A stretch of 64,000 nucleotides of DNA from Glaciimonas sp. CA11.2 (GTDB lineage: Bacteria > Pseudomonadota > Gammaproteobacteria > Burkholderiales > Burkholderiaceae_D): contig NZ_JAVIWL010000001.1 in the NCBI RefSeq assembly GCF_034314045.1, forward strand, positions 62,001-126,000, written 5' to 3'. Numbering within the stretch: the first letter of the stretch is position 1; each line of letters begins with the position of its first letter. Under the pieces are notes generated by a model. The model saw only the letters and a list, made by a program, of their open reading frames with translations, was not told where the DNA came from and did not search any database. Positions 1 to 64,000 of the stretch are shown here, one piece after another. Position numbers and translations under genes: made by a program.

Positions 1-1
1 C

Positions 2-1294
2 GGTCACAATCCCTTGATTACAAATGTGGGAAATTGGTTGGCCCAAACGTTGCTCGCAGCGGATCGAGGCAATCCCTTGCCGCCAATTCCAATCATGTGG
101 CGAATTGGTGCGCAACATCGTGCACTACAACCTCTACCCTCGTCAGATTCAAACGCCGATAAGCTGGTCTCCACGCCAGCAGAATTTGTCGAAGCTCTCA
201 AGCAGGCGCATGCCGGAGAGGTGATAACCCTGCTGCCGGGGCGATACCACTTCGACCATACGATCGCAATTAACCAGGTCGGTTCATCGACGGCACGAAT
301 CACAGTGCGCGCCGTGCGTCCGGATACGGTCTTTCTAGATTTTAAGATGGTTGAAGGCTTTAAGGTATCCGAACCATATTGGACATTTGAAAATCTGAAT
401 ATTCGCGGTGTCTGCACACCCCAGACAGACTGTGAACATGCCTTCCATATCGTTGGGAATGCCACCTATTTTATTGCGCGTAACAATACGATTGTGGATT
501 TCAACGCGCATTTTAAAATCAACGGCGAGGACCACCACTTTCCGGACAACGGACTCATTGACGGTAATACGCTAACGAATACAAGCGTGCGTCAGACCGA
601 TAATCCCGTGACACTGGTCGATCTGGTTGCCGCTAGTCATTGGCGCATTTCACACAACCTGATCACCGATTTCATGAAGGCTGACGGCAATCAGGTTAGC
701 TATGGCGCTTTCGTTAAGGGCGGCGGCTCGGATAATCGTATCGAGCAAAATATTATAGTGTGCGAATATCTGCTACCCAGCTCGCCTGGTCAACGTGTCG
801 GACTCTCTCTCGGTGGCGGCGGTACCGGACCACAATATTGCCGTGACGAGAGGTGTATTACGGAGCAGGATGGCAGCATTATTCAATCAAATCTGATTGC
901 TTCATGTTCAGACGATGGTATCTATTTGAACCGTGCCGCAACGAGCAAAATACTTCACAACACCCTGATCGATACCGGTGGCATTTCGGTACATTTTGCT
1001 GAGAGCACCGCCGATATTCAAGGCAATCTGGTCGATGGTCTGATACGGACGCGAGATGGCGGGTTAATGCGCGCCACCGAAAATCTCACAACCAGTGCGA
1101 CCAGTTTGTATCTTGGAAAACATCCTGCGCGCGATTTATTTTTGAATCCCATGGCCATGAATTTTTTATGGAAGGAAGAACTACCGGCGCGCCTGGTCTC
1201 TGATAAGACGATCAATGACCTGTGCGATGCACCCCAAACGGGTGGCCAGCGCTACGGCGCTTTTGAAAATTTTTCAGCATGTTTAACGCAATAA
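2..1294 (+). CDS. Right-handed parallel beta-helix protein, 5' end cut by window edge
   Basis: The frame is open from the left edge of the window, and the first possible in-window start is a TTG at 14, so the real start is probably outside. The protein shows the short-period asparagine-, isoleucine- and glycine-rich turns of right-handed parallel beta-helix proteins: an early VITLLPGRY segment as in chondroitinase B/alginate lyase-like folds, then repeated N-x-I/L-x-x-N units to about residue 340. It lies directly upstream of tviB at the edge of the EPS locus, so a polysaccharide lyase or glycan-binding role is plausible. I cannot identify catalytic residues. No export signal is visible in the retained part, but the N-terminus is missing. 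The fold is well supported; the function is inferred. Confidence 0.75.
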   Translation, partial: GHNPLITNVGNWLAQTLLAADRGNPLPPIPIMWRIGAQHRALQPLPSSDSNADKLVSTPAEFVEALKQAHAGEVITLLPGRYHFDHTIAINQVGSSTARITVRAVRPDTVFLDFKMVEGFKVSEPYWTFENLNIRGVCTPQTDCEHAFHIVGNATYFIARNNTIVDFNAHFKINGEDHHFPDNGLIDGNTLTNTSVRQTDNPVTLVDLVAASHWRISHNLITDFMKADGNQVSYGAFVKGGGSDNRIEQNIIVCEYLLPSSPGQRVGLSLGGGGTGPQYCRDERCITEQDGSIIQSNLIASCSDDGIYLNRAATSKILHNTLIDTGGISVHFAESTADIQGNLVDGLIRTRDGGLMRATENLTTSATSLYLGKHPARDLFLNPMAMNFLWKEELPARLVSDKTINDLCDAPQTGGQRYGAFENFSACLTQ

Positions 1295-1588
1295 ATATGG
1301 TTCACCAAAGCTTCATTATTTCTTGAGTTACACCAATGTGCCCAATTTTGTAGAATAAAAAATATGGCATAAAAATAAATAGAAACATGCTAAATTGATC
1401 CTCAGAAAGAAAATTTTCTCTCACCCGAATTAAACAAACAATAAGACGGTCGATTACTTTGAAAAACCTGTTTATCTGTGTTTCACAGGCAATTTTCGAG
1501 CGCAATAATGCTGCAACATTTCCCTCTGGAAAAATGATTTCCTGCATGACAGCAGATAGTTCAAATAAATTTTAATGTGGAGTTGGCT
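1295..1588. other. AT-rich intergenic region upstream of tviB
   Basis: About 290 bases without a convincing gene between the beta-helix gene and tviB. An 81-codon minus-strand open frame (1302-1547) has no recognisable similarity and no good ribosome site. The region is AT-rich and probably carries the tviB promoter; I could not pin down -35/-10 boxes with confidence. Confidence 0.4.
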
Positions 1589-2869
1589 ATGAGCGTAGTT
1601 GCAGTGGTTGGTCTGGGATATGTGGGACTACCATTGGCGGTAGAATTCGGTAAAAAACGGAAGACCATCGGATTTGATCTCTCCAGCCGCAAGATCACAA
1701 GTTATGCACGTTGCATTGATCCAACCGGTGAAGTCTCGACGGAGGAATTACGCGCAGCGAGACACTTAAGTGTGACAGTCGATTCATCTCAATTGTCGGA
1801 AGCAGATTTCATTATTATTTCAGTACCGACACCAGTTGATATTGCGCATAATCCCGACTTCACGCCGCTCAAAGCCGCTAGTCAAACAGTTGGGCGCCAC
1901 ATGAAGCGTGGTGTGATCGTTGTCTATGAATCCACCGTCTATCCCGGTGCCACAGAGGAGGTCTGTGTTCCCATTCTGGAAAAGTATTCGGGGCTGAAAT
2001 GGAAGCAAGACTTTCACGTCGGTTTTTCACCGGAACGAATTAACCCCGGCGACAAAGAACATACGCTGACCACCATTTTAAAAGTGGTATCGGGGGATGA
2101 TCTCGATACGCTGGAACAGGTTGCAGAACTTTACGAATCAATCATCACCGCAGGGGTCCATCGCGCCTCTAGTATCAAAGTCGCCGAAGCGGCAAAGGTG
2201 ATCGAAAATACCCAGCGCGATCTGAATATTGCACTGATGAATGAACTTGCCATCATATTTGACAAAATCGGCATCGACACGCTGGAAGTACTGGAGGCGG
2301 CAGGAACAAAATGGAATTTCTTACCCTTCCGACCAGGCCTTGTCGGTGGGCATTGCATCGGCGTCGATCCCTATTATCTGACACACAAGGCAGAGATGAT
2401 TGGTTATCACCCTCAAGTAATATTAGCGGGTCGGCGGATCAATGATGGGATGGCAAAATTCGTTGCAGAGAAAACGGTGAAATCGATGATTGCGGCCGGC
2501 TTCCATATCAAGGGCTCAAAGGTCAACGTATTAGGACTGACGTTTAAAGAAAACTGCCCGGACATTCGTAACTCCAAGGTGGTTGATATCATTTTGGAGT
2601 TGCAGTCGTACGGGGTGGAAGTGCATGTTCACGATCCTGCTGCGTTAGCCGAAGATGCGCAACACGAATACGGCATCACATTGGAAACCTGGGAAAACCT
2701 ACCGCCTGCCGATGCGATTGTAGCCGCTGTGTCACACAGGGAACTTTTATCCAAGTCGCTTACCGACATTCAATCCAAACTGAATGACAAAGGCTGTTTT
2801 ATTGATGTGAAATCGCACTTCGATCACGTCGGATTGCGAGAGGCTGGCTTTACTGTCTGGCGATTGTAA
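1589..2869 (+). CDS. tviB: UDP-N-acetylhexosamine 6-dehydrogenase (TviB/WbpO type)
   Basis: NAD-dependent nucleotide-sugar dehydrogenase that oxidises C6 of UDP-GlcNAc or UDP-GalNAc to the uronic acid, in the cytoplasm. The Rossmann motif is at the extreme N-terminus ([17 protein letters not shown]). The catalytic cysteine lies in [12 protein letters not shown], and the C-terminal UDP-binding domain contains [16 protein letters not shown]. The length of about 426 residues matches the Vi antigen enzyme TviB/VipA and WbpO. An upstream in-frame GTG at 1577 exists, but GGAG at 1579-1582 sits at a proper distance before the ATG at 1589, so I chose that start. It is followed 17 bases later by tviC, the same pair as in Vi polysaccharide and many XrtA loci. 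UDP-GlcNAc versus UDP-GalNAc as substrate cannot be decided from the sequence. Confidence 0.93.
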
Positions 2870-2886
2870 TAATTACCACTAAAAAA

Positions 2887-3921
2887 ATGAAAAAATTTCA
2901 GGAAGTTAAGCAACATCTGGCAGCCCATCAATACCACTGGTTAATTACAGGCGTCGCAGGGTTTATCGGCTCCAATCTGCTGGAGGCATTGCTACGACTT
3001 AATCAGAAGGTCACTGGACTAGACAATTTTTCGACCGGTCATCAACATAATCTGGACCAGGTACGAGAGGCGGTCGGCGCAGATAAATGGCAGAATTTTG
3101 CATTCATGGAAGGGGACATACGCAAATTAGAGGACTGTGCGATTGCTTGCAAGGAGGTCGATTATGTTCTCCATCACGCCGCATTGGGTTCTGTCTCGCG
3201 CTCGATCGAAGACCCCATTTTGACTAACGCCAACAACGTCACCGGCTTCCTCAATATATTGGTTGCCTCTCGCGATGCATTGGTGAAACGCTTTGTCTAT
3301 GCTGCGTCAAGCTCCACCTATGGTGATCACGCTGCTTTACCGAAGGTAGAGTCAGTCATCGGCAATCCTCTTTCGCCTTACGCTGCCACCAAATATGTCA
3401 ATGAGTTGTACGCTAATGTCTTTGCCCGCTGCTATGGCATCGAAACAATCGGGTTACGCTACTTCAACATCTTTGGTCCAAGACAAGATCCGAACGGCGC
3501 TTATGCAGCCGTGATCCCACAGTGGATCGCTGCACTTATTAACAATCAGCCCCTGTATATCAACGGCGATGGCGAAACCAGTCGAGACTTCTGCTTTATC
3601 GAGAATGTGATTCAAGCCAATCTGCTTGCTGCGACAGCAGATAAGGACGCGGCCAATCAGGTGTACAACGTCGCCCTAAATGACCGTACCAGTCTGAATC
3701 AACTTCACGAAATGATGCGTTTACTACTACTGGAGAAATTTCCGCATCTGCACGAACATCGGCCTCAGTATGTCGGTTTTCGAGCAGGCGACATCAGAAA
3801 CTCTCAGGCGGACATCACCAAGGCGAGAACGTTGCTCGGCTTTGAGCCAACACATCGCATAGGTGAAGGTCTCAAACAGGCAATGGCGTGGTACGTCCGT
3901 CACCTTGCGCCGACTATATAG
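2887..3921 (+). CDS. tviC: UDP-N-acetylhexosamine (uronate) 4-epimerase, TviC/WbpP type
   Basis: Extended short-chain dehydrogenase/reductase that epimerises C4 of UDP-GlcNAc(A)/UDP-GalNAc(A). The NAD-binding [15 protein letters not shown] is near residue 23. The catalytic Ser region is [10 protein letters not shown], followed by YAATKYVNE with the Tyr-x-x-x-Lys pair. The spacing and the SSSTYGDH...LPKVE block are characteristic of WbpP/TviC. Length 344 residues, normal for the family. It is coupled to tviB and overlapped or abutted at its 3' end by the next gene, so these form one operon. With TviB it should supply a HexNAc-uronic acid donor for the EPS repeat unit. Confidence 0.93.
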
Positions 3922-3922
3922 C

Positions 3923-5044
3923 GTGACCGATATCGCCTCAACAGACAGGTGCACTTTGACAACGCATGCGCGCTTTGAAGATATGCCTTTGCCTTATCGA
4001 GATTTATTTGCCAAGGTACAGAGTGGCGTCGACGGCATTGACTTCTTCTCGACGTTGCCCTGGTTTGAGCATCTTGCGGAGACGGCGTTAAGTCATCGGC
4101 ATCGCCTGCGACTTTATTGCATCGAGTCAGGCGTAGAACGTCTGCTGCTTCCGATGTGTCACAAGGTGAATCGAAATAGGTTTTTTGGCACGCGTCGACT
4201 GACCGCATTGGCCAATTACTATACCCCGCTATTTGGACCCGTGGGCATGCCATCTGACACGCAAACTGCCGAAATGCTAACCGCCCTCCTTCGCGCAGCG
4301 GCAAACGACAAGCCGCAGTGGGATACCATCGATCTGCATCCTCTCGATGTTGATGGCAAGACATTCGCCTGCCTTCTAGCCGGATTTCAGGCTGCAAGCA
4401 TGCCAATACAGCGCTATTTTTGTTTTGGCAATTGGTATCTGGACGTTAATGGACGTGACTATCAGGCATATTTCAATGGCTTGTCATCCAAACTGCGCAA
4501 CACCATAACGCGCAGATCAAGACGACTGGTGGATGCGAAGCGCTTGCGTATCGAAATTGTTTGCGACGACAAAGACATCGAAAAGAGCATCACTGATTAT
4601 GAAGAAATTTACCGCTCCAGTTGGAAAGAGAATGAAGTTTTTCCTACATTTATTCCCGGTCTGATACGTTCATGCGCCAAACAAGGCGCGTTACGATTGG
4701 GGATCGCTTATGTCGACGATCAGCCAGCGGCAGCACAAATCTGGATCGTTCATCATCGCGTCGCATCAATTTATAAACTCGCCTATAACGAACGTTTTAC
4801 CAAATTATCCATCGGCACAATATTGACAAGCAGGCTGATGCAACAGGTGATCGACATTGATAAGGTGCGGGAAGTAGACTATCTGACCGGAGATGATGCC
4901 TATAAGAAAGACTGGATGTCGCATCGACGAGAACGGTGGGGCATCATTGCTTTTAATCTACGGACTTTGCGAGGTGCCATGTCGGCCGCAGATCATTTTG
5001 GCCGGCGACGCATCAAGCAACTTTATAACGGAATAATTCACTGA
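3923..5044 (+). CDS. GNAT/FemAB-like acyltransferase (CelD/BcsL-type, PF13480-like)
   Basis: About 370 residues with the layout of CelD/BcsL-type acetyltransferases: an N-terminal half with FFSTLPWFEHLAE, a central long-helix region starting YFNGLSSKLRNTITRRSRRL, and a C-terminal GNAT half with GIAYVDDQPAAAQIWI and YKLAYNERF. The last block is typical of acceptor-binding in this group. In EPS loci such proteins probably acylate a sugar or lipid-linked intermediate; the exact acceptor is unknown. The frame extends back to a GTG at 3863, overlapping tviC by 59 bases. I prefer the GTG at 3923, one base after the tviC stop (translational coupling), but TTG 3905 or ATG 3983 are also possible. Confidence 0.75.
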   Translation: MTDIASTDRCTLTTHARFEDMPLPYRDLFAKVQSGVDGIDFFSTLPWFEHLAETALSHRHRLRLYCIESGVERLLLPMCHKVNRNRFFGTRRLTALANYYTPLFGPVGMPSDTQTAEMLTALLRAAANDKPQWDTIDLHPLDVDGKTFACLLAGFQAASMPIQRYFCFGNWYLDVNGRDYQAYFNGLSSKLRNTITRRSRRLVDAKRLRIEIVCDDKDIEKSITDYEEIYRSSWKENEVFPTFIPGLIRSCAKQGALRLGIAYVDDQPAAAQIWIVHHRVASIYKLAYNERFTKLSIGTILTSRLMQQVIDIDKVREVDYLTGDDAYKKDWMSHRRERWGIIAFNLRTLRGAMSAADHFGRRRIKQLYNGIIH

Positions 5045-5612
5045 ATATCTACATGACGGCATGCGACCTTTTTCTTCCCCACTTCAAATACGCGTTTTCA
5101 GTTCAGCCTGATCAACGAAGAAGCGGGTGCAAAGTCGCTATTGAAGCGCGACCATTATGGAAAACCACAATTTGAAATAAACATACATCGCGCTAGCAGT
5201 GATATCTGCATTAATTCATCAGAATTTAATTCCCTCGATTATAAAAAATCCATATTTAACATAAACTCAGACTACAATATTCACACATTACTCTCCTCGA
5301 AAAACTGTGTTTCTCAAGTTCAATTATTTTCAACTATTACTTTTTCGATTCAGGACAAACATTGAGGACGAGTCTCATCAAACATCGAAGGCTGGATGAC
5401 TATCTGACGCTTCAAATGCCCTGTATTCCTCCACTCGACAATCTCCGTTACTACGGGAAGTGTTTATTTGCGATTCCGGTCGTGCTGTCGATCCAGCAAA
5501 CGAATACGTTCTCGGACTTATCTTCGGTGGTATTGAGGTTAACGAATTTCGTTAAGTACGTTTTTATGACGATGGTTTGCTTCGGGCTCTCGGATCTTCC
5601 GTTTCTCATAAA
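5045..5612 (+). other. Intergenic region with no intact gene
   Basis: Almost 570 bases between the acyltransferase-like gene and the flippase. The first part (about 5160-5360) is strongly AT-rich and looks non-coding. The second part has more balanced composition and carries an interrupted reading frame, described separately. Two short plus-strand open frames (5141-5365 and 5362-5616) have no recognisable content. A promoter for the flippase may lie here, but I cannot identify it. Confidence 0.45.
5400..5612 (+). pseudogene. Possible decayed coding remnant upstream of the flippase
   Basis: In the flippase reading frame, codons from 5400 onwards give a protein-like stretch that includes LREVFICDSGRAVDPANEY and LGLIFGGIEVNEFR. 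It then hits a single TAA at 5553-5555, after which VRFYDDGLLRALG runs straight into the flippase start. The amino-acid composition looks coding, unlike the AT-rich bases just upstream. I do not recognise the family. It may be the 3' part of a lost glycan gene or a chance open frame. Confidence 0.3.
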
Positions 5613-7070
5613 ATGAAATCTCTTCGTAAAACAATCGCCATTCAGTTTTTTGCGTCAAACGGGGCGAATGTCATTAATTTTTTTCTAATCATCGTCCTGG
5701 CACGCGTCCTCACGCCGGCAGAAATCGGAATATTTTCAATGACATCAGTCGTTGTTAACTTCTCGCACGTTTTTCGCGATTTTGGCGTCACATCCTACAT
5801 ACGGCGAGCAAAGGTACTGACTCCCGAGATAATACGTTCTGCCACCGGCGTCTTAGTGACCTCATCATGGATGATTGCTACTTTGCTATATTTTGTCAGC
5901 AACTATGTCGCAGAATTTTTCAAACAACCTGGCGTCGGCGAGGTCATGCGGGTTCTCGCCATCGGATTTTACTTTATCCCCTTGGGGGCAATACCGCAAG
6001 CTGTTCTGGGACGCGAGTTCCAAGCTGAAAAATCAGCCCTTGTCTCATTGATCAGCACCCCTGTATACGTGTCGACCTCTCTGATTCTGGCCTATCACGG
6101 ATTCAGCTACATGACTATGGCCTGGGCAAATCTGGCGAATATCATTGTCACCGGTTTGGTTTTCACCGTATTGCGTCCGAAAGGATTGCCATGGCTACCA
6201 TCCTTTCGTGGCTGGCGTGCTGTTGCGCATTTTGGCATGGGAGCGATGCTTAGCTCCACGATCAGAGCCATAGACAATGCCGTTCCCGATATCGTGCTGG
6301 GAAGAATGAGCGGCCCCAAAAATGTTGGACTATTTAGCCGATCAAACTCAGTCGTCAACATCTTCAACACTATTGCCGGTCCGACGATTAATTACATGGC
6401 CCTGCCATATCTGGCCAAGACCCATCATGAGGGCCGCGACCTGGCGGTCGAGGTTGCCCGTGCGATAACCTTGCTAACCGGCCTCATATGGTCGGCGCTC
6501 GCGATAACTGCCTCACTGGCACCAGACCTCATTGCATTTTTGTACGGACCGGCCTGGGTGGAATGCGCACCGATCGTACCAATGCTCTGCATCGCGTGTG
6601 CTGTGCAGGCTACATTCGCTTTCATGCAACCGGCGCTAACAGGTATAGGGCGTCCTTACTGGAGCGCTTTTCCGATGGCAAGCAGTCTGATTGTCAAAAT
6701 CATCTTGGTTCTGCTGATTTTTAAGAATGATCTGATTTCTTTTTCCTGGATCATCGTTGTTGCTGAGTTTTTTTCGATTCCCGGCTACCTTTATCTGGCC
6801 CGTCGCTACATCAACCTTTCCCCATCCGTCATCCTCAAATCAACTCGCGGCAGTTTGGCGATCTCCATCATCATGGTTCTGTGCGCAACATTAGCGGTAC
6901 GATTGCTGAATGGTTATCAAACACCATTCGTTCGTCTGGTCATTACTTTGGCTTTCCTTACGCCTGCGTGGATCGGGGCAGTATTCTTTTTTAGGCATCC
7001 TTTGTCGGGTGAAATAAAAACGGCATATCACACCTTTTTCACCAAAATTAAAACGGTGCAAATTCGATAG
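5613..7070 (+). CDS. Wzx-like oligosaccharide flippase (MATE/MOP superfamily)
   Basis: Polytopic inner-membrane protein of about 485 residues with twelve or more hydrophobic segments, beginning KTIAIQFFASNGANVINFFLII. It carries the polysaccharide-synthase signature LGRMSGPKNVGLFSRSNSV in the middle and TGIGRPYWSAF in the second half. These are typical of the lipopolysaccharide/teichuronic acid translocases that flip undecaprenyl-linked repeat units to the periplasm. The frame opens upstream at a TTG (5577), but the family start matches the ATG at 5613. No strong ribosome site is seen. It is flanked by sugar-nucleotide and glycosyltransferase genes, fitting a Wzx/Wzy-type pathway. Confidence 0.9.
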   Translation: MKSLRKTIAIQFFASNGANVINFFLIIVLARVLTPAEIGIFSMTSVVVNFSHVFRDFGVTSYIRRAKVLTPEIIRSATGVLVTSSWMIATLLYFVSNYVAEFFKQPGVGEVMRVLAIGFYFIPLGAIPQAVLGREFQAEKSALVSLISTPVYVSTSLILAYHGFSYMTMAWANLANIIVTGLVFTVLRPKGLPWLPSFRGWRAVAHFGMGAMLSSTIRAIDNAVPDIVLGRMSGPKNVGLFSRSNSVVNIFNTIAGPTINYMALPYLAKTHHEGRDLAVEVARAITLLTGLIWSALAITASLAPDLIAFLYGPAWVECAPIVPMLCIACAVQATFAFMQPALTGIGRPYWSAFPMASSLIVKIILVLLIFKNDLISFSWIIVVAEFFSIPGYLYLARRYINLSPSVILKSTRGSLAISIIMVLCATLAVRLLNGYQTPFVRLVITLAFLTPAWIGAVFFFRHPLSGEIKTAYHTFFTKIKTVQIR

Positions 7071-7225
7071 AGTCAAATGAACTGCGTAGCTTCAAAGCAC
7101 TTCGCCTATAAAAGCCACTCTTTGACAATCCCACTAGTCAATTCCCAGGCCGACAGTGGAGGCCGATCTACTAATATAAACGTGAGGTGCAGGTATCGAT
7201 CTTGCCTCTCTTGGAGCTACTAAAA

Positions 7226-9340
7226 ATGCAGCCGCTGATTCCTTCTTTTCAACTGCCGTCGGTGTCAGTTATTATTCCTGTTCGAAATGGCAAAGACTAT
7301 ATTCAGGAAGCGATCGATAGCGTGACCTGCCAAGTTTGGGGCGATGTCGAAATTCTGGTGATTGACGATGGCTCGGACGATTTCGCTTATGAAACGCTAT
7401 GCGATCAGGATCCCCGCATTCGTGTCATTCGTCTGGATGGTCAAGGGGTGTCGAGTGCGCGGAATGCCGGGATGAAACTTGCAAAAGGAAAGTATTTTGC
7501 ATTTCTCGATGCTGACGATATTTGGTTTCCTGGCAAGTTGGCAGCACAAATCAACCACTTCGAGCGTCACCCCGAAGTCGGTGTTGTCTTTGGCGAATTC
7601 ATCCGCTGGCAGTGTGATCAAAGCGGCGTATTTACTCCAGCAGAAACACTTTCTTCAAATTGTTCAACGTTGAGGGGCATCGACCCGGTACGGTCAGGCT
7701 GGCTGTATACCCGACTATTAGGCGGCTTGCTTGTGGGAATGAATACAGCGGTAATTCGCCAAGATATTTACCGCCAGATTGGTGGCTTTAACGAGACCAT
7801 GCGCATCGGAGAAGATTATGAATTCTGGCTGCGTGCTTCTCAAGTTGCCGAGATGCATTCTCTTGCCGGACCGGTGGCCTTGTACCGCATACATTCTGCA
7901 AGCGCCATGGGTCGGCTTGTCCCAGACAACCATTTGGCTAGCCTTTTGGAAACGGCGCGCGCACGTTGGGGCCTGTCCAATCCTGACGGCTCGCAACTAT
8001 CCAAGCGGGAATTTAATCTGCGAGTCGCCATGACGCATTTTAGCCACGGCTATTCCCATTATTGGCGTGGCGACCCGGACATCGCTCGCACATCGTTCCT
8101 GAAAGCGTTTACCGGTGGTGCGCACAGGACCAAATCTCTCGTGTATTGCGCGCTTGCTGGCTTCAAATCCATAAAGAGCGGGAACGCTGACAAACAGCGT
8201 CCAGCGCCCCTACAACAGTCCAGTCTCTCGGGGATAGAAGCAAGTCCAATCAAAAGTATTTCCACCAAATCAGCGGCCAAAGCCAAGGCTCAAACTGAAA
8301 AGCCCGATAACCGCAACGGCGAGATGCCAATAGCGATGGGGACGCCTCTTTGGGCACGCATGGTATCTACCATAATATGCGGTGGACTAACCGGAAGCCC
8401 TGATCACGCCTTAACGATTTTCACCTTCCACAAGGTACCAGGCGAATCCGATACCGGATACCAGGGTGAATTTTCACTGCGTGACTTTCAAAGCCTGATC
8501 GCTATTCTGTTAGAAAATTTCAACATACTGCCCTTGGCCGAGGGCATCGAACGTCTCCAGCGCAAAGATCTCCCGCGCTTTGCTGCAGCAATCACCTTCG
8601 ATGACGGTTATCCAAACTGGCTATCCGGCGTGGTCCCTGTTTTAGAAAAAAGCGCCATTCCGGCGACCTTCTTTATATCGACTTGCCAACTAGAGGGTCG
8701 GGCGCTCTGGTTCGAGCGGCTTTATAGTATTTTGAGATTAACCGAAACAGATCGCACCCCATTAATTGCACCTTTAATGGCACACGGCTTATATTTGGAT
8801 CATAAAATGATCCAGGACGCCGATAATATCCTTAAGGCAATCAAATACCTACCAACTATCCAACGCGATAACGTCATTTCCTCCTGCGAGGCCGCGCTAA
8901 ACCTCAAGCCAAATTATCCGCTGTTTACTACTCATGATTTGAAAGCACTGCAATCAAAGGGATTTGCCATCGGCGCCCACACCGTCAACCATCCCATTCT
9001 TGCATGTTGCACCGATGCAGACGCCCGCATCGAAATCGTACGCTCAAAGGAGATGCTGGAGGACGTCCTACGAGAACCGGTCAATCTTTTCTCATATCCG
9101 AATGGCGTTCCCGGTCGTGATATCAAGCCGAGCCATGTGCGCTTAGTGCAAGCGGCGAGATTTAAAGGTGCGGTGACGACGGCCTTAGGTGCAGCTTCGA
9201 ATCACACCCCCATATTCCAGCTACCAAGATTTGACCCTTGGGCCAGAACGCCGCGTCGATTACTTATTCAGTATTTGATGACGTTGAATAGGCCATTCCC
9301 AATCATTGAGGAGACTCAGGATGCGCTGATGGTCGAATAA
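7226..9340 (+). CDS. Glycosyltransferase family 2 - polysaccharide deacetylase fusion protein
   Basis: A two-domain protein of about 704 residues. The N-terminal half is a GT-A glycosyltransferase of family 2: VSVIIPVRNGKDYIQEAI, EILVIDDGSDD, the DxD-type FLDADDIWFPGK, and GEDYEFWLR. A linker rich in Lys, Ala, Ser and Pro (roughly residues 330-370) leads to a NodB-type deacetylase domain with FTFHKV, AITFDDGY (catalytic/metal Asp pair) and GAHTVNHP (metal-binding His-x3-His). The frame starts at GTG 7187, but GGAG at 7213-7216 before the ATG at 7226 favours the later start. No signal peptide or membrane segment is evident, so both activities probably sit in the cytoplasm. It may add a HexNAc and deacetylate it on the lipid-linked intermediate. 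Confidence 0.88.
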   Translation: MQPLIPSFQLPSVSVIIPVRNGKDYIQEAIDSVTCQVWGDVEILVIDDGSDDFAYETLCDQDPRIRVIRLDGQGVSSARNAGMKLAKGKYFAFLDADDIWFPGKLAAQINHFERHPEVGVVFGEFIRWQCDQSGVFTPAETLSSNCSTLRGIDPVRSGWLYTRLLGGLLVGMNTAVIRQDIYRQIGGFNETMRIGEDYEFWLRASQVAEMHSLAGPVALYRIHSASAMGRLVPDNHLASLLETARARWGLSNPDGSQLSKREFNLRVAMTHFSHGYSHYWRGDPDIARTSFLKAFTGGAHRTKSLVYCALAGFKSIKSGNADKQRPAPLQQSSLSGIEASPIKSISTKSAAKAKAQTEKPDNRNGEMPIAMGTPLWARMVSTIICGGLTGSPDHALTIFTFHKVPGESDTGYQGEFSLRDFQSLIAILLENFNILPLAEGIERLQRKDLPRFAAAITFDDGYPNWLSGVVPVLEKSAIPATFFISTCQLEGRALWFERLYSILRLTETDRTPLIAPLMAHGLYLDHKMIQDADNILKAIKYLPTIQRDNVISSCEAALNLKPNYPLFTTHDLKALQSKGFAIGAHTVNHPILACCTDADARIEIVRSKEMLEDVLREPVNLFSYPNGVPGRDIKPSHVRLVQAARFKGAVTTALGAASNHTPIFQLPRFDPWARTPRRLLIQYLMTLNRPFPIIEETQDALMVE

Positions 9341-9500
9341 ATAATCCCGCTCAGGATGGTTAAATGAAGTAGCCGTCGAAATATCGCAATACATCCGTTA
9401 GCAGTAAAAACAATTTTACCAAGTGAGATTTGTGATTACCAACAAGCAGTACGAAGTAACCGGTTTTCACAATAAAAGAGTGTCGATTCCAGGAGGACCT

Positions 9501-10766
9501 GTGGCGGTTAGCAATATTAAAAAATTACAAATCCATTTGCATGTAGCAATACCTACTAGCAAGGAAAACATGGATTTTCCGATTACCGCCCAAAGAAAAA
9601 TAAAACGTGTGATTCGTAAAGCCTTTGACTGGACTGTATGGGCGGTCAGCAAAAAATTTCTATTCAAAGGTTATAACTATGCATCCCGAATCTATTGCAA
9701 TCGGGGAGATATCGCGATCAAGCTCGCAATCAAAGAATTGTTGCAAGCACGTTTCCATGATTTTCAACTTGAGTTTGTAGAAAGCGAATGGGGACAACTC
9801 AGCGACGATGCGATCGAGAGAATCAATAGTTGTGCCTCTCTTTTTGTAATAGCAGGTGGCGGTTATTGGGTATTCAATAAAGAGAAGAAGTTAAGCCCTT
9901 CGTTCCTATCGGACGTTGATTATTTTCAAAAAATAACATGCCCGTTAGTTGTCTTCGGATCGGGGGTGAATTTCAATAACCCATCAGAACAATTTGATTT
10001 CGATATTAACAATACGCTCAGAGATGCTTTCACCAAGCTAGATGATCGGGTGGATTTGCTTGCAGTAAGATGTGAATTAACCTTCAATTTTCTACGCTCA
10101 CTTGGCTTGAAAAAACCACGATTATTATGTGATCCTGCAGTTTTTTTGAAGGCTAACGATTCTCCATACCGGACTACGTCTGAGCATATTTCGATAGGTG
10201 TTAATCTCGCTTTTCATGGCCCCTTCGTGGAGGCGATTCTTAAAAAAAATCTACACATATATGTAGCGCTCCTTCAGTCTATTCAAAACAAATTCAAAGT
10301 GAAATTTTATTACCTTATTCATTCTGATGAAGAATTTTTGATCGTGAAATTACTCAAATTTTCAGGTATTAAAATTGACGTTATCGATGAGCATGGTGGC
10401 GACCTCGTGGACGCGTATGGAAATTTAGACGTTGTTTTATGTCAAATGATGCACTCTAATATTCTCAGTTTTAATGCTGGAGTGCCGACTCTGAATATCG
10501 CCTACGATTCTAAAAATTTTGGATTTAATAAATTAATTGGCATGGAGAGTTTTTGCGTAAGTGTTTACGATCTAAGTGAAGAAATTCTTTTTGAAAAAAT
10601 GACAGATATCATTACCAATCGCGATGCCATTAAACTCAAGCTTGCCGCCAAAAAGAAAGAACTAGCACTTTCAATGGATTTATTTTTGAGCGATGTAAGA
10701 AATATGACGATTTCATATCGCAAGTTATGCTTGACGGAGAATGCTCAAAACGAGATTGTAGTTTGA
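9501..10766 (+). CDS. Polysaccharide pyruvyl transferase family protein
   Basis: About 421 residues with the PF04230 layout. NRGDIAIKLAIKELL occupies the N-terminal nucleotide-fold position, then FVIAGGGYWVF, LAVRCELTFNFLRSLG (the R-E-x-x-S/T-like block), and DVVLCQMMHSNILSFNAGVPTLNIAYDSK (the conserved R/Q-x-H-x-x-I-x-x-x-x-G-x-P region) near the C-terminus. The family transfers pyruvate from PEP to a sugar as a ketal. An AGGAGG Shine-Dalgarno at 9491-9496 directly before GTG 9501 decides the start; the frame itself opens at 9423. The gene is clearly more AT-rich than its neighbours, suggesting recent acquisition. It converges on the following minus-strand gene with five bases between the stops. 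Confidence 0.83.
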   Translation: MAVSNIKKLQIHLHVAIPTSKENMDFPITAQRKIKRVIRKAFDWTVWAVSKKFLFKGYNYASRIYCNRGDIAIKLAIKELLQARFHDFQLEFVESEWGQLSDDAIERINSCASLFVIAGGGYWVFNKEKKLSPSFLSDVDYFQKITCPLVVFGSGVNFNNPSEQFDFDINNTLRDAFTKLDDRVDLLAVRCELTFNFLRSLGLKKPRLLCDPAVFLKANDSPYRTTSEHISIGVNLAFHGPFVEAILKKNLHIYVALLQSIQNKFKVKFYYLIHSDEEFLIVKLLKFSGIKIDVIDEHGGDLVDAYGNLDVVLCQMMHSNILSFNAGVPTLNIAYDSKNFGFNKLIGMESFCVSVYDLSEEILFEKMTDIITNRDAIKLKLAAKKKELALSMDLFLSDVRNMTISYRKLCLTENAQNEIVV

Positions 10767-10771
10767 ATGGT

Positions 10772-11848
10772 TCAACGTACTTCACGCAAAAGCGTGTTTC
10801 TTTGGGCACGATACTGAAAATAATCCTGCGCTCTCAACATTACGCATTGGGGCGTATTGCGTCTAAAGCTTCCCACGCCAAGTCGGTAAGTTTTATTCGC
10901 AAAATCAGATTTGTGGCGTTGCGTCCCCATACCATTATCGATACAACGAATGCCGAGTGGACCCGCGTTCTTGGCCAATAAATAGAGCAGCAATCTCCCT
11001 GGCGAATACGATGAATAAGTCGGATCGTACACAGGAAACCAATAATGCAAAACGCCATTCGACATTAGTCCAAAGTGCGAACTAATAAAATGATTGCCCG
11101 CATATACTTTCGACAAGACACCTCGAAATTCCGTCCCCTGCGTTGCCTGCAAAAGACTCAAACATCTTTTTGTCCACGCATTTTCCAGACTGTTTGGGAC
11201 GCCGGTTGAGAGATATTGAAGCCTTTTCATTTCGATTAAATAGTCTAGATCATTCACATCCGTTGAATGAAATTGTAAACTGAGCTCGCCTTTTTCTTTC
11301 GAAATTTTTTGTACACATCGCAACGTATCTTTAGCAAATTTCGGTACGATTTTTTCTCTTTCTTCCCAATATGCATCAAATCCATCAGGTAAAGAAATCG
11401 TTGTTCCCTCTCGAATGAAGGCAGTATCCAGACCCAAAGCAGACTGGGAAGCATGTAAATGATCGAATGAATACTGATGAATTCCTGAAACTTGCAACAT
11501 CCTCGCAAGCTCGCCAGGTATTAATGCTTCTGATGTGATGATCCCATTATGATCGGATAAATGTAGCCCTATTCTTTCTGCCCTACCTAACAAAATATGT
11601 GTAAATTGAAATGGGAAAAATCCTACAGCGGAATCACGTCGCATTTTTACCGTGACAAAACATTTCCCACTTACTGCTTCAGCAACTGCCTGTGCAAAAT
11701 AGGGAGAGAAAAACGGACTATGAAAAGCGCTGTTTTCTTGGGTAATCTTAAGCCATGCATTAAAGAGATGTTGAGGCAAATCCAGTATTGGAAATCGTCT
11801 AAAATAAATTCCTTTCAAACCATTTTCTCCTATTTTTTCGGAAGTCAT
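10772..11848 (-). CDS. GNAT/FemAB-like acyltransferase (CelD/BcsL-type)
   Basis: 358 residues with the two-GNAT-lobe pattern of the CelD/FemAB-like group: SAFHSPFFSPYFAQAVAEAV near the N-terminus (the S-P-F-x-x-P/T-x-F block), a middle helix with FAKDTLRCVQKISKEKG, and a C-terminal lobe with AGNHFISSHFGLMSNGVLHYW followed by YSPGRLLLYLLAK and IDNGMGTQRHKSDFAN. This is the last gene of the long minus-strand XrtA operon and is relatively AT-rich. It probably acylates an EPS sugar. It resembles the XrtA FemAB-like protein at 22659-23744 in architecture, but the two are not close copies. Confidence 0.72.
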   Translation of the reverse strand: MTSEKIGENGLKGIYFRRFPILDLPQHLFNAWLKITQENSAFHSPFFSPYFAQAVAEAVSGKCFVTVKMRRDSAVGFFPFQFTHILLGRAERIGLHLSDHNGIITSEALIPGELARMLQVSGIHQYSFDHLHASQSALGLDTAFIREGTTISLPDGFDAYWEEREKIVPKFAKDTLRCVQKISKEKGELSLQFHSTDVNDLDYLIEMKRLQYLSTGVPNSLENAWTKRCLSLLQATQGTEFRGVLSKVYAGNHFISSHFGLMSNGVLHYWFPVYDPTYSSYSPGRLLLYLLAKNAGPLGIRCIDNGMGTQRHKSDFANKTYRLGVGSFRRNTPQCVMLRAQDYFQYRAQRNTLLREVR

Positions 11849-11909
11849 AAAAGACCTATATGTTTGACGTCAACGTCGCCTGGCAATATACATATACCGA
11901 CTAATATGA

Positions 11910-12938
11910 TTAACAATCGTTACCAACAATCGGACGGAAGAAAAGAAAGGTAGCAAGTTGCGGAAACGAAATATGTCCACCGTTGCAGGTCCATTCGTTT
12001 TCGGGAAGGTGAATGCGCCCAAGGACGCGCGGCAACAACTGCGCGCGACGCGTGTCGGTAAGCCAGGGATCGCTCGAAAAAAGGGTGGAAAAGCCAATAT
12101 CCTCAGCTATGTCGACCAGCGCTTTATTGTATGTGCCATGGGGAAAAGAAAGGCTGGCAGTTCCACCCTGCTCGAGAATCATGTCATGTGCCCTCTGCAA
12201 GTCGGCTTTGGGATCAAAAATTGCCGTTAGCGGTGCGTGAGTATGTCCGTGTGCCGCTAACGCCAATATGGCACGATCAAGATCGATGAGATCAGTGCGA
12301 CGCATCATTTGTTGACCAAGGCCAAGGTCTTGGGAGTAACGGAAGAGTATGTCTAACCTGTTAGCAAGTGGACGCTGGGCAAGAGTAGCAGCCATGGCAT
12401 GATTTCGCTGGGATCCTGCTTGTTCAGATAAGCGTAAATCAAGACCAAGTTCACGCGCCAAATCCAACGCGGACTGTGGTTCTGCGAACACCCGTACCAA
12501 TGCATCTTGCCACCATTGCTCGCTTGATGACCCAAGGACCTCTGATGCAATAAAAACCACGCCTGAGAGGCCTCTGCGTTTAAGTTCTGGATAGGCATAT
12601 TTGATAGTATCAAGCCAGCCATCATCAAAGGTGATCAGAGCCGCTCGGTCAGGTAGAAAGCGTCCAGTCTGCTTTGCCTCCTCCACATCGCGCAGACTAA
12701 TGATTTGATAGTGTCGTTGAATAAAGTCCAGACATGCGGAAAACCCTTCAACAGAAAAGGTAAATTCTTTCTCCGCATGACGATAAGCGTCCGAGTCTCG
12801 CGGCAGCACGCGATGAAACATGAAGGTAGTCAGTGTCCGGGAGTTGCGAAAACGATGGAGCAATCCGAGTAATCCCAGATCATAGAGTGCCTTGCGTAGC
12901 ACAAGCTTGACTAGACGTTTCACAGAAAATCGATTCAT
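11910..12938 (-). CDS. Polysaccharide deacetylase family protein
   Basis: 342 residues. The NodB homology domain shows TTFMFHRVLP at its start, ALITFDDGWLDT (catalytic Asp and metal Asp), and LAAHGHTHAPLT (metal-binding His-x-x-x-His), with SLSFPHGTYN towards the end. There is no clear signal peptide, though the N-terminal 30 residues are basic and hydrophobic. It lies just downstream of the O-antigen-ligase-like gene and probably removes N- or O-acetyl groups from the EPS. It is one of three deacetylase domains in this locus. Confidence 0.87.
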   Translation of the reverse strand: MNRFSVKRLVKLVLRKALYDLGLLGLLHRFRNSRTLTTFMFHRVLPRDSDAYRHAEKEFTFSVEGFSACLDFIQRHYQIISLRDVEEAKQTGRFLPDRAALITFDDGWLDTIKYAYPELKRRGLSGVVFIASEVLGSSSEQWWQDALVRVFAEPQSALDLARELGLDLRLSEQAGSQRNHAMAATLAQRPLANRLDILFRYSQDLGLGQQMMRRTDLIDLDRAILALAAHGHTHAPLTAIFDPKADLQRAHDMILEQGGTASLSFPHGTYNKALVDIAEDIGFSTLFSSDPWLTDTRRAQLLPRVLGRIHLPENEWTCNGGHISFPQLATFLFFRPIVGNDC

Positions 12939-12965
12939 GATAAAGTTTTCAACACGGCAAAAGGG

Positions 12966-14285
12966 TCACACATTTTTTTCATCTGCCAACACCTCGCCAT
13001 TTCGTCCGATGTCGGTTGCCACAATCGGCAAACCTTTATTTTTGGCCTCTTGCCTTGTTGGTAAAAGCAGCAATTTTTCAAGTCCGACTAATAAAGCGAC
13101 CACAAAATAATACAAATCGTAATAAGCCAAGGCCAGAAATCCACCACCAACCGCAAATCCGACCATGCTGACCTGGCACATTGCAGCAAGATCAGATGCC
13201 CATTTCAGCCCTTCTTTCCCTTTGCAAAATGCAAGGATGCGAGTACCCGTGCGCCAGGAAAAGATCAACAGCAAAATAAAAAATATGAGTCCAATATATC
13301 CATGTTCGCCAAGCACCTGGAAATAAATACTATGGGCAGCATGATGGTTACGCGGATCAGGCGCGTAGATGAAAAACATTTTGGGTGTAAATATGCTAAA
13401 ACCGCCACCCATAAAATTTTGTTTTGCAACATTTAATGCAAAATACCAGGCGTTGATACGGCCTAAAGAAGAGTCATCCGTTTTGTAGTCATCGATGGTC
13501 TGCATTCTTGCAAACCACTCCCCGGGCATCACCATAAATACGATGGTCGCGACCAAAACAAGGGCAATACCAGTTTTAAATTTCTGCTTACTCTTGATCC
13601 ACAAGAAAAAAAACATTGCCGCCGCCGCAACCAGCGCCCCTCGAGAGTAGGACCCTGCTGCCGAAATAGCGGTCAATATGGCTACGCCGCCCATGCCCAA
13701 CCGCATCCATCCCTTGGTAGCTTGAAGTTGCAGAAACCGCACAATCGGGAGAATAGCAATGAACGCCAAGGCTAAGGCGTTGTTATCGGCAATATAGCTG
13801 CCGTCTGGTCCATAGACGTGATAATTACCTCCGGAGACTAGCGTAAAAATTCCACCTTTCAGGCCGTAAAAGGCTACGGAGAGTCCCACTACCCAAGCCA
13901 ATGCAATGATGTCCTTTTTGGATTTGATCACGATGATCGTAATCAAGGTCATGAAAAGGGTCTTCATAACACGGTTCCATTCAGTCCATACCAGATCAGG
14001 TTCCAAAGCAACAAAACTTGTCGCCGTCATCCAGACCATGAATAGAATTAATGTGACCGTCACCGGTGTCATTGATAATCGCCACTTGTCCTTTGAAAAC
14101 ACGAGAGCGATCAACGTAACCACTACGACAATTGCCGCAAACGGGAAGTCATAGGCTGCGCCATATGTTAGCCGGTGCGGGTTCATCAGGCTCAACCAGG
14201 TGAAGGTCAAAACGCCAATCATCGGGCTTTGAAACGTCCGCCACAGCAATATGAACACAACACCGAATAGGAGGTAGTCACGCAT
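12966..14285 (-). CDS. XrtA-associated putative O-glycosylation ligase / Wzy-like polymerase
   Basis: 439-residue polytopic membrane protein of the O-antigen ligase/polymerase superfamily. The N-terminal MRDYLLFGVVFILLWRTF and SLMNPHRLTYGAAYDFPFA blocks match the exosortase A-associated family (TIGR03097). A large periplasmic loop with SLGRINAWYFALNVAKQ and HHAAHSIYFQVLGEHGYIGL corresponds to the family's catalytic loop (Arg and His). It either polymerises the repeat unit or transfers glycan to protein; the name reflects a family prediction, not proof. The start overlaps the upstream glycosyltransferase stop by eight bases, so translation is coupled. Confidence 0.9.
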   Translation of the reverse strand: MRDYLLFGVVFILLWRTFQSPMIGVLTFTWLSLMNPHRLTYGAAYDFPFAAIVVVVTLIALVFSKDKWRLSMTPVTVTLILFMVWMTATSFVALEPDLVWTEWNRVMKTLFMTLITIIVIKSKKDIIALAWVVGLSVAFYGLKGGIFTLVSGGNYHVYGPDGSYIADNNALALAFIAILPIVRFLQLQATKGWMRLGMGGVAILTAISAAGSYSRGALVAAAAMFFFLWIKSKQKFKTGIALVLVATIVFMVMPGEWFARMQTIDDYKTDDSSLGRINAWYFALNVAKQNFMGGGFSIFTPKMFFIYAPDPRNHHAAHSIYFQVLGEHGYIGLIFFILLLIFSWRTGTRILAFCKGKEGLKWASDLAAMCQVSMVGFAVGGGFLALAYYDLYYFVVALLVGLEKLLLLPTRQEAKNKGLPIVATDIGRNGEVLADEKNV

Positions 14286-15453
14286 AAACCAGCATACTTT
14301 TAAATAACTTTGCTACGCGTACCGCGTTGGCATTCCATGTCAAGCCTTGGTCTGCAATCGTTCTACGCGCATTTCCTCCAACTTCGTGACGTAGTCCGAT
14401 GTCGGCGCATAGACGTTCGATAGCGACAGGAAGTCCATCCGTATGGTCCGGGTCAAACAAAACAGCGTTATAGCCGTCAGTAAGTATCTCCGTTATATTT
14501 GGTTGATCCGGTCCAACAATAGCCTTGCCCAATGCCAGATATTCGAACAGTTTCAAGGGCGACGCATAAGCCACTACCGCAGGTTGTAATGCGATATCAA
14601 AGGCGGCAACATAGCGCGCAACCTGGTCACGATTGACAACGCCGGTAAAGGTGATGCGGTCGCTGATGTTCAGCATGGCCGCCTGATGCTCGAGCTGGGC
14701 GCGGGCCGGGCCGTCGCCGACGACTAACAAATGCCTGTTAGATGTTAAGGTGTCTTCTGCTCCTTCCCCACCAAGAGCGAGCATGGCAATTACTTTATCC
14801 AGCCCATGCCAGTCCCGTACGAATCCGGTGAAACCCAGCACCATTTTGTCCTGTAATCCGAGCGCTGTTTTAGCCACTTGCGGATCCATCGTCTGGTCGA
14901 ATCGGTCGACGTTGATGCCGTTCGGTATCACGAGTATGCGACTGCGGTCCACGCCATATGATGCAACGATATCGGCCAGTACGCCAGTGACTGGCAATAC
15001 ATAATCTGCCCCGCGCCATACATAGGTTTGCGACCAGCGTGCCAGCCATTTTAGTGAAAGTCCATCATAATGTGCGCGCTCTTCAAAAATCGGCGCATTA
15101 ATTTCGAGCAGCATGGGTAATCGATATTTGCGCTTGATCCAGATTCCAGACAGGAGTAGCAGGTTGTAGCGCTCATATAAACAATCAGGTTTATGCAGCC
15201 GTATAGCCTGCGCCAATTGGCGATACGCTACCAGTGAATACGCCAGTTCCATCAGTTCGTAGACAAACTTCGGTAGGTGACGCTTGAACCAGCTCATTAG
15301 TCCGCTATCAGCACCGAATGCATCCATTTTCGCGCTGAGCGGTGCGACGATAATCACCTCGTGCCCTAGCGCACGTAACGCACCGATCATTTCTTCGATG
15401 TGCACATTTTGGCCATCCATTGAGCGAGTTCGATGGTGATAGAGGATCTTCAT
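14278..15453 (-). CDS. Glycosyltransferase family 4 protein
   Basis: 391 residues with two Rossmann-like domains (GT-B fold). The N-terminal acceptor domain starts MKILYHHRTRSMDGQNVHIEE. The C-terminal donor domain has VIPNGINVDRFD, LGFTGFVRDWHGLD, LLVVGDGPAR, and a SPLKLFEYLALGKAIVGPD block carrying the E-x7-E-like donor-binding region. It overlaps its upstream neighbour by four bases (ATGA) and its downstream neighbour by eight. It is a cytoplasmic or membrane-associated enzyme adding one sugar of the EPS unit; donor and linkage are not predictable. Confidence 0.88.
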   Translation of the reverse strand: MKILYHHRTRSMDGQNVHIEEMIGALRALGHEVIIVAPLSAKMDAFGADSGLMSWFKRHLPKFVYELMELAYSLVAYRQLAQAIRLHKPDCLYERYNLLLLSGIWIKRKYRLPMLLEINAPIFEERAHYDGLSLKWLARWSQTYVWRGADYVLPVTGVLADIVASYGVDRSRILVIPNGINVDRFDQTMDPQVAKTALGLQDKMVLGFTGFVRDWHGLDKVIAMLALGGEGAEDTLTSNRHLLVVGDGPARAQLEHQAAMLNISDRITFTGVVNRDQVARYVAAFDIALQPAVVAYASPLKLFEYLALGKAIVGPDQPNITEILTDGYNAVLFDPDHTDGLPVAIERLCADIGLRHEVGGNARRTIADQGLTWNANAVRVAKLFKSMLVYA

Positions 15454-16631
15454 ATTTCGCCATTTCTGAGTATGTTGCGAAACAGTTTAAGTTGTCCTGC
15501 AGTGGTCTGATCCCAACTAAACTGCTCAGCATAACGGCGCGTAGCAGCACGGTTCGGATAGCCAGCTTGCAGTGCTCGCACTGCTGTTGCAACACCGGCC
15601 GCGGTACGATCACGCATTAACACACCAGCATCCGGGGAGGCGACGACTTCTGGTGTTCCCCACACATTGCTGGCAACTACGGGTGTGCCGCATGCCATCG
15701 ATTCCAACAATACGTTAGCCCACCCTTCCCTGCTTGATGCTAAAACCAGGGCATCAGCAGCGCCATAGTAAGTTCGTAATTCAGCCTGTGGCAAAGGACC
15801 AAGAAACGTGACCCGCTCGGTAACCCCAAGATCTGCGGCAAGCGCTTGTAACCGCTGTAGTTCCGGACCCCGGCCGGCGATCATCAATCGGGCCTCTTTT
15901 AGCAATGGCAAAGACGCTATGACCAAGTCATGTCCTTTGACCGGTAACAAATTACCCACTGATAGTAATGTGAATTGATTCAGGCCAAGTACTTTGCGCG
16001 TCGCTTCACGATCTATCGGCTGAAACAGATTGAGATCCACCCCATTGCGTAAAGCCACGATACGATCTGCTTTCACACCGAGCGTCGTTATTTCTGCTTT
16101 TAACGCTTCGCATACTGTAATAACACCAGCAGCTTGATTTGCCGCCCACTGGATCATTTTGCGGGGTATTTGATGATGCGGAATCAGCGTAATGTCTGAA
16201 CCGCGCGCCGTGATAACAACCGGCTTATTGAAATAACGGCCAAGCATCGCCGCAGCAACACCATCAGGATAAAAGTAATGCGCGTCTATCACATCAAAAT
16301 CATACCCATCATCGATGATACGGGACAGTACAGGCTTCATCGCTTGGGCCATAAGATAAGGACCTACTGTCATACCTATCTTTGGTACTAGCAAATAGCG
16401 CGGGTGCGAGACATCAATACCAAACAATGTTTCCTGGTGAGGTACTTTGGCAAAATGGGCGTAGTTTCCGAAGCGTGGGTGCGAAAATGGAAACCACGGC
16501 ACAGGGGCCACAACGCGCGCTACTACTTCACCACTGGCGACCAGATGGCGCAGACGAGTTTGCACAAATATACCGTGTTGCGGCCGTTCAGCATTCGGGA
16601 ACAGCGTACTAAACGTCAGTAGTTTTATCAC
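15450..16631 (-). CDS. Glycosyltransferase family 4 protein
   Basis: 393 residues, GT-B fold. The N-terminus MIKLLTFSTLFPNAERPQHG and VDLNLF...LSVGNLLPVKGHDL are typical of the family 4 enzymes seen in XrtA loci. The donor-site block EGWANVLLESMACGTPVVAS is clear. Translation starts at a GTG (16631) with a weak GGGT upstream. A non-coding gap of 117 bases separates it from the amidotransferase upstream; I see no gene or clear terminator in it. Sugar specificity is unknown. Confidence 0.88.
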   Translation of the reverse strand: MIKLLTFSTLFPNAERPQHGIFVQTRLRHLVASGEVVARVVAPVPWFPFSHPRFGNYAHFAKVPHQETLFGIDVSHPRYLLVPKIGMTVGPYLMAQAMKPVLSRIIDDGYDFDVIDAHYFYPDGVAAAMLGRYFNKPVVITARGSDITLIPHHQIPRKMIQWAANQAAGVITVCEALKAEITTLGVKADRIVALRNGVDLNLFQPIDREATRKVLGLNQFTLLSVGNLLPVKGHDLVIASLPLLKEARLMIAGRGPELQRLQALAADLGVTERVTFLGPLPQAELRTYYGAADALVLASSREGWANVLLESMACGTPVVASNVWGTPEVVASPDAGVLMRDRTAAGVATAVRALQAGYPNRAATRRYAEQFSWDQTTAGQLKLFRNILRNGEI

Positions 16632-16748
16632 TTAATACCCATAATTACTTAACACCTTTATAGACCGCCGGACATCTCGGAGATTGTGAAATCACATGAT
16701 CGACAATATGGTTAGTTCGCATGGTTTCTTTGTAGATAAGTGCAAAGA

Positions 16749-18683
16749 TCAGGCAAGTTCCGAAGACAGAATCGCCACATCACTACTACTTTCTTTCAAC
16801 ACATTGCGCAGAAAGGAGGCAAACATCAGCAACGCCCACAGCGGAGTACTGTAGTCACGCCGTCCGGCAAGGTGTTGCTCAACCATCTTATTCAAAAATT
16901 GCATATCAAAAATTCCGGTATCAGCTAGAAGTGGTCCGAGTAAAGTCTCGCTTATAACCTCCCGAAGCGGGCCGCGAAACCAAGTTGCCAATGGGATAGA
17001 AAAACCCATTTTTTTTCGATATAAAATATCATCGGTAAGCGTTGCCTCCAGCGATTTCTTAAAAATATATTTACCCTCGTTGCCATTTAATTTCAGCGAC
17101 GATGGCAGACTGGATACCCATTCCACAAAGGTATGATCAAGCAACGGCACGCGCACTTCGAGCGCATGCGCCATGCTGGCACGATCTACTTTAGTCAGAA
17201 TATCCCCGGGCAAATAAGTCTTCAAATCCAGATACTGGAGCAACGATAACGGATCCTCGGTCGGTGCTTGCGCTGCATGACCACGCATGACTTCGATGGC
17301 TTGATAACCTTGAAGATCCTGACGGAATGGTTTGCTAAAGAGCTGCTTGCGAACTTGATCCGGCAGAATCGAGACCCCATGGAAGTAACCTTCCACCGCA
17401 TCCTGCGCCAGTGCCTCAAAGGTGGTCTTGGCGCGCAGTACGCGCGGTGCCCAATCAGCCTTAGGATAGTGTTTTCCAAGAAAGCCAAAAACTGGTTTGC
17501 GCAGGCCCGTTGGCAGTAATGAACGCACACGCTGTTCGGCCATAGCATATTTATAACGTCGGTATCCGGCAAAATTTTCATCACCACCATCGCCCGACAG
17601 GGCTACCTTGACGCGCTGTCTGGCTAATTGGCAAACACGGTAGGTAGGAATCGCGGAACTATCGGCATAAGGTTCGTCGTAAAGATTGGCGAGTGTGTCG
17701 ATAAGTCCGTAGTCATCTTTATTGACTGTCTCGGTAGTGTGTTGCGTTTGGAACTGCGCAGCAACTTGCGCCGCATAGTGCGATTCGTCATAGGCCAAAT
17801 CGCTAAATCCAATCGAACAAGTAGTAACTGGCGTGTTAGTCAACTGCGCCATCATGGCGACTATCGCACTGGAATCAACACCACCCGATAGAAATCCACC
17901 AAGCGCCACGTCCGTGACCAAATGGACACTCACGGTTTCGCGCAGGCGTTCAATTAATTCTGCTTCCATCTCGGCTTGAGGCTGCGGTGCTGCCAATCTG
18001 AACGGGACGTCCCAATACTTACGCTGGTGCGGTATTGCATCGCCAGGTGACAACGTGATCGTGTGGCCTGGCTGAAGCTTGTGTACCGCCTTGAAAATCG
18101 TACGTGGCTCTGGTATATAACCGTAAGCAAAATAATCTTCTACCGCGCAGGGATCAATAGCGCGTGGTAACGAAGAAACCGCAAGCAAGGATTTCAATTC
18201 CGATCCAAATACAAACTGACCATCCGGTAACAATCCATAGAACAACGGTTTGATACCAAGCCGGTCACGGGCCACAAATAAAGTTTGTCGGTTTCTGTCC
18301 CATAACCCGAAAGCAAACATGCCGCGGAAATGTGTAACACAGGCTGCACCCCATTGCTCCCAGGCGTGCACAATAACCTCGGTATCGCAACGTGTGCGGA
18401 ACACATGACCGAACGAGGTTAGTTCTGTCATCAGCTCTTTGAAGTTATAGATCATGCCGTTGAACGTCACGACCACGCTGCCATCTTCATTAAACAAAGG
18501 TTGCTGACCACTGGAAGGATCGACGATAGCCAAGCGACGGTGGCCAAGGCCGATCCCTGCTTCAACGTGATAGCCGCCCGCGTCCGGTCCGCGATGATGT
18601 TGTGTCTCGTTCATCCGCACGAGCAATGCACGGTCAATAATTCGTTTACCTGACGTATCAAAAATTCCCACTATTCCGCACAT
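16749..18683 (-). CDS. XrtA-associated asparagine synthase-like amidotransferase
   Basis: 644 residues. The N-terminal Ntn glutaminase domain begins MCGIVGIFD with the nucleophilic Cys2 retained, followed by HRRLAIVD and FNGMIYNF. The C-terminal AsnB-type synthetase domain has the ATP pyrophosphatase loop LSGGVDSSAIVAMM and ALSGDGGDENFAGYRRY. This matches the exosortase A system amidotransferase family (TIGR03108). In these loci it is thought to amidate a uronic acid of the EPS, which fits the tviB/tviC pair in this window, but that acceptor is inference. It is three bases from the upstream glycosyltransferase gene. Confidence 0.92.
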   Translation of the reverse strand: MCGIVGIFDTSGKRIIDRALLVRMNETQHHRGPDAGGYHVEAGIGLGHRRLAIVDPSSGQQPLFNEDGSVVVTFNGMIYNFKELMTELTSFGHVFRTRCDTEVIVHAWEQWGAACVTHFRGMFAFGLWDRNRQTLFVARDRLGIKPLFYGLLPDGQFVFGSELKSLLAVSSLPRAIDPCAVEDYFAYGYIPEPRTIFKAVHKLQPGHTITLSPGDAIPHQRKYWDVPFRLAAPQPQAEMEAELIERLRETVSVHLVTDVALGGFLSGGVDSSAIVAMMAQLTNTPVTTCSIGFSDLAYDESHYAAQVAAQFQTQHTTETVNKDDYGLIDTLANLYDEPYADSSAIPTYRVCQLARQRVKVALSGDGGDENFAGYRRYKYAMAEQRVRSLLPTGLRKPVFGFLGKHYPKADWAPRVLRAKTTFEALAQDAVEGYFHGVSILPDQVRKQLFSKPFRQDLQGYQAIEVMRGHAAQAPTEDPLSLLQYLDLKTYLPGDILTKVDRASMAHALEVRVPLLDHTFVEWVSSLPSSLKLNGNEGKYIFKKSLEATLTDDILYRKKMGFSIPLATWFRGPLREVISETLLGPLLADTGIFDMQFLNKMVEQHLAGRRDYSTPLWALLMFASFLRNVLKESSSDVAILSSELA

Positions 18684-18686
18684 GAT

Positions 18687-19853
18687 TTATCCACGTCCCA
18701 AAGTGATTTTTTTTGCGGTAGACATGTCGTCATACATGTTGGTGTAAGACGCCAGCATTGCTGCCATGCCATATTGTTTTTCGACACGCGCTTTACCGGC
18801 AACCCCATGTTGAATAACAAGATCGGGATGATTGACATACCACGCCATGGCGTTGGCCAACGCTACTGGATCGGATGCGGACACCAGCGTGCCGGTGATA
18901 TTTTCGACCACTACTTCAGGCACGCCACCGACCCGGGTAGAGAGAACCGGCAAGCCCGTCGCCATCGCCTCCAGGATGGTGATGGGCGTTCCTTCCGCAA
19001 TTGAGGACAGGACAAAGAGAGAAAATGTCCGCATGATTTCCGCAACGTCGGTGCGCGCGCCAGATAACCATATCTGATCAGCGAGACCTGCCGCGGTAAT
19101 TTTTTCCTTAAGTAAAGGTAGGAGTGGTCCATCGCCGACAATCGCTAGTCGTAATTGTGATTTTTTTTCGGGTATCAGAGTGAGCAAGAGAATGAAGGCA
19201 TCAATCAATCCTGCATGATTTTTGACATCCTGCAACCGGCCCACGGTGCCGATTACAAAGCTGCCCGCGGGCAGTTTTTCAGAAAGCATACTTTGCGCCC
19301 CCGAGGGTGGGTGGAACGTATTTGTATCAATACCGTTTGCAAGTAAGAGATTTTTTTTATCCGGCACGCCGATGGTCGTTGTGAGCCAATTGCACAAATC
19401 CGTCGAGACCGCGTAATAGCAGTCGTAAAAAGGCAGCAACCAGCGCCGCAATCGGTTATGTCTTTGATTGGTCCCGTCTGGATCGCTGGCATCGCGGCCA
19501 TGCTCACCATGGACGCGAACGGGTACGTTTGCCATCGCAGCAGTCACCCCATATTCAAGCGCAGACAAATTATAGGTATGCAAAATCGTCGGCCTTAATT
19601 GACGTAGCAGACGCCACAACTTCAGATGTGCGCTTAGGCCCAGACCAGCCGGTTTATGCAGGGAAAAGATACGCACATTCGGTTTAGTAATCTTCTCAGA
19701 AAACGCGGTGTAATCCGTGAGGCAAACAACGGCATGGCGATATTTATCCGCAGGCATGCGATTGATGCAGTCAACCATCAATGTTTCAAGACCGCCGAAA
19801 TCCAGCCGGTAAAGCAGGTGCACCACGAGGGGAATGTTAGTCGTCACGATCAC
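18687..19853 (-). CDS. XrtA-associated glycosyltransferase, stp2 family
   Basis: GT-B family 4 sugar transferase of the PEP-CTERM/EpsH1-associated stp2 group (TIGR03088): VVHLLYRLDFGGLETLMVDCIN near the N-terminus, HGEHGRDASDPDG, ANGIDTNTFHP, and EGTPITILEAMATGLPVLSTRVGG as the donor-binding block. The frame extends to a TTG at 19892 that overlaps the end of xrtA. I prefer the GTG at 19853, 16 bases after the xrtA stop and preceded by a GGA-containing stretch; this gives 388 residues, normal for the family. Confidence 0.9.
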   Translation of the reverse strand: MIVTTNIPLVVHLLYRLDFGGLETLMVDCINRMPADKYRHAVVCLTDYTAFSEKITKPNVRIFSLHKPAGLGLSAHLKLWRLLRQLRPTILHTYNLSALEYGVTAAMANVPVRVHGEHGRDASDPDGTNQRHNRLRRWLLPFYDCYYAVSTDLCNWLTTTIGVPDKKNLLLANGIDTNTFHPPSGAQSMLSEKLPAGSFVIGTVGRLQDVKNHAGLIDAFILLLTLIPEKKSQLRLAIVGDGPLLPLLKEKITAAGLADQIWLSGARTDVAEIMRTFSLFVLSSIAEGTPITILEAMATGLPVLSTRVGGVPEVVVENITGTLVSASDPVALANAMAWYVNHPDLVIQHGVAGKARVEKQYGMAAMLASYTNMYDDMSTAKKITLGRG

Positions 19854-19869
19854 AGGCTCTATTCCGGCT

Positions 19870-21420
19870 CTAATGTTTTTTATTATTGGCAAGTGTGGTT
19901 TCCAATGGCGTCAAATTTTCACTCAGGAAATCATGCAAAGCCTGACGCGCGATCTCAGGTTTATCCGAATACGGGGCGAACACAATCAAGGCCGCGCCAT
20001 CGTCGCCTTGCATGAGTAGCTTGCCCTGAGCCTGAAGCAATTTCCCCTTGTAGTCGTTCGCAGTAAGATGCCCATTTATCCAGTACCAGCGCCACATCAG
20101 CACAGAGCCAGATGCGCTCTGAATCATCTCTTCCCGAACCGAAATTTCACGTCCCAGTATGGATTCCGTACGATTCGACGCGTTTAGTTGCGTCCAAACT
20201 TCATCTTTTTCGGGCAGCACGCGATTTGCGGAACTAATGAGTGTCGCCCCTGGATGCTGGTTGCGGTAATAGTGAATCGATACTCCCACCGTCTGCGTAC
20301 CACTCCGAAAGAAACGATAAAGTTCTGCATTGGATGGATTGACAGCCGGTTTCCAGGTTGTGAACGCAGGCGCATCCTGCCAGCTCACATGCACGTTACT
20401 CAGATCGGCCTGTAGCGGAGTGTTCCTCGTTTGCCCCATAATATGCGCAAACAATGGCCATATCCCGAGGCAGACCAGAATGCATGCATTGGAAACTATT
20501 AACTTTCCGATATGGACGGGACCAGGACTACTGCTCTGCGCAGGAATGGCGTTATTTGATTTTATTTTTGCCGATACTTTTTGTGGTCCCTCATGCCAAA
20601 AACTACCGATCTGGAACATCAGGAACATGACAAGACCGAAGAATAACCAACCATAAATCAAATGATCCACGCCAACCGCAAGCTTCATGCCGCTCAGGTG
20701 CCCAATCATCACAATCATGTAAGCGCGCAAACCATTTGCAATAATGGGAACCAGAATTGAAATGAGAATAAATATGGCACGTCGCACAGGTGACCGATAA
20801 GTCTGATACGCATAGAGGCAACCTAGCGTGGCAGAGGCAATCAGGTAACGAATGCCACTGCATGCTTCGATTACCGACCAGCGACCAGATGGAATGGAAA
20901 AGCTATTTCCCTCGCGCAATACAGGAATACCGGTTACACGTAACGCTGCGACGGTGAAATTTGCCGTAAACTCGATTAAGGGTGCGATAAAAATCTCACC
21001 GAACGGAACCGCTAGCAAGAGAAAACACAACGGGAAGGCAATCGAGGCGGAAATACGGCGCCCCAACACGGAGACGACAGCAAGGATGATCATCACCACA
21101 AAGGCAAATTGCCGGACCACTTGAACATCGGCCAGATTACCCAAAAGCCAGACAAATCCGCAGAATGCCAAAAGGAGCATTGTTGGGTAATATGGTTCCG
21201 GCTTCATCTGCGCCAAGACTTCTCGACGCTGCCAGATCAGCCAAAGACTAATCGGCAAAATACTGTACTGATGGGTGAAAGTTTCCGAACTATTCCAAAT
21301 CATCACAATCGATCGCGCCGTATCGAAATAAATCAAAAATGGCAAAAGGAATGTGAAAACAATCAGGATTGCTTTTAGGATAAATGATCGATCGGTGTAT
21401 ACCAAAGTCTGAGAGTACAT
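19870..21420 (-). CDS. xrtA: Exosortase A (XrtA) with C-terminal EpsI domain
   Basis: 516-residue inner-membrane cysteine transpeptidase/protease predicted to process the C-terminal PEP-CTERM signal of exported proteins. Eight or so hydrophobic helices fill residues 12-270. The conserved catalytic residues are present: Cys187 in VIEACSGIRY, Arg232 in ANGLRAYM, His253 in VDHLIYGW. After residue 300 comes one more membrane segment, then a soluble periplasmic EpsI-like domain (about residues 330-500). The fused exosortase-EpsI form and the neighbours identify it as XrtA rather than another exosortase class. It sits between two glycosyltransferase genes inside the EPS operon. Confidence 0.95.
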   Translation of the reverse strand: MYSQTLVYTDRSFILKAILIVFTFLLPFLIYFDTARSIVMIWNSSETFTHQYSILPISLWLIWQRREVLAQMKPEPYYPTMLLLAFCGFVWLLGNLADVQVVRQFAFVVMIILAVVSVLGRRISASIAFPLCFLLLAVPFGEIFIAPLIEFTANFTVAALRVTGIPVLREGNSFSIPSGRWSVIEACSGIRYLIASATLGCLYAYQTYRSPVRRAIFILISILVPIIANGLRAYMIVMIGHLSGMKLAVGVDHLIYGWLFFGLVMFLMFQIGSFWHEGPQKVSAKIKSNNAIPAQSSSPGPVHIGKLIVSNACILVCLGIWPLFAHIMGQTRNTPLQADLSNVHVSWQDAPAFTTWKPAVNPSNAELYRFFRSGTQTVGVSIHYYRNQHPGATLISSANRVLPEKDEVWTQLNASNRTESILGREISVREEMIQSASGSVLMWRWYWINGHLTANDYKGKLLQAQGKLLMQGDDGAALIVFAPYSDKPEIARQALHDFLSENLTPLETTLANNKKH

Positions 21421-21434
21421 ATAGTGGCGATCAA

Positions 21435-22655
21435 TTATATAAATGTAGGTGGCATATTTATGTCGAGCAGACCATCGACAATGCTAAGTTTGTTCGCCCA
21501 GCCGTAAGTCGCTTTAACTTTTTCCCTTGCGCGCGCGCCCAGATTGTCGTGTTCGACATTACATCGCTGAAGTAAGTCTGTCGCCATTGTGACGAACTGC
21601 TCAGCGCTCTCTGCCAGCATAAGCTCCCGATTGGGCATGGCATCAATCCCCTCGAATGCTTGCGAAGAAACCAGCACGGGCTTCGCCATAGCCATTGCTT
21701 CCAACACCTTATTCTGAATACCGCGCGCAATACGCAACGGTGCCACAGCTAAATGTGCATGCGCCAAATAAGGACGTACATCAGGCACGGAGCCGGTCAC
21801 CTGTATCCCGGGAAAATTCGCCAGTTCTTGCACCTGCGGCGACGGTCTGGCCCCAACAATATAGAAAAGTGCGGTTGGATTCTCGACACGTATCGCTGGC
21901 AGGATGTGATACGCAAACCATCGCACTGCATCGATATTCGGCCAATAATCCATTGCCCCGGTAAACACCATAACTAGCTGGTTTGGCTGATATGGATTCG
22001 GAAATAGATGTTCTGGTGAAAAATAATCTGTATCTACACCGTTATTGAAGAACCCAATTTTGTGCGCACTATCGGGTGCAAGTTGGCGGAATAAATCAGC
22101 CTCGGGTGCCGACACAAATAAGGATGTATCGAAATTGCGAGAAACTTGTTGCTCGTAAGATAGAAGTTGGCGGGCTTCACGTCGATATAGCCACCGCATA
22201 AACCATGATTTTTTTTCCGAATATTGGCGCCACTTATCCGAGTCGACATCGACAAAATCAATAACCCGTCGAGTCAATTGCGCGCTCCCTGCATATTGGG
22301 CCATCGCGGACGAAAATACGAGGACCCGACTAATCGGATTATTCGCCAATACCCTCTTCACCCATGCATGTAAACCGGGATCGCGATAGTAATCGAGACT
22401 GAGTGCACGATTCCCACCGAGCGCACCAAGGCTGCGCAGCCGCGCGATACGCGAGTTCAACGCGGCAAAATGCGTATCGTCGCAAAGTTGTTTTACCTTA
22501 TCAACGTATTGCCAATCGTCAGGATCATCGACGAAAGTGCCGAGATGCACGTGATAGCGCTGCGCCAGATGCTTTAACAAATGATAGGAACGAATTTTGT
22601 CACCCTTGTTAGGGGGATAGGGAATACGATGAACTAAAAAGAGGAGATGTTCCAC
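21435..22655 (-). CDS. XrtA-associated glycosyltransferase, stp1 family
   Basis: 406 residues of the PEP-CTERM/EpsH1-associated stp1 sugar transferase group (TIGR03087). The diagnostic N-terminus is LFLVHRIPYPPNKGDKIRSY, followed by FVDDPDDW and SLDYYRDPGL. The donor domain has VMVFTGAMDYWPNIDAVRWF and RGIQNKVLEAMAMAKPVLVS. It is a GT-B enzyme acting on a lipid-linked EPS intermediate at the cytoplasmic face. It sits 14 bases before xrtA and four bases after the FemAB gene, so it belongs to the same operon. Confidence 0.93.
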   Translation of the reverse strand: MEHLLFLVHRIPYPPNKGDKIRSYHLLKHLAQRYHVHLGTFVDDPDDWQYVDKVKQLCDDTHFAALNSRIARLRSLGALGGNRALSLDYYRDPGLHAWVKRVLANNPISRVLVFSSAMAQYAGSAQLTRRVIDFVDVDSDKWRQYSEKKSWFMRWLYRREARQLLSYEQQVSRNFDTSLFVSAPEADLFRQLAPDSAHKIGFFNNGVDTDYFSPEHLFPNPYQPNQLVMVFTGAMDYWPNIDAVRWFAYHILPAIRVENPTALFYIVGARPSPQVQELANFPGIQVTGSVPDVRPYLAHAHLAVAPLRIARGIQNKVLEAMAMAKPVLVSSQAFEGIDAMPNRELMLAESAEQFVTMATDLLQRCNVEHDNLGARAREKVKATYGWANKLSIVDGLLDINMPPTFI

Positions 22656-22658
22656 GCT

Positions 22659-23744
22659 TTATCCCAGATTCTTCACAATATGCGGGCCGATCACGTTGGC
22701 AACGCACAAGGGCAAACGTTGCCACACCTTGATCATTAACTGGTATTTTGGATTCAACGGATTAGTATCAGGGATCGACTGAGCGCGGCGCAACTGGTAC
22801 TCGTAGTGCAACGGTTGCGGTTCGAATCCCCAGTTTTTCTTAAAATCGAAAGCTCCCGTGCCCTGCTTGCTACGGCCAAAATCGAAAACGCGAATACCTT
22901 TTTTTACAGCGTATCGCATTAACTCCCAATACATGAAATCATTCCCTGCAACGTCCCGGGCTTCGGCGGTGCCGCCGCCATAGTAAGGTAGTACCTCATC
23001 ACGGAAGTAAAAACTCATGACGCTGCTGATGGTCCGCCCCTCCTTGGTTATTGTCAGGATTTCGCAATTTTCGGTAAAAGTCTCTTTTAACAGTCGGAAA
23101 TATTTCTTCGAAAATACAGGTGTTCCGAGGCGATGCACACTGGCGGAATAAGCCGCAAAAAAACGATTCACACTTCGATCAATGCTACTTTGTAAATTGG
23201 CCTTGATACCCTTACGAACCATTGCGCGCTGTTTGCGGGGAATGGCCAACATATTTTTTTCGTCATCCGCATAGATATCCTTACGAAAGGTCACGTAAAG
23301 ACTTTTTGTAGGCCACTCTGGATGTTGAGGGTGATGATGGCGATATTCGAGGTAATCGACATTTAATTTTTCGGCAAGCTTTTGTGCCGCACGATCTAAT
23401 GCGTCAGCCGCCGCAGGTGAGCTTGCCGCAATTCCACCGTAAACACAAAATGGCAGGGAACTCAATGAATGCCCAAAAAGAAGACTCTTGATTTGTGCCA
23501 GCGGCAGTACGCCTTGAATGCGACCCTCGCATTCAACATATAGAAAATATGTTCGATGACCAAATGCACGTTCGATAACATGCTTCCAACCAGCGCGGTG
23601 GAAGAAACTTGTGTGAGGACATGCCAACACAAATTTATCCCACTTTTCGACGTCCGCATGCTGCATCATACGGACTGTAAAAACAGGCGCTGATGGAACC
23701 AAATGCGCCGCTGTCGGCCGCACAGCTTCTGCGATCAGGTTCAT
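22659..23744 (-). CDS. FemAB-family XrtA/PEP-CTERM system-associated protein
   Basis: 361 residues with two GNAT-like lobes as in FemAB aminoacyl transferases. Visible blocks are VRMMQHADVEKWDKFV, CPHTSFFHRAGWKHVIERAFG, YGGIAASSPAAADAL, VRKGIKANLQSSI, YYGGGTAEARDVAGNDFMYWE and FDFGRSKQGTGAFDFKKNWGFEP. The last block is diagnostic for the XrtA-associated FemAB family (TIGR03019). The acceptor is unknown; transfer of an amino acid or acyl group to the polysaccharide is inferred. Its start overlaps the stop of the deacetylase gene by four bases. Confidence 0.93.
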   Translation of the reverse strand: MNLIAEAVRPTAAHLVPSAPVFTVRMMQHADVEKWDKFVLACPHTSFFHRAGWKHVIERAFGHRTYFLYVECEGRIQGVLPLAQIKSLLFGHSLSSLPFCVYGGIAASSPAAADALDRAAQKLAEKLNVDYLEYRHHHPQHPEWPTKSLYVTFRKDIYADDEKNMLAIPRKQRAMVRKGIKANLQSSIDRSVNRFFAAYSASVHRLGTPVFSKKYFRLLKETFTENCEILTITKEGRTISSVMSFYFRDEVLPYYGGGTAEARDVAGNDFMYWELMRYAVKKGIRVFDFGRSKQGTGAFDFKKNWGFEPQPLHYEYQLRRAQSIPDTNPLNPKYQLMIKVWQRLPLCVANVIGPHIVKNLG

Positions 23745-24601
23745 TTGTTATCCAGAAAAATACGGTCCATCCGATCCCATTGAAAATCACGCGCCAAAGC
23801 ATTAATTCGCGCCTCCGTGCGATGCAGATTCACGTAGTGCCGAAAATGGGTTTTCAAGCCGATGTCCCTCTGGCGCGGTTGTGCAGGGTCAAGCTCCCAA
23901 GGATGAAAATAAAATATCGCCGACTGCTGATCCTGGCTATTGACCTGTCGCAAGAGCCAGCGCGACATAGCATAAGGAAAGAAACGAAAAAATCCGCCGC
24001 CACCAGCAGGGAAATTTCTGTTGAACGCGCGCACGGTGCTAATGGGTAATTCGAGCAATCCATCTTTGCCATTAGGATAAAAGGCAAAACGCGGGGCATC
24101 CGGCATGCCGTAATGATCATGCTTGACCGGATAAATACTGGAACTATAGCGATAACCTGCATCGTGTAACAGATCTAACGCCCAAAGATTGCCGTTAGCA
24201 ATCGAAAAACTTGGCGCCCGATATCCTAAAACAGGCTGTCCACCGATATCCTCCAGCACCTTTTTGCTACGCGTAATATCAGACAGAAAAGCGCCAGCGT
24301 CCTGGTCGCTCGCTCTGCGATGGCCATATCCATGACTCGCTAATTCATGGCCACTGTCAACTAGACGCTTCACCATCGCTGGATAGCGTTCCGCAATCCA
24401 GCCCAGAGTAAAAAAGGTGGCCTTGATGTTGTGGTCGTTAAGAATTGTCAGTATCAGGTCAATATTTCGCTCAACCCGGCAAGATATCGACGGCCAGCTA
24501 TCTCTGGGAATAGTCGACGCAAAAGCCGATACCTGGAAATAATCTTCCACGTCGATGGTCATTGCATTGCGGATCAATGCTTTATTGGATGCCTGATTCA
24601 T
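23741..24601 (-). CDS. XrtA system polysaccharide deacetylase
   Basis: 286-residue NodB-family enzyme of the PEP-CTERM-associated type (TIGR03006): NAMTIDVEDYFQVSAF at the N-terminus (metal-binding Asp residues), ATFFTLGWIAERYP, ELASHGYGHRRA (His-x3-His), GYRAPSFSI, and the C-terminal FYFHPWELDPAQPR. No signal peptide is present. It acts on N-acetyl sugars of the EPS or its precursor. It is followed without gap by the FemAB gene; 81 non-coding bases lie upstream. Confidence 0.94.
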   Translation of the reverse strand: MNQASNKALIRNAMTIDVEDYFQVSAFASTIPRDSWPSISCRVERNIDLILTILNDHNIKATFFTLGWIAERYPAMVKRLVDSGHELASHGYGHRRASDQDAGAFLSDITRSKKVLEDIGGQPVLGYRAPSFSIANGNLWALDLLHDAGYRYSSSIYPVKHDHYGMPDAPRFAFYPNGKDGLLELPISTVRAFNRNFPAGGGGFFRFFPYAMSRWLLRQVNSQDQQSAIFYFHPWELDPAQPRQRDIGLKTHFRHYVNLHRTEARINALARDFQWDRMDRIFLDNK

Positions 24602-24682
24602 ATCATTTCCCTGTGAAGGACGGGTCCACCATACGTATATCTACCGCACCCCAAAAAAAATTCTGAGCCGATGAAATAGATT

Positions 24683-25693
24683 TCATTGATTATTTTCGAC
24701 TGGAATATTTTCAATCGGTGATGGGAAATTAATACTGTTAAGCGCCGTTAAGAGAGTGAGCATGGTCTGCTCCAATTTGTATAATTTTTCATACATATCT
24801 TGCAGACCATCAGTAGGATTTACGCTCTCCGTCGCCACAAGCGTGGTACCTGCTTCGATATCGCTAGCCTCAACAGGAAGACTAAATTCCTGTTCAATAT
24901 CCCGAATCACTTCCTTGACTTCGGACGTGCCAAATGCTTGAAGCTCTTCGAGATAGCCCATCAGAAAAAGACGGTCACACAAGGTATTGATCTTTCGAGG
25001 AATTCCTCCCGAATAAGCGAAAATCTCAAAGAATGCCTCTTTGCTAAAGGACGGTTCGCCCTGCCAGCCTACGGTACGTAACCGATGCTCTATATAGGCC
25101 TGGGTTTCTTCGACATCCATTGGGCCCAAATGATAGGTGGCGATCACGCGTTGGCGCAATTGCTCCATGCCCTGGCTATGAAGCGTTTTACGGAATTCTG
25201 GTTGTCCGAGCAAAAATGTTTGAAGTAACGATTTGTCGCCAACCTGAAAATTAGACAGCATCCTTAGTTCTTCGAGCGTCTTCGGCGTAAGGTTTTGAGC
25301 TTCATCAACTACCAGCAATGCCTGCAGCCCATTTAGATGGGATTGCTGTAGGAATTTTTCGAGCTCCATCAACAAAGTCGCTTTACTGCCGCCTTCACAT
25401 GACATCCCGAATGCGCCCGCTACCACTTTCAAGATATTATCTGGATCAAGATGGGTATTAGCCAGATGCGCTGCGACGATTTTTGTTGATTCAAATTTCT
25501 TGAAAAGATTACGTACAAGCGTCGTTTTCCCTGCTCCGACTTCACCTGTAATAACGATGAAGCCTTCACCTTGCGATATCCCGTATTCGAGATAACTCAA
25601 GGCGCGCTTGTGTCCTTTGCTAGCAAAGAAGAAAGCTGGATCAGGGACGAGACGAAAGGGTTTATCTCGCAAGCCGTAATATGTTTCATACAT
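24683..25693 (-). CDS. XrtA/PEP-CTERM system-associated ATPase (ExeA-like)
   Basis: 336-residue AAA-type ATPase of the ExeA/GspA group (TIGR03015). MYETYYGLRDKPFRLVPDP at the N-terminus is the family hallmark. Walker A ITGEVGAGKTTLV is around residues 48-60, Walker B LLVVDEAQNL around 126-135, and GIPRKINTLCDRLFLMG near 235. The C-terminal 60 residues are acidic and less conserved. No membrane segment is visible. It is probably an energy-using accessory for EPS export or assembly. The beta-barrel gene stops 17 bases upstream. Confidence 0.93.
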   Translation of the reverse strand: MYETYYGLRDKPFRLVPDPAFFFASKGHKRALSYLEYGISQGEGFIVITGEVGAGKTTLVRNLFKKFESTKIVAAHLANTHLDPDNILKVVAGAFGMSCEGGSKATLLMELEKFLQQSHLNGLQALLVVDEAQNLTPKTLEELRMLSNFQVGDKSLLQTFLLGQPEFRKTLHSQGMEQLRQRVIATYHLGPMDVEETQAYIEHRLRTVGWQGEPSFSKEAFFEIFAYSGGIPRKINTLCDRLFLMGYLEELQAFGTSEVKEVIRDIEQEFSLPVEASDIEAGTTLVATESVNPTDGLQDMYEKLYKLEQTMLTLLTALNSINFPSPIENIPVENNQ

Positions 25694-25710
25694 TGGTTGC
25701 TAAACTCCGG

Positions 25711-27270
25711 TTATAACTGGACATTAAAAAATCCCGCAATCGTATTTGCCCGATATCCAATACCAGCCTGATTTGATTCGCCCTGACTTCTACTGAGTTC
25801 GACAGTGCCTTTGAGCTTGGCAGAAAACTGTTTCACGATGTCCAGACGCAGCGTTTGCGTGTGATCAACCCGTCCGCTTGTGAGTGACTCGACCCGAGAG
25901 GCGAGTAAGCTAATATTTGCGTTTATTTGCGAAGTAAGCCGTCTACCTAACACGACACTTCCACCCACTTGATTGGTCTTGTCATTGCTCAAAGAAATAC
26001 CGTTATTTTGCGCAGTTGACAGGGGCTCGCGCTGGACGTCGAAAAGACTGACCACTAGCGTAGTTTTGGGGCTGATGATCGCGACGGATGCCTGTAACTG
26101 TTTTTGGAGAAATACGGCATTGGTAAAGTAGTTGGTTGAATTGTTCAGAGAGCCGGGCAGACCAGCATTCTGAATAATGTTGTTAACCGCCTGCTGTCGC
26201 TGCACCGGGTCGGCTAGCGTCCCCGACAATAAACGATTCAAATAGGCGGACGTATCAATCGCGGCAGGCAGTCCAAACTGAGACTGTGTCGTCGTGACTG
26301 TATCGTTGTAGCTGATATCCCAGATCGCGGTGCGACTGCGCGTAGTCGCGGCAAGCGAAAATGTATCGCCATAATATCGCCGGCCGACCGTTGCCACCAG
26401 ACTGGTCCGCTGATTCACGGCCAATGCAAAACCCGTCGTCCAGGAAAAGCCATTGGTTAATTTACCTATGCTTGGGTAGTCGTCACGATCGTAACCGACG
26501 GTGGCAGTCAACTTCAACACTGGGAGAAGCAAATAGCTGAGGTTACCCGATGTGCTTGCCAACTTGACGCTGCTCAACGTCGGGTAATGCGTGATGCGGT
26601 CGCTATATTGCCAACCCCACCCAAGTAGTCGGAATGCAGGTCCGCTGTTCACATGGAACGACGTTGTATCTGAGTGACTGCTTGCTAAGGCACCGCTGCT
26701 GGCAGCCACCGAATCAACGGCATATCGTAATTCTGCAGCAGCAAACGTATCGAATGTATGCGCTAAGTAAGGACTAAAATTAAACGTTCGCACATTAGTA
26801 CGATTGTTGGTTGCGTAGATGTTATTCGTCGGCTGTGCACCGAACGCAGAAATATTTTGCTGACTCTCTGAGGCCGCGCTATCGACAAAAAAGAGTTCGT
26901 CAATCAGCTCAGCTTTGACTGTTGCATGCAGCTGATTGGTAAATTTTGAACCGGTGCTTTTGTCTGAATAAATAACTTCCTGGACGATATCTTCCACATT
27001 CACTCTTAAATATCGACCAGTCTTAACCAAGACAATTGAAGGCGAAATTTCAGTAATATAATCGCTTTTTGCGAACGATTTTGGAGCAAGATTAACGTTA
27101 TCCGTATAAGTCTCATTGACGCCCAGGCTGGGTATGATGGACCACTCCGCGGCGAAGGTGACTGAAGACAGAACCAGTGCAACTGCGGTTGACATGATTT
27201 TCAGTGGGAACATAGGATGAAAATAAGTCCTGCTGAAAGGCCGGTTACTAATAGTATTCCCCATATCCAT
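25711..27270 (-). CDS. XrtA/PEP-CTERM-associated outer-membrane beta-barrel protein
   Basis: About 519 residues. A signal peptide with hydrophobic core KIMSTAVALVLSSVTFAAE leads to a mature part of alternating aromatic and polar residues ending in a C-terminal aromatic-rich strand (AGFFNVQL), as in outer-membrane barrels. The repeated T-x-x-Y-x-D-N-V-N-L style start matches the TIGR03016 family of XrtA loci. The frame runs back to 27393, but AGGAG at 27275-27279 followed by ATG 27270 (and ATG 27264) marks the probable start, overlapping the kinase gene by 23 bases. ATG 27213 would give a more ordinary signal peptide. It may form or support the EPS export pore. Confidence 0.88.
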   Translation of the reverse strand: MDMGNTISNRPFSRTYFHPMFPLKIMSTAVALVLSSVTFAAEWSIIPSLGVNETYTDNVNLAPKSFAKSDYITEISPSIVLVKTGRYLRVNVEDIVQEVIYSDKSTGSKFTNQLHATVKAELIDELFFVDSAASESQQNISAFGAQPTNNIYATNNRTNVRTFNFSPYLAHTFDTFAAAELRYAVDSVAASSGALASSHSDTTSFHVNSGPAFRLLGWGWQYSDRITHYPTLSSVKLASTSGNLSYLLLPVLKLTATVGYDRDDYPSIGKLTNGFSWTTGFALAVNQRTSLVATVGRRYYGDTFSLAATTRSRTAIWDISYNDTVTTTQSQFGLPAAIDTSAYLNRLLSGTLADPVQRQQAVNNIIQNAGLPGSLNNSTNYFTNAVFLQKQLQASVAIISPKTTLVVSLFDVQREPLSTAQNNGISLSNDKTNQVGGSVVLGRRLTSQINANISLLASRVESLTSGRVDHTQTLRLDIVKQFSAKLKGTVELSRSQGESNQAGIGYRANTIAGFFNVQL

Positions 27271-28117
27271 AGCTCTCCTGGCCAGGAAACACCCTACTTT
27301 TGTTGTACACCAAATTGACGTTCGAACATCCCTCAAGTTGTTTGAGAGATGCCTGCACAGCATGCTGACTTGTCGTTTCTGCTTCCACCACAACCACGAT
27401 TTGCCCCATCTGACTGGCTAATGCATGAGCGGAGCTGGTCAGCAGTAATGGCGGAGAATCAAAAATCACGATCCGATCTGAATACCTGCTGGCAATTTCT
27501 TTTAGCAACAAACTCATGGCGTGACTTGCCAGCAACTCCGTAGCATGCTGTTTACTTTTTCCAGAAGGCAATATCGTCAGCGTATCGACGTTGGATTTCA
27601 ATAGCACATCTGCGACATTAAGATTCTGTTCAAGCAGTATGTCCAGGAGGCCACTATCTGCTTCTATGCCGAGGGTTTTCAATACCGACGGGTGCGCGAT
27701 ATCTGCGTCAACAAGCAAAACGGTATGATCCATCTCCATCGCAATGCTCATCGCCAGATTAATAGCGCAAAACGTTTTCCCTTCGCCAGGTAAAGCGCTG
27801 GTAACCATGATTAGATTGCCGGGATTAGTGGCGCTACTTTTTGGATTAAATGCTCTTTTAATGAGCGGACGTTTAATGACTCTAAACTGTTCCGCTACCA
27901 GCGAACTGGCACCTCCCGCTGTAATAAAACCCAATTTACTTAATCTTGCGAGATCAATTTCTATCACCTTACCCGCAGGTAATTGAGGGGGCCGCGTGAT
28001 AGGCTCATCGTTCGGCTCAATAACTTGCAGCGTCGGACTTCTTGATACTTTACTGGGCGAAGGTTCCATCCCTTTTTTTGCGTCGAGCCGGGCCGCCGCT
28101 CTCTCAATAATGCTCAT
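27248..28117 (-). CDS. XrtA-associated tyrosine autokinase (BY-kinase domain)
   Basis: About 289 residues, a stand-alone bacterial tyrosine kinase module. Walker A VTSALPGEGKTFCAINLA, Walker A' HTVLLVDADIAHPS, Walker B-like IVIFDSPPLLLTS, and a C-terminal tyrosine cluster ESYGYGEYY that would be autophosphorylated. It matches TIGR03018. It lacks the membrane domain, which is supplied by the separate Wzz-like protein encoded upstream. The chosen ATG (28117) follows GGGAG at a good distance; an in-frame TTG lies four codons earlier. Phosphorylation state would control polymer length and export. Confidence 0.93.
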   Translation of the reverse strand: MSIIERAAARLDAKKGMEPSPSKVSRSPTLQVIEPNDEPITRPPQLPAGKVIEIDLARLSKLGFITAGGASSLVAEQFRVIKRPLIKRAFNPKSSATNPGNLIMVTSALPGEGKTFCAINLAMSIAMEMDHTVLLVDADIAHPSVLKTLGIEADSGLLDILLEQNLNVADVLLKSNVDTLTILPSGKSKQHATELLASHAMSLLLKEIASRYSDRIVIFDSPPLLLTSSAHALASQMGQIVVVVEAETTSQHAVQASLKQLEGCSNVNLVYNKSRVFPGQESYGYGEYY

Positions 28118-28203
28118 CCAAACTCCCAATCTTGTTCAATTACGCTAGGCCGTACGCCTGGCCTGATAAGCTAGACCGTTTTATGGCAGCAGATGGTGTC
28201 TGC

Positions 28204-29739
28204 TTAGCCATGTGCTTTGAATAACAACACCAACATCACGCCGAAATAAAGAATGATGAATCCCGCAAAGGATGCACTAAATCCGATGGCACTTTTTTTG
28301 CGCCGGGCACTTTCATCAACAGTCCAATTCATGGTCACTGCGCCTAATACCGGAATACCGGTAGCTTCCAGAAGTTCACTCTGACTTAGGAAGGTGGGTC
28401 GAATTTGACTTATAAGTAACGTCAATCCGACGCCAGCTGCCAAGGCAGCGACGAATAAAATCGAAAATAGTTTAAGTCGGTTCGGACCAACAGGTAAGAT
28501 TGGAACGGTAGGAGGATCGATAACGCGAAATGTCAGCAAGTCCGTTGCCGAACTAAGATCCCCAGATAACTTGGCGGCGTCGCGGCGTCCAACAAGTTTT
28601 TCATAATTTTCTTTATTAATCTGATAATCACGATTGAGTTGGGCAAACTGGGCGTCTATATCGGGCGCAGCCCCGTTTTGCGCCTTCAGTCGCGCATAGC
28701 GAGCGGCATACTCGCCTGTCCGCGCTCTCATGCTGGCAACTTTTGCCTCTGCCGCAGATAATGCGACGCTCAATTGCTGCAACATAGGGCTGTAATTCGC
28801 ACCGGGGTCAATCCCACGCTTGCCTGTTCTGGCCTCTTCAGCTCTACGCGTTTCAAGCTCGGCAATCAGGCGCTTAGTAGCGATAACATCTGGATATTGT
28901 TCCGTAAATTGCATACGCAAATCATCCAGGCGCTTGGTTAGTAACTGGATACGCGCATCCATCTGCGGATTTAATACAATTGCAGGATCATTCTCTTGAT
29001 TGCCGCCCGGCGCTTCGCCGGAGACCTGACGTTTAATCGCATTGCGCGCTTGCTCTGCCTCTTTCAAATCGAGCTGGGCCAAACTTAATGCATCAGCGGA
29101 TAGTTGCAACTGCGTCTCGTAATCGCTACCTTGACGAGGCAGCAAACCAGCATTTTTTTGTTTGAATTCTTTTACTGCATTTTCAGCTGCATTTAACTTA
29201 TCTTCGTAGCCTTTGATCTGCTCTTCAATAAAACGTACTGCCTTGTCCGAGTCTTGCTTTTTGTCGCCGACACTACCTTCTACAAAAATAGTCAACAAGG
29301 ACTGAACAACATCTTTGCCAAGTTTAGGATTTTGATTGTTATAAGTGATGGTGTAAATGTCATCGCGCCCTGTTTGCGTTATTTTAATTTGTGTCGCCAG
29401 TTCATCAGTCAACTTCTCTTTGTCGTCAATATTTTTGGCCTTGATATCCAAGTCTGTCATACGCATGACACGCTCAAGATTGGGTCGACTCAACAGCGTG
29501 TGGCTCATGATTGAAACTTGCTGTTCAACGTTCGGGACGCTAGTCATTCCCGATAACAAAGGCTTCAGGATACTTTGGGTGTCGACGTACACGCGAGCAG
29601 ACGCCTGAAAATCATTAGGTAGTCCATAAATCACACCACCACCAACCAAAAAAACTAGCCATGCAATGGAGGTCGCATACCACTTGTATTTCCATATTAC
29701 GACTGAAAAAGATAAAAGCCGAGGTATTAAATCCAACAT
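28204..29739 (-). CDS. XrtA-associated polysaccharide chain-length determinant (Wzz/PCP)
   Basis: 511 residues. Two membrane segments (near residues 22-42 and at the C-terminus, FAGFIILYFGVMLVLLF) flank a large periplasmic coiled-coil domain with INKENYEKLVGRRDAAKL. This is the co-polymerase layout of TIGR03007. The Pro-rich LTFRVIDPPTVPILPVGPN block precedes a second hydrophobic stretch near residue 425. It pairs with the tyrosine kinase encoded 86 bases downstream. It is the first gene of the long minus-strand operon and faces PrsT across an AT-rich interval. GGAG lies about 11 bases before its ATG. Confidence 0.95.
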   Translation of the reverse strand: MLDLIPRLLSFSVVIWKYKWYATSIAWLVFLVGGGVIYGLPNDFQASARVYVDTQSILKPLLSGMTSVPNVEQQVSIMSHTLLSRPNLERVMRMTDLDIKAKNIDDKEKLTDELATQIKITQTGRDDIYTITYNNQNPKLGKDVVQSLLTIFVEGSVGDKKQDSDKAVRFIEEQIKGYEDKLNAAENAVKEFKQKNAGLLPRQGSDYETQLQLSADALSLAQLDLKEAEQARNAIKRQVSGEAPGGNQENDPAIVLNPQMDARIQLLTKRLDDLRMQFTEQYPDVIATKRLIAELETRRAEEARTGKRGIDPGANYSPMLQQLSVALSAAEAKVASMRARTGEYAARYARLKAQNGAAPDIDAQFAQLNRDYQINKENYEKLVGRRDAAKLSGDLSSATDLLTFRVIDPPTVPILPVGPNRLKLFSILFVAALAAGVGLTLLISQIRPTFLSQSELLEATGIPVLGAVTMNWTVDESARRKKSAIGFSASFAGFIILYFGVMLVLLFKAHG

Positions 29740-30510
29740 AAGCTAACGTTCTCCATACATACTTAATTCGGCCAAAAAATCCGTGGCCAATGCATGAATA
29801 CGCACAGGACAACCTTAGGCTACTTATCTCAATAGCAATATCGAATTGGGTACGATCCGTTAAACATTCCAGATAAGTCGCCGAAAATTTGCGACATTCA
29901 AAATGTTTCAGCACCCTTAAGTTCTGACAATATTGCACCTTTACATTTTTTGATAATATCATCACGTGAAGATAATATTAGTGGTTATTTGCACATTTTC
30001 TTAATGGTCTATTTTATGTCTCTTTATGGCCCGTCATATATTATTAAAAATATTTCCCGTATAACATTTTTACAATCTATCGATAAGAATAATATTTCCT
30101 AAAAAAAATTTTTTAAAGAAAATATAAGAAATTATTTCCCGCGTTACATTTATACGTGCAAATTTTAAATAATATTTCCTGAAGATAATTTTTATACGTG
30201 GAAAATTTAAATTTACTGGCACAGATATCTAAATAATATTTTAAAGTTATTTATTGACAATAGATGAGAGTAGTTCCTAAAAATAATCAATTTATCGATC
30301 AAGATAATATTTAGATACTAAGAGGTGTAGTAGTTGTTATAGTCGTTGGTTTTAGTACAAAGCAAATGATGATGAAAAATCTCGCTGTTTCATCAGCGCT
30401 CTGCATGGCGACGTAAATTAAATTTTATCAAAACGATAATTATTTGGCCCTCCATGCAATAGTTGTATTTTCCAAACCTCCGGCTCGACATGAAGTAACA
30501 AGGACGCGAA
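29740..30510. other. AT-rich divergent control region between wzz-like and prsT genes
   Basis: About 770 bases with no credible gene. It must hold promoters for both divergent EPS operons. Composition drops to very high AT between about 29940 and 30330, with many runs of A or T and repeated AATAATATTT-like words; a degenerate tandem duplication inside it is listed separately. I searched by eye on both strands for GG-N10-GC sigma-54 promoters, expected because PrsR is a sigma-54 activator, and found none convincing. AT-rich spacer DNA of this kind often binds H-NS-like silencers, which is an inference here. Confidence 0.6.
30051..30212 (+). repeat. Degenerate ~80-bp tandem duplication with TATTTCC every ~40 bp
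   Basis: TATTTCC begins at 30051, 30093, 30133 and 30173, spaced 42, 40 and 40 bases. Copies 1 and 3 continue with CCG and a similar ACATTT-containing stretch; copies 2 and 4 continue with CT and an AATTTTT-containing stretch. So the basic event looks like a duplication of about 80 bases that has since diverged. The words AAGATAATATT at 29970 and AAGATAATATTT at 30301 flank the array. Confidence 0.6.
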
Positions 30511-33288
30511 ATGCTCAGTAAAGAAAACAGTTTTGTGATGAAAGCAACCCTCTTGTCGGCTGCGTTTCTATTTGCCTATGGCCTTGCTGCATGTAGCAGG
30601 ACGCAGTCTGCAGACGCATTGATAAGCGAAGCAAGGAACTATCAGCAAAAAGGCGACGACGCGTCTGCACAAATTCAATTGAAAAATGTCCTGCAAAAAA
30701 ATCCCGATAATGTGGAGGCCCGATATTTGCTGGGAATGATTGCCATAGAAACCGGCGATCCACAGTCAGCTGAGAAAGAACTGCGGAGGGCATTAAGCCT
30801 AGGGAAAAGCGCCGAGATGGTGTTGCCTGCCTTAGGGAAATCGCTGCTCATGCAAAATCAGTTTCAGAATGTGCTGGATCAAACAGAAAAAGTTTCTACG
30901 CAAGGCGACGTCCTGGCTATGAGAGGGAACGCCTATCTCGGACTGAGGAGAAATAAGGAGGCTAAAGAAGCCTTTGAATCTAGCCTCAAAAGTGACCCCG
31001 ATTTTCCTGCTGCTCTCATTGGATTAGCCAAGAACGCGTTGATAGAGAATGATGTTGCGGCTGCCACCAGTTTTGCGGAACACGCAGTTAATAAAAACCC
31101 AAAGAATATCGAAGTACTGCTATTTAAGGCCAATTTGCTGAGTGGGCAACACGCTACTGAACCAGCTTTAGCGGCTTTTAATACTGTACTAGCACTGAAA
31201 CCTGACAATGTCGACGCGCTGTTGAATAAAGCCTCTTTAGAAATAGGCGCGAAAAAATTTGCTGAAGCCAAGATCGATATCGATGCCGCGCAAAAAAGTG
31301 CTCCCAAGAATCTAATCGTTCTTTATATGCAGGGATTACTGGATTTTAGTCAGGGAAAAAACGCGGAGGCATTAGAAGGTATACAAAAAGTATTAAGTGC
31401 CATGCCGGACTATATGCCGGGGGTACTGATCGCCGGCGCACTTCAATACAATTTGGGATCAATGCCACAAGCGAAACAATATTTGACCAAATATCTCGCT
31501 AAGAATCCAAATAACCTCTATGCGCGCAAATTACTGGTCTCGACTTTTTTGAATAGCGGCGACATCGCTAACGCAAGTCTCGCTTTAGAGCCTGCATTGA
31601 AAGACCCTTCACAAGACGTCGAACTGTTAATGCTTGCCGGCCAGACTAATATGCAAAGCAAAAACTTTATCAAGGCGGCAGAATATTTCGAAAAAGCGAG
31701 TGCGTTGGTACCGCAAACTGCGAAGCCGCATACAGCATTAGGGTTGAGTAAGTTAGCCATGGGAGAAAATGTAGGAGGAGTCGCTGAACTGGAAATGGCG
31801 ACGACTCTGGATACAAAATCGCCGCAATCGGGCATTTTGTTAATCATGGCGCACATACGTCTTCAGGAATTTGATAAAGCGCTCACGGCAGCAAACGCAC
31901 TTGAGAAAGAACAGCCTAAAAATGTTCTCGTTCAAAGTCTAAAAGGTGATATTTATTACCAGCAAAATAACCTCGTTAGCGCACGCGCAAGTTTTGAAAA
32001 AGCTCTTTCGCTACAAGCGGCTTATTTTCCTGCAATTATCAACCTGGTTCAATTGGACTTAAGGGAAAAAAAACCTGATGTAGCAAGAAAGCGTCTCGAG
32101 GCTTTACTAGCAGTAGACAAAAAGAATATTCAGGCAATAAACGCCATGGCAAGTCTTGCGCTTTTTCAAAAACATCAAGAAGAAGCAACAGCTTGGCTAG
32201 AACGTGCGACACAGGAAGATCCAGAATCATTACCTGCCGCGATGCGCCTGACATCACGTTATTTGCAAATTAACGAAAAGTTAAAAGCGCTGACGCTGGC
32301 GCGTAAGTTGCAAGCCACCCATCCAACCGATCCCGACATGTTGAACCTGCTGGCTCAAACACAGTTTGCCAACAACGACAAATTAGCTGCGTTGGAAAGC
32401 TTTCAGAGACTAGTCGCTTTACTGCCAAATTCGCCTGTGACGCAGTTTAAAATTGCATCGGTTCAGATCGCTCTGGACAATCCTACCGCTGCGTCGGAAG
32501 CAATTAAGAAGGCGCTTGCGATACAGCCTGATTATTTGGATGCCGAGATTTTGCAAACGTCCTTATATATGCGCAGTGGCAATCAGGCGCAAGCAATTGA
32601 GTTTGCCAGGAAGATCCAGAAACAAGCCGGACAGTCAGCCATAGGTTATGAAATAGAAGGCAATATCCTGCTATCCCAGAAAAAACCTGACTTAGCGGCG
32701 AAAGCCTATGAGCAAGCTTTTCTTGTGAATAACAAAAATGTAACACTGCTGATGAAGCTGCATGAATCGCTGAATTTAGCTGGCAAAACGAAAGAGGCAG
32801 ATGCCCGGGTCAACCAATGGTTCGAGCAGCACCCAACGGAGGTTGCCCTACATATTTATCTAGCGGAAACCTATCTCGCGCAGAAGCAAACCAAAGCCGC
32901 AATCGTGCAATATCTATTGGTCTTACGTCAGGAACCTCGCAATATCGGTGTGCTCAACAATCTGGCCCTTGCGTATCAGCAAGAAAAAGATCCTCACGCA
33001 TTGGAAACAGCAGAAAAAGCCCATCAATTGGCAATCGACAACCCTCAGGTAATGGATACGTTGGGCTGGTTGTTAATCGAACAGGGTGATACAACGCGCG
33101 GCCTTCCTCTTGTGCAAAAAGCCAGTAACGCTGCACCAGATGCGTTGGATATCCGGTATCACCTGGCGCTTGGATTGCTGAAGTCTGGCGACAAGGTCAA
33201 AGCAAGAATCGAACTGGATATATTAATAGCAACAGGGAAAAACTTCGCAAATATGGAGGAAGCTAAGGCTTTGGCAAAGACAATATAA
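30511..33288 (+). CDS. prsT: XrtA/PEP-CTERM system TPR-repeat lipoprotein PrsT
   Basis: 925-residue exported lipoprotein. The signal peptide ends in the lipobox LAAC (YGLAACSRTQ, Cys near residue 28). The rest is a continuous array of about 20 or more tetratricopeptide repeats, with recurring units such as A-x-x-x-L-x-x-A-L-x-x-x-P and P-x-N-x-x-A-x-x-L-L. This matches the giant PEP-CTERM TPR lipoprotein family (TIGR02917). It probably acts as a periplasmic scaffold linking polymerisation, export and PEP-CTERM sorting. AAGGA six bases before the ATG supports this start. It is the first gene of a plus-strand operon divergent from the wzz-like gene. Confidence 0.95.
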   Translation: MLSKENSFVMKATLLSAAFLFAYGLAACSRTQSADALISEARNYQQKGDDASAQIQLKNVLQKNPDNVEARYLLGMIAIETGDPQSAEKELRRALSLGKSAEMVLPALGKSLLMQNQFQNVLDQTEKVSTQGDVLAMRGNAYLGLRRNKEAKEAFESSLKSDPDFPAALIGLAKNALIENDVAAATSFAEHAVNKNPKNIEVLLFKANLLSGQHATEPALAAFNTVLALKPDNVDALLNKASLEIGAKKFAEAKIDIDAAQKSAPKNLIVLYMQGLLDFSQGKNAEALEGIQKVLSAMPDYMPGVLIAGALQYNLGSMPQAKQYLTKYLAKNPNNLYARKLLVSTFLNSGDIANASLALEPALKDPSQDVELLMLAGQTNMQSKNFIKAAEYFEKASALVPQTAKPHTALGLSKLAMGENVGGVAELEMATTLDTKSPQSGILLIMAHIRLQEFDKALTAANALEKEQPKNVLVQSLKGDIYYQQNNLVSARASFEKALSLQAAYFPAIINLVQLDLREKKPDVARKRLEALLAVDKKNIQAINAMASLALFQKHQEEATAWLERATQEDPESLPAAMRLTSRYLQINEKLKALTLARKLQATHPTDPDMLNLLAQTQFANNDKLAALESFQRLVALLPNSPVTQFKIASVQIALDNPTAASEAIKKALAIQPDYLDAEILQTSLYMRSGNQAQAIEFARKIQKQAGQSAIGYEIEGNILLSQKKPDLAAKAYEQAFLVNNKNVTLLMKLHESLNLAGKTKEADARVNQWFEQHPTEVALHIYLAETYLAQKQTKAAIVQYLLVLRQEPRNIGVLNNLALAYQQEKDPHALETAEKAHQLAIDNPQVMDTLGWLLIEQGDTTRGLPLVQKASNAAPDALDIRYHLALGLLKSGDKVKARIELDILIATGKNFANMEEAKALAKTI

Positions 33289-33297
33289 TTGCTGTCG

Positions 33298-33333
33298 GCT
33301 GGCTTTAGCTAGAAGTAATCAGGCAAAGCCAGC
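33298..33333 (+). terminator. Hairpin between prsT and acyl carrier protein gene
   Basis: GCTGGCTTT at 33298-33306 is perfectly complementary to AAAGCCAGC at 33325-33333, with an 18-base loop. There is no T-run after it, so it is more likely a processing/attenuation hairpin than a full terminator; the genes on both sides still look co-transcribed. Confidence 0.4.
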
Positions 33334-33406
33334 ATCCTTGTCGGGTTGCATTCGCTCACCCATTATTTACCATTCACCATTTATTTTTACTGCACCTGAA
33401 TTGCAT

Positions 33407-33658
33407 ATGCACTCTATTGAACAGGTCAAGCTCCTCTTGGCGGATACCCTCAATCTTGGTGAGCGGGCAAGCACCTTGCACGCAGATTCCGGCTTGCTGG
33501 GAAGTATCCCAGAATTGGATTCAATGGCCGTTATCCACATCATTACCGCACTCGAAGAGCGCTTCGGCATTGTCATTGATGACGATGAAATCAGTGCTAG
33601 TATTTTTTACACGGTAGGCAGTCTTGCCACTTTTATCGAGCAGAAACTAGCGCAATGA
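33407..33658 (+). CDS. Acyl carrier protein, exosortase A locus type
   Basis: 83 residues from the ATG at 33407 (the frame opens earlier at 33338, but the family starts at HSIEQVKLLL). The phosphopantetheine attachment serine is Ser39 in ELDSMAVI, preceded by LLGSIPELDSM and followed by helix III with ALEERFGI. ACPs of this kind recur in XrtA loci next to the two hydrolases, the AMP-ligase and the decarboxylase, all present here. It probably carries an acyl or aminoacyl group for modification of the EPS. Its stop overlaps the next gene by four bases (ATGA). Confidence 0.88.
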   Translation: MHSIEQVKLLLADTLNLGERASTLHADSGLLGSIPELDSMAVIHIITALEERFGIVIDDDEISASIFYTVGSLATFIEQKLAQ

Positions 33659-34524
33659 AAACGCATCCCGATCGCTTTCCTGCGGAATCTTTTTTTCTGA
33701 CGGCCGCGCCTGGGAAGCGCTTTTGCATCTATCACGCACCACCGCCAGATCGCGTCTGTCGTGGGGCGTTTATTTACGTTCATCCATTTGCGGAAGAAAT
33801 GAATCGGTCACGTCGAGTCGTCACATTGCAGGCCCGCCAATTTGCCGAGAACGGTTATGCCGTGCTGATAATTGATCTGTTCGGTTGCGGTGATAGCACT
33901 GGCGAATTTGCCGACGCAACGTGGGAAATTTGGAAGGCAGATCTGGGCATTGCAGAAAAATGGCTCATTCAGCGTTTGCACACCCAAATAGGTTTATGGG
34001 GGCTACGGTTGGGCGCATTACTCGCGATGGATTTCGCACGGCATGCGCAAAATCGGATAACCTCCATCATTCTTTGGCAGCCTGTGATCAACGGAAAATC
34101 CTTTATGACGCAGTTTCTCAGGCTACGCGCTGCAAGTAGCATTTTAGCCGACGGCCAGAAGCCCATCGGAACCTCAGTGACGACAAATGCAATGCGGAGT
34201 GCAATGCTTGACGGAGAAACGTTCGAAATAGCTGGCTATGACATTTCCCCCGCCCTTACTTCCGCCATTGATGCCCTCGATGCCAAGACGCTATGGGTGA
34301 ATACTGCTCCGATATATTGGTTCGATATAAGTGGCCCTGGCCTCAATACAATACCGTCATTAACAACCGAAGTAGTCAACGAATGGCGGCGTCAGAATGC
34401 TGACTTACACCAGCATGCAGTGTTGGGACAGCCTTTTTGGGCATTACAAGATATATCGGACGCACCTGCATTGCTAACCGTCACTACATCCCTTCTTGAT
34501 GAAGGTTCGGTGATGTCAAAATGA
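33655..34524 (+). CDS. Exosortase A system-associated hydrolase 2 (alpha/beta fold)
   Basis: 289 residues, alpha/beta-hydrolase fold with FIYVHPFAEEMNRSRR early, then VLIIDLFGCGDSTGEF and the elbow region IGLWGLRLGALLA. This matches the TIGR03101 group. The elbow has GLRLG at residues 116-120, so Arg118 stands where the nucleophilic Ser of GxSxG is expected; this is seen in the sequence and I believe is normal for the family. Hydrolytic activity is therefore doubtful, or the residue used differs. It is coupled by ATGA overlaps to both neighbours. Its role could be acyl transfer or release from the carrier protein, which is inference. Confidence 0.87.
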   Translation: MKTHPDRFPAESFFLTAAPGKRFCIYHAPPPDRVCRGAFIYVHPFAEEMNRSRRVVTLQARQFAENGYAVLIIDLFGCGDSTGEFADATWEIWKADLGIAEKWLIQRLHTQIGLWGLRLGALLAMDFARHAQNRITSIILWQPVINGKSFMTQFLRLRAASSILADGQKPIGTSVTTNAMRSAMLDGETFEIAGYDISPALTSAIDALDAKTLWVNTAPIYWFDISGPGLNTIPSLTTEVVNEWRRQNADLHQHAVLGQPFWALQDISDAPALLTVTTSLLDEGSVMSK

Positions 34525-35360
34525 ATGCTGAAGACCATGCTGTACGCTTCCTTTGTCACAATGATTGGCTGTATGGTGTCTTAAGTATGCCTGAGCAGGC
34601 CGGTAACAGAGGTGTCGTGATGCTGGTCGGTGGCCCGCAATATCGCGCGGGAAGTCATCGCCAATTTACGCTGCTGTCGCGCTATCTCGCTTCATCCGGC
34701 ATAGCAACAATGCGGTTCGACTATCGAGGGATGGGTGACAGCGAAGGCGATACGCGAAATTTCGAGGATATTAATGATGACATCCGCTGTGCAATAGACC
34801 ATTTTATTCAATCCGTTCCCGGCATGACTGAAGTGGTCATTTGGGGCCTCTGTGATGCAGCATCAGCAGCACTCTTTTATGCCTGGCGGGATAGCAGGGT
34901 TACCGGACTTGTTCTGCTTAATCCGTGGGTACGAACTGAAAGTGGCTTAGCAAAAGCCCATCTCAAACATTACTACTTCTCACGTCTGTCTGACAATGCC
35001 TTGTGGAAGAAGATTTTGACGGGGAAAGTGGATTATATTGCCGCGGCCCGCTCGTTAATCAATGACGTCAGCATGGCGTGTTTTAAGCGCGCCCAACCAA
35101 GAGCATCAGCGTCATTACCGGATCGCATGTTTGATGGATACAGTCGTTTTAAGGGAAAAGTATTATTAATATTAAGCGGCGACGATCTGACCGCTAGTGA
35201 ATTCAGCGATCTCGTTGCTTCAAACGAAAAATGGCGCGTACTTCTGGAAAATCAGCAAACTCAAACTCACACGTTACCCGGTGCAAATCATACTTTTTCA
35301 ACGAGAGTATGGCGCGACAAAGTCGGGCGCTGGACCAAGGACTGGCTTCAGTCATGGTAG
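34521..35360 (+). CDS. Exosortase A system-associated hydrolase 1 (alpha/beta fold)
   Basis: 279 residues of the TIGR03100 group. VMLVGGPQYRAGSHRQF contains the oxyanion-side strand and loop; MRFDYRGMGDSEGD follows. The nucleophile elbow reads WGLCDAASA, with Cys111 in the nucleophile position, as in dienelactone-hydrolase-like Cys enzymes. The candidate acid is the Asp of ILSGDDL, and the His is that of PGANHTFS near the C-terminus. It is the last gene of the prsT operon, and a strong hairpin lies just downstream. The substrate is unknown; a thioester on the adjacent acyl carrier protein is a reasonable guess. Confidence 0.88.
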   Translation: MNAEDHAVRFLCHNDWLYGVLSMPEQAGNRGVVMLVGGPQYRAGSHRQFTLLSRYLASSGIATMRFDYRGMGDSEGDTRNFEDINDDIRCAIDHFIQSVPGMTEVVIWGLCDAASAALFYAWRDSRVTGLVLLNPWVRTESGLAKAHLKHYYFSRLSDNALWKKILTGKVDYIAAARSLINDVSMACFKRAQPRASASLPDRMFDGYSRFKGKVLLILSGDDLTASEFSDLVASNEKWRVLLENQQTQTHTLPGANHTFSTRVWRDKVGRWTKDWLQSW

Positions 35361-35367
35361 AAAATCC

Positions 35368-35400
35368 AAATTGATGGTGGATTTTAGCTACCATCAATTT
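35368..35400. terminator. Bidirectional hairpin terminator between convergent EPS operons
   Basis: AAATTGATGGT at 35368-35378 pairs perfectly with ACCATCAATTT at 35390-35400 (11 bp). The A/T tracts at the stem base allow termination from both sides. It lies between the stop of hydrolase 1 and the convergent export lipoprotein gene. Confidence 0.7.
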
Positions 35401-35472
35401 GTATGTATTTGCACATAAATTTGCACAGTTATTTACAGATTTATTTATGCATCTATCGCAGCGGCGCGAACA

Positions 35473-36090
35473 TCAAAAGAAGCTTTCCGGTATGACCAGT
35501 ATGTCCCCGGGGCGCATCCATATATTGGCGGAAATATCACCGTCCTTAATCAAGTCATTCAGACGAACAGACAGTTTCCGTTGCTTGCCATCGATGGTCC
35601 GAATAATACTGGCTTTATTGCCGGATGCAAATTCAGTCATCCCCCCAACAGCAATCAGTACATCCAACAGAGACATTTCCTGACGATAGGAGAGTGCCTG
35701 CGGTTTGGCGGCCTGTCCGATGACGCGAATTTGCTCGCTGTACGATCCGACAAATCCAGTGACCATCACGGTAACTACTGGCTGCTGAATAAATTTGGTC
35801 AGAGAATTTTCTATATCTCTAGCCAGTTGCGTTGCGGTTTTACCACTAGCCGGCAGATCTTCCACCAAAGGCGTTGAAATTTTTCCGTCAGGGCGCACTG
35901 GAACACTGAGAGATACTTCGGGGTTATGCCAGACGATAATATTGAGATTATCTCCTGGACCAATCAGATAATCATGCCGCTGAACCTGGCTATCGTCCAC
36001 CTGGGGTTGATGGCTGGTGCTAGCGCATCCCCCGAGCATCAACATCGAAACAGCTAAAACGGCTAACCATCTCATGAAGTCGCTATACAT
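35473..36090 (-). CDS. XrtA system exopolysaccharide export lipoprotein (Wza-like)
   Basis: 205 residues. The signal peptide ends in the lipobox LGGC (MLMLGGCASTSH). A polysaccharide-export domain follows, with DYLIGPGDNLNIIVW, VPVRPDGKISTPLV and QPVVTVMVTGF, then a SLBB-like segment with IRVIGQAAKPQALSY and MSLLDVLIAVGGMTEFA. It matches TIGR03027. It is shorter than E. coli Wza and lacks a C-terminal amphipathic helix, as usual for this family. It sits in the outer membrane or its inner leaflet as part of the export channel. It is the last gene of the epsB-like operon. ATG 36075 is an alternative start. Confidence 0.93.
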   Translation of the reverse strand: MYSDFMRWLAVLAVSMLMLGGCASTSHQPQVDDSQVQRHDYLIGPGDNLNIIVWHNPEVSLSVPVRPDGKISTPLVEDLPASGKTATQLARDIENSLTKFIQQPVVTVMVTGFVGSYSEQIRVIGQAAKPQALSYRQEMSLLDVLIAVGGMTEFASGNKASIIRTIDGKQRKLSVRLNDLIKDGDISANIWMRPGDILVIPESFF

Positions 36091-36171
36091 AATTTTTTTC
36101 CTTTTTGATCATTGAAGTTGAGACGAGAGTACAAAAAAAATACGGTGATTATTTTCATCTTGTTGATAAGC

Positions 36172-36978
36172 CTATCTGCGGGCAATCAGGTCACGCACAA
36201 AGTTGACCGGAATCGCATACGTAATGCCACTGGGATTAGTAATCGCAGCTTCCTTCGTTGAATTAATCACTTTGTTAATAACACCATATACAACGCCCGT
36301 TTCTGGATCGTATAACGGACTTCCGCTACCGCCGGGGTAAGCGGTTCCATCCAGTTGGAATACTGGATATGCGTTCCGTTGCATTTGTATGATGGCTTTT
36401 ACGTCCAGATATTTGGCATTAGGCGCCTGCGTGGCAACCGGCGTAATCGCCGCAATCATGCCGCGATGGGTCACATGATGAAATCCTAGAATGCCGGTAA
36501 GAGGAAACCCTGTAAAAACCATCGATTGACCTTCTCGGACAGCAGTAGAGTCGCCCAGCTTCATAGGCGGAAGCGGCAGTCCGCTGATTTTTAACAAAGC
36601 CAGATCATGCAACTTATCCATGGCGATCAATACTGCATCCCGATACTCAATGCCCTCACCTTTTCCTACCGTAATACGTAAAGTTTCCTTGTGCTCACCA
36701 TCAATCAACTCAGGGATAACGTGCGCATTAGTAATGACGCTAAGACCATCGCCCACAACAAATCCAGTACCCACAAAACTAGTCGCTGGGCTACGGAGCT
36801 GCAAGAAAGTGCCAATCCCAACAATGGATGGCTTAACGCTTTCAATCGTCTGCATCAACTCGCTGGCACTGATAGGTTCCAGCAAACAATACCCAATTAA
36901 AAAAATAAGGGACTTTCTAACCAACGATAATGTATTTTTCACATAGTCTCCCATTGGGGATATATTGAAGTCGAACAT
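36172..36978 (-). CDS. Secreted trypsin-like serine protease (S1C-like)
   Basis: 268 residues. A hydrophobic N-terminus (LVRKSLIFLIGYCLLEPISAS) serves as signal peptide or anchor. The chymotrypsin-fold catalytic residues are visible: His86 in TNAHVIPE, Asp125 in KLHDLALLK, Ser218 in YPGGSGSPLYDP. No PDZ domain follows, unlike DegP. It is encoded between the decarboxylase and export lipoprotein genes of the EPS operon and may mature surface proteins or regulate the export machine. The start could also be ATG 36954; neither has a good ribosome site. Confidence 0.85.
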   Translation of the reverse strand: MFDFNISPMGDYVKNTLSLVRKSLIFLIGYCLLEPISASELMQTIESVKPSIVGIGTFLQLRSPATSFVGTGFVVGDGLSVITNAHVIPELIDGEHKETLRITVGKGEGIEYRDAVLIAMDKLHDLALLKISGLPLPPMKLGDSTAVREGQSMVFTGFPLTGILGFHHVTHRGMIAAITPVATQAPNAKYLDVKAIIQMQRNAYPVFQLDGTAYPGGSGSPLYDPETGVVYGVINKVINSTKEAAITNPSGITYAIPVNFVRDLIARR

Positions 36979-37047
36979 AAAAAATCTAAAAAAAATGGTT
37001 GCGATTTTTTACTCGTAATAGTGTTATCACAAGTCATAAGTCACCAT

Positions 37048-38286
37048 TCATACCAGCACTTCGCCAGCCGCAGCCTGGCTAAGAAAAGCCGTAGGGCTAG
37101 CAGTCAAACCGTAGGCACCGGATTGAAACAAAACAATCAAGTCCCCAACCTCTGCCTTAGCCAATTCCATATCTTCTGCAAGTATGTCGAGCGGTGTACA
37201 TAATGGCCCCACCACGGACACTACTTCGCGCGCGGTCTCCAACATTTTATTGCCCACCGTGACCGGATAATTTTTGCGAATCACCTGACCAAAGTTGCCG
37301 GAGGCGGCCAAATGGTGATGCAACCCACCGTCAACAACTAAAAAAATCTTCCCACGTGAGGTCTTACGATCCAGAATCCGAGAAACATAGACGCCTGCTT
37401 CGCCCACCAGATAGCGTCCCAACTCGATGACTATCTCAGTATTCCCCAACGCAGCCCGCACACGCGGTAGCCACTGCCCTAGATGCTCACCGATCGGACG
37501 CACATCTAAAGGCTTATCTCCGGGAAAGTAAGGGATACCGAATCCCCCGCCAATATTAAGAAAACGCATGGGCTGTGGTGCGTACCCGGCAAGCCGAAAA
37601 GCCAAATCAAATGTACGCGATTGTGCATCCATAATTGCAGCGGGGTTTAGGCTCTGGGAGCCGCTAAAAATTTGTAATCCGTGAAAATCGACATCTAACC
37701 ATGCAAGGCGTTTGAGCAGCTGCGGCACCAATTCGGCATCGATACCAAATGGTTTGGGACCGCCACCCATTTTCATACCCGATGTTTTCATTTCGAAATC
37801 CGGATTTACCCGCACAACCACCCGAGGCGCAATTCCAAGTAGTTGCCCAATATCAACAACTGCTTCAAGCTCGTGCTCCGACTCCAGATGAATGACCACA
37901 CCGGCGGCGATCGCTTGGGTTAACTCTGCGGCTGTTTTTCCTGGTCCGGCGAAACTGATACAGTCTGGCCTCATAGGCGTATCGAGCGCCACTTTAAGTT
38001 CGCCGCCAGACGCAATATCAAATCCATCGACCAGATTGGCCATACACTGAACGACAGCAGGCATCGGATTTGCCTTGATCGAATAATGCAGCGCGATCTC
38101 TTTTGGCAAAGAACTGCGAAGGTACTGCGCCCGCGCTACCAGCAGGCCGCGATCATACGCATAAAACGGCGTCTTTCCGACACGCTGAGCCAGTTGTGTC
38201 AACGGTATGCCGCCAATCTGAAGGCAATTGCCGACGGTCGGAAACTTCTGCTGCGGCGCATGAACTGGTTTCGGCAGCATCGTCAT
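37048..38286 (-). CDS. PLP-dependent decarboxylase, exosortase A system-associated
   Basis: 412 residues of the fold-III alanine racemase/DAP decarboxylase type (TIGR03099 group). The PLP-binding lysine is in LHYSIKANPMPAV. Phosphate-binding glycines are in LNIGGGFGIPYFPGD, and the second-subunit active-site cysteine is in VGPLCTPLDILAED. It overlaps the preceding ligase gene by four bases. With the ligase and the acyl carrier protein it suggests that an amino acid is decarboxylated and activated to decorate the polysaccharide; substrate is unknown. Confidence 0.92.
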   Translation of the reverse strand: MTMLPKPVHAPQQKFPTVGNCLQIGGIPLTQLAQRVGKTPFYAYDRGLLVARAQYLRSSLPKEIALHYSIKANPMPAVVQCMANLVDGFDIASGGELKVALDTPMRPDCISFAGPGKTAAELTQAIAAGVVIHLESEHELEAVVDIGQLLGIAPRVVVRVNPDFEMKTSGMKMGGGPKPFGIDAELVPQLLKRLAWLDVDFHGLQIFSGSQSLNPAAIMDAQSRTFDLAFRLAGYAPQPMRFLNIGGGFGIPYFPGDKPLDVRPIGEHLGQWLPRVRAALGNTEIVIELGRYLVGEAGVYVSRILDRKTSRGKIFLVVDGGLHHHLAASGNFGQVIRKNYPVTVGNKMLETAREVVSVVGPLCTPLDILAEDMELAKAEVGDLIVLFQSGAYGLTASPTAFLSQAAAGEVLV

Positions 38287-39875
38287 TTCACCTGATCAGT
38301 AAAAAATGAAGCTAAGCTCAGTTGCAAAAACTTGCGATCAATTTTCCCGTTTGGGGTACGCGGCAACATATCTGCCCATTCCTCGACGTGCGCTGGAACC
38401 ATATACGATGGCAAACGACTCTGACATCCCTTAAGCAAAGCCTGAGCCGATGACATGCCGTCAGCGCGTGGGACCACAACAATAATAGCTTGGCCCAACT
38501 GTGGGTGCGGCACACCAATTGCGGCTGCCTCCGCCACCAATCCTGTTGCGTAGACCACCTCTTCTACTTCATACGGGCTAACCCGATAACCTGATACTTT
38601 GATCATGTCGTCATCGCGTCCAATGAAATAGAGAAATCCCTCTTCGTCCAAGCGCACGGTGTCGCCCGACCACACTGCAATCTCGGCGAACGGAAGCGCC
38701 TTGTCCTGTCCTGGCGCAGGCTTAAAGTGCCGCGCAGTTTTTTCTGGATTATTCCAATAGCCCATAGCGACCAATGCACCACGATGCACTAATTCCCCCG
38801 GCTCATTCGGCTCGCAAAGGGTTCCGTCGGGACGAACCACAATCACTTCAGCATTTGGAATGGCACGTCCAATCGAATTGGGGCGCGTAGCGATTTCAGA
38901 AGGTGGCAGAAAAGTGGAACGGAATGCCTCCGTTAGCCCGTACATCAAATAAATCTGCGTTGCAGGTAATGCCGCACGCATTTTATCCAATGTCGGACGC
39001 TGTAACGCGCCTCCAGAATTGGTAATGTAGCGCAAACTACTTGCATCACCCCAATCTTGTTGCGCCAATTGATGCCACAGCGGCGGAACAGCAGCAAGAC
39101 CGGTAATGCGCTCAGTCTTTACGGCCCTGACGATATCCGGTGGAAATAAATAGTTCATCAAAACGACTGAAGCACCGGCATAAAACGCAGTCGTCAACTG
39201 GCTCAATCCATAGTCGAAACTCAACGGTAACGCAGCAAGAATGCGATCTTGAGCGGTATTACCCAGATAACCTGCCACACTGACTGCACCTGCAACCATA
39301 TTACGATGAGATAGGACCACCCCTTTCGCGCGGCCCGTACTGCCGGAGGTATAAAGAATGGCGGCCATGTCGCTATCAATACGACGGTGGCGTGCCAAGG
39401 ACCTGAGTTTATGACAAACCTCGTCCCAATAGACAAAGTCTATGCCCTGCAATAAAGAGGAATTTGGCAATGCCGCCCCTGAGCCGACGATAATAACCGT
39501 ATGCAAATCCCTGCTCTGCTGCATTACATCCGCAAGAGCCGCCAACCGGTCGGTCGTCGTTATCAGGATCTTGACGTTGCAATCAGCAAGAATATGCGCG
39601 ACCTGAGCAGATTTGAGCAGTGGATTGACGGGCACAAATACGGCTCCGGCCGCTGCCGCACCAAACATTCCCACCACCGCTTCGAAACGTTTCTCCAGAT
39701 ATATCGCAACCCGTTCACCGGCATTGATCCGAAGCTCGAGCAAAAGCTGCGCCATTGCATCGACTTGTGTCGCCAGTCCAGCATACCCGAGACGATGTCC
39801 TTGATACACCAAGGCTTCTGCATCTGGCGACGCAGAGGCTGCGTGAAAAATAAACTCGTGAACAAGATTAGTCAT
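38283..39875 (-). CDS. Acyl-CoA ligase (AMP-forming), exosortase A system-associated
   Basis: 530-residue adenylating enzyme (TIGR03098 group). AMP-binding core MAAILYTSGSTGRAKGVVLSH, then ITNSGGAL and YLMYGLTEAFRS, WSGDTVRLDEEGFLYFIGRDDDMIKVSG with the hinge Asp, and the catalytic lysine in TPNGKIDRKFL. It activates a carboxylic or amino acid as adenylate and loads CoA or, more likely here, the acyl carrier protein at 33407-33658. It is followed by the decarboxylase with a four-base overlap. Confidence 0.92.
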   Translation of the reverse strand: MTNLVHEFIFHAASASPDAEALVYQGHRLGYAGLATQVDAMAQLLLELRINAGERVAIYLEKRFEAVVGMFGAAAAGAVFVPVNPLLKSAQVAHILADCNVKILITTTDRLAALADVMQQSRDLHTVIIVGSGAALPNSSLLQGIDFVYWDEVCHKLRSLARHRRIDSDMAAILYTSGSTGRAKGVVLSHRNMVAGAVSVAGYLGNTAQDRILAALPLSFDYGLSQLTTAFYAGASVVLMNYLFPPDIVRAVKTERITGLAAVPPLWHQLAQQDWGDASSLRYITNSGGALQRPTLDKMRAALPATQIYLMYGLTEAFRSTFLPPSEIATRPNSIGRAIPNAEVIVVRPDGTLCEPNEPGELVHRGALVAMGYWNNPEKTARHFKPAPGQDKALPFAEIAVWSGDTVRLDEEGFLYFIGRDDDMIKVSGYRVSPYEVEEVVYATGLVAEAAAIGVPHPQLGQAIIVVVPRADGMSSAQALLKGCQSRLPSYMVPAHVEEWADMLPRTPNGKIDRKFLQLSLASFFTDQVK

Positions 39876-39957
39876 TGCGGCAAAAAATCAAAAAAGGTAG
39901 ACGGCTTACAGGGCCAGATAAATGTAACTTTCAATCAAAAGACTGTGCTTACTCAAC

Positions 39958-41310
39958 TTACTTAATCCCATGTCGTCCGATTAAGTCATACAACGTTGGC
40001 CGACTAACGCCAAGTAATTCAGCGGCCTTAAGAATATTGCCGTCCGCTCGACCCAATGCCTTCACCACAGCTTTGTATTCCGCGTCGTCTCGTATCTGCC
40101 GTAAGTTAATCGGCTCCTCCGTCGATGGATTCACAGCCAGACCGAGATCATCCGCGGTTATCTGGGGACCATCCGCCATGATGACAGCACGCATCACGCA
40201 ATTTTCCATCTCACGTACATTGCCGGGCCATGCATAACCTTCGATCGCAGTCAAAGCCTCCTGGCTAAAGCGCAGCACAGAACGTCCCTCTTTGGCGCTG
40301 ATCTTATTGACAAAGTGATGGGCCAGTAATGTCGCATCACCGGCTCGCTCCCTCAAGGTAGGAATCTTGATCACGATCTCGCTCAAGCGGAAATATAAAT
40401 CCTCCCGAAAGCGTCCGGTAACAGTCAACTCTTTTAAATTTTGGTGGGTCGCGCAAACGACACGCACATCAACTGGAATTTCAGTGTGACCACCAACGCG
40501 CTCAATGACACGCTCCTGCAAGAACCGTAGAAGTTTTGCTTGTAAAGACATCGGCAAATCGCCCACTTCATCCAGAAAAAACGTGCCACCATGGGCCAGC
40601 TCTACCTTGCCTAACGTTTGCTTGGCAGCGCCGGTGAACGCACCTTTTTCATAGCCAAATAACTCGCTCTCCAGAAGATTCTCGGGTATGGCGGCGCAAT
40701 TAATTGCCATGAAGCGATGCCCATGACGCGCGCTAAGCTGATGCAATGCCCGCGCCAGGATTTCCTTTCCTGTACCGCTGTCACCCAACAGCATGACCGA
40801 AGCAGAAGACGGAGCAACCTTCTCTATATTGCGGCAGACCTTCAACATGCCAGCATCACGGCTAATCAGGCCAGTCATCGGCGAGTCGCTTTGTGCCAAT
40901 TGCATGCGGCGATTTTCGCGCTGCAGTGCATGCAAATAAAAAGCACGTTCAACGACCAGACGTAATATTTCATCGTCACACGGCTTTTGATGGAAATCAT
41001 ACGCGCCCATACCGATCGCACTGACCGCATGGGCGTGGTCCTGATTGCCGGTTAAAACGATTAACTTGGTATCAGGAGCAAGCGCCAGTAATTGCTGTAA
41101 CGTGGCCAATCCCTCGGTCGCACCGTCTGGATCGGGTGGCAAGCCAAGGTCCATCGTCACGACCGCAGGTTCGTGCCGCCGCATCATTGCCAGCGCGCTT
41201 TCACGGTCACCTGCAATCAGGACTTCATAAGCGTCGAAACTCCAGCGCAATTGCTTTTGGAGGCCAGGATCGTCTTCGATGATCAACAGCTTTGGTTTAT
41301 TTTGACTCAC
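39958..41310 (-). CDS. prsR: PEP-CTERM-box sigma-54 response regulator PrsR
   Basis: 450 residues: receiver domain with phosphorylation Asp54 (VVTMDLGLP) and Lys109, an AAA+ central domain with Walker A GDSGTGKE (176-183), the sigma-54 contact loop GAFTGA (223-228), FLDEVGDLP, and a C-terminal Fis-type helix-turn-helix ILKAAELLGVSRPTLYDLI. It matches TIGR02915. With PrsK it is expected to switch on sigma-54-dependent EPS and PEP-CTERM genes. Its start overlaps prsK by 14 bases. Confidence 0.96.
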   Translation of the reverse strand: MSQNKPKLLIIEDDPGLQKQLRWSFDAYEVLIAGDRESALAMMRRHEPAVVTMDLGLPPDPDGATEGLATLQQLLALAPDTKLIVLTGNQDHAHAVSAIGMGAYDFHQKPCDDEILRLVVERAFYLHALQRENRRMQLAQSDSPMTGLISRDAGMLKVCRNIEKVAPSSASVMLLGDSGTGKEILARALHQLSARHGHRFMAINCAAIPENLLESELFGYEKGAFTGAAKQTLGKVELAHGGTFFLDEVGDLPMSLQAKLLRFLQERVIERVGGHTEIPVDVRVVCATHQNLKELTVTGRFREDLYFRLSEIVIKIPTLRERAGDATLLAHHFVNKISAKEGRSVLRFSQEALTAIEGYAWPGNVREMENCVMRAVIMADGPQITADDLGLAVNPSTEEPINLRQIRDDAEYKAVVKALGRADGNILKAAELLGVSRPTLYDLIGRHGIK

Positions 41311-43426
41311 TGGCTTCCTCTTGCAATAGCGCGATAGGTTTCGTCGTATCCTTATGAAATGGCAGCATCATCAGAAAGTTTGTGCCGATTGACTCTTGAC
41401 TGATGACGGTAAGTTGGCCTCCCAACTCATTGATATACTCGTGACTTTCAAACACACCAATACCCATTCCTGCCGATTTCGTACTTTCAAAAGGCTTAAA
41501 CAATCGGTCACGAATGAACTCCTTGCTCATCCCTCGTCCTGTATCGTTGATCGATATCGCCACACGTTCATCAACCTTTGCAACACTAACGACCACTTTG
41601 CCGGCTTTGGATGTTGCTTCAATCGCGTTCTGAATGATGTGACCAATCACCCGTTCCAGCCTTTCCCAATCGGCCATCACCACTAAGCCGGGATCACCGA
41701 TCTCAAGCGTAGGTCGGGGTTCTGCACGCGACTTGGACTGAATGATTTGCTGTAAGAGCGCATCAATGTTCAACGGAATATAGGTCTCAATAGCGTCTTT
41801 ACGGCTCAACTTCTGCAACAACAATTTCATCTTTTGCACTGAGTGATTAATCGTCGCGAGCATGTCTTTTTGAAATTCTGGATTGTGCTTATGCTTTTCT
41901 GCATTCGACATCAATAGCGATAGCTGTGAAATCAAATTTTTCAAATCATGTACAACAAACGTCGACATACGATTAAAGGATTCAAATTGTCGCGCAACCA
42001 TCAAGGCATGCGCAGATTCCTGCTGCGCCAAATAACTAGCGGCCTGACTGCCCGCAATTTTAAGCAAGTCTATGACCTCCCAATTTAAATTCAACGCACT
42101 TCTGGGTTGGGCCAGCACAACAAACCCCAACAATTTTCCATGCAAGCTAAGTGGTATTACTAACCAGGCTTTGGAAAAATTGCACAACCACTCAGGCAGT
42201 GCGACATTGGTATAACGCGTCGGATTGTCTGCATACTCTTTAAGATCAATCACCCATTGTTTCTGCTCAAGAAAACGACATAAGGAAAGATTCGCGGGGT
42301 CGGACTGGCTCATGAGAGACATATTCCAATTTGCGAGGCGTTCACAGTGTCCTGATTGTCCTGATTCGCGGGTGACAAAAAGCGCCCCTCCCGGACTTTC
42401 GACCAACTTGGCTAATGCCTGAACAACGCGCACTCCTAAATCAGGTCCATCTTCGGACAAAATCCGCGTAAATCGTAACCACTCTTCACGATAGTCATAG
42501 GTGTAATTAAAAAAATGCTTGCTGATCACCACTCGTAACCATGAACGAAATACGCCAGAAAACAATATACAACCCAGCAAAATCAACGCGCCAAACAAAA
42601 ATGCTACCTGAATGACTGTGCCCCAACGGCCACCAAAATAGCGCAGGTAATAACCGGCAGATGCCATCGCCAATAAGTAAATTGCTGCGCCAAAAAGTGA
42701 CACGGAATGAAACGCAATGCGACGAGAAACGGTGAAACCCAGTGACCATTTGGGATTACGGGATGCCGACATAGCAATCAACGGCACTGTCAGCGCGTTG
42801 ACGACACCGCGAGCCGACCATATCTCGATATTGACGTGCCGAAACAGCATAGCGTCGCTATACATATAAAAATCATAGGCAAATAGACCACCCATGCCCA
42901 TGCAAGCAAATTTAATTCCCCAGCGTTCTTCGACAGGTGTATTGCGATAAAGCTGCTCCACCAACAGAAGTCCAAGTACAGCGGATGCTAATCGGCCAAC
43001 GGTACTAGCCATCACAACGATCTCTGCAACGACAAAATGCTGTTCCGTATTTCTGGCAAGGGTAGCCAATAAAATGACCAGATAAAATATCCCGATCGCA
43101 ACGACTACCGAATTTAATCTTGGCCCAGACAGACTTTTCGGTTTCTGAAAAAAACCCATCAGCAATAGCAGGAAACCAGTCCACCCGGCATTCCTGAGCA
43201 CTTCGGTTACATCGCTGATTACTGAAAAATGCGTGGCCCAACCGGACTGCCAGGCCAGCGTCGCACTCCATCCTATCGTCAGCAGACAGGAAAATATCAG
43301 CGCCTTAGCGTTAAGTTGCTTCCTCCAACTGGTCAGCAGCAGCACAATGAGAGAAAAAAATGCGAGCATTGCCAACGAGTAGCCCAGTACCGCGATGTTC
43401 ATCGACATTTGAAAGGCTACCGCCAT
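41297..43426 (-). CDS. prsK: XrtA/PEP-CTERM system sensor histidine kinase PrsK
   Basis: About 709 residues: eight or nine membrane helices in the first 310 residues, a GAF domain around 320-480, then a kinase core with the phospho-acceptor His in FVVHDLKNLISQLSLLMSN, N-box RVIGHIIQNAIEATS, and glycine boxes ISINDTGRGMS and STKSAGMGIGVFESHEYI. It matches TIGR02916. The frame opens at 43444, but ATG 43426 lies one base after the upstream stop; GTG-less alternatives are ATG 43408 and 43402 (MNIAVLGYSLAM). Its signal is unknown. Confidence 0.94.
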   Translation of the reverse strand: MAVAFQMSMNIAVLGYSLAMLAFFSLIVLLLTSWRKQLNAKALIFSCLLTIGWSATLAWQSGWATHFSVISDVTEVLRNAGWTGFLLLLMGFFQKPKSLSGPRLNSVVVAIGIFYLVILLATLARNTEQHFVVAEIVVMASTVGRLASAVLGLLLVEQLYRNTPVEERWGIKFACMGMGGLFAYDFYMYSDAMLFRHVNIEIWSARGVVNALTVPLIAMSASRNPKWSLGFTVSRRIAFHSVSLFGAAIYLLAMASAGYYLRYFGGRWGTVIQVAFLFGALILLGCILFSGVFRSWLRVVISKHFFNYTYDYREEWLRFTRILSEDGPDLGVRVVQALAKLVESPGGALFVTRESGQSGHCERLANWNMSLMSQSDPANLSLCRFLEQKQWVIDLKEYADNPTRYTNVALPEWLCNFSKAWLVIPLSLHGKLLGFVVLAQPRSALNLNWEVIDLLKIAGSQAASYLAQQESAHALMVARQFESFNRMSTFVVHDLKNLISQLSLLMSNAEKHKHNPEFQKDMLATINHSVQKMKLLLQKLSRKDAIETYIPLNIDALLQQIIQSKSRAEPRPTLEIGDPGLVVMADWERLERVIGHIIQNAIEATSKAGKVVVSVAKVDERVAISINDTGRGMSKEFIRDRLFKPFESTKSAGMGIGVFESHEYINELGGQLTVISQESIGTNFLMMLPFHKDTTKPIALLQEEASESK

Positions 43427-43427
43427 C

Positions 43428-44816
43428 TTATCTGCCGGCCCCAAAAAGCACGACTCTGAGCGTATCTATCAATATAAGAATGTCCAAAAATAAGCTGTTG
43501 TTTTTGACATAGTACAAATCATATTGCAGCTTCTGAATCGCATCCTCCACCGAAGAACCGTATTGATAACGGACCTGCGCCCACCCGGTTATTCCCGGCT
43601 TTACGCTATGCCTGACGTTATAGAACAGAATTTCTTTGCTGAGTTGCCTGACAAAATATGGCCGTTCCGGTCGAGGGCCGACAAAACTCATTTCCCCCTT
43701 CAGGACGTTAAGAATTTGCGGCAGTTCATCAATACGCAATTTGCGAATGATCGAGCCGACCCTGGTTATACGGGGATCATTCGACGAGGCCCACTGCGGT
43801 TTTCCTGACTGCTCCGCATCGTTTCGCATGCTACGAAATTTGATCACCATGAAGCAGTCACCATCTTTTCCGACGCGCTCCTGCTGATAAAAAATCGGCG
43901 CCCGATCCTCGATGAAAATACACAAAGCAGCAAGCAGCATGATCGGTGCTGTAAAAATCAGAAGGATCACACTAGTTAATATGTCGAAAAATCTTTTGAA
44001 GAAAACACGCAGCGTCGTCTGGTCAAATCCAGTACCAAAGACTAGCCAACTCGGCAGCAAAGAATCGACTCTGATCTGGCACACTTCTCTTTCAAAAAAT
44101 GCCGCTGACTCGATGACGCGGATACCGCTTAGCTTGCATTCCAGCAACTCATTGATACGTCCACTCGCACCACGCCGATTTTGTAGTGCGACCACAATCT
44201 CATTAACATCATGCCTTCTGGCAATCGTTAGCAACGACTCATCAGCGCAAAAAATGTTGCCCTGTGGCACGCAATTAGTTTCGCTCCCGACGGAAACATA
44301 ACCGACGATATGATATTTATTGTCACTGATACCGCTGGCCACTACGCTACATTCACGCGCCAGTTCGCCAATACCTAAAAAAATAATCCTTGAAGCCAGA
44401 AATTCAGATTTAGAAAATTTAAAAAATATGGCGCGTGCCAGCAGAATGCCTACGCCTGCAAAAAAAAATGCTAATAGCAAGATACCGCGACCCAGATAGA
44501 GTTCGGGAGCCACATAAAAAACGACGATCAAGATCCCAAGTCCCATTGCGAACGAAGGCATAATGCGAAGAAATGTCGTGCGCAGCCCTCCATTTAGGTT
44601 ACGTTGATACATTCCGAGCGCACTCATCCCGAACACGATTGAAACAACAAACGCACAATTTGAAGGCAAAAATTCGGCGAAGTTTGTCGCCCAATGGCTA
44701 CCTCCAACGAATCGAATATTGACGCCCAGGTACGCAGCGCTCAGCAAAATCAGAATTTCCACGCCAAGCAGAATAGATACTATTTTTGATACATAGTGAT
44801 TTGAAATTTTTAACAC
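43428..44816 (-). CDS. XrtA-associated initiating sugar transferase (EpsB/WbaP-like)
   Basis: 462 residues. Five N-terminal membrane segments, a CoA-binding-like middle region with IIFLGIGELARECSVV, and a C-terminal bacterial sugar transferase domain with KRFFDILTSVILLIFTAPIMLLAA, KFRSMRNDAEQSGKPQWAS, RKLRIDELPQILNVLKGEM, FVGPRPERPYFV and KPGITGWAQVRYQYGSS. It matches TIGR03013. It transfers the first sugar phosphate to undecaprenyl phosphate. It is the first gene of the operon that continues into prsK and prsR. Confidence 0.95.
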   Translation of the reverse strand: MLKISNHYVSKIVSILLGVEILILLSAAYLGVNIRFVGGSHWATNFAEFLPSNCAFVVSIVFGMSALGMYQRNLNGGLRTTFLRIMPSFAMGLGILIVVFYVAPELYLGRGILLLAFFFAGVGILLARAIFFKFSKSEFLASRIIFLGIGELARECSVVASGISDNKYHIVGYVSVGSETNCVPQGNIFCADESLLTIARRHDVNEIVVALQNRRGASGRINELLECKLSGIRVIESAAFFEREVCQIRVDSLLPSWLVFGTGFDQTTLRVFFKRFFDILTSVILLIFTAPIMLLAALCIFIEDRAPIFYQQERVGKDGDCFMVIKFRSMRNDAEQSGKPQWASSNDPRITRVGSIIRKLRIDELPQILNVLKGEMSFVGPRPERPYFVRQLSKEILFYNVRHSVKPGITGWAQVRYQYGSSVEDAIQKLQYDLYYVKNNSLFLDILILIDTLRVVLFGAGR

Positions 44817-45357
44817 GCTTAGCTCCGCACCCTTGTTGCTCCACGAAATCCACTACACAGCATGGAACAATGATTACTCATTACGGCGAATATCACTTTT
44901 GTCGTTCTTACACGGTCAAAAAAGTTATTACTCGGGCAGAGACGTATTCAGACTTGGCAATTGCGTTGTCGCTTATGCCGGAAAAAAACTGGTAATGACC
45001 CACTAGAAAAACTTTCATAGAGCAAAAATTTATACGAAAAAAATCCTTGGTGTTCTTTGATAAATTTTTCCCCGATGACATGAACAATCACTTTGTCAAT
45101 ACTGCAACTTTAGTTAAAATGTTCTATTTATAGTCACATAACTATAGCGTTGGAAATTGTCAAGATTCCTACGAAAACTGACATTTCCTATCATTTATTT
45201 TTCTCGTAAAAATAATAGAGTTCACAAAAATATGAGTAACTACTCAAGAGATTTGATGCCGCCAGACCTCGCGAATGAGAGATGGAGATAAGCGAATGCG
45301 CAAAAAAAATCGCGGCTTTAGTACACATTCCTCGCTGTATCGGACTCTCAATAAAGT
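44817..45357. other. Intergenic region upstream of the priming transferase operon
   Basis: About 540 bases with no credible gene. It should contain the minus-strand promoter for the priming transferase/prsK/prsR operon. A minus-strand open frame of 83 codons (45191-45442) overlaps the candidate small RNA and has no recognisable content. A weak GG-N10-GC arrangement on the minus strand around 44835-44852 matches only the invariant dinucleotides of sigma-54 sites, so I do not call it. Confidence 0.4.
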
Positions 45358-45385
45358 TTGCACTTAGGGAAATCTCCGTTATGGT
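45358..45385 (+). promoter_or_regulatory. Candidate sigma-70 promoter for a small RNA
   Basis: TTGCAC at 45358-45363, a 16-base spacer, and TATGGT at 45380-45385. This places transcription initiation near 45392, about 70 bases before an intrinsic terminator. Motif call by eye only. Confidence 0.45.
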
Positions 45386-45391
45386 TTGGCT

Positions 45392-45465
45392 GTCCTCGAG
45401 AAAAAGGGGATCGGGCTTGAGAACCTGCCATCCATAGCGCACAAACGGCGCAAAGCCGTTTTTTT
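45392..45465 (+). ncRNA. Candidate ~75-nt antisense-type small RNA (C4-like layout)
   Basis: Between the promoter-like site and the terminator there is no coding need, yet bases 45417-45438 are complementary at 19 of 22 positions to 45531-45552, located downstream in the leader of the small gene at 45703. The terminator loop also contains GGCGCAA (45447-45453), which can pair with TTGCGCC at 45483-45489. A short terminated RNA pairing at two places with its own downstream leader is the layout of the phage P1/P7 C4 antisense RNA. No similarity search was possible, so the identity is inference. Confidence 0.45.
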
Positions 45466-45552
45466 ACGTGCGTCTGCCTTTGTTGCGCCTTCATTGGGCG
45501 GCATCGGTGGGAGCCTTCGGGCTGCCGGTGGCTATGGATGCCGGTTTCTCAA
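45417..45552. repeat. Imperfect 22-nt inverted repeat with a third competing copy
   Basis: Left arm 45417-45438 and right arm 45531-45552 match at 19 of 22 positions. The right-arm end TTCTCAA (45546-45552) can instead pair with a second GCTTGAGAAC copy at 45573-45582, the first being at 45415-45424. So two mutually exclusive pairings are possible. Confidence 0.65.
45443..45465 (+). terminator. Intrinsic terminator of the candidate small RNA
   Basis: AAACGGC at 45443-45449, loop GCAAA, GCCGTTT at 45455-45461, then further T residues to 45465. It has a compact stem with a T-run, oriented to stop plus-strand transcription. Confidence 0.75.
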
Positions 45553-45702
45553 CCTGCCTTTGCTGCCCACCCGCTTGAGAACGGGTCGCAGTGTAATCGA
45601 CACCTTTAGAAATCACACTATGCCAATTACCACGACGCCTATTCACACCAACTTATACAACATTAGTCGCTTTTACAGCCAAACCAGCACGGTGGACCAC
45701 TC

Positions 45703-46023
45703 ATGAACACACCACCACCATCACCATCCAACCAACCAGAATTTCCAGGAGCATTCCATCAATCATTTTCGTGGCTACTTTTGGAACACAAACATAATGA
45801 GCGCGAGCAGTTTTATGCCATGACGGTAGATGGCTGCGAAGGCATCAAAACATGCCTCGATATAGTCCATTTGAGTAATTCGGATAGAAATACCGATACC
45901 GCCCCAACACTGGATATTGTTGCGACGGAGCGCTTGCTGCGTCTGGCACTGATGTCATCTCAACTGCTGGCGGACATGGCTGCGCGTCGTATTGATCGGC
46001 TTGATGACAGAACCAGCAGGTAA
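45703..46023 (+). CDS. Small hypothetical protein downstream of the RNA leader
   Basis: 106 residues, no membrane segment or signal peptide. The N-terminus is Pro/Ser/Asn-rich (MNTPPPSPSNQPEFP), followed by FHQSFSWLLLEHKHNEREQ and a helical C-terminal half with ATERLLRLALMSSQLLADMAARR. I do not recognise the family with certainty. Helical L-x-x-L-A-x-x-S/Q-x-L-L tails are seen in small proteobacterial families such as DUF3077/DUF6124, a loose resemblance only. The ATG overlaps (ATGA) the stop of a long leader frame from 45386. That leader frame contains LENLPSIAHKRRKAVFLRAS and is probably open because of the structured RNA, as in Ash/Icd-like phage loci. Confidence 0.6.
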   Translation: MNTPPPSPSNQPEFPGAFHQSFSWLLLEHKHNEREQFYAMTVDGCEGIKTCLDIVHLSNSDRNTDTAPTLDIVATERLLRLALMSSQLLADMAARRIDRLDDRTSR

Positions 46024-46093
46024 CCTGAAAAAGGTGCGTCTGGGCGGATGGCGACGATGCAAGCGCCTCACCCTGCCCTTAGCATCATCAGAC

Positions 46094-46113
46094 CGCGGCG
46101 GCGCAACGCCGCG
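46094..46113 (+). terminator. GC-rich hairpin after the small hypothetical gene
   Basis: A 7-bp stem (46094-46100 with 46107-46113) around a six-base loop, with no T-run. It may stop or protect the transcript of the small gene before ridA. Confidence 0.4.
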
Positions 46114-46162
46114 CTGCTAAGATAGAGTTATCCCACCATCCATCGTATTTGGAGATTTGCAG

Positions 46163-46570
46163 ATGACGACCAAGAAACAGACTTTTTCATTTCCTCAGAG
46201 CAAAGGCGTTCCGGCCCAAGTGGGTCCGTTTGCACATGCCACTCAATGGGGCGATATGGTGTTTATTACCGGACAAATGCCGACCGATCCCGTTACCGGC
46301 GGGGTGGTCGGCGACGATATCGTGACGCAAGCCACGCAAGTACGCAAAAACCTGGAGGCCGTGCTGATCCAGTTTGGCCTGACATTTGATGACGCGTTAA
46401 TGGTGCGGATTTACCTCACCTCTTTTGACGATTACGACGCGTTTAATACTGCGTATGCGAGCTGGTTCAAAGGTCCGCTGCCCAGCCGCACCTGCGTCGG
46501 TATCACCGGACTGGCAGTTGGGGCGATTGTTGAGATTGACTTGATTGCGGGAATACCAAAGAAGCAATGA
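46163..46570 (+). CDS. RidA family protein (YjgF/YER057c/UK114)
   Basis: 135 residues. RidA-type blocks are visible: QVGPFAHATQWGDMVFITGQMPTDP, VTQATQVRKNLEAVLIQFGLTFDD, VRIYLTSFDDYDAFNTAYASWF, and LPSRTCVGITGLAVGAIVEIDLIA with the conserved Arg of the active site. Members hydrolyse reactive enamine/imine intermediates from PLP enzymes, or act on related substrates. GGAG at 46151-46154 precedes the ATG at 46163. The next gene is convergent. The location beside a gamma-glutamyltransferase-like gene suggests an amino-acid-related role, but specificity is not readable. Confidence 0.9.
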   Translation: MTTKKQTFSFPQSKGVPAQVGPFAHATQWGDMVFITGQMPTDPVTGGVVGDDIVTQATQVRKNLEAVLIQFGLTFDDALMVRIYLTSFDDYDAFNTAYASWFKGPLPSRTCVGITGLAVGAIVEIDLIAGIPKKQ

Positions 46571-46597
46571 GAGACGCAATGCGTTGAGGCCTACCGA

Positions 46598-46624
46598 GGC
46601 GTGCATCCACACAAGATGCACGCC
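46598..46624. terminator. Perfect 10-bp hairpin between convergent ridA-like and ggt-like genes
   Basis: GGCGTGCATC (46598-46607) pairs with GATGCACGCC (46615-46624) around a seven-base loop. There is no T-run on either side, but the position between convergent stops suggests a shared terminator. Confidence 0.6.
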
Positions 46625-46633
46625 GAGCCGCAA

Positions 46634-48211
46634 TTACACGCCAGCGCAAACGCCATCTGCACGGGGATCGGTAGCACCTTCGATCATGCCATTGGGATGC
46701 ACGGCGACCACACCCGCATGGCCCATCATATCGGTGTAATCGTCAACGACTTCGACTTCATGCCCTGCACGACGTAAGGCTAAGATAGTCTCCGGATCGA
46801 TGCGCCCTTCCACCTTGAGATTAGTCGAAACATCGCCCCACGTGCGGCCCAGTAGCCAGCGCGGAGCGCTCACTGCGCGTTGCATATTTTGTCCAAATAA
46901 GACGTGACGCGTGAACACCGCCGCTTGCGTCTGAGGCTGGCCCTCTCCGCCCATGGTGCCGTAGGCAATCGTGCGGCCATCGTTGAGTTTGGCTAATGAT
47001 GGATTGAGGGTGTGAAAAGGTAGTTTGCCCGGCAAAAGTTGATTAACTCCGTCGTCAAGAGAAAAACTGGCACCACGGTTTTGCCAGACTACGCCAGTAT
47101 CCGGTACGACGACACCGCTGCCGAACTCCCAAAAAATACTTTGAATGTAGCTGACGACTCTACCTTGCGCATCAGCGGCACCCATCCAGATGGTGTCACC
47201 AGGTTTGGCAGGATGCGGCCAAGGCGCAGCCATGTCGGATCGAATGTAGGCGGCCTCGCTATCAAGTAGCGCTTCTTTGAGCCAGTCGCCAGCATTAACG
47301 CTCATGTGGGCGGGGTCACTGACGTGCGCGTTGCGCAGGATGAACGCACGTTTGGTCGCTTCGACCAGACCGTGAATATGCGCGAAGCCATCGGCTTCCG
47401 TCACGCCCAAGCGGTCAAACAGGCCGATGATCATCAAGGCCGATACGCCTTGCGTGGGTGGCGGCAAATTGTAGACACTACCTGACCGCAACTGCACCTT
47501 TAAGGGCGCAACTATTTGCGCACGGTAGGCGGCAAGATCGGCGGCGCGAAGCGGACTGCCTAGCCGTTCGAGACCGCTGGTCAAGGTTTGTGCCAGATCG
47601 CCACGATAAAAGTCGTCTAGACCTGCGTGCGCCATTCTCTCCAGCGTGGACGCCAGTGCTGGTTGTTTGAGGATGTCGCCTTCGCTCGGCACGCCACCGT
47701 GCGCATACGTATCGACAAAGCCCGGCTGATCAGATAGTTGAGACCATTTATCACGTGTCAGTTGCACTTGTGAACGGGTAATGGGCACACCAGCTTTGGC
47801 ATAACCGATCGCATCCGACAACAGCCTTGCAACCGGCAATGCTTTCCCCCAGCGACTGGCATGCTCCAACGCCACGGACCAACCGGAGACCGCACCAGCT
47901 ACCGTCAATGCTGCACGTGCACCACGGGTCGGGATACTTTGTTCACCAGCGTAGAACTGGCGATCCGCCAAACCCGCAGAAGGACCGCATGCCTGAATTG
48001 CGACCGGCTCACGACCGGGTTCGCTGATGATCCAAAAACCGTCTCCACCAATGCCGTTCATGTGCGGATAAACAACGGCAATGGCGGCTGCGGCGGCAAC
48101 CATTGCCTCGACTGCGTTTCCACCTTCGCGCAATACGGCAGCACCGGCTTGCGCTGCGAGATGGTGCGGTGCGGTAACCATACCGCCGACACACGTTTTG
48201 CTATGCAACAT
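46634..48211 (-). CDS. Gamma-glutamyltransferase family protein (YwrD-like)
   Basis: About 525 residues of the Ntn-hydrolase GGT superfamily. VTAPHHLAAQAGAAVLREGGNAVEAMVAA is the conserved N-terminal region. The probable autoprocessing/nucleophile Thr lies in KPGDTIWMGAAD near residue 340, and YGTMGGEGQPQTQ is the substrate-binding Gly region. There is no signal peptide, so a cytoplasmic enzyme of the YwrD type is likely rather than periplasmic glutathione hydrolase. AGGAG five bases before ATG 48211 decides the start; the frame opens further upstream at 48250. It is divergent from the TRAP operon, suggesting joint regulation. Confidence 0.88.
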   Translation of the reverse strand: MLHSKTCVGGMVTAPHHLAAQAGAAVLREGGNAVEAMVAAAAAIAVVYPHMNGIGGDGFWIISEPGREPVAIQACGPSAGLADRQFYAGEQSIPTRGARAALTVAGAVSGWSVALEHASRWGKALPVARLLSDAIGYAKAGVPITRSQVQLTRDKWSQLSDQPGFVDTYAHGGVPSEGDILKQPALASTLERMAHAGLDDFYRGDLAQTLTSGLERLGSPLRAADLAAYRAQIVAPLKVQLRSGSVYNLPPPTQGVSALMIIGLFDRLGVTEADGFAHIHGLVEATKRAFILRNAHVSDPAHMSVNAGDWLKEALLDSEAAYIRSDMAAPWPHPAKPGDTIWMGAADAQGRVVSYIQSIFWEFGSGVVVPDTGVVWQNRGASFSLDDGVNQLLPGKLPFHTLNPSLAKLNDGRTIAYGTMGGEGQPQTQAAVFTRHVLFGQNMQRAVSAPRWLLGRTWGDVSTNLKVEGRIDPETILALRRAGHEVEVVDDYTDMMGHAGVVAVHPNGMIEGATDPRADGVCAGV

Positions 48212-48524
48212 ACTTGCTCCTATTGGTTTTGATTTAATGTCGTTCCGCACAGTGCCCGTAAAAGCAGCGTGCGTAATTATGTGCTTTCACCTGGTTCTAA
48301 ATCTGTGTTTTATCAGTCAAGCTAAATAGTAGTATTAACGATTTCTGAATAATTGGTTAGATTATTTTAATTGTAAAATTGAGGTCTCTTTCGTATCGTA
48401 TATTCTTTTGTTAGCCAGAATTCGCTGCACGAAGAACGATAAACTTCAATCGATAAACTGCGCGTTTATCGAAGCGACTTATTCCCGTTAAAACAAAAAA
48501 ATCAAAAATGACGGAGACTAAAAA
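48212..48524. other. Divergent control region between ggt-like and TRAP genes
   Basis: About 310 bases without a gene, AT-rich in the middle (48300-48380). It holds an operator-like triple repeat near the TRAP side, listed separately. GGAG at 48513-48516 is the ribosome site for the TRAP binding-protein gene. Promoter boxes could not be assigned with confidence. Confidence 0.5.
48437..48471 (+). promoter_or_regulatory. Operator-like triple CGATAAAC repeat upstream of the TRAP operon
   Basis: CGATAAAC occurs at 48437-48444 and 48451-48458 in direct orientation (14 bases apart) and inverted at 48464-48471. The second and third copies form a perfect 8-bp palindrome with a five-base centre TGCGC. 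The site ends 53 bases before the first TRAP gene, a typical place for a regulator binding site. Confidence 0.6.
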
Positions 48525-49532
48525 ATGTTTAAAAATATTTGTGTCGCATTAATTATCTTTTTGCCCTTCTTTCAATCCACAAGCGCCTCTGCGCAACAGC
48601 CCATAAAACTAAAAATGGCGCATCAATGGTCAGACGATAAAGCCAATTATGTCGTTGTGGCTGGTAAAAAGTTCGCCGAAGAAGTGGCGAAAGCATCGAA
48701 TAACCAAATAATAATTGATATTTTCCCCGCGGACTCTTTAGTCAAAGCGCTCAATACCCACACAGCATTAAAAAATGGCGCAATCGATCTGGCTATTTAT
48801 CCCTATATTTACTCCGCTGGAGCGATCCCGGAGATGAATCTGGTCCTATTGCCGGGGCTGTGGAAAACGCCTGAAGATGTGTTCCGATTCCGCAACAGTG
48901 AAGCGTTTGCAAAACTCGAGCAAAAAGCGGAAGCGTATGGATTCAAAACGTTAAGCTGGATTCAAATATCCGGCGGCGTTGCGTCCACCAACAAGCCGAT
49001 AAAAATACCTGCTGACATCTCCGGCGTGAAGGCAAGAGCTGCGGGCAGAATGATGGAATTTGCATTGCAAAAGGCTGGCGCAAGCACGGTATCGCTAGCG
49101 TCATCGGAGACCTACAATGCGATGCAACTTGGTCTGCTGAATGCCGTATGGACATCATCTGGCACGTTTGGCTCATTTAGGTTGTATGAGGTGGCCAAAT
49201 ACTATATCTCGCCAGAAGACTACAGCATTTATTACACCATTGATCCGATTGCGATCAGCATGAAAACCTGGAATAAGCTGACACCGGCGCAGCAGAAAAT
49301 ATTAGTCGATGTTGGCAAAAGTCTGGAACAGGAATCTTTTGAAGCGGCAAAGAAAGACGATCAAAGAGTGGCAAAACTGTTTGCGGATAACGGTGCCAAA
49401 GTAAGCAAAATGACGCTCGTCGAATGGACGCAATGGCAGAAATTATTCCAGGAATACAGTTTTGAAAAATTCCGCAAAGAGGTTCCTAATGGCGCTCAGT
49501 TGCTTGATCAGAGTGTCGTTTTCAAGAAATAG
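48525..49532 (+). CDS. TRAP transporter substrate-binding protein (DctP type)
   Basis: 335 residues. A Sec signal peptide (CVALIIFLPFFQSTSASAQQ) exports it to the periplasm. The mature part has the DctP fold: IKLKMAHQWSDDKANYV, NGAIDLAIYPYIYSAGAIPEMNL, GVKARAAGRMMEFALQKAGAS (the conserved Arg that binds the ligand carboxylate), and YNAMQLGLLNAVWTS. The conserved Arg implies an organic acid or amino-acid-like ligand. It is followed by the small and large permease genes in one operon. Confidence 0.93.
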   Translation: MFKNICVALIIFLPFFQSTSASAQQPIKLKMAHQWSDDKANYVVVAGKKFAEEVAKASNNQIIIDIFPADSLVKALNTHTALKNGAIDLAIYPYIYSAGAIPEMNLVLLPGLWKTPEDVFRFRNSEAFAKLEQKAEAYGFKTLSWIQISGGVASTNKPIKIPADISGVKARAAGRMMEFALQKAGASTVSLASSETYNAMQLGLLNAVWTSSGTFGSFRLYEVAKYYISPEDYSIYYTIDPIAISMKTWNKLTPAQQKILVDVGKSLEQESFEAAKKDDQRVAKLFADNGAKVSKMTLVEWTQWQKLFQEYSFEKFRKEVPNGAQLLDQSVVFKK

Positions 49533-49546
49533 ACCCAGACCATATT

Positions 49547-50155
49547 ATGGAAAATATTTCTACGGCTGCTTCTGCTTCGAATACTGCTTCTAATACTGCT
49601 TCTAATTCTGCTTTCACTACCACTGCTTTTGAACGCATGATCGACCGATTCTGCAATGGCCTCGGTATGTCGGTCGGGCTGGTTGTGCTGCTTGCGATGA
49701 CGTTGATTTCATGCGGGGTGATCGCACGCGAATTATTCGGCTTTTCCGATAATTGGATTACCGAAGTCACCTCTTATTTGATGGGCTATGTCACCTTTGT
49801 TGGCGCGGGCTTTCTGCTCTGGAGTGGACGCCATGTTCGCGTAGAAATACTGGAATCTCATCTGGGAAAGAATGGCAAGACTGCGCTATTTCTCATCACC
49901 AACGTGGTCGTTGGCATGGTCGGCATTTTACTCGTCTATCTCAGCTTCAATTTTTGGCTTGAAGCATGGCAGAGCGGCGAAAAATCGTGGGGCACATTTT
50001 CCATTCCTTTGTGGATGCCCTATTCGATCATGCTTGCCGGGACCGTCATTTTTTTGTTTCTGCATGGTGCGAGAGCCTTCATAGATTGGCAAAAATTGCA
50101 CAGCCGACAATGTAAGAACAACTATATCCCCGCAGGCATCCCGCATAAAAATTGA
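49547..50155 (+). CDS. TRAP transporter small permease (DctQ type)
   Basis: 202 residues with four membrane segments, including VGLVVLLAMTLISCGVIARELFGFSDNW and GAGFLLWSGRHVRVEIL, the DctQ signature. The first 30 residues are a low-complexity Ala/Ser/Asn/Thr stretch encoded by four 12-base tandem units, unusual for the family. An ATG at 49637 (MIDRFCNGLG) would give the ordinary DctQ N-terminus. Neither start has a strong ribosome site. It lies 14 bases after the binding-protein gene. Confidence 0.9.
   Translation: MENISTAASASNTASNTASNSAFTTTAFERMIDRFCNGLGMSVGLVVLLAMTLISCGVIARELFGFSDNWITEVTSYLMGYVTFVGAGFLLWSGRHVRVEILESHLGKNGKTALFLITNVVVGMVGILLVYLSFNFWLEAWQSGEKSWGTFSIPLWMPYSIMLAGTVIFLFLHGARAFIDWQKLHSRQCKNNYIPAGIPHKN
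49573..49620 (+). repeat. Four 12-base tandem units inside the DctQ-type gene
   Basis: TGCTTCGAATAC, TGCTTCTAATAC, TGCTTCTAATTC and TGCTTTCACTAC follow one another. They code for the Ala/Ser/Asn/Thr-rich N-terminus and keep the frame whatever the copy number. Confidence 0.75.
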
Positions 50156-50172
50156 TTTAGAGAGACGACAAA

Positions 50173-51474
50173 ATGGAAATGCTTATTGGCCTCGGGATGT
50201 TCGTTAGTCTCCTGGTGGTGTTGACCTTGGGCGTTCCGATCGCTTATTCGTTATTGTTTGTCGGGATTGGCACATTGCTGGTGGTGAGCGGCGATATCAG
50301 TTCTCTCGGTATTGTGGCCAATACCTATTGGAGTTCGGTCACCAACGTTACGCTGACCTCATTGCCTTTATTCATGTTAATGGGGGCGATTATCTCGGCC
50401 TCAGGAATGGGCGCGCGTCTCTATAATTCGCTGGCAACCATTTTGCATGGCATACCGGGCGGTCTTGGTGTGGCGACGACAATCGCGTGCACGATCATGG
50501 CAACGGTTTCAGGCTCCAGCGTGGCGACTGCCGCAGCGCTCGGCGGCTTTGCCATTTCGGAAATGCGGCGTCATGGTTATCCGGATGCGGAAGCATGTGG
50601 CGCGGTGGCGGCTGGCGGAACCCTTGGCATTTTGGTCCCCCCAAGTATTCCCTTGATCGTCTACAGCGTCATCTCCGAACAATCCATCGGCAAGCTGTTT
50701 ATGGCATCCATCGTGCCGGGCCTCATCATGGCCATGTCCTTTGCGGTTTATCAGGTGGCGATGTCACTTCGGAGAGGTAAACCAGCCGTTGTGGGTACTG
50801 AGCAGAAAAGAACCGTGACGGCAATGGAGCGCCTGGCAGCGGTAAAAACAATCGGTCCTTTCGTGGTCTTGATTTCCATCATTCTTGGATCGCTATATTT
50901 GGGACTGGCTACGCCGCCCGAAGCGGCTGCACTCGGAACGGTCGTTAGTTTATTACTTTCCGGGATTATTTATCGCGACATGACGTGGGATAAATTTCGC
51001 ACCATTCTTCTCGGAACCGCTCAAGGCAGTGTAATGATTCTGGTGGTCATCGCCGGCGCTATCGTGTTTGGCTATGTGATGACGACTACGCAAGTGGCAA
51101 CGGCACTTTCATCCTCGGTTGCGCATGCCCACTTCTCTCCATGGGTGGTCTTTATTTTCATTAATTTATTGCTGCTTTTTCTCGGATGTTTCATGGAGAC
51201 CATCGCCATTATCGTGATTACGATGCCGATACTTATTCCCATTGTGACCGCTTTTCATTGGGATCTTATCTGGTTTGGCGTCATCGTCGTAATCAATATG
51301 GAAATGGCATTGATCCACCCACCGGTCGGTCTCAATTTGTTTGTGGTGCAGAATGTGGCGCGCGATGTCCCCTATCGTCGCATCGTGATCGGAACGCTGC
51401 CTTATGTCGGCATTATGATGGCGGTGCTTGCGCTGATTGCGTTCTTCCCTGCATTGACCACTCTTTTGCGATGA
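50173..51474 (+). CDS. TRAP transporter large permease (DctM type)
   Basis: 433 residues with about twelve membrane segments. It carries GVPIAYSLLFVGIGTLL, ATIACTIMATVSGSSVATAAALGG and GYPDAEACGAVAAGGTLGILVPPSIPLIVYSVISEQSIGKLF, the latter being the conserved DctM core with sodium-coupled transport residues. The C-terminal HPPVGLNLFVVQNVARDVPY is also family-typical. It is the last gene of the TRAP operon; a hairpin terminator lies downstream. Confidence 0.95.
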   Translation: MEMLIGLGMFVSLLVVLTLGVPIAYSLLFVGIGTLLVVSGDISSLGIVANTYWSSVTNVTLTSLPLFMLMGAIISASGMGARLYNSLATILHGIPGGLGVATTIACTIMATVSGSSVATAAALGGFAISEMRRHGYPDAEACGAVAAGGTLGILVPPSIPLIVYSVISEQSIGKLFMASIVPGLIMAMSFAVYQVAMSLRRGKPAVVGTEQKRTVTAMERLAAVKTIGPFVVLISIILGSLYLGLATPPEAAALGTVVSLLLSGIIYRDMTWDKFRTILLGTAQGSVMILVVIAGAIVFGYVMTTTQVATALSSSVAHAHFSPWVVFIFINLLLLFLGCFMETIAIIVITMPILIPIVTAFHWDLIWFGVIVVINMEMALIHPPVGLNLFVVQNVARDVPYRRIVIGTLPYVGIMMAVLALIAFFPALTTLLR

Positions 51475-51503
51475 GGTCTGTAACGCTGCATTCAGAAATA
51501 AAT

Positions 51504-51531
51504 AATCAGCAATAAGCAATAAGCAATAACA
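51504..51531. repeat. Four 7-base tandem units after the TRAP operon
   Basis: AATCAGC, AATAAGC, AATAAGC, AATAACA in succession. A small slippage-type repeat in the intergenic space just before the terminator hairpin. Confidence 0.6.
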
Positions 51532-51538
51532 AAATGCC

Positions 51539-51557
51539 GGGTCAAATGATTTGACCC
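51539..51557. terminator. Terminator hairpin between TRAP operon and amidase gene
   Basis: GGGTCAAA (51539-51546) pairs with TTTGACCC (51550-51557) around a three-base loop. A T-rich stretch follows at 51561-51568 and A-rich DNA precedes it, so it can work for both convergent units. Confidence 0.75.
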
Positions 51558-51588
51558 ATCATTTTTATTCACTGTCGCTAAACCTGAT

Positions 51589-52947
51589 TCACGCACTTGC
51601 CAATGTAGCCTCAACCGCTAATCCGATTTCCAAAATCTTGCGATCATTGCCACCAACAGCGGCCAGCATCAATCCCACCGGCGCATCACCTGCCGCATGG
51701 CAAGGCAACGAAAGCGCGCAACCATCGAGAAAATTGATCACCGACGGATTCCGCAAAATCAAGCCGTTGGCCTTGTTATACGCCTCGTCGCTGGCCTCCA
51801 GAGCGGCGATAGTCGGTGCCACAATCGGGATAGTCGGCATCAACAATGCGTCGTACCCCGCAATCCTGCGCTCTACCGCTACGATCCATTGCTTGCGTGC
51901 CGCAAACAAGTCAATCAAGTCAGCTGCGCTCATCTCCTTGCCACGCAGTATGCGCGAGATCACGCGTGGATCGTACGACGCGGCGCGGTCGGCGATCAGC
52001 GTCCGATGCCAGGCGTAGGCTTCGGCTCCGGTGAAACCGCTTTTTGCATTGATGGCAGCCAGTTCGGCAAACTCGGGGATGTCGATTTCTTCAATTAATA
52101 CACCCGCCTTTTCCAGACGCTGGCGTGCCTTGGCAAACGCTGTTGCAACCTGGCTATCCATACCATCCAGCACCAGAGTGGTTGGTAGCGCCAGACGCAA
52201 GCCACGTAGCGAATAAGGCATTAGCGGAAGGATCGGTTCACCGGCGATAATGGCATCAATCGTTGCGCAACAGGTGACGCTATTGGTGATCGACCCTATC
52301 GAATCCAGTTGCGCCGATAGCGGCAAAACACCTTGCAGCGATACTCGGCTAGCGGTCGGCTTGAAGCCAGTCAGTCCACACAGTGCAGCGGGAATCCGAA
52401 TTGAACCGCCAGTATCAGAACCAATTCCGGCAACCGCCATGCCATCGCTGACCGACACAGCCGCGCCGGACGACGAACCGCCGGGAATGCGCCCGTTGGC
52501 CCGATCCCATGGATTGCGCGGCGTGCCGTAATGTGGATTGATACCAAGACCGGAATAAGCAAATTCGGTCATATTGGTACGCCCAATGATGACTGCACCG
52601 GCGGCGGCCAGTCGCTGCACCACTACCGCACTTACCTGCGCTGGCGGCGCATCGTTGAGCGCCACCGACCCAGCCCGCGTAATGCTACCGGCGACATCAA
52701 ACAGATCCTTGACTGAGATCGGTAAGCCTTCTATCGGTGAGCGAGTCTGGCCGCTGACGCGCAAGATATCCGACGCTTGCGCAGCCGCCCTTGCTGTGAC
52801 TTGGTAGATTTCGGTGAATACCCGGCTGCCTTCGCCGGACTGCGCCAATGCGCGTTGCAGCGCGGTCTCGGTCAGCGCTGCGGAGCTGGTGGCATTCTGT
52901 TGCAGTGCTGCGGACAAAACCTGCAGGGTTGGTAGCGTGTTAGTCAT
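51589..52947 (-). CDS. Amidase signature family protein
   Basis: 452 residues. The Ser-cisSer-Lys triad is visible: Lys in LPISVKDLFDVAG, cis-Ser in PGGSSSGAAVSV, and nucleophile Ser in GIGSDTGGSIRIPAALCGLTGFKPT. The C-terminal part lacks the extra domains of GatA or allophanate hydrolase. It hydrolyses a small amide in the cytoplasm; substrate unknown. It is the last gene of a series with the DUF2848 and MFS genes, 38 bases after DUF2848, so probably in the same pathway. Confidence 0.92.
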   Translation of the reverse strand: MTNTLPTLQVLSAALQQNATSSAALTETALQRALAQSGEGSRVFTEIYQVTARAAAQASDILRVSGQTRSPIEGLPISVKDLFDVAGSITRAGSVALNDAPPAQVSAVVVQRLAAAGAVIIGRTNMTEFAYSGLGINPHYGTPRNPWDRANGRIPGGSSSGAAVSVSDGMAVAGIGSDTGGSIRIPAALCGLTGFKPTASRVSLQGVLPLSAQLDSIGSITNSVTCCATIDAIIAGEPILPLMPYSLRGLRLALPTTLVLDGMDSQVATAFAKARQRLEKAGVLIEEIDIPEFAELAAINAKSGFTGAEAYAWHRTLIADRAASYDPRVISRILRGKEMSAADLIDLFAARKQWIVAVERRIAGYDALLMPTIPIVAPTIAALEASDEAYNKANGLILRNPSVINFLDGCALSLPCHAAGDAPVGLMLAAVGGNDRKILEIGLAVEATLASA

Positions 52948-52985
52948 AAGGTCTCGAAAAGGGTGTGATAGCTAATATTTGCTTT

Positions 52986-53672
52986 TTATGCCACCTCTGG
53001 CAATATATCGACTTCGTAATGGTGTCGCAAACTGCGTTGACGGCGCGGATCGAACAACTCCATTGTAAATGACTGTGCCGGACGAATGCCACCAATTGCA
53101 CCAACAGTTCCGCAAGTCATTCCGCTGCCTGCGGGCAACATTGTGGCGCCGTTAGTATAGCCAGCGATCAGATCCTGCGGCGTGCGCAGTGACGCTAACG
53201 GACCTTCCTGATACAGAACTTGTTCGCCGTTTTCTTCGATGTAGGAGCGGATCACCAGTTCGTCCCAATAGTCTGCAACTTCGGCCAGACGCCACGCTGT
53301 GTTAGCGACCGGTTTTACGCATAGCTGTTTCGACAGCGCTACGCTATGCGCCTCCAGTTTGCGGTCAGTATGGTCGGAGGCAATGCTGACATAGAGTTCG
53401 CCTTCGGCGGCGAAGACAAAGGTTTCGACCTCTCCCGACGAATCTGGGCCAACTACCTGGACTTGTCGCGACTGCGTTAGCTGATTGCTCGCAATCCGGT
53501 AATACAAAGGAACGGCGCTTGGACGAGAGATGCCGATTGCCGCCAGTTCCTCTATGTGATGTTCAATGGCGGCGTGGTCGCGCCCGGCCCAACCGGCCAC
53601 GATTAGGGTGTCGATATCAGTGTCGAGTTGGCGTGAACCTTGTTCGGTGTCGATTTGAAAGGAGATATGCAT
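52986..53672 (-). CDS. DUF2848 family protein (FAH-like)
   Basis: 228 residues. It has the DUF2848 pattern: TLIVAGWAGRDHAAIEHHIEELAAIGISRPS, VPLYYRIASN, SDHTDRKLEAHSVALSKQLC, MLPAGSGMTCGTVGAIGGIRPAQSFTMEL near the C-terminus. The S-D-H-T-D-R block and late G-T-x-G resemble the fumarylacetoacetate hydrolase fold. The enzymatic activity of the family is not established, as far as I know. It lies between the MFS transporter and amidase genes, suggesting a catabolic hydrolase or decarboxylase role. Confidence 0.85.
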   Translation of the reverse strand: MHISFQIDTEQGSRQLDTDIDTLIVAGWAGRDHAAIEHHIEELAAIGISRPSAVPLYYRIASNQLTQSRQVQVVGPDSSGEVETFVFAAEGELYVSIASDHTDRKLEAHSVALSKQLCVKPVANTAWRLAEVADYWDELVIRSYIEENGEQVLYQEGPLASLRTPQDLIAGYTNGATMLPAGSGMTCGTVGAIGGIRPAQSFTMELFDPRRQRSLRHHYEVDILPEVA

Positions 53673-53732
53673 GATGATTCCAACGTTAAAGAAGACGGCA
53701 CTGCAACGTGCAAAGCCGTGATGGTGGTGAAA

Positions 53733-55019
53733 TTAGCGGACTTTTTTAATGAACACCAGGACCAGAAACGTTGCGGCTAATTCCAGCCCCGCCACGAAGT
53801 AAAGTCCAGAAGCCACGCTACCGGTGGAGGTTTTGAGCGAGCCGATAAGATACGGTGCGACGAAACCAGCCAAATTGCCAATCGAGTTGATGAGTGCGAT
53901 GCCACCGGCGGCGGCGGTACCGGTAAGGAATGCCGCGGGAATCGACCAGAACACCGGGAAAGCAGCGAGAATACCTGCGGCAGCCAGCGTCAGGGCACAC
54001 AGCGCCAGCACCGCATTGCCAATAAAGAATCCGGTCAATATCAAGCCAATGCTCGCTACCAAAGTTGCCAATGCACAGTGCAGACGCCGTTCGCCGCTGC
54101 GATCAGAATGGATGCCATTCCATATCATGGCGACGGTACCAGCGAGGAAAGGAACTGCCGAAATCAAGCCGATCTGCAAATTACCGACGATGCCGATTTC
54201 CTTGATGATGGACGGTGACCAAAAGGCAATCGTGGCGTTGCCGCTAACGACGCAAAAATACACAGCAGCGCATAGCCAAACCCGATAATTACGGCATGCG
54301 TCACGTAGTGAGGAATGTTTGCTGTCATGGTTTTCCGATGCCAACGCTTTGCTTACAGCCTGTTGCTCTGTCGTACTCAGCCATTTTGCATTGACTGGCT
54401 TCTCCGGCAGATAAAGCAATACCAAAATACCGGCGATTACGGAGGGAATCCCTTCCAGCAAAAACAGCCATTGCCAGTTAGCGAAATGACCAACGCCATC
54501 CATGCGACTCATGATAAGACCGGCAATCGGGCCACCCACGACGCCAGCAATCGCGAAGGAGGTCATGAACAGGCCATTAACACGCGCCCGCAGAGCTGCC
54601 GGAAACCAGTAAGTGAGGTACAGCACTACACCCGGGAAAAAACCGGCTTCGAACACGCCCAGAAAGAATCGAATGACATAAAAGCTGGCGGGTGTCTTGA
54701 CATACACCATGGCCATTGAGGTCAAACCCCACAGGATCGTGATCCGGGCGAGCGTTTTTCTGGCGCCGATTTTTTCCAGCAACAAATTACTAGGGACTTC
54801 AAACAGGAAGTAGCCGATAAAAAAGATACCAGCGCCAAGTCCATAAACGGCCTCACTAAATTGCAAATCCTGCAACATTTGTAATTTGGCAAAGCCGACA
54901 TTGACCCGATCTATCCATGCCAGTACGAACAGAAATACCAGAAACGGAATCAGCCGCCAGGCAATTTTCTTGTAGGTATCTTCCAACGCATTGTTCGCTA
55001 GTTTGATGTTGTTGCTCAT
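53733..55019 (-). CDS. MFS transporter, anion:cation symporter family
   Basis: 428 residues with twelve membrane helices. The N-terminal block FLVFLFVLAWIDRVNVGFAKLQM and the loop GARKTLARITILWGLTSMAM are typical of the ACS family (tartrate, phthalate, 4-hydroxyphenylacetate and related organic acids). FFLGVFEAGFFPGVVLYLTYWFPAALRARVNGLFM is the second signature. It lies downstream of the LysR gene on the same strand and upstream of DUF2848. A carboxylate substrate is likely; identity not readable. Confidence 0.92.
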   Translation of the reverse strand: MSNNIKLANNALEDTYKKIAWRLIPFLVFLFVLAWIDRVNVGFAKLQMLQDLQFSEAVYGLGAGIFFIGYFLFEVPSNLLLEKIGARKTLARITILWGLTSMAMVYVKTPASFYVIRFFLGVFEAGFFPGVVLYLTYWFPAALRARVNGLFMTSFAIAGVVGGPIAGLIMSRMDGVGHFANWQWLFLLEGIPSVIAGILVLLYLPEKPVNAKWLSTTEQQAVSKALASENHDSKHSSLRDACRNYRVWLCAAVYFCVVSGNATIAFWSPSIIKEIGIVGNLQIGLISAVPFLAGTVAMIWNGIHSDRSGERRLHCALATLVASIGLILTGFFIGNAVLALCALTLAAAGILAAFPVFWSIPAAFLTGTAAAGGIALINSIGNLAGFVAPYLIGSLKTSTGSVASGLYFVAGLELAATFLVLVFIKKVR

Positions 55020-55102
55020 GTGATGTCACCTGAAAAGGAAGTTGCTTCGCAGCCGTTAGCGAAGGATTGCGCGGTGTTTCTATGATCACCGTCACCGGTA
55101 GT

Positions 55103-55119
55103 ACAGATCTGTCTATCGG
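55103..55119 (-). promoter_or_regulatory. Candidate LysR-type site upstream of the MFS gene
   Basis: The palindrome ACAGATCTGT (55103-55112) overlaps ATCTGTCTATCGG (55107-55119). That 13-base word recurs at the LysR gene start (56209-56221). It ends about 85 bases upstream of the MFS start, a normal distance for a LysR activator site. Confidence 0.5.
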
Positions 55120-55259
55120 ATGAATTGAGTATGCGTAACGACCAGACGCCTGTCCAACAAGAAATTGTCAGCGCAGGCGATTGAAAAAGCTTATGAGCAA
55201 AAGTGGGGAGGTTTATGGAAGTTTAAGAGGATCTGTTCCTCTTATGGTGCGGGGCCTGA

Positions 55260-56210
55260 TCAGGCAAGCGGGAAAGGCAGTTCCAGCGGTTCGGACGGTA
55301 ATCTGGCGATTTCCGGTCCCCAATTCAGTGCGAATTCGGACGCGGTTTCCTGCGCGATGCTGGCAATGGTCTCGGTCAGAGCATTTTCTGGATCGTTGCG
55401 AAACGAGGCCATCAGCAGCAAAGCGGGAAACTCAGCATCCACCCGCAGCAGTTGCAAACTGCCATCATTGAGCTCACGCTGGATGATGGCAGGCGGCACT
55501 ACGGCAACGCCGAACCCATCGCTGACCAGTCGTATCATGGTGGCCACGGAGGTAATGCAATTGATATGCAGCGAGCCACGTTCGCTGTTGGAAAACAGTT
55601 GTTTGATGATACTGTGCGGTCCCGAATTGCGGGCAAAACTGACCAGCGGAAAGGCAGCCAGATCGGACAAGGTCAGGGTTTCGTTGCCGATCTCCAACTT
55701 GCTGCTGCCAACCCAGCGCATCGGCAATTCGCACAGCTTGAAATTGCGTACATTGAGCGCGATCACTGGCTCTGCCAGCAGAACCAAATCCAGGTCACCC
55801 TTGCTGAACTGCTCGCTAAGATGAATAGTGGTATCGCTGGCGATTTCAATTTCCAGTTGAGGAAACAGTTTGTGAATACGTCCAATCAGGTCCGGAAACC
55901 AGCTATGTACGATGGATTCGATCACGCCAATCCTGATTACGCCAGAATAGTTATCACGGGCCGACATGTCGTCCTTCATTTCGCGCATCAGCTTGACGAT
56001 ACGTTCTGCATACACCAACGCCTTGCTACCGTCAGTAGTCAGGGCAACCTCACGTGCGCCACGATCAAACAGGCGCAGACCGAAATCCTGCTCCAGCGTG
56101 GCAATGCGGCTTGATACCGCAGCTTGCGTGGTGTGCAATTTTTCCGCTGTCAGCCGAAAATTTTTCAATTTCGCCAGCCAGACGAAGGTTTCGAGGAAAC
56201 GGGTGTTCAT
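55260..56210 (-). CDS. LysR family transcriptional regulator
   Basis: 316 residues. The N-terminal winged helix-turn-helix reads LETFVWLAKLKNFRLTAEKLHTTQAAVSSRIATLEQDFG, followed by LFDRGAREVALTTDG. The rest is a periplasmic-binding-like effector domain. It is on the same strand as, and upstream of, the MFS-DUF2848-amidase series with a 240-base gap, rather than divergent as is more common. A motif at its own start is repeated upstream of the MFS gene, so control of that series is likely. The effector is unknown. Confidence 0.92.
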   Translation of the reverse strand: MNTRFLETFVWLAKLKNFRLTAEKLHTTQAAVSSRIATLEQDFGLRLFDRGAREVALTTDGSKALVYAERIVKLMREMKDDMSARDNYSGVIRIGVIESIVHSWFPDLIGRIHKLFPQLEIEIASDTTIHLSEQFSKGDLDLVLLAEPVIALNVRNFKLCELPMRWVGSSKLEIGNETLTLSDLAAFPLVSFARNSGPHSIIKQLFSNSERGSLHINCITSVATMIRLVSDGFGVAVVPPAIIQRELNDGSLQLLRVDAEFPALLLMASFRNDPENALTETIASIAQETASEFALNWGPEIARLPSEPLELPFPLA

Positions 56211-56221
56211 CTGTCTATCGG
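56209..56221 (-). promoter_or_regulatory. Second copy of the 13-base motif at the LysR start
   Basis: ATCTGTCTATCGG at 56209-56221 abuts and includes part of the start codon of the LysR gene. A second ATCTGT follows at 56224. Binding here would block translation initiation or transcription, consistent with autoregulation. Confidence 0.45.
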
Positions 56222-56413
56222 TAATCTGTTATAGGTAAGGCATTAGTTTAGCTTAACAGGAAAGCATGAGGGGTGAAGAATGACGACCTAGCTGCGCTCG
56301 ATTCTGATTTAATGCTGCTTAAGCGCTGAAGGAATTTATCGATCATGTCCATGTGATTCTGTAAAATTGTAGGTACTGGCAGCCTGTAGCTGCCAGCTTC
56401 CTTGCTACAAGTC

Positions 56414-57709
56414 TTAAAGCAAATTCATCTTTCTCGCCGCCTCACGCAACTCACCCCGAAAATCGGGATGGGCAATGCCGATCAGTTCCTCGGCGCGCTG
56501 TCGGGCCGATTTTCCGCGTAATTGCGCTACGCCGTATTCGCTCACCACATAATTCACATCATTCTTGCTGGTACTGACATGCGTGCCTGCGGTCAGTGTG
56601 GGGACAATCCGGGAGATGGTTTGATCCTTCGCGGTGGCAGGCAGGACGATAAAAGACTTTCCGCCGTTTGACCGATTTGCCGCACGTACGAAATCTGTTT
56701 GACCACCGGTACCGGAGACTGGACAGAACCCCAATGTTTCCGAACCACACTGGCCGATCAGGTCTACTTGCATCGTCGCATTGATGGTGACAAGATTGTC
56801 GTTCTGGCCAGCGAGATATGGATCGTTCGTGAAATCGGCAGGATGCATCTCCAGCACCGGATTGCGATGCATGAACTGATAGAGTTTTTTGGAGCCGAGC
56901 GCAAACGTGGCGAGCATCTTGCCCGGATGCATATTTTTCCGCTTATTGGTGACAGCGCCTGATTCAACTAGCGTCATCAGACCATCACCGAGCATTTCGG
57001 TATGAATGCCAAGGTCACGCTTGTGGGTTAATTGCATCACCACTGCATCGGGGATGCCACCGTAACCAATTTGCAGCGTGTCGCCATCATTGATCATATC
57101 CGCGACGTATTTGCCGATTGCTTCCTGTACCGGGCCAATTTTAGGTAAACCGACTTCTGGCAGCAGCTCCTCACTTTCAACAATGGCCGCGACCTGCGAA
57201 ATATGGACGCGACAATTACCGTAGGAATACGGCACATTCGGATTGACTTCAAGAACGATCGCACGGGCCTTTTCAATCGCAGCCATGGTGTAGTCCGCGG
57301 CTAGACCGAGTGAGAAATAACCTTCCTCATCCATCGGTGAAGCCATACTAAAGACAACATCAGCGGGCGAGAGTCCTTGCCGAAGCAAACTGGGTAACTC
57401 GGCAAAATAGGCGGGTATATAGTCGGTCCAGCCAGCCTGACCTCCGGCGCGTGACGCCGGGCCAAAGAAATACGCAACGTGGCGCACATGATCCGTCGTC
57501 TCATGGTCGTAATAGCCGTACTTTCGCAATGGAAGAATCTGAGATATGCGCACGTCCAGAAAATCCCGACGCTGCTCGGAGAGTGCCGTCAGCAGCTTTG
57601 GTGGCTCAGCAGAACCGGTCGGTACGACAATGGTGTCGCCATTATGAACAAGACGAATGGCGTCGTCGGCACTTAGACGTTTTTCCTGATATTTTTGATC
57701 GAACGACAT
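56414..57709 (-). CDS. Acetyl-CoA hydrolase/transferase family CoA-transferase
   Basis: 431 residues of the class I CoA-transferase/acetyl-CoA hydrolase group (4-hydroxybutyrate CoA-transferase-like). ADDAIRLVHNGDTIVVPTGSAEPPKLLTAL at the N-terminus; the glutamate in GIHTEMLGDGLMTLVESG is the likely CoA-ester nucleophile; FCPVSGTGGQTDFVRAANRSNGGKSFIVLP and VVSEYGVAQLRGKSARQRAEELI follow. It lies 188 bases after prpF on the same strand, so it could activate propionate or recycle propionyl-CoA with succinate or acetate. Specificity cannot be read. A tandem GTCTTAT motif precedes it. Confidence 0.88.
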   Translation of the reverse strand: MSFDQKYQEKRLSADDAIRLVHNGDTIVVPTGSAEPPKLLTALSEQRRDFLDVRISQILPLRKYGYYDHETTDHVRHVAYFFGPASRAGGQAGWTDYIPAYFAELPSLLRQGLSPADVVFSMASPMDEEGYFSLGLAADYTMAAIEKARAIVLEVNPNVPYSYGNCRVHISQVAAIVESEELLPEVGLPKIGPVQEAIGKYVADMINDGDTLQIGYGGIPDAVVMQLTHKRDLGIHTEMLGDGLMTLVESGAVTNKRKNMHPGKMLATFALGSKKLYQFMHRNPVLEMHPADFTNDPYLAGQNDNLVTINATMQVDLIGQCGSETLGFCPVSGTGGQTDFVRAANRSNGGKSFIVLPATAKDQTISRIVPTLTAGTHVSTSKNDVNYVVSEYGVAQLRGKSARQRAEELIGIAHPDFRGELREAARKMNLL

Positions 57710-57742
57710 GTGGATCTCCTCATTATTTTGTTATATTTATAT

Positions 57743-57760
57743 TGTCTTATGATGTCTTAT
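57743..57760 (-). promoter_or_regulatory. Tandem TGTCTTAT motif upstream of the CoA-transferase gene
   Basis: TGTCTTAT at 57743-57750 and again at 57753-57760, starts exactly ten bases apart, so on the same DNA face. It lies 34-51 bases before the CoA-transferase start inside AT-rich DNA and overlaps where a promoter would sit. Confidence 0.4.
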
Positions 57761-57897
57761 TTTTCGGTATTACTGGTGCGGCAATAGCCAGAGACTATTT
57801 TGAGGCGTGGTGGTCGGCAAGCGCCCTGCTTTCACGCCGCGATTTTAGTTCCGTCAGGTCGCTTGCTTATACGCCCTGACTTCAGTCAAAACATGCA

Positions 57898-59088
57898 TCA
57901 GAACGTATCGCCAGGCAAGCGTACCCATCCCTCCATCAACACCCGTGCGCTGCGGCTCATGATCGCTTTGGTCACCGTCCATTCATCGTTGTTCTGGACA
58001 GCTTCTGCACCCACCCGCAAGGTACCTGAAGGATGTCCGAAACGCACTGCACTTAACGCGCCACCGCCAGCGGCGAGGTTCACCAGCGTGCCGGGTATCG
58101 CTGCGGCGGTCCCGATGGCAACCGCTGCCGTACCCATCATGGCGTGATGGAGTTTGCCCATCGACATCGCCCGAACCAGCAAATCGATGTCGCCAGTCTC
58201 AACCGGTTTACCACTGGAGGAAACGTAGGCAGCGGGTTTGGCGATGAAGGCAACCTTTGGTGTATGTTGACGATTAGCCGCTTCGTCAATGTGCTTGATG
58301 AGTCCCATGCGTACCGCGCCATGCGCACGAATGGTTTCAAACAGGGCCAATGCCTTGTCATCGCTATTGATCGCATCTTGTAGTTCAATGCCGGTGTAGC
58401 CGATCGCTTCTGCGTTGACGAAAATGGTCGGTATACCCGCATTGATCATCGTCACTTTGAGCGTGCCGACGCCCGGCACTTCGAGGTCGTCGGTGAGGTT
58501 GCCGGTCGGGAACATTGATCCACCCGCGCCCTCTTCGTCGGCTGCTGGTGAGATGAATTCCAGCTGGACTTCGGCGGCGGGAAAGGTCACACCGTCAAGC
58601 TCAAAGTCACCAGTTTCTTGCACGCTGCCGTTGGTGATCGGTACATGCGCGATGATGGTCTTGGCGATGTTCGCCTGCCAAATACGTACCGTTGCCATGC
58701 CGTTTTGTGGAATGCGACTGGCGTCCACCAAGCCGTTACTGATCGCAAACGAACCAACTGCGGCAGACAGATTGCCACAGTTTCCGCTCCAGTCAACGAA
58801 TGCTTTATCGATGGCTACCTGACCGAACAAGTAATCGACATCGTGATCGGGCTTGCTGCTTTTGGACAGAATAACCGTCTTGCTGGTACTTGAGGTCGCT
58901 GCACCCATGCCGTCAATCTGTTTGCCGTAAGGATCCGGGCTGCCAATGACGCGCAGCAATAACGCGTCGCGTGCAGCGCCCGGCACTTGCGCTGCTTCTG
59001 GTAGGTCTTGCAGGCGGAAGAACACGCCTTTGCTGGTACCGCCGCGCATGTAGGTGGCGGCAATTTTGATTTGGGGCACGTGGGTCAT
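57898..59088 (-). CDS. prpF: 2-methylaconitate cis-trans isomerase PrpF
   Basis: About 396 residues, PrpF/diaminopimelate-epimerase-like fold. IKIAATYMRGGTSKGVFFRLQDLP at the N-terminus, DWSGNCGNLSAAVGSFAI (the conserved Cys-containing block), and GAVRMGLIKH further on. It works with AcnD to complete the dehydration of 2-methylcitrate to 2-methylisocitrate. The frame opens at 59130, but AGGAAAC before ATG 59088 and the usual start MTHVPQIKI support the later start. It follows acnD on the minus strand. Confidence 0.95.
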   Translation of the reverse strand: MTHVPQIKIAATYMRGGTSKGVFFRLQDLPEAAQVPGAARDALLLRVIGSPDPYGKQIDGMGAATSSTSKTVILSKSSKPDHDVDYLFGQVAIDKAFVDWSGNCGNLSAAVGSFAISNGLVDASRIPQNGMATVRIWQANIAKTIIAHVPITNGSVQETGDFELDGVTFPAAEVQLEFISPAADEEGAGGSMFPTGNLTDDLEVPGVGTLKVTMINAGIPTIFVNAEAIGYTGIELQDAINSDDKALALFETIRAHGAVRMGLIKHIDEAANRQHTPKVAFIAKPAAYVSSSGKPVETGDIDLLVRAMSMGKLHHAMMGTAAVAIGTAAAIPGTLVNLAAGGGALSAVRFGHPSGTLRVGAEAVQNNDEWTVTKAIMSRSARVLMEGWVRLPGDTF

Positions 59089-59160
59089 GGTGATGTTTCC
59101 TGAGTTGTCTTGAGTGGTCATGCGCGGCACATTTTTGCGCCGCGCAAGATGTCAAACCGT

Positions 59161-59172
59161 CTATCGGGATAG
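59161..59172. promoter_or_regulatory. Short dyad between acnD and prpF
   Basis: CTATC-GG-GATAG at 59161-59172, within a GTCTATCGG word (59159-59167) that matches nine bases of the LysR-gene motif at 55107 and 56209. It lies about 75 bases before the prpF start. It may be coincidental. Confidence 0.25.
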
Positions 59173-59237
59173 TGCTGCCTGGCTAGCTTTTTAGCTAACT
59201 TATTAGGCAGATTGTTGGCCAGACTGTTTGCAACTTA

Positions 59238-61832
59238 TTATGCAGTTGCCGACGACTCCAGAAAGTCCTGAGCGAAACGTTGTAGCACGCCGCCCGCTTC
59301 GTAGATCGACACTTCTTCCGCGGTATCGAGGCGGCAAGTGACCGGTACTTCCACGCGTTCGCCGTTCTGTCGGTTGATAACCAGCGTCAGCGTCGTACGT
59401 GGTGTACGCTCGCCAATCACGTCAAAGGTTTCAGTGCCGTCGATGTTCAAGGTGAGGCGATTGACGCCCGGCTTGAACTCCAGCGGCATCACGCCCATAC
59501 CGACCAGATTGGTACGGTGAATACGTTCGAAGCCTTCTGCAGCAATCGCTTCTACACCCGCCAGACGCACGCCTTTAGCAGCCCAGTCACGTGAGGAACC
59601 TTGACCGTAGTCGGCACCGGCGATAATGATCAATGGCTGTTTGCGTTCCATGTAAACTTCAATGGCCTCCCACATGCGCGTGATCTTACCTTCCGGCTCA
59701 ACGCGGGTCAGCGAGCCTGCTTTGACTTTGCCGTTTTCCAGCACCATTTCGTTTTTCAGTGTTGGATTAGCGAACGTCGCACGCTGCGCCGTGAGATGAT
59801 CACCGCGATGGGTAGCGTAGGAGTTAAAGTCCTCTTCAGGTAAACCCATCTTAGCCAAATATTCACCGGCTGCGCTATTGAGCATAATGGCGTTCGACGG
59901 CGATAAATGATCAGTAGTGATGTTGTCACCCAAGACCGCCAACGGACGCATACCTTTCATCGTACGCTCGCCAGCCAGTGCGCCTTCCCAATACGGCGGA
60001 CGACGAATGTAGGTCGTCTCTGGACGCCAGTCATACAACGGACTGACTTTCTCACCGTTATCGGCAACCACGGCGAACATGGGCTCGTAGACTTTGCGGA
60101 ACTGTTCCGGCTTCACGCTGGAAGCGACGATGGCATCGATTTCTTCGTCAGACGGCCAGATATCTTTCAGCGTCACAGCGTTGCCAGCGGCGTCGATACC
60201 CAGGACATCTTTTTCAATATCGAAACGGATCGTGCCAGCAATCGCGTAAGCCACCACCAATGGTGGGGACGCCAGAAACGCTTGCTTGGCATACGGATGA
60301 ATACGACCATCGAAGTTGCGGTTGCCCGAAAGAACAGCGGTAGCGTAAAGATCGCGATCCAATACTTCCTTCTGGATGACTGGATCAAGCGCGCCACTCA
60401 TACCGTTGCAAGTGGTACAGGCAAAGGCGACAACGCCGAAGCCGAGTGTTTCCAACTCCGACAATAGCGCGGCTTCTTCCAGATACAGTTTGACCGTTTT
60501 GGATCCCGGAGCCAGCGAGCTTTTTACCCATGGCTTGCGCGTCAGACCGCGGGCATTGGCATTGCGCGCTAACAAGCCTGCGGCAATCATGTTGCGCGGG
60601 TTGTTAGTGTTGGTGCAACTGGTGATGGCAGCGATGATTACGGCACCGTCTGGCATCAGACCGGGCTCGTTTTCTACCTTGCCGCTGATACCACGCGCAG
60701 CCAGTTCGGAGGTTGGCACGCGGCTGTGTGGATTGGATGGCCCCGCGATATTACGTACTACCGAAGACAGATCGAAATGGATGACGCGTTCGTACTCGGC
60801 ATGCTTCAGGCTGTCAGCCCACAGGCCAGTGGCTTTGGCGTAGAGTTCGACCAGTTTGACCAACTCATCATCACGACCGGTCAGTTTGAGGTATTTAATG
60901 GTTTGCTCGTCGATGTAAAACATCGCAGCGGTCGAACCAAACTCGGGTGCCATGTTGGCGATGGTGGCACGGTCGCCCAGCGTCAGATGGGATGCGCCTT
61001 CACCATAAAATTCGAGGTAAGACGATACAACCTTTTGCGCACGCAAAAACTCGGTCAGCGCCAGCACGATGTCTGTGGCAGTAATACCCGGCTGCGGTTT
61101 GCCGCTCAGTTGGACACCAATGATGTCGGGCAGACGCATCCAGGATGCGCGACCCAGCATGACGCTTTCAGCTTCCAGACCACCAACACCGATGGCGAGC
61201 ACGCCCAACGCATCGACCATCGGCGTGTGACTATCGGTACCGATCAGCGTGTCAGGGAAAGCGACGCCATCTTTTACCTGCACCACCGGCGACATGCGCT
61301 CAAGATTGATCTGGTGCAGAATACCATTGCCCGGAGGAATCACGTCGACGTTTTTGAACGCCTTTTTGGTCCAGTTGATGAAATCAAACCGGTCTTCGTT
61401 ACGACGGTCTTCGATGGCGCGGTTTTTATCGAACGCGTCCTTATCGAAGCCACCGCGCTCAACGGCTAACGAGTGATCCACCACCAATTGGGTTGGGACG
61501 ACGGGGTTGACCAGCGATGGGTCACCGCCTTGGGCGGCAATCGCGTCGCGCAGTCCTGCAAGGTCGACCAGTGCGGTCTGACCGAGGATGTCATGACACA
61601 CGACACGCGCTGGAAACCATGGAAAATCCAGGTCGCGCTTACGCTCGATGAATTGCTGCAGGGATGCAGTCAGCGTCGCAGGGTCGCAACGACGCAAGAG
61701 GTTCTCGGCCAGCACGCGTGACGTGTACGGCAGTTTATCGTAAGCACCGGGCGAGATGGCATCGACCGCGGCCCGCGTATCGAAGAAATCTAGCTTGGTA
61801 CCGGGAAGGGGTTTGCGATTTTCTGTATTCAT
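59238..61832 (-). CDS. acnD: Fe/S-dependent 2-methylcitrate dehydratase AcnD
   Basis: 864-residue aconitase-family enzyme. Conserved blocks: IGTDSHTPMVDALGVLAIGVGG, AAITSCTNTNNPRNMIAAGLLARNA (cluster Cys), FACTTCNGMSGALD with the two other cluster Cys, LSGNRNFDGRIHPY, and GADYGQGSSRDWAAKG in the swivel domain. The position between prpC and prpF identifies it as AcnD rather than aconitase A, because AcnD needs PrpF. It dehydrates 2-methylcitrate in the cytoplasm. A gap of 140 bases separates it from prpC. Confidence 0.95.
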   Translation of the reverse strand: MNTENRKPLPGTKLDFFDTRAAVDAISPGAYDKLPYTSRVLAENLLRRCDPATLTASLQQFIERKRDLDFPWFPARVVCHDILGQTALVDLAGLRDAIAAQGGDPSLVNPVVPTQLVVDHSLAVERGGFDKDAFDKNRAIEDRRNEDRFDFINWTKKAFKNVDVIPPGNGILHQINLERMSPVVQVKDGVAFPDTLIGTDSHTPMVDALGVLAIGVGGLEAESVMLGRASWMRLPDIIGVQLSGKPQPGITATDIVLALTEFLRAQKVVSSYLEFYGEGASHLTLGDRATIANMAPEFGSTAAMFYIDEQTIKYLKLTGRDDELVKLVELYAKATGLWADSLKHAEYERVIHFDLSSVVRNIAGPSNPHSRVPTSELAARGISGKVENEPGLMPDGAVIIAAITSCTNTNNPRNMIAAGLLARNANARGLTRKPWVKSSLAPGSKTVKLYLEEAALLSELETLGFGVVAFACTTCNGMSGALDPVIQKEVLDRDLYATAVLSGNRNFDGRIHPYAKQAFLASPPLVVAYAIAGTIRFDIEKDVLGIDAAGNAVTLKDIWPSDEEIDAIVASSVKPEQFRKVYEPMFAVVADNGEKVSPLYDWRPETTYIRRPPYWEGALAGERTMKGMRPLAVLGDNITTDHLSPSNAIMLNSAAGEYLAKMGLPEEDFNSYATHRGDHLTAQRATFANPTLKNEMVLENGKVKAGSLTRVEPEGKITRMWEAIEVYMERKQPLIIIAGADYGQGSSRDWAAKGVRLAGVEAIAAEGFERIHRTNLVGMGVMPLEFKPGVNRLTLNIDGTETFDVIGERTPRTTLTLVINRQNGERVEVPVTCRLDTAEEVSIYEAGGVLQRFAQDFLESSATA

Positions 61833-61972
61833 GGCTCAGTCGGGAAAGAGGAGAATGCTCAGGTTTTAGGCGTTACTTACTGTCCTTGGTCGACCCGAGC
61901 GGCAAAGCGTCCGGGTCGATGTTCCTGCTTTTTATTAGTACGCGTATTGCTGAAAAATTGCTAAAAAAACGA

Positions 61973-63124
61973 TTAGCGTTTGTCGATCGGTACGAATGCC
62001 AAATCGTCTGGTCCGACATAATTGGCAGATGGACGAATAATCTTGTTATCGATACGCTGCTCGATCACGTGTGCGGCCCAACCGGAGGTACGGGAAATCA
62101 CAAACAGCGGCGTGAACATCGCTGTCGGCACACCCATCATATGGTAAGAAACGGCTGAAAACCAGTCCAGATTCGGGAACATTTTCTTGACTTCCCACAT
62201 CACGGTTTCCAGACGTTCAGCAATGTCAAACATAGCTGTCGAACCAGCTTCCGCTGATAAATTGCGTGCAACTTCTTTAATTACTTTGTTGCGTGGATCG
62301 GATACGGTATAGACCGGATGACCAAACCCAATCACGACTTCCTTGTTCTCTACCCGGCTTCTGATATCCGTTTCTGCTTCGTCCGGATTATCGTAACGTT
62401 TCTGAATTTCAAAAGCTGCTTCATTCGCACCACCGTGCTTTGGACCGCGCAAAGCGCCGATTCCACCAGCGATCGCGGAGTAAAAATCTGAGCCTGTACC
62501 GGCGATAACACGGCTAGTGAAGGTGGAGGCATTGAATTCATGCTCTGCGTATAGGATCAGCGAAACATGCATCGCTTTTTCCCATTCGGCGGATGGCTTT
62601 ACACCATGCAACAGATGCAGGAAATGGCCGCCGATAGACTCATCATCGGTTTCAACTTCGATGCGCTTGCCGTTGGTGCTGAAGTGATACCAATACAGCA
62701 GCATCGAGCCGAATGATGCCATCAAGCGGTCCGCGATGTCGCGTGCGCCCGGCGCATTGTGGTCATCTTTTTCTGGCAATGTGCAGCCAAGCACCGAGAC
62801 ACCGGTGCGCATCACGTCCATCGGGTGCGAGGCGGCGGGCAGCGCTTCCAGCGCGGCCTTGACGCTAGCTGGCAAGCCGCGTAGAGATTTCAGTTTCGCC
62901 TTGTAGCCTTTCAGTTCTGCGGCAGTCGGCAACTTGCCGTGCACTAACAGATACGCGATTTCCTCGAATTCGCAGGTATTGGCGATATCCAGAATGTCAT
63001 AACCACGATAGTGCAGATCGTTGCCGGTTTTGCCGACGGAACACAGCGCAGTGTTACCTGCAGTGACGCCGGACAGCGCGACAGATTTTTTTGGCTTGAA
63101 AGGGGTTACTTGAGCTTCACTCAT
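61973..63124 (-). CDS. prpC: 2-methylcitrate synthase PrpC
   Basis: 383 residues, citrate synthase fold, small-type. [32 protein letters not shown] is the usual N-terminal block. Active-site residues are in [45 protein letters not shown] (the catalytic His) and [13 protein letters not shown], then [28 protein letters not shown] with the catalytic Asp/Arg region. It condenses propionyl-CoA with oxaloacetate. Downstream of prpB on the same strand by 172 bases. Confidence 0.96.
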
Positions 63125-63296
63125 TTTTTGATTCCTGATAGAAAAGAATTGGTGTAATCGGTAAATTGTAGTCAGTGCTACGCTTTATTTCCCAGCAACA
63201 AATTTCTCAACCGTCCGCCGCAAACATCACGAAGGTTCGGGTCACCTGGATGGGAATGAGAGATAACGCTGCCGGGTCGGCTTTGCGCCTATCCTT

Positions 63297-64000
63297 TTAT
63301 TTTTTCTGGGCGGCAAATAAGGCATCCAGATGCTGCTCGAAATCGTGATAGTTGATCCGGTCATACAATTCCATGCGCGTTTGCATGGTATCGATTACGT
63401 TCTTTTGCGTGCCATCGCGGCGGATGGCGGTGTAGACGTTTTCGGCGGCCTTGTTCATGGCACGGAAGGCAGACAGCGGATACAGCACCAAACCAACATC
63501 AGCTGATTTCAGCTCATCGACCGTGAACAAAGGCGTGGAACCGAATTCAGTAATGTTTGCCAACACCGGCACTTTGACAGCGGCGGCAAATTGCTTATAC
63601 ATTGCCAGCTCAGTGATCGCTTCAGGAAAGATCATGTCGGCACCCGCTTCGACACAGGCCATCGCCCGATCCAGCGCGGATTCCAGTCCCTCAACCGCGA
63701 GCGCATCGGTACGCGCCATGATGACGAAATTGTCGTCGGTACGTGCATCAACTGCAGCTTTGATACGGTCAACCATTTCCTGCTTGCTGACGATTTCTTT
63801 ATTCGGACGGTGACCGCAGCGCTTGGCACCGACCTGGTCTTCAATATGGATCGCTGCTGCTCCAAATTTGATCATCGATTTGACGGTACGTGCGACGTTG
63901 AAAGCACTTGAACCAAAACCAGTATCGACATCCACCAACAATGGGAGATCGCACACGTCAGTGATACGGCGCACGTCGGTCAGTACATCATCCAAATTGG
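63297..64000 (-). CDS. prpB: Methylisocitrate lyase PrpB, N-terminus beyond the window
   Basis: The visible 230 or so residues cover most of an isocitrate lyase/PEP mutase-fold enzyme of about 295 residues; about the first 60 are outside the window. [43 protein letters not shown] with the catalytic Cys of KRCGH, and [17 protein letters not shown] are characteristic. It splits 2-methylisocitrate to pyruvate and succinate, the last step of the pathway. It is the first of the prp genes in this window; a regulator such as prpR would be expected upstream, beyond the end. Confidence 0.95.

Follow-up and report, generated by a model that had tools for sequence, protein, structure and literature searches.

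The window (the whole stretch of 64,000 nucleotides analysed here) carries at positions 45490-45574 what is, by sequence and predicted fold, an RNA of the C4 family in a new setting. C4 is known as a phage immunity switch; here the copies are many and chromosomal, their likely targets are visible, and each copy addresses itself in front of a small gene. The best explanation, which we regard as probable, is that each cassette silences itself through a code of its own, in most cases with translational coupling.

Anatomy of the window locus

The elements follow one another in the order promoter, target/decoy RNA (b1, a1), terminator, C4 (loops a' and b'), b2, leader peptide and gene:

45358..45385, + strand: promoter-like pair, TTGCAC (45358-45363) and TATGGT (45380-45385), 16-nt spacer
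45392..45466 (approx.), + strand: short terminated RNA, IsrK / c4-a1b1-like (both matches below cut-off), C4 target and presumed decoy
45417..45423, + strand: b1 word TTGAGAA, complement of C4 loop b'
45429..45438, + strand: a1 word CATCCATAGC, complementary to 10 bases of loop a'
45443..45466, + strand: intrinsic terminator-like hairpin (45443-45461) and T tail, from a terminator scan
45490..45574, + strand: C4 antisense RNA (RF01695), matching the full-length model
45531..45540, + strand: pairing stretch of loop a', GCTATGGATG, 10-base match to a1
45546..45552, + strand: pairing stretch of loop b', TTCTCAA (the code of the window copy), matching b1 and b2
45575..45581, + strand: b2, second target word TTGAGAA, inside GCTTGAGAAC (45573-45582), complement of loop b'
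45620..45706, + strand: leader peptide ORF of 28 codons with a weak-looking ribosome site, its stop overlapping the start of the 106-aa gene
45703..46023, + strand: gene of the 106-aa protein, F1 family (33-member alignment), ATGA overlap with the leader stop

C4 was the sole Rfam match at curated thresholds in the 64-kb window (52.8 bits against a cut-off of 45; E 2.6e-7), and this value, together with the copy-specific loop-target matches presented below, makes the arrangement more than a chance one. The C4 segment folded at -40.7 kcal/mol (z -2.57 vs. shuffles); folding of the short RNA (45392-45466) was no improvement on its shuffles (z -0.60). In a permissive Rfam search, isrK (RF01394) aligned with 45392-45465 at 39 bits against a cut-off of 50, which indicates an analogous position only, and c4-a1b1 (RF03163) aligned with 45379-45431 at 21.4 bits against 46.7. 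The preliminary description of this locus had suggested kinship with C4, which the model score bore out, but had taken the short terminated RNA of about 75 bases for the C4-like antisense. This was wrong: a C4 at 45386-45466 was ruled out, since the model aligns with the next segment and the part preceding it resembles isrK or c4-a1b1. The element positions first read were real and the RNA roles were swapped, the decoy having been mistaken for the antisense.

The 22-nt complementarity reported at that time was recovered, with 19/22 positions pairing by eye between 45417-45438 and 45531-45552; its arms set GCTATGGATG against CATCCATAGC and TTCTCAA against TTGAGAA. The further copy of the word at 45573-45582 was likewise present, and loop b' of the window copy is complementary to both b1 and b2 on its own transcript, two word copies being able to compete for one partner. 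The long frame 45386-45706 contains the likely leader, and the overlap of the small-gene ATG (45703) with the end of the leader frame was found in the form ATGA. As to the Ash/Icd-like genes, cited at first for their similar leader frames, neither the leader frames nor the 106-aa protein matched any Pfam, PHROG or NCBIfam family, the one exception being a leader frame that hit DUF713 at E 0.25. Pairing of a' at the leader ribosome-site region reached at best 4 bp in the window copy, that is, it was lost, and the site before 45620 looked weak. The window copy retains b1, a1 and b2; because the ribosome-site pairing is lost, its own control may be partial.

The six ORFs adjoining the cassette encode a histidine kinase, a sugar transferase, an L-PSP (RidA-like) protein, a gamma-glutamyltransferase and two TRAP transporter parts. 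No P1/P7-like setting, with a phage or prophage and a downstream ant gene, was seen among these six, in agreement with the phage-free location first assumed. The DNA of the window leader gave only two matches in phages, at chance level. Three plasmid records matched it weakly, the best at E 4e-4 with 47 percent of the query covered. The best plasmid match lay at 8082-8207 of NZ_CP071829.1, a Burkholderia anthina plasmid, where no feature is annotated.

Cassettes and genes in the genus

The possibility of a single-locus curiosity was ruled out by whole-genome searches. The organism's own genome (G000, 5.50 Mb) contained 25 C4 matches at E <=10, 23 at E <=1.2e-5 and 22 above the cut-off, and the five genomes of the genus, own included, held 61 copies (23 in G000, 9 in G001, 2 in G002, 1 in G003, and 26 in G004). 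Downstream genes were assigned to families F1, F2 or F3 by comparison with three seed proteins; such a gene followed 56/61 copies and was absent after 5/61. G000 and G004 together presented an F1 or F3 gene downstream of 46/49 cassettes, corresponding to 18 F1, 3 F3 and 2 without either in G000, and to 21 F1, 4 F3 and 1 without in G004, a tally in which three C4 pairs share one F1 gene each and one such pair shares an F3 gene. F2 genes followed eight of the copies in G001 (one without) and one of the two in G002 (the other without), and the copy of G003 preceded a weak F1. The link between the RNA element and the 106-residue gene, as it had been put forward, was rated likely.

Measured from the C4 start, homology between cassettes mostly covered about -141 to about +530, a span running from the promoter-like pair to around the end of the gene. 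A mobile element was considered for the cassette and tentatively set aside. The promoter-like pair and the hairpin of the window both lay where they had first been read. A strict sigma-70 scan called no promoter at the window leader, although -10-like words occurred at the equivalent place in 16/23 copies of G000 and 22/26 of G004. The terminator hairpin is weak taken alone (1 found vs. 1.2 expected in shuffles); a T-run between target words and C4 was present in 18/23 and 18/26 copies, respectively. In the 49 C4 sequences of both genomes, 1085 of 1118 stem pair cells were standard and 15 of 23 pairs showed changes on both sides. ACC in the 3' tail of C4 (51/61 copies of the genus) and GG at the start of the 5' stem (60/61) would mimic the acceptor end of a tRNA, the only hint of cleavage by RNase P.

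Coupling geometry was widespread. The 40 F1 hits included fragments and three genes shared between C4 copies; in 28/40, a leader of 20-63 codons opened at the first ATG past C4 and its TGA overlapped the F1 ATG, whereas a simple overlap was absent in the remaining 12/40. By comparison, 4/7 F3 hits started 128-132 nt from the C4 start, i.e., at the C4-controlled site itself.

An F1 profile built from 33 proteins detected 22 places in G000 and 25 in G004, partly fragments. Seven of them had no strong C4 (2278766, 3358314, and 4699168 in G000; 694806, 1334115, 1956118, and 4917095 in G004; L161-L167), and when these seven stretches were scanned, no C4 appeared at E <=1; one more F1 fragment lies at 5242180, beyond the seven. 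Weak isrK or c4-a1b1 matches were found in 5/7 of them. Two very weak C4 matches of G000 (E 3.5 and 4.3) stood directly before two of the seven genes and may be decayed leaders.

Around the other 22 copies of the own genome, 20 ORFs picked by hand from 44 listed neighbours of at least 200 aa were scanned; 18 matched Pfam at 1e-10, none of them in a phage structural family, and the 20 comprised one transposase and one HTH/IrrE-like protein. In a 9-kb stretch of G001, the L-PSP/ggt region was homologous to the window only from 46148 on; the cassette was not seen there, and this region is not a clean empty site.

Searches of the phage and plasmid collections returned no relative of the 106-aa protein, nor did the F1 profile have one in IMG/VR viral contigs. 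A search of PDB folds returned nothing for F1 at E <=0.001, and a PDB sequence search gave a best E of 0.3. A first scan of genome contigs detected no F1 relatives, and a second, alignment-based scan yielded a single one, in Massilia rubra (L239; 33 percent identity), with no C4 in the 3.25 kb around it. The F1 model was a two-helix hairpin (pLDDT 73.6, pTM 0.45). The F1 gene of L050 (G000 1796908) opens with a long run of 10-base repeats encoding P-T-Q-P-N-like residues.

Copy-specific codes within and beyond the genus

The variable part of loop b' consists of the five bases before AA, which formed 14 different codes in the 23 copies of G000 and 13 in the 26 of G004. The 7-base b' core was sought as complement in the upstream (b1) and downstream (b2) stretches of its own copy, as compared to those of differently coded copies. 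In G000, b1 matched in 20/23 own copies vs. 3/482 with other codes, and b2 in 17/23 vs. 3/482; the corresponding values were 23/26 vs. 8/608 and 21/26 vs. 0/608 in G004, and 8/9 vs. 1/68 and 8/9 vs. 0/68 in G001. Beyond the genus, G274 reached 14/14 vs. 0/166 for b1 and 5/14 vs. 0/166 for b2, and G107 5/9 vs. 1/58 and 0/9 vs. 0/58. In 10,000 within-genome shuffles the observed matches were never attained, except for G107 (upstream, three shuffles attained them; downstream, there were no matches). As read from these complementarities, the code of each lock fits the copy to which it belongs and almost never a different one.

Loop a' behaved similarly at the ribosome-site region of G000, with a mean helix score of 18.5 in own copies vs. 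12.9 in others, and helices of at least 18 points in 16/23 own vs. 52/506 other combinations. The own pairing ranked first in only 5/23 copies, because a' loops recur between copies. In G107 no such signal was obtained (10.9 own vs. 11.4 others), and ribosome-site matches were 0/9. Conservation or covariation of the paired arms, proposed beforehand as a check, stood in most lineages in the form of copy-specific loop-target matches, and failed in G107 and, for b2, in G274; not every lineage keeps all sites. The 14 G274 loci (L141-L154) seemingly keep the first target and drop the second. The nine C4 copies of G107 (L155-L160, L168-L170) are accompanied by yet another small downstream frame. Within any of five Burkholderiaceae genomes no two copies shared both loops (edit distance <=1 in a'). 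Selection against such sharing was considered and was not significant; as only about 0.5 such pairs are expected in each large set, their absence is no evidence alone.

In the GTDB family of the window, C4 was found in 64 of 294 genomes at E 0.001, most of these having one to three copies; outside the own genus there were one to four per genome, except for G274 (at least 14), G107 (9) and G196 (5). An alignment of 14 C4-linked proteins (12 from G274, with G291 and G031 contributing one apiece) was related to F1 with a profile comparison probability of 99.4 (E 4.5e-21). Class-wide, 24/369 genomes contained C4, with up to 11 candidates scored per genome.

A considerably higher abundance was obtained in a genus that we call Pseudomonas-like because PrrF RNA, which we take to be a Pseudomonas marker, occurs at two of its loci, and because one of its DUF6124 proteins shares 68 percent identity with a counterpart in a Pseudomonas phage record derived from P. 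fluorescens. There, 54 of 59 genomes carried C4, 25 of them with at least 20 copies, the maximum being 54. In three complete genomes, 26/32, 34/43, and 27/29 DUF6124 hits (total 87/104) were preceded by a C4 of the same strand at a distance below 600 nt, whereas none of 200 random placements per genome gave more than 1. In the same genomes 16/42, 8/42, and 9/36 C4 copies were not followed by DUF6124; in G550, inspection by eye placed DUF3077-like or other small frames after some of them. The DUF6124 frames of that genome usually start 132-142 nt from the C4 start.

The exact code test in G550, covering the 28 of 36 C4 with an AA core, gave 27/28 and 26/28 own matches vs. 2/692 and 0/692 with other codes. 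A score test on all 36 exceeded 2000 shuffles at all four sites, at a1 narrowly (15.5 vs. 15.3), and loop a' also matched the ribosome-site region of its own copy. Five DUF3077 loci were found in two genomes; three had C4 at 85-88 bits and c4-a1b1 above its cut-off. The other two (L184, L185), weak DUF3077 matches, lie by PrrF RNA (158 bits) and have no C4.

The DUF6124 model displayed two long C-terminal helices and a shorter preceding one (pLDDT 71.7, pTM 0.43), and the protein matched a single phage entry, where it lies at the record's edge, and nothing in plasmids. A sequence relationship between F1 and DUF6124 was unsupported, with a profile comparison probability of 2.1 percent, only the outline of two long helices being common. 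A full-text search of open-licence PMC papers returned no paper for DUF6124; the linkage to C4 gives this family a regulatory context.

Proposed mechanism, alternatives and known systems

C4 structure, cassette architecture, copy-specific loop-target agreement, coupling geometry and the non-phage neighbours of the sample were shown directly, whereas transcription, processing, repression, titration and insulation of the cassettes are inferred from copy-specific complementarity and precedent. A single promoter would drive a leader ending mostly at the intrinsic terminator, which would yield a short IsrK-like RNA with b1 and a1; read-through would produce C4 and the message for a small, probably two-helix protein. 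C4 would be excised, probably by RNase P, and in the F1 type its loops would base-pair at b2 and at the leader peptide's ribosome site and block translation, that of F1 following the leader by coupling through the ATGA overlap. In most F3 cassettes and in those with DUF6124, C4 would pair at the ribosome site of the gene itself. Since the same words are present on the short RNA, which would titrate C4, the proportion of terminated to read-through transcripts would set the switch. Loop and targets changing together, each cassette would have its own code, and the many cassettes of a genome would largely not silence one another.

Several facts count against this explanation. The short RNA falls below the isrK and c4-a1b1 cut-offs, and there are F1 places without strong C4, in addition to the Massilia rubra relative. 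C4 copies not followed by an F1-F3 gene and F1 hits lacking simple overlap point in the same direction, as do the lost ribosome-site pairing of the window copy and the target sites missing in G274 and G107. Furthermore, the authors of the IsrK study attribute activation to refolding of the long RNA and not to titration of C4, as set out in the relevant passages of their paper (PMC4825925). In that system, from the Salmonella prophage Gifsy-1, Hershko-Shalev et al. (2016, PMC4825925) show that the short IsrK acts in trans to activate a leader and the gene coupled to it.

According to the same description, IsrK-orf45-anrP shares with the window a short terminated RNA, a read-through RNA and a leader ORF coupled to a gene, along with a stable RNA processed from the downstream part, which its authors, in the passages concerned, do not interpret as C4; it differs in having a prophage antirepressor gene, and the window segment stays below the isrK cut-off. 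For B. cenocepacia, a differential RNA-seq study assigns isrK (81 nt, with terminator) and C4 (90 nt) to a single transcriptional unit (PMC4603805). The P1/P7 C4 resembles the window RNA in its fold, in having two pairing loops, in a target carried by its own transcript and in a coding region downstream; unlike P1/P7, the locus has no ant gene or phage found beside it, small proteins lie downstream, and each genome carries many differently coded copies (P1/P7 details partly after PMC5320573 and PMC12197685). Weinberg et al. (2010, PMC2864571) list C4 and c4-a1b1 among motifs that occur in proteobacteria and phages. A. baumannii possesses 21 C4-like sRNAs, apparently processed from longer transcripts (Weiss et al. 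2016, PMC5320573). These Group 1 RNAs, for which we rely on that paper only, lie in one genome and have variable loops; their targets, phage or host RNAs, are left open in the account given there, in contrast with the cassettes described here, where targets lie on the own transcript and a gene family follows. Among the matches listed, none of the open-licence PMC titles on C4, isrK or DUF3077 describes copy-specific codes or a linked gene family.

The alternative that survives best, although we consider it unlikely, is that the cassettes are toxin-antitoxin-like units of a type I-like kind, in which C4 prevents a harmful small protein from being made. Many copies with an antisense RNA each would fit, as would the halt of Salmonella growth at high IsrK levels through the activated genes, reported in PMC4825925; however, the F1 and DUF6124 models, of low to middling confidence, are soluble-looking helical hairpins and not short membrane peptides, and matches to defence families were weak only (E 0.027 and 0.012).

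Rather improbable, in our judgement, is an action of C4 on transcription like that of the P4 CI RNA, in which pairing with b1/b2 would promote early termination of the leader instead of blocking the ribosome. Satellite phage P4 places one antisense segment between two target copies (seqA-CI RNA-seqC, as described in PMC4825925), the same order of target, antisense and target as here, and a terminator-like hairpin does lie between b1/a1 and C4; complete retention of b1 with frequent loss of b2 in G274 would also favour action on the first target. In contrast, the match of loop a' to the own ribosome-site region in G000 and G550 and the ATGA coupling kept in most F1 hits point to translation, and P4 differs from the window in being a satellite-phage immunity system acting by termination.

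We hold it doubtful that the repertoire of coded locks serves as a phage sensor, in which an incoming phage that uses C4 control would make RNAs with b1/a1-type words and, if these matched a lock, would soak up its C4 and release the protein. If this were true, phages with matching words could themselves be silenced by chromosomal C4 RNAs, and codes would diversify under phage pressure, not merely to avoid cross-silencing. Finally, inactive relics of phage immunity regions are very improbable: C4 was first known in phages (PMC5320573), most C4-bearing genomes of the family have few copies, and one site is gone from the window copy and from some of the others, but no phage structural family appeared among the hand-picked neighbours, the 106-aa protein and its profile were without relatives in the phage, plasmid and viral collections searched, and copy-specific loop-target matches would decay in relics.

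With self-silencing cassettes as the preferred explanation, single genomes offer many natural, probably orthogonal antisense pairs, and the separation of paralogous antisense RNAs becomes a directly testable question. At one place of G550 (740100-742400, L253), adjoining C4 cassettes share both loops, one of them having a shorter DUF6124 frame; from its sequence, the pair looks like a recent tandem duplication.
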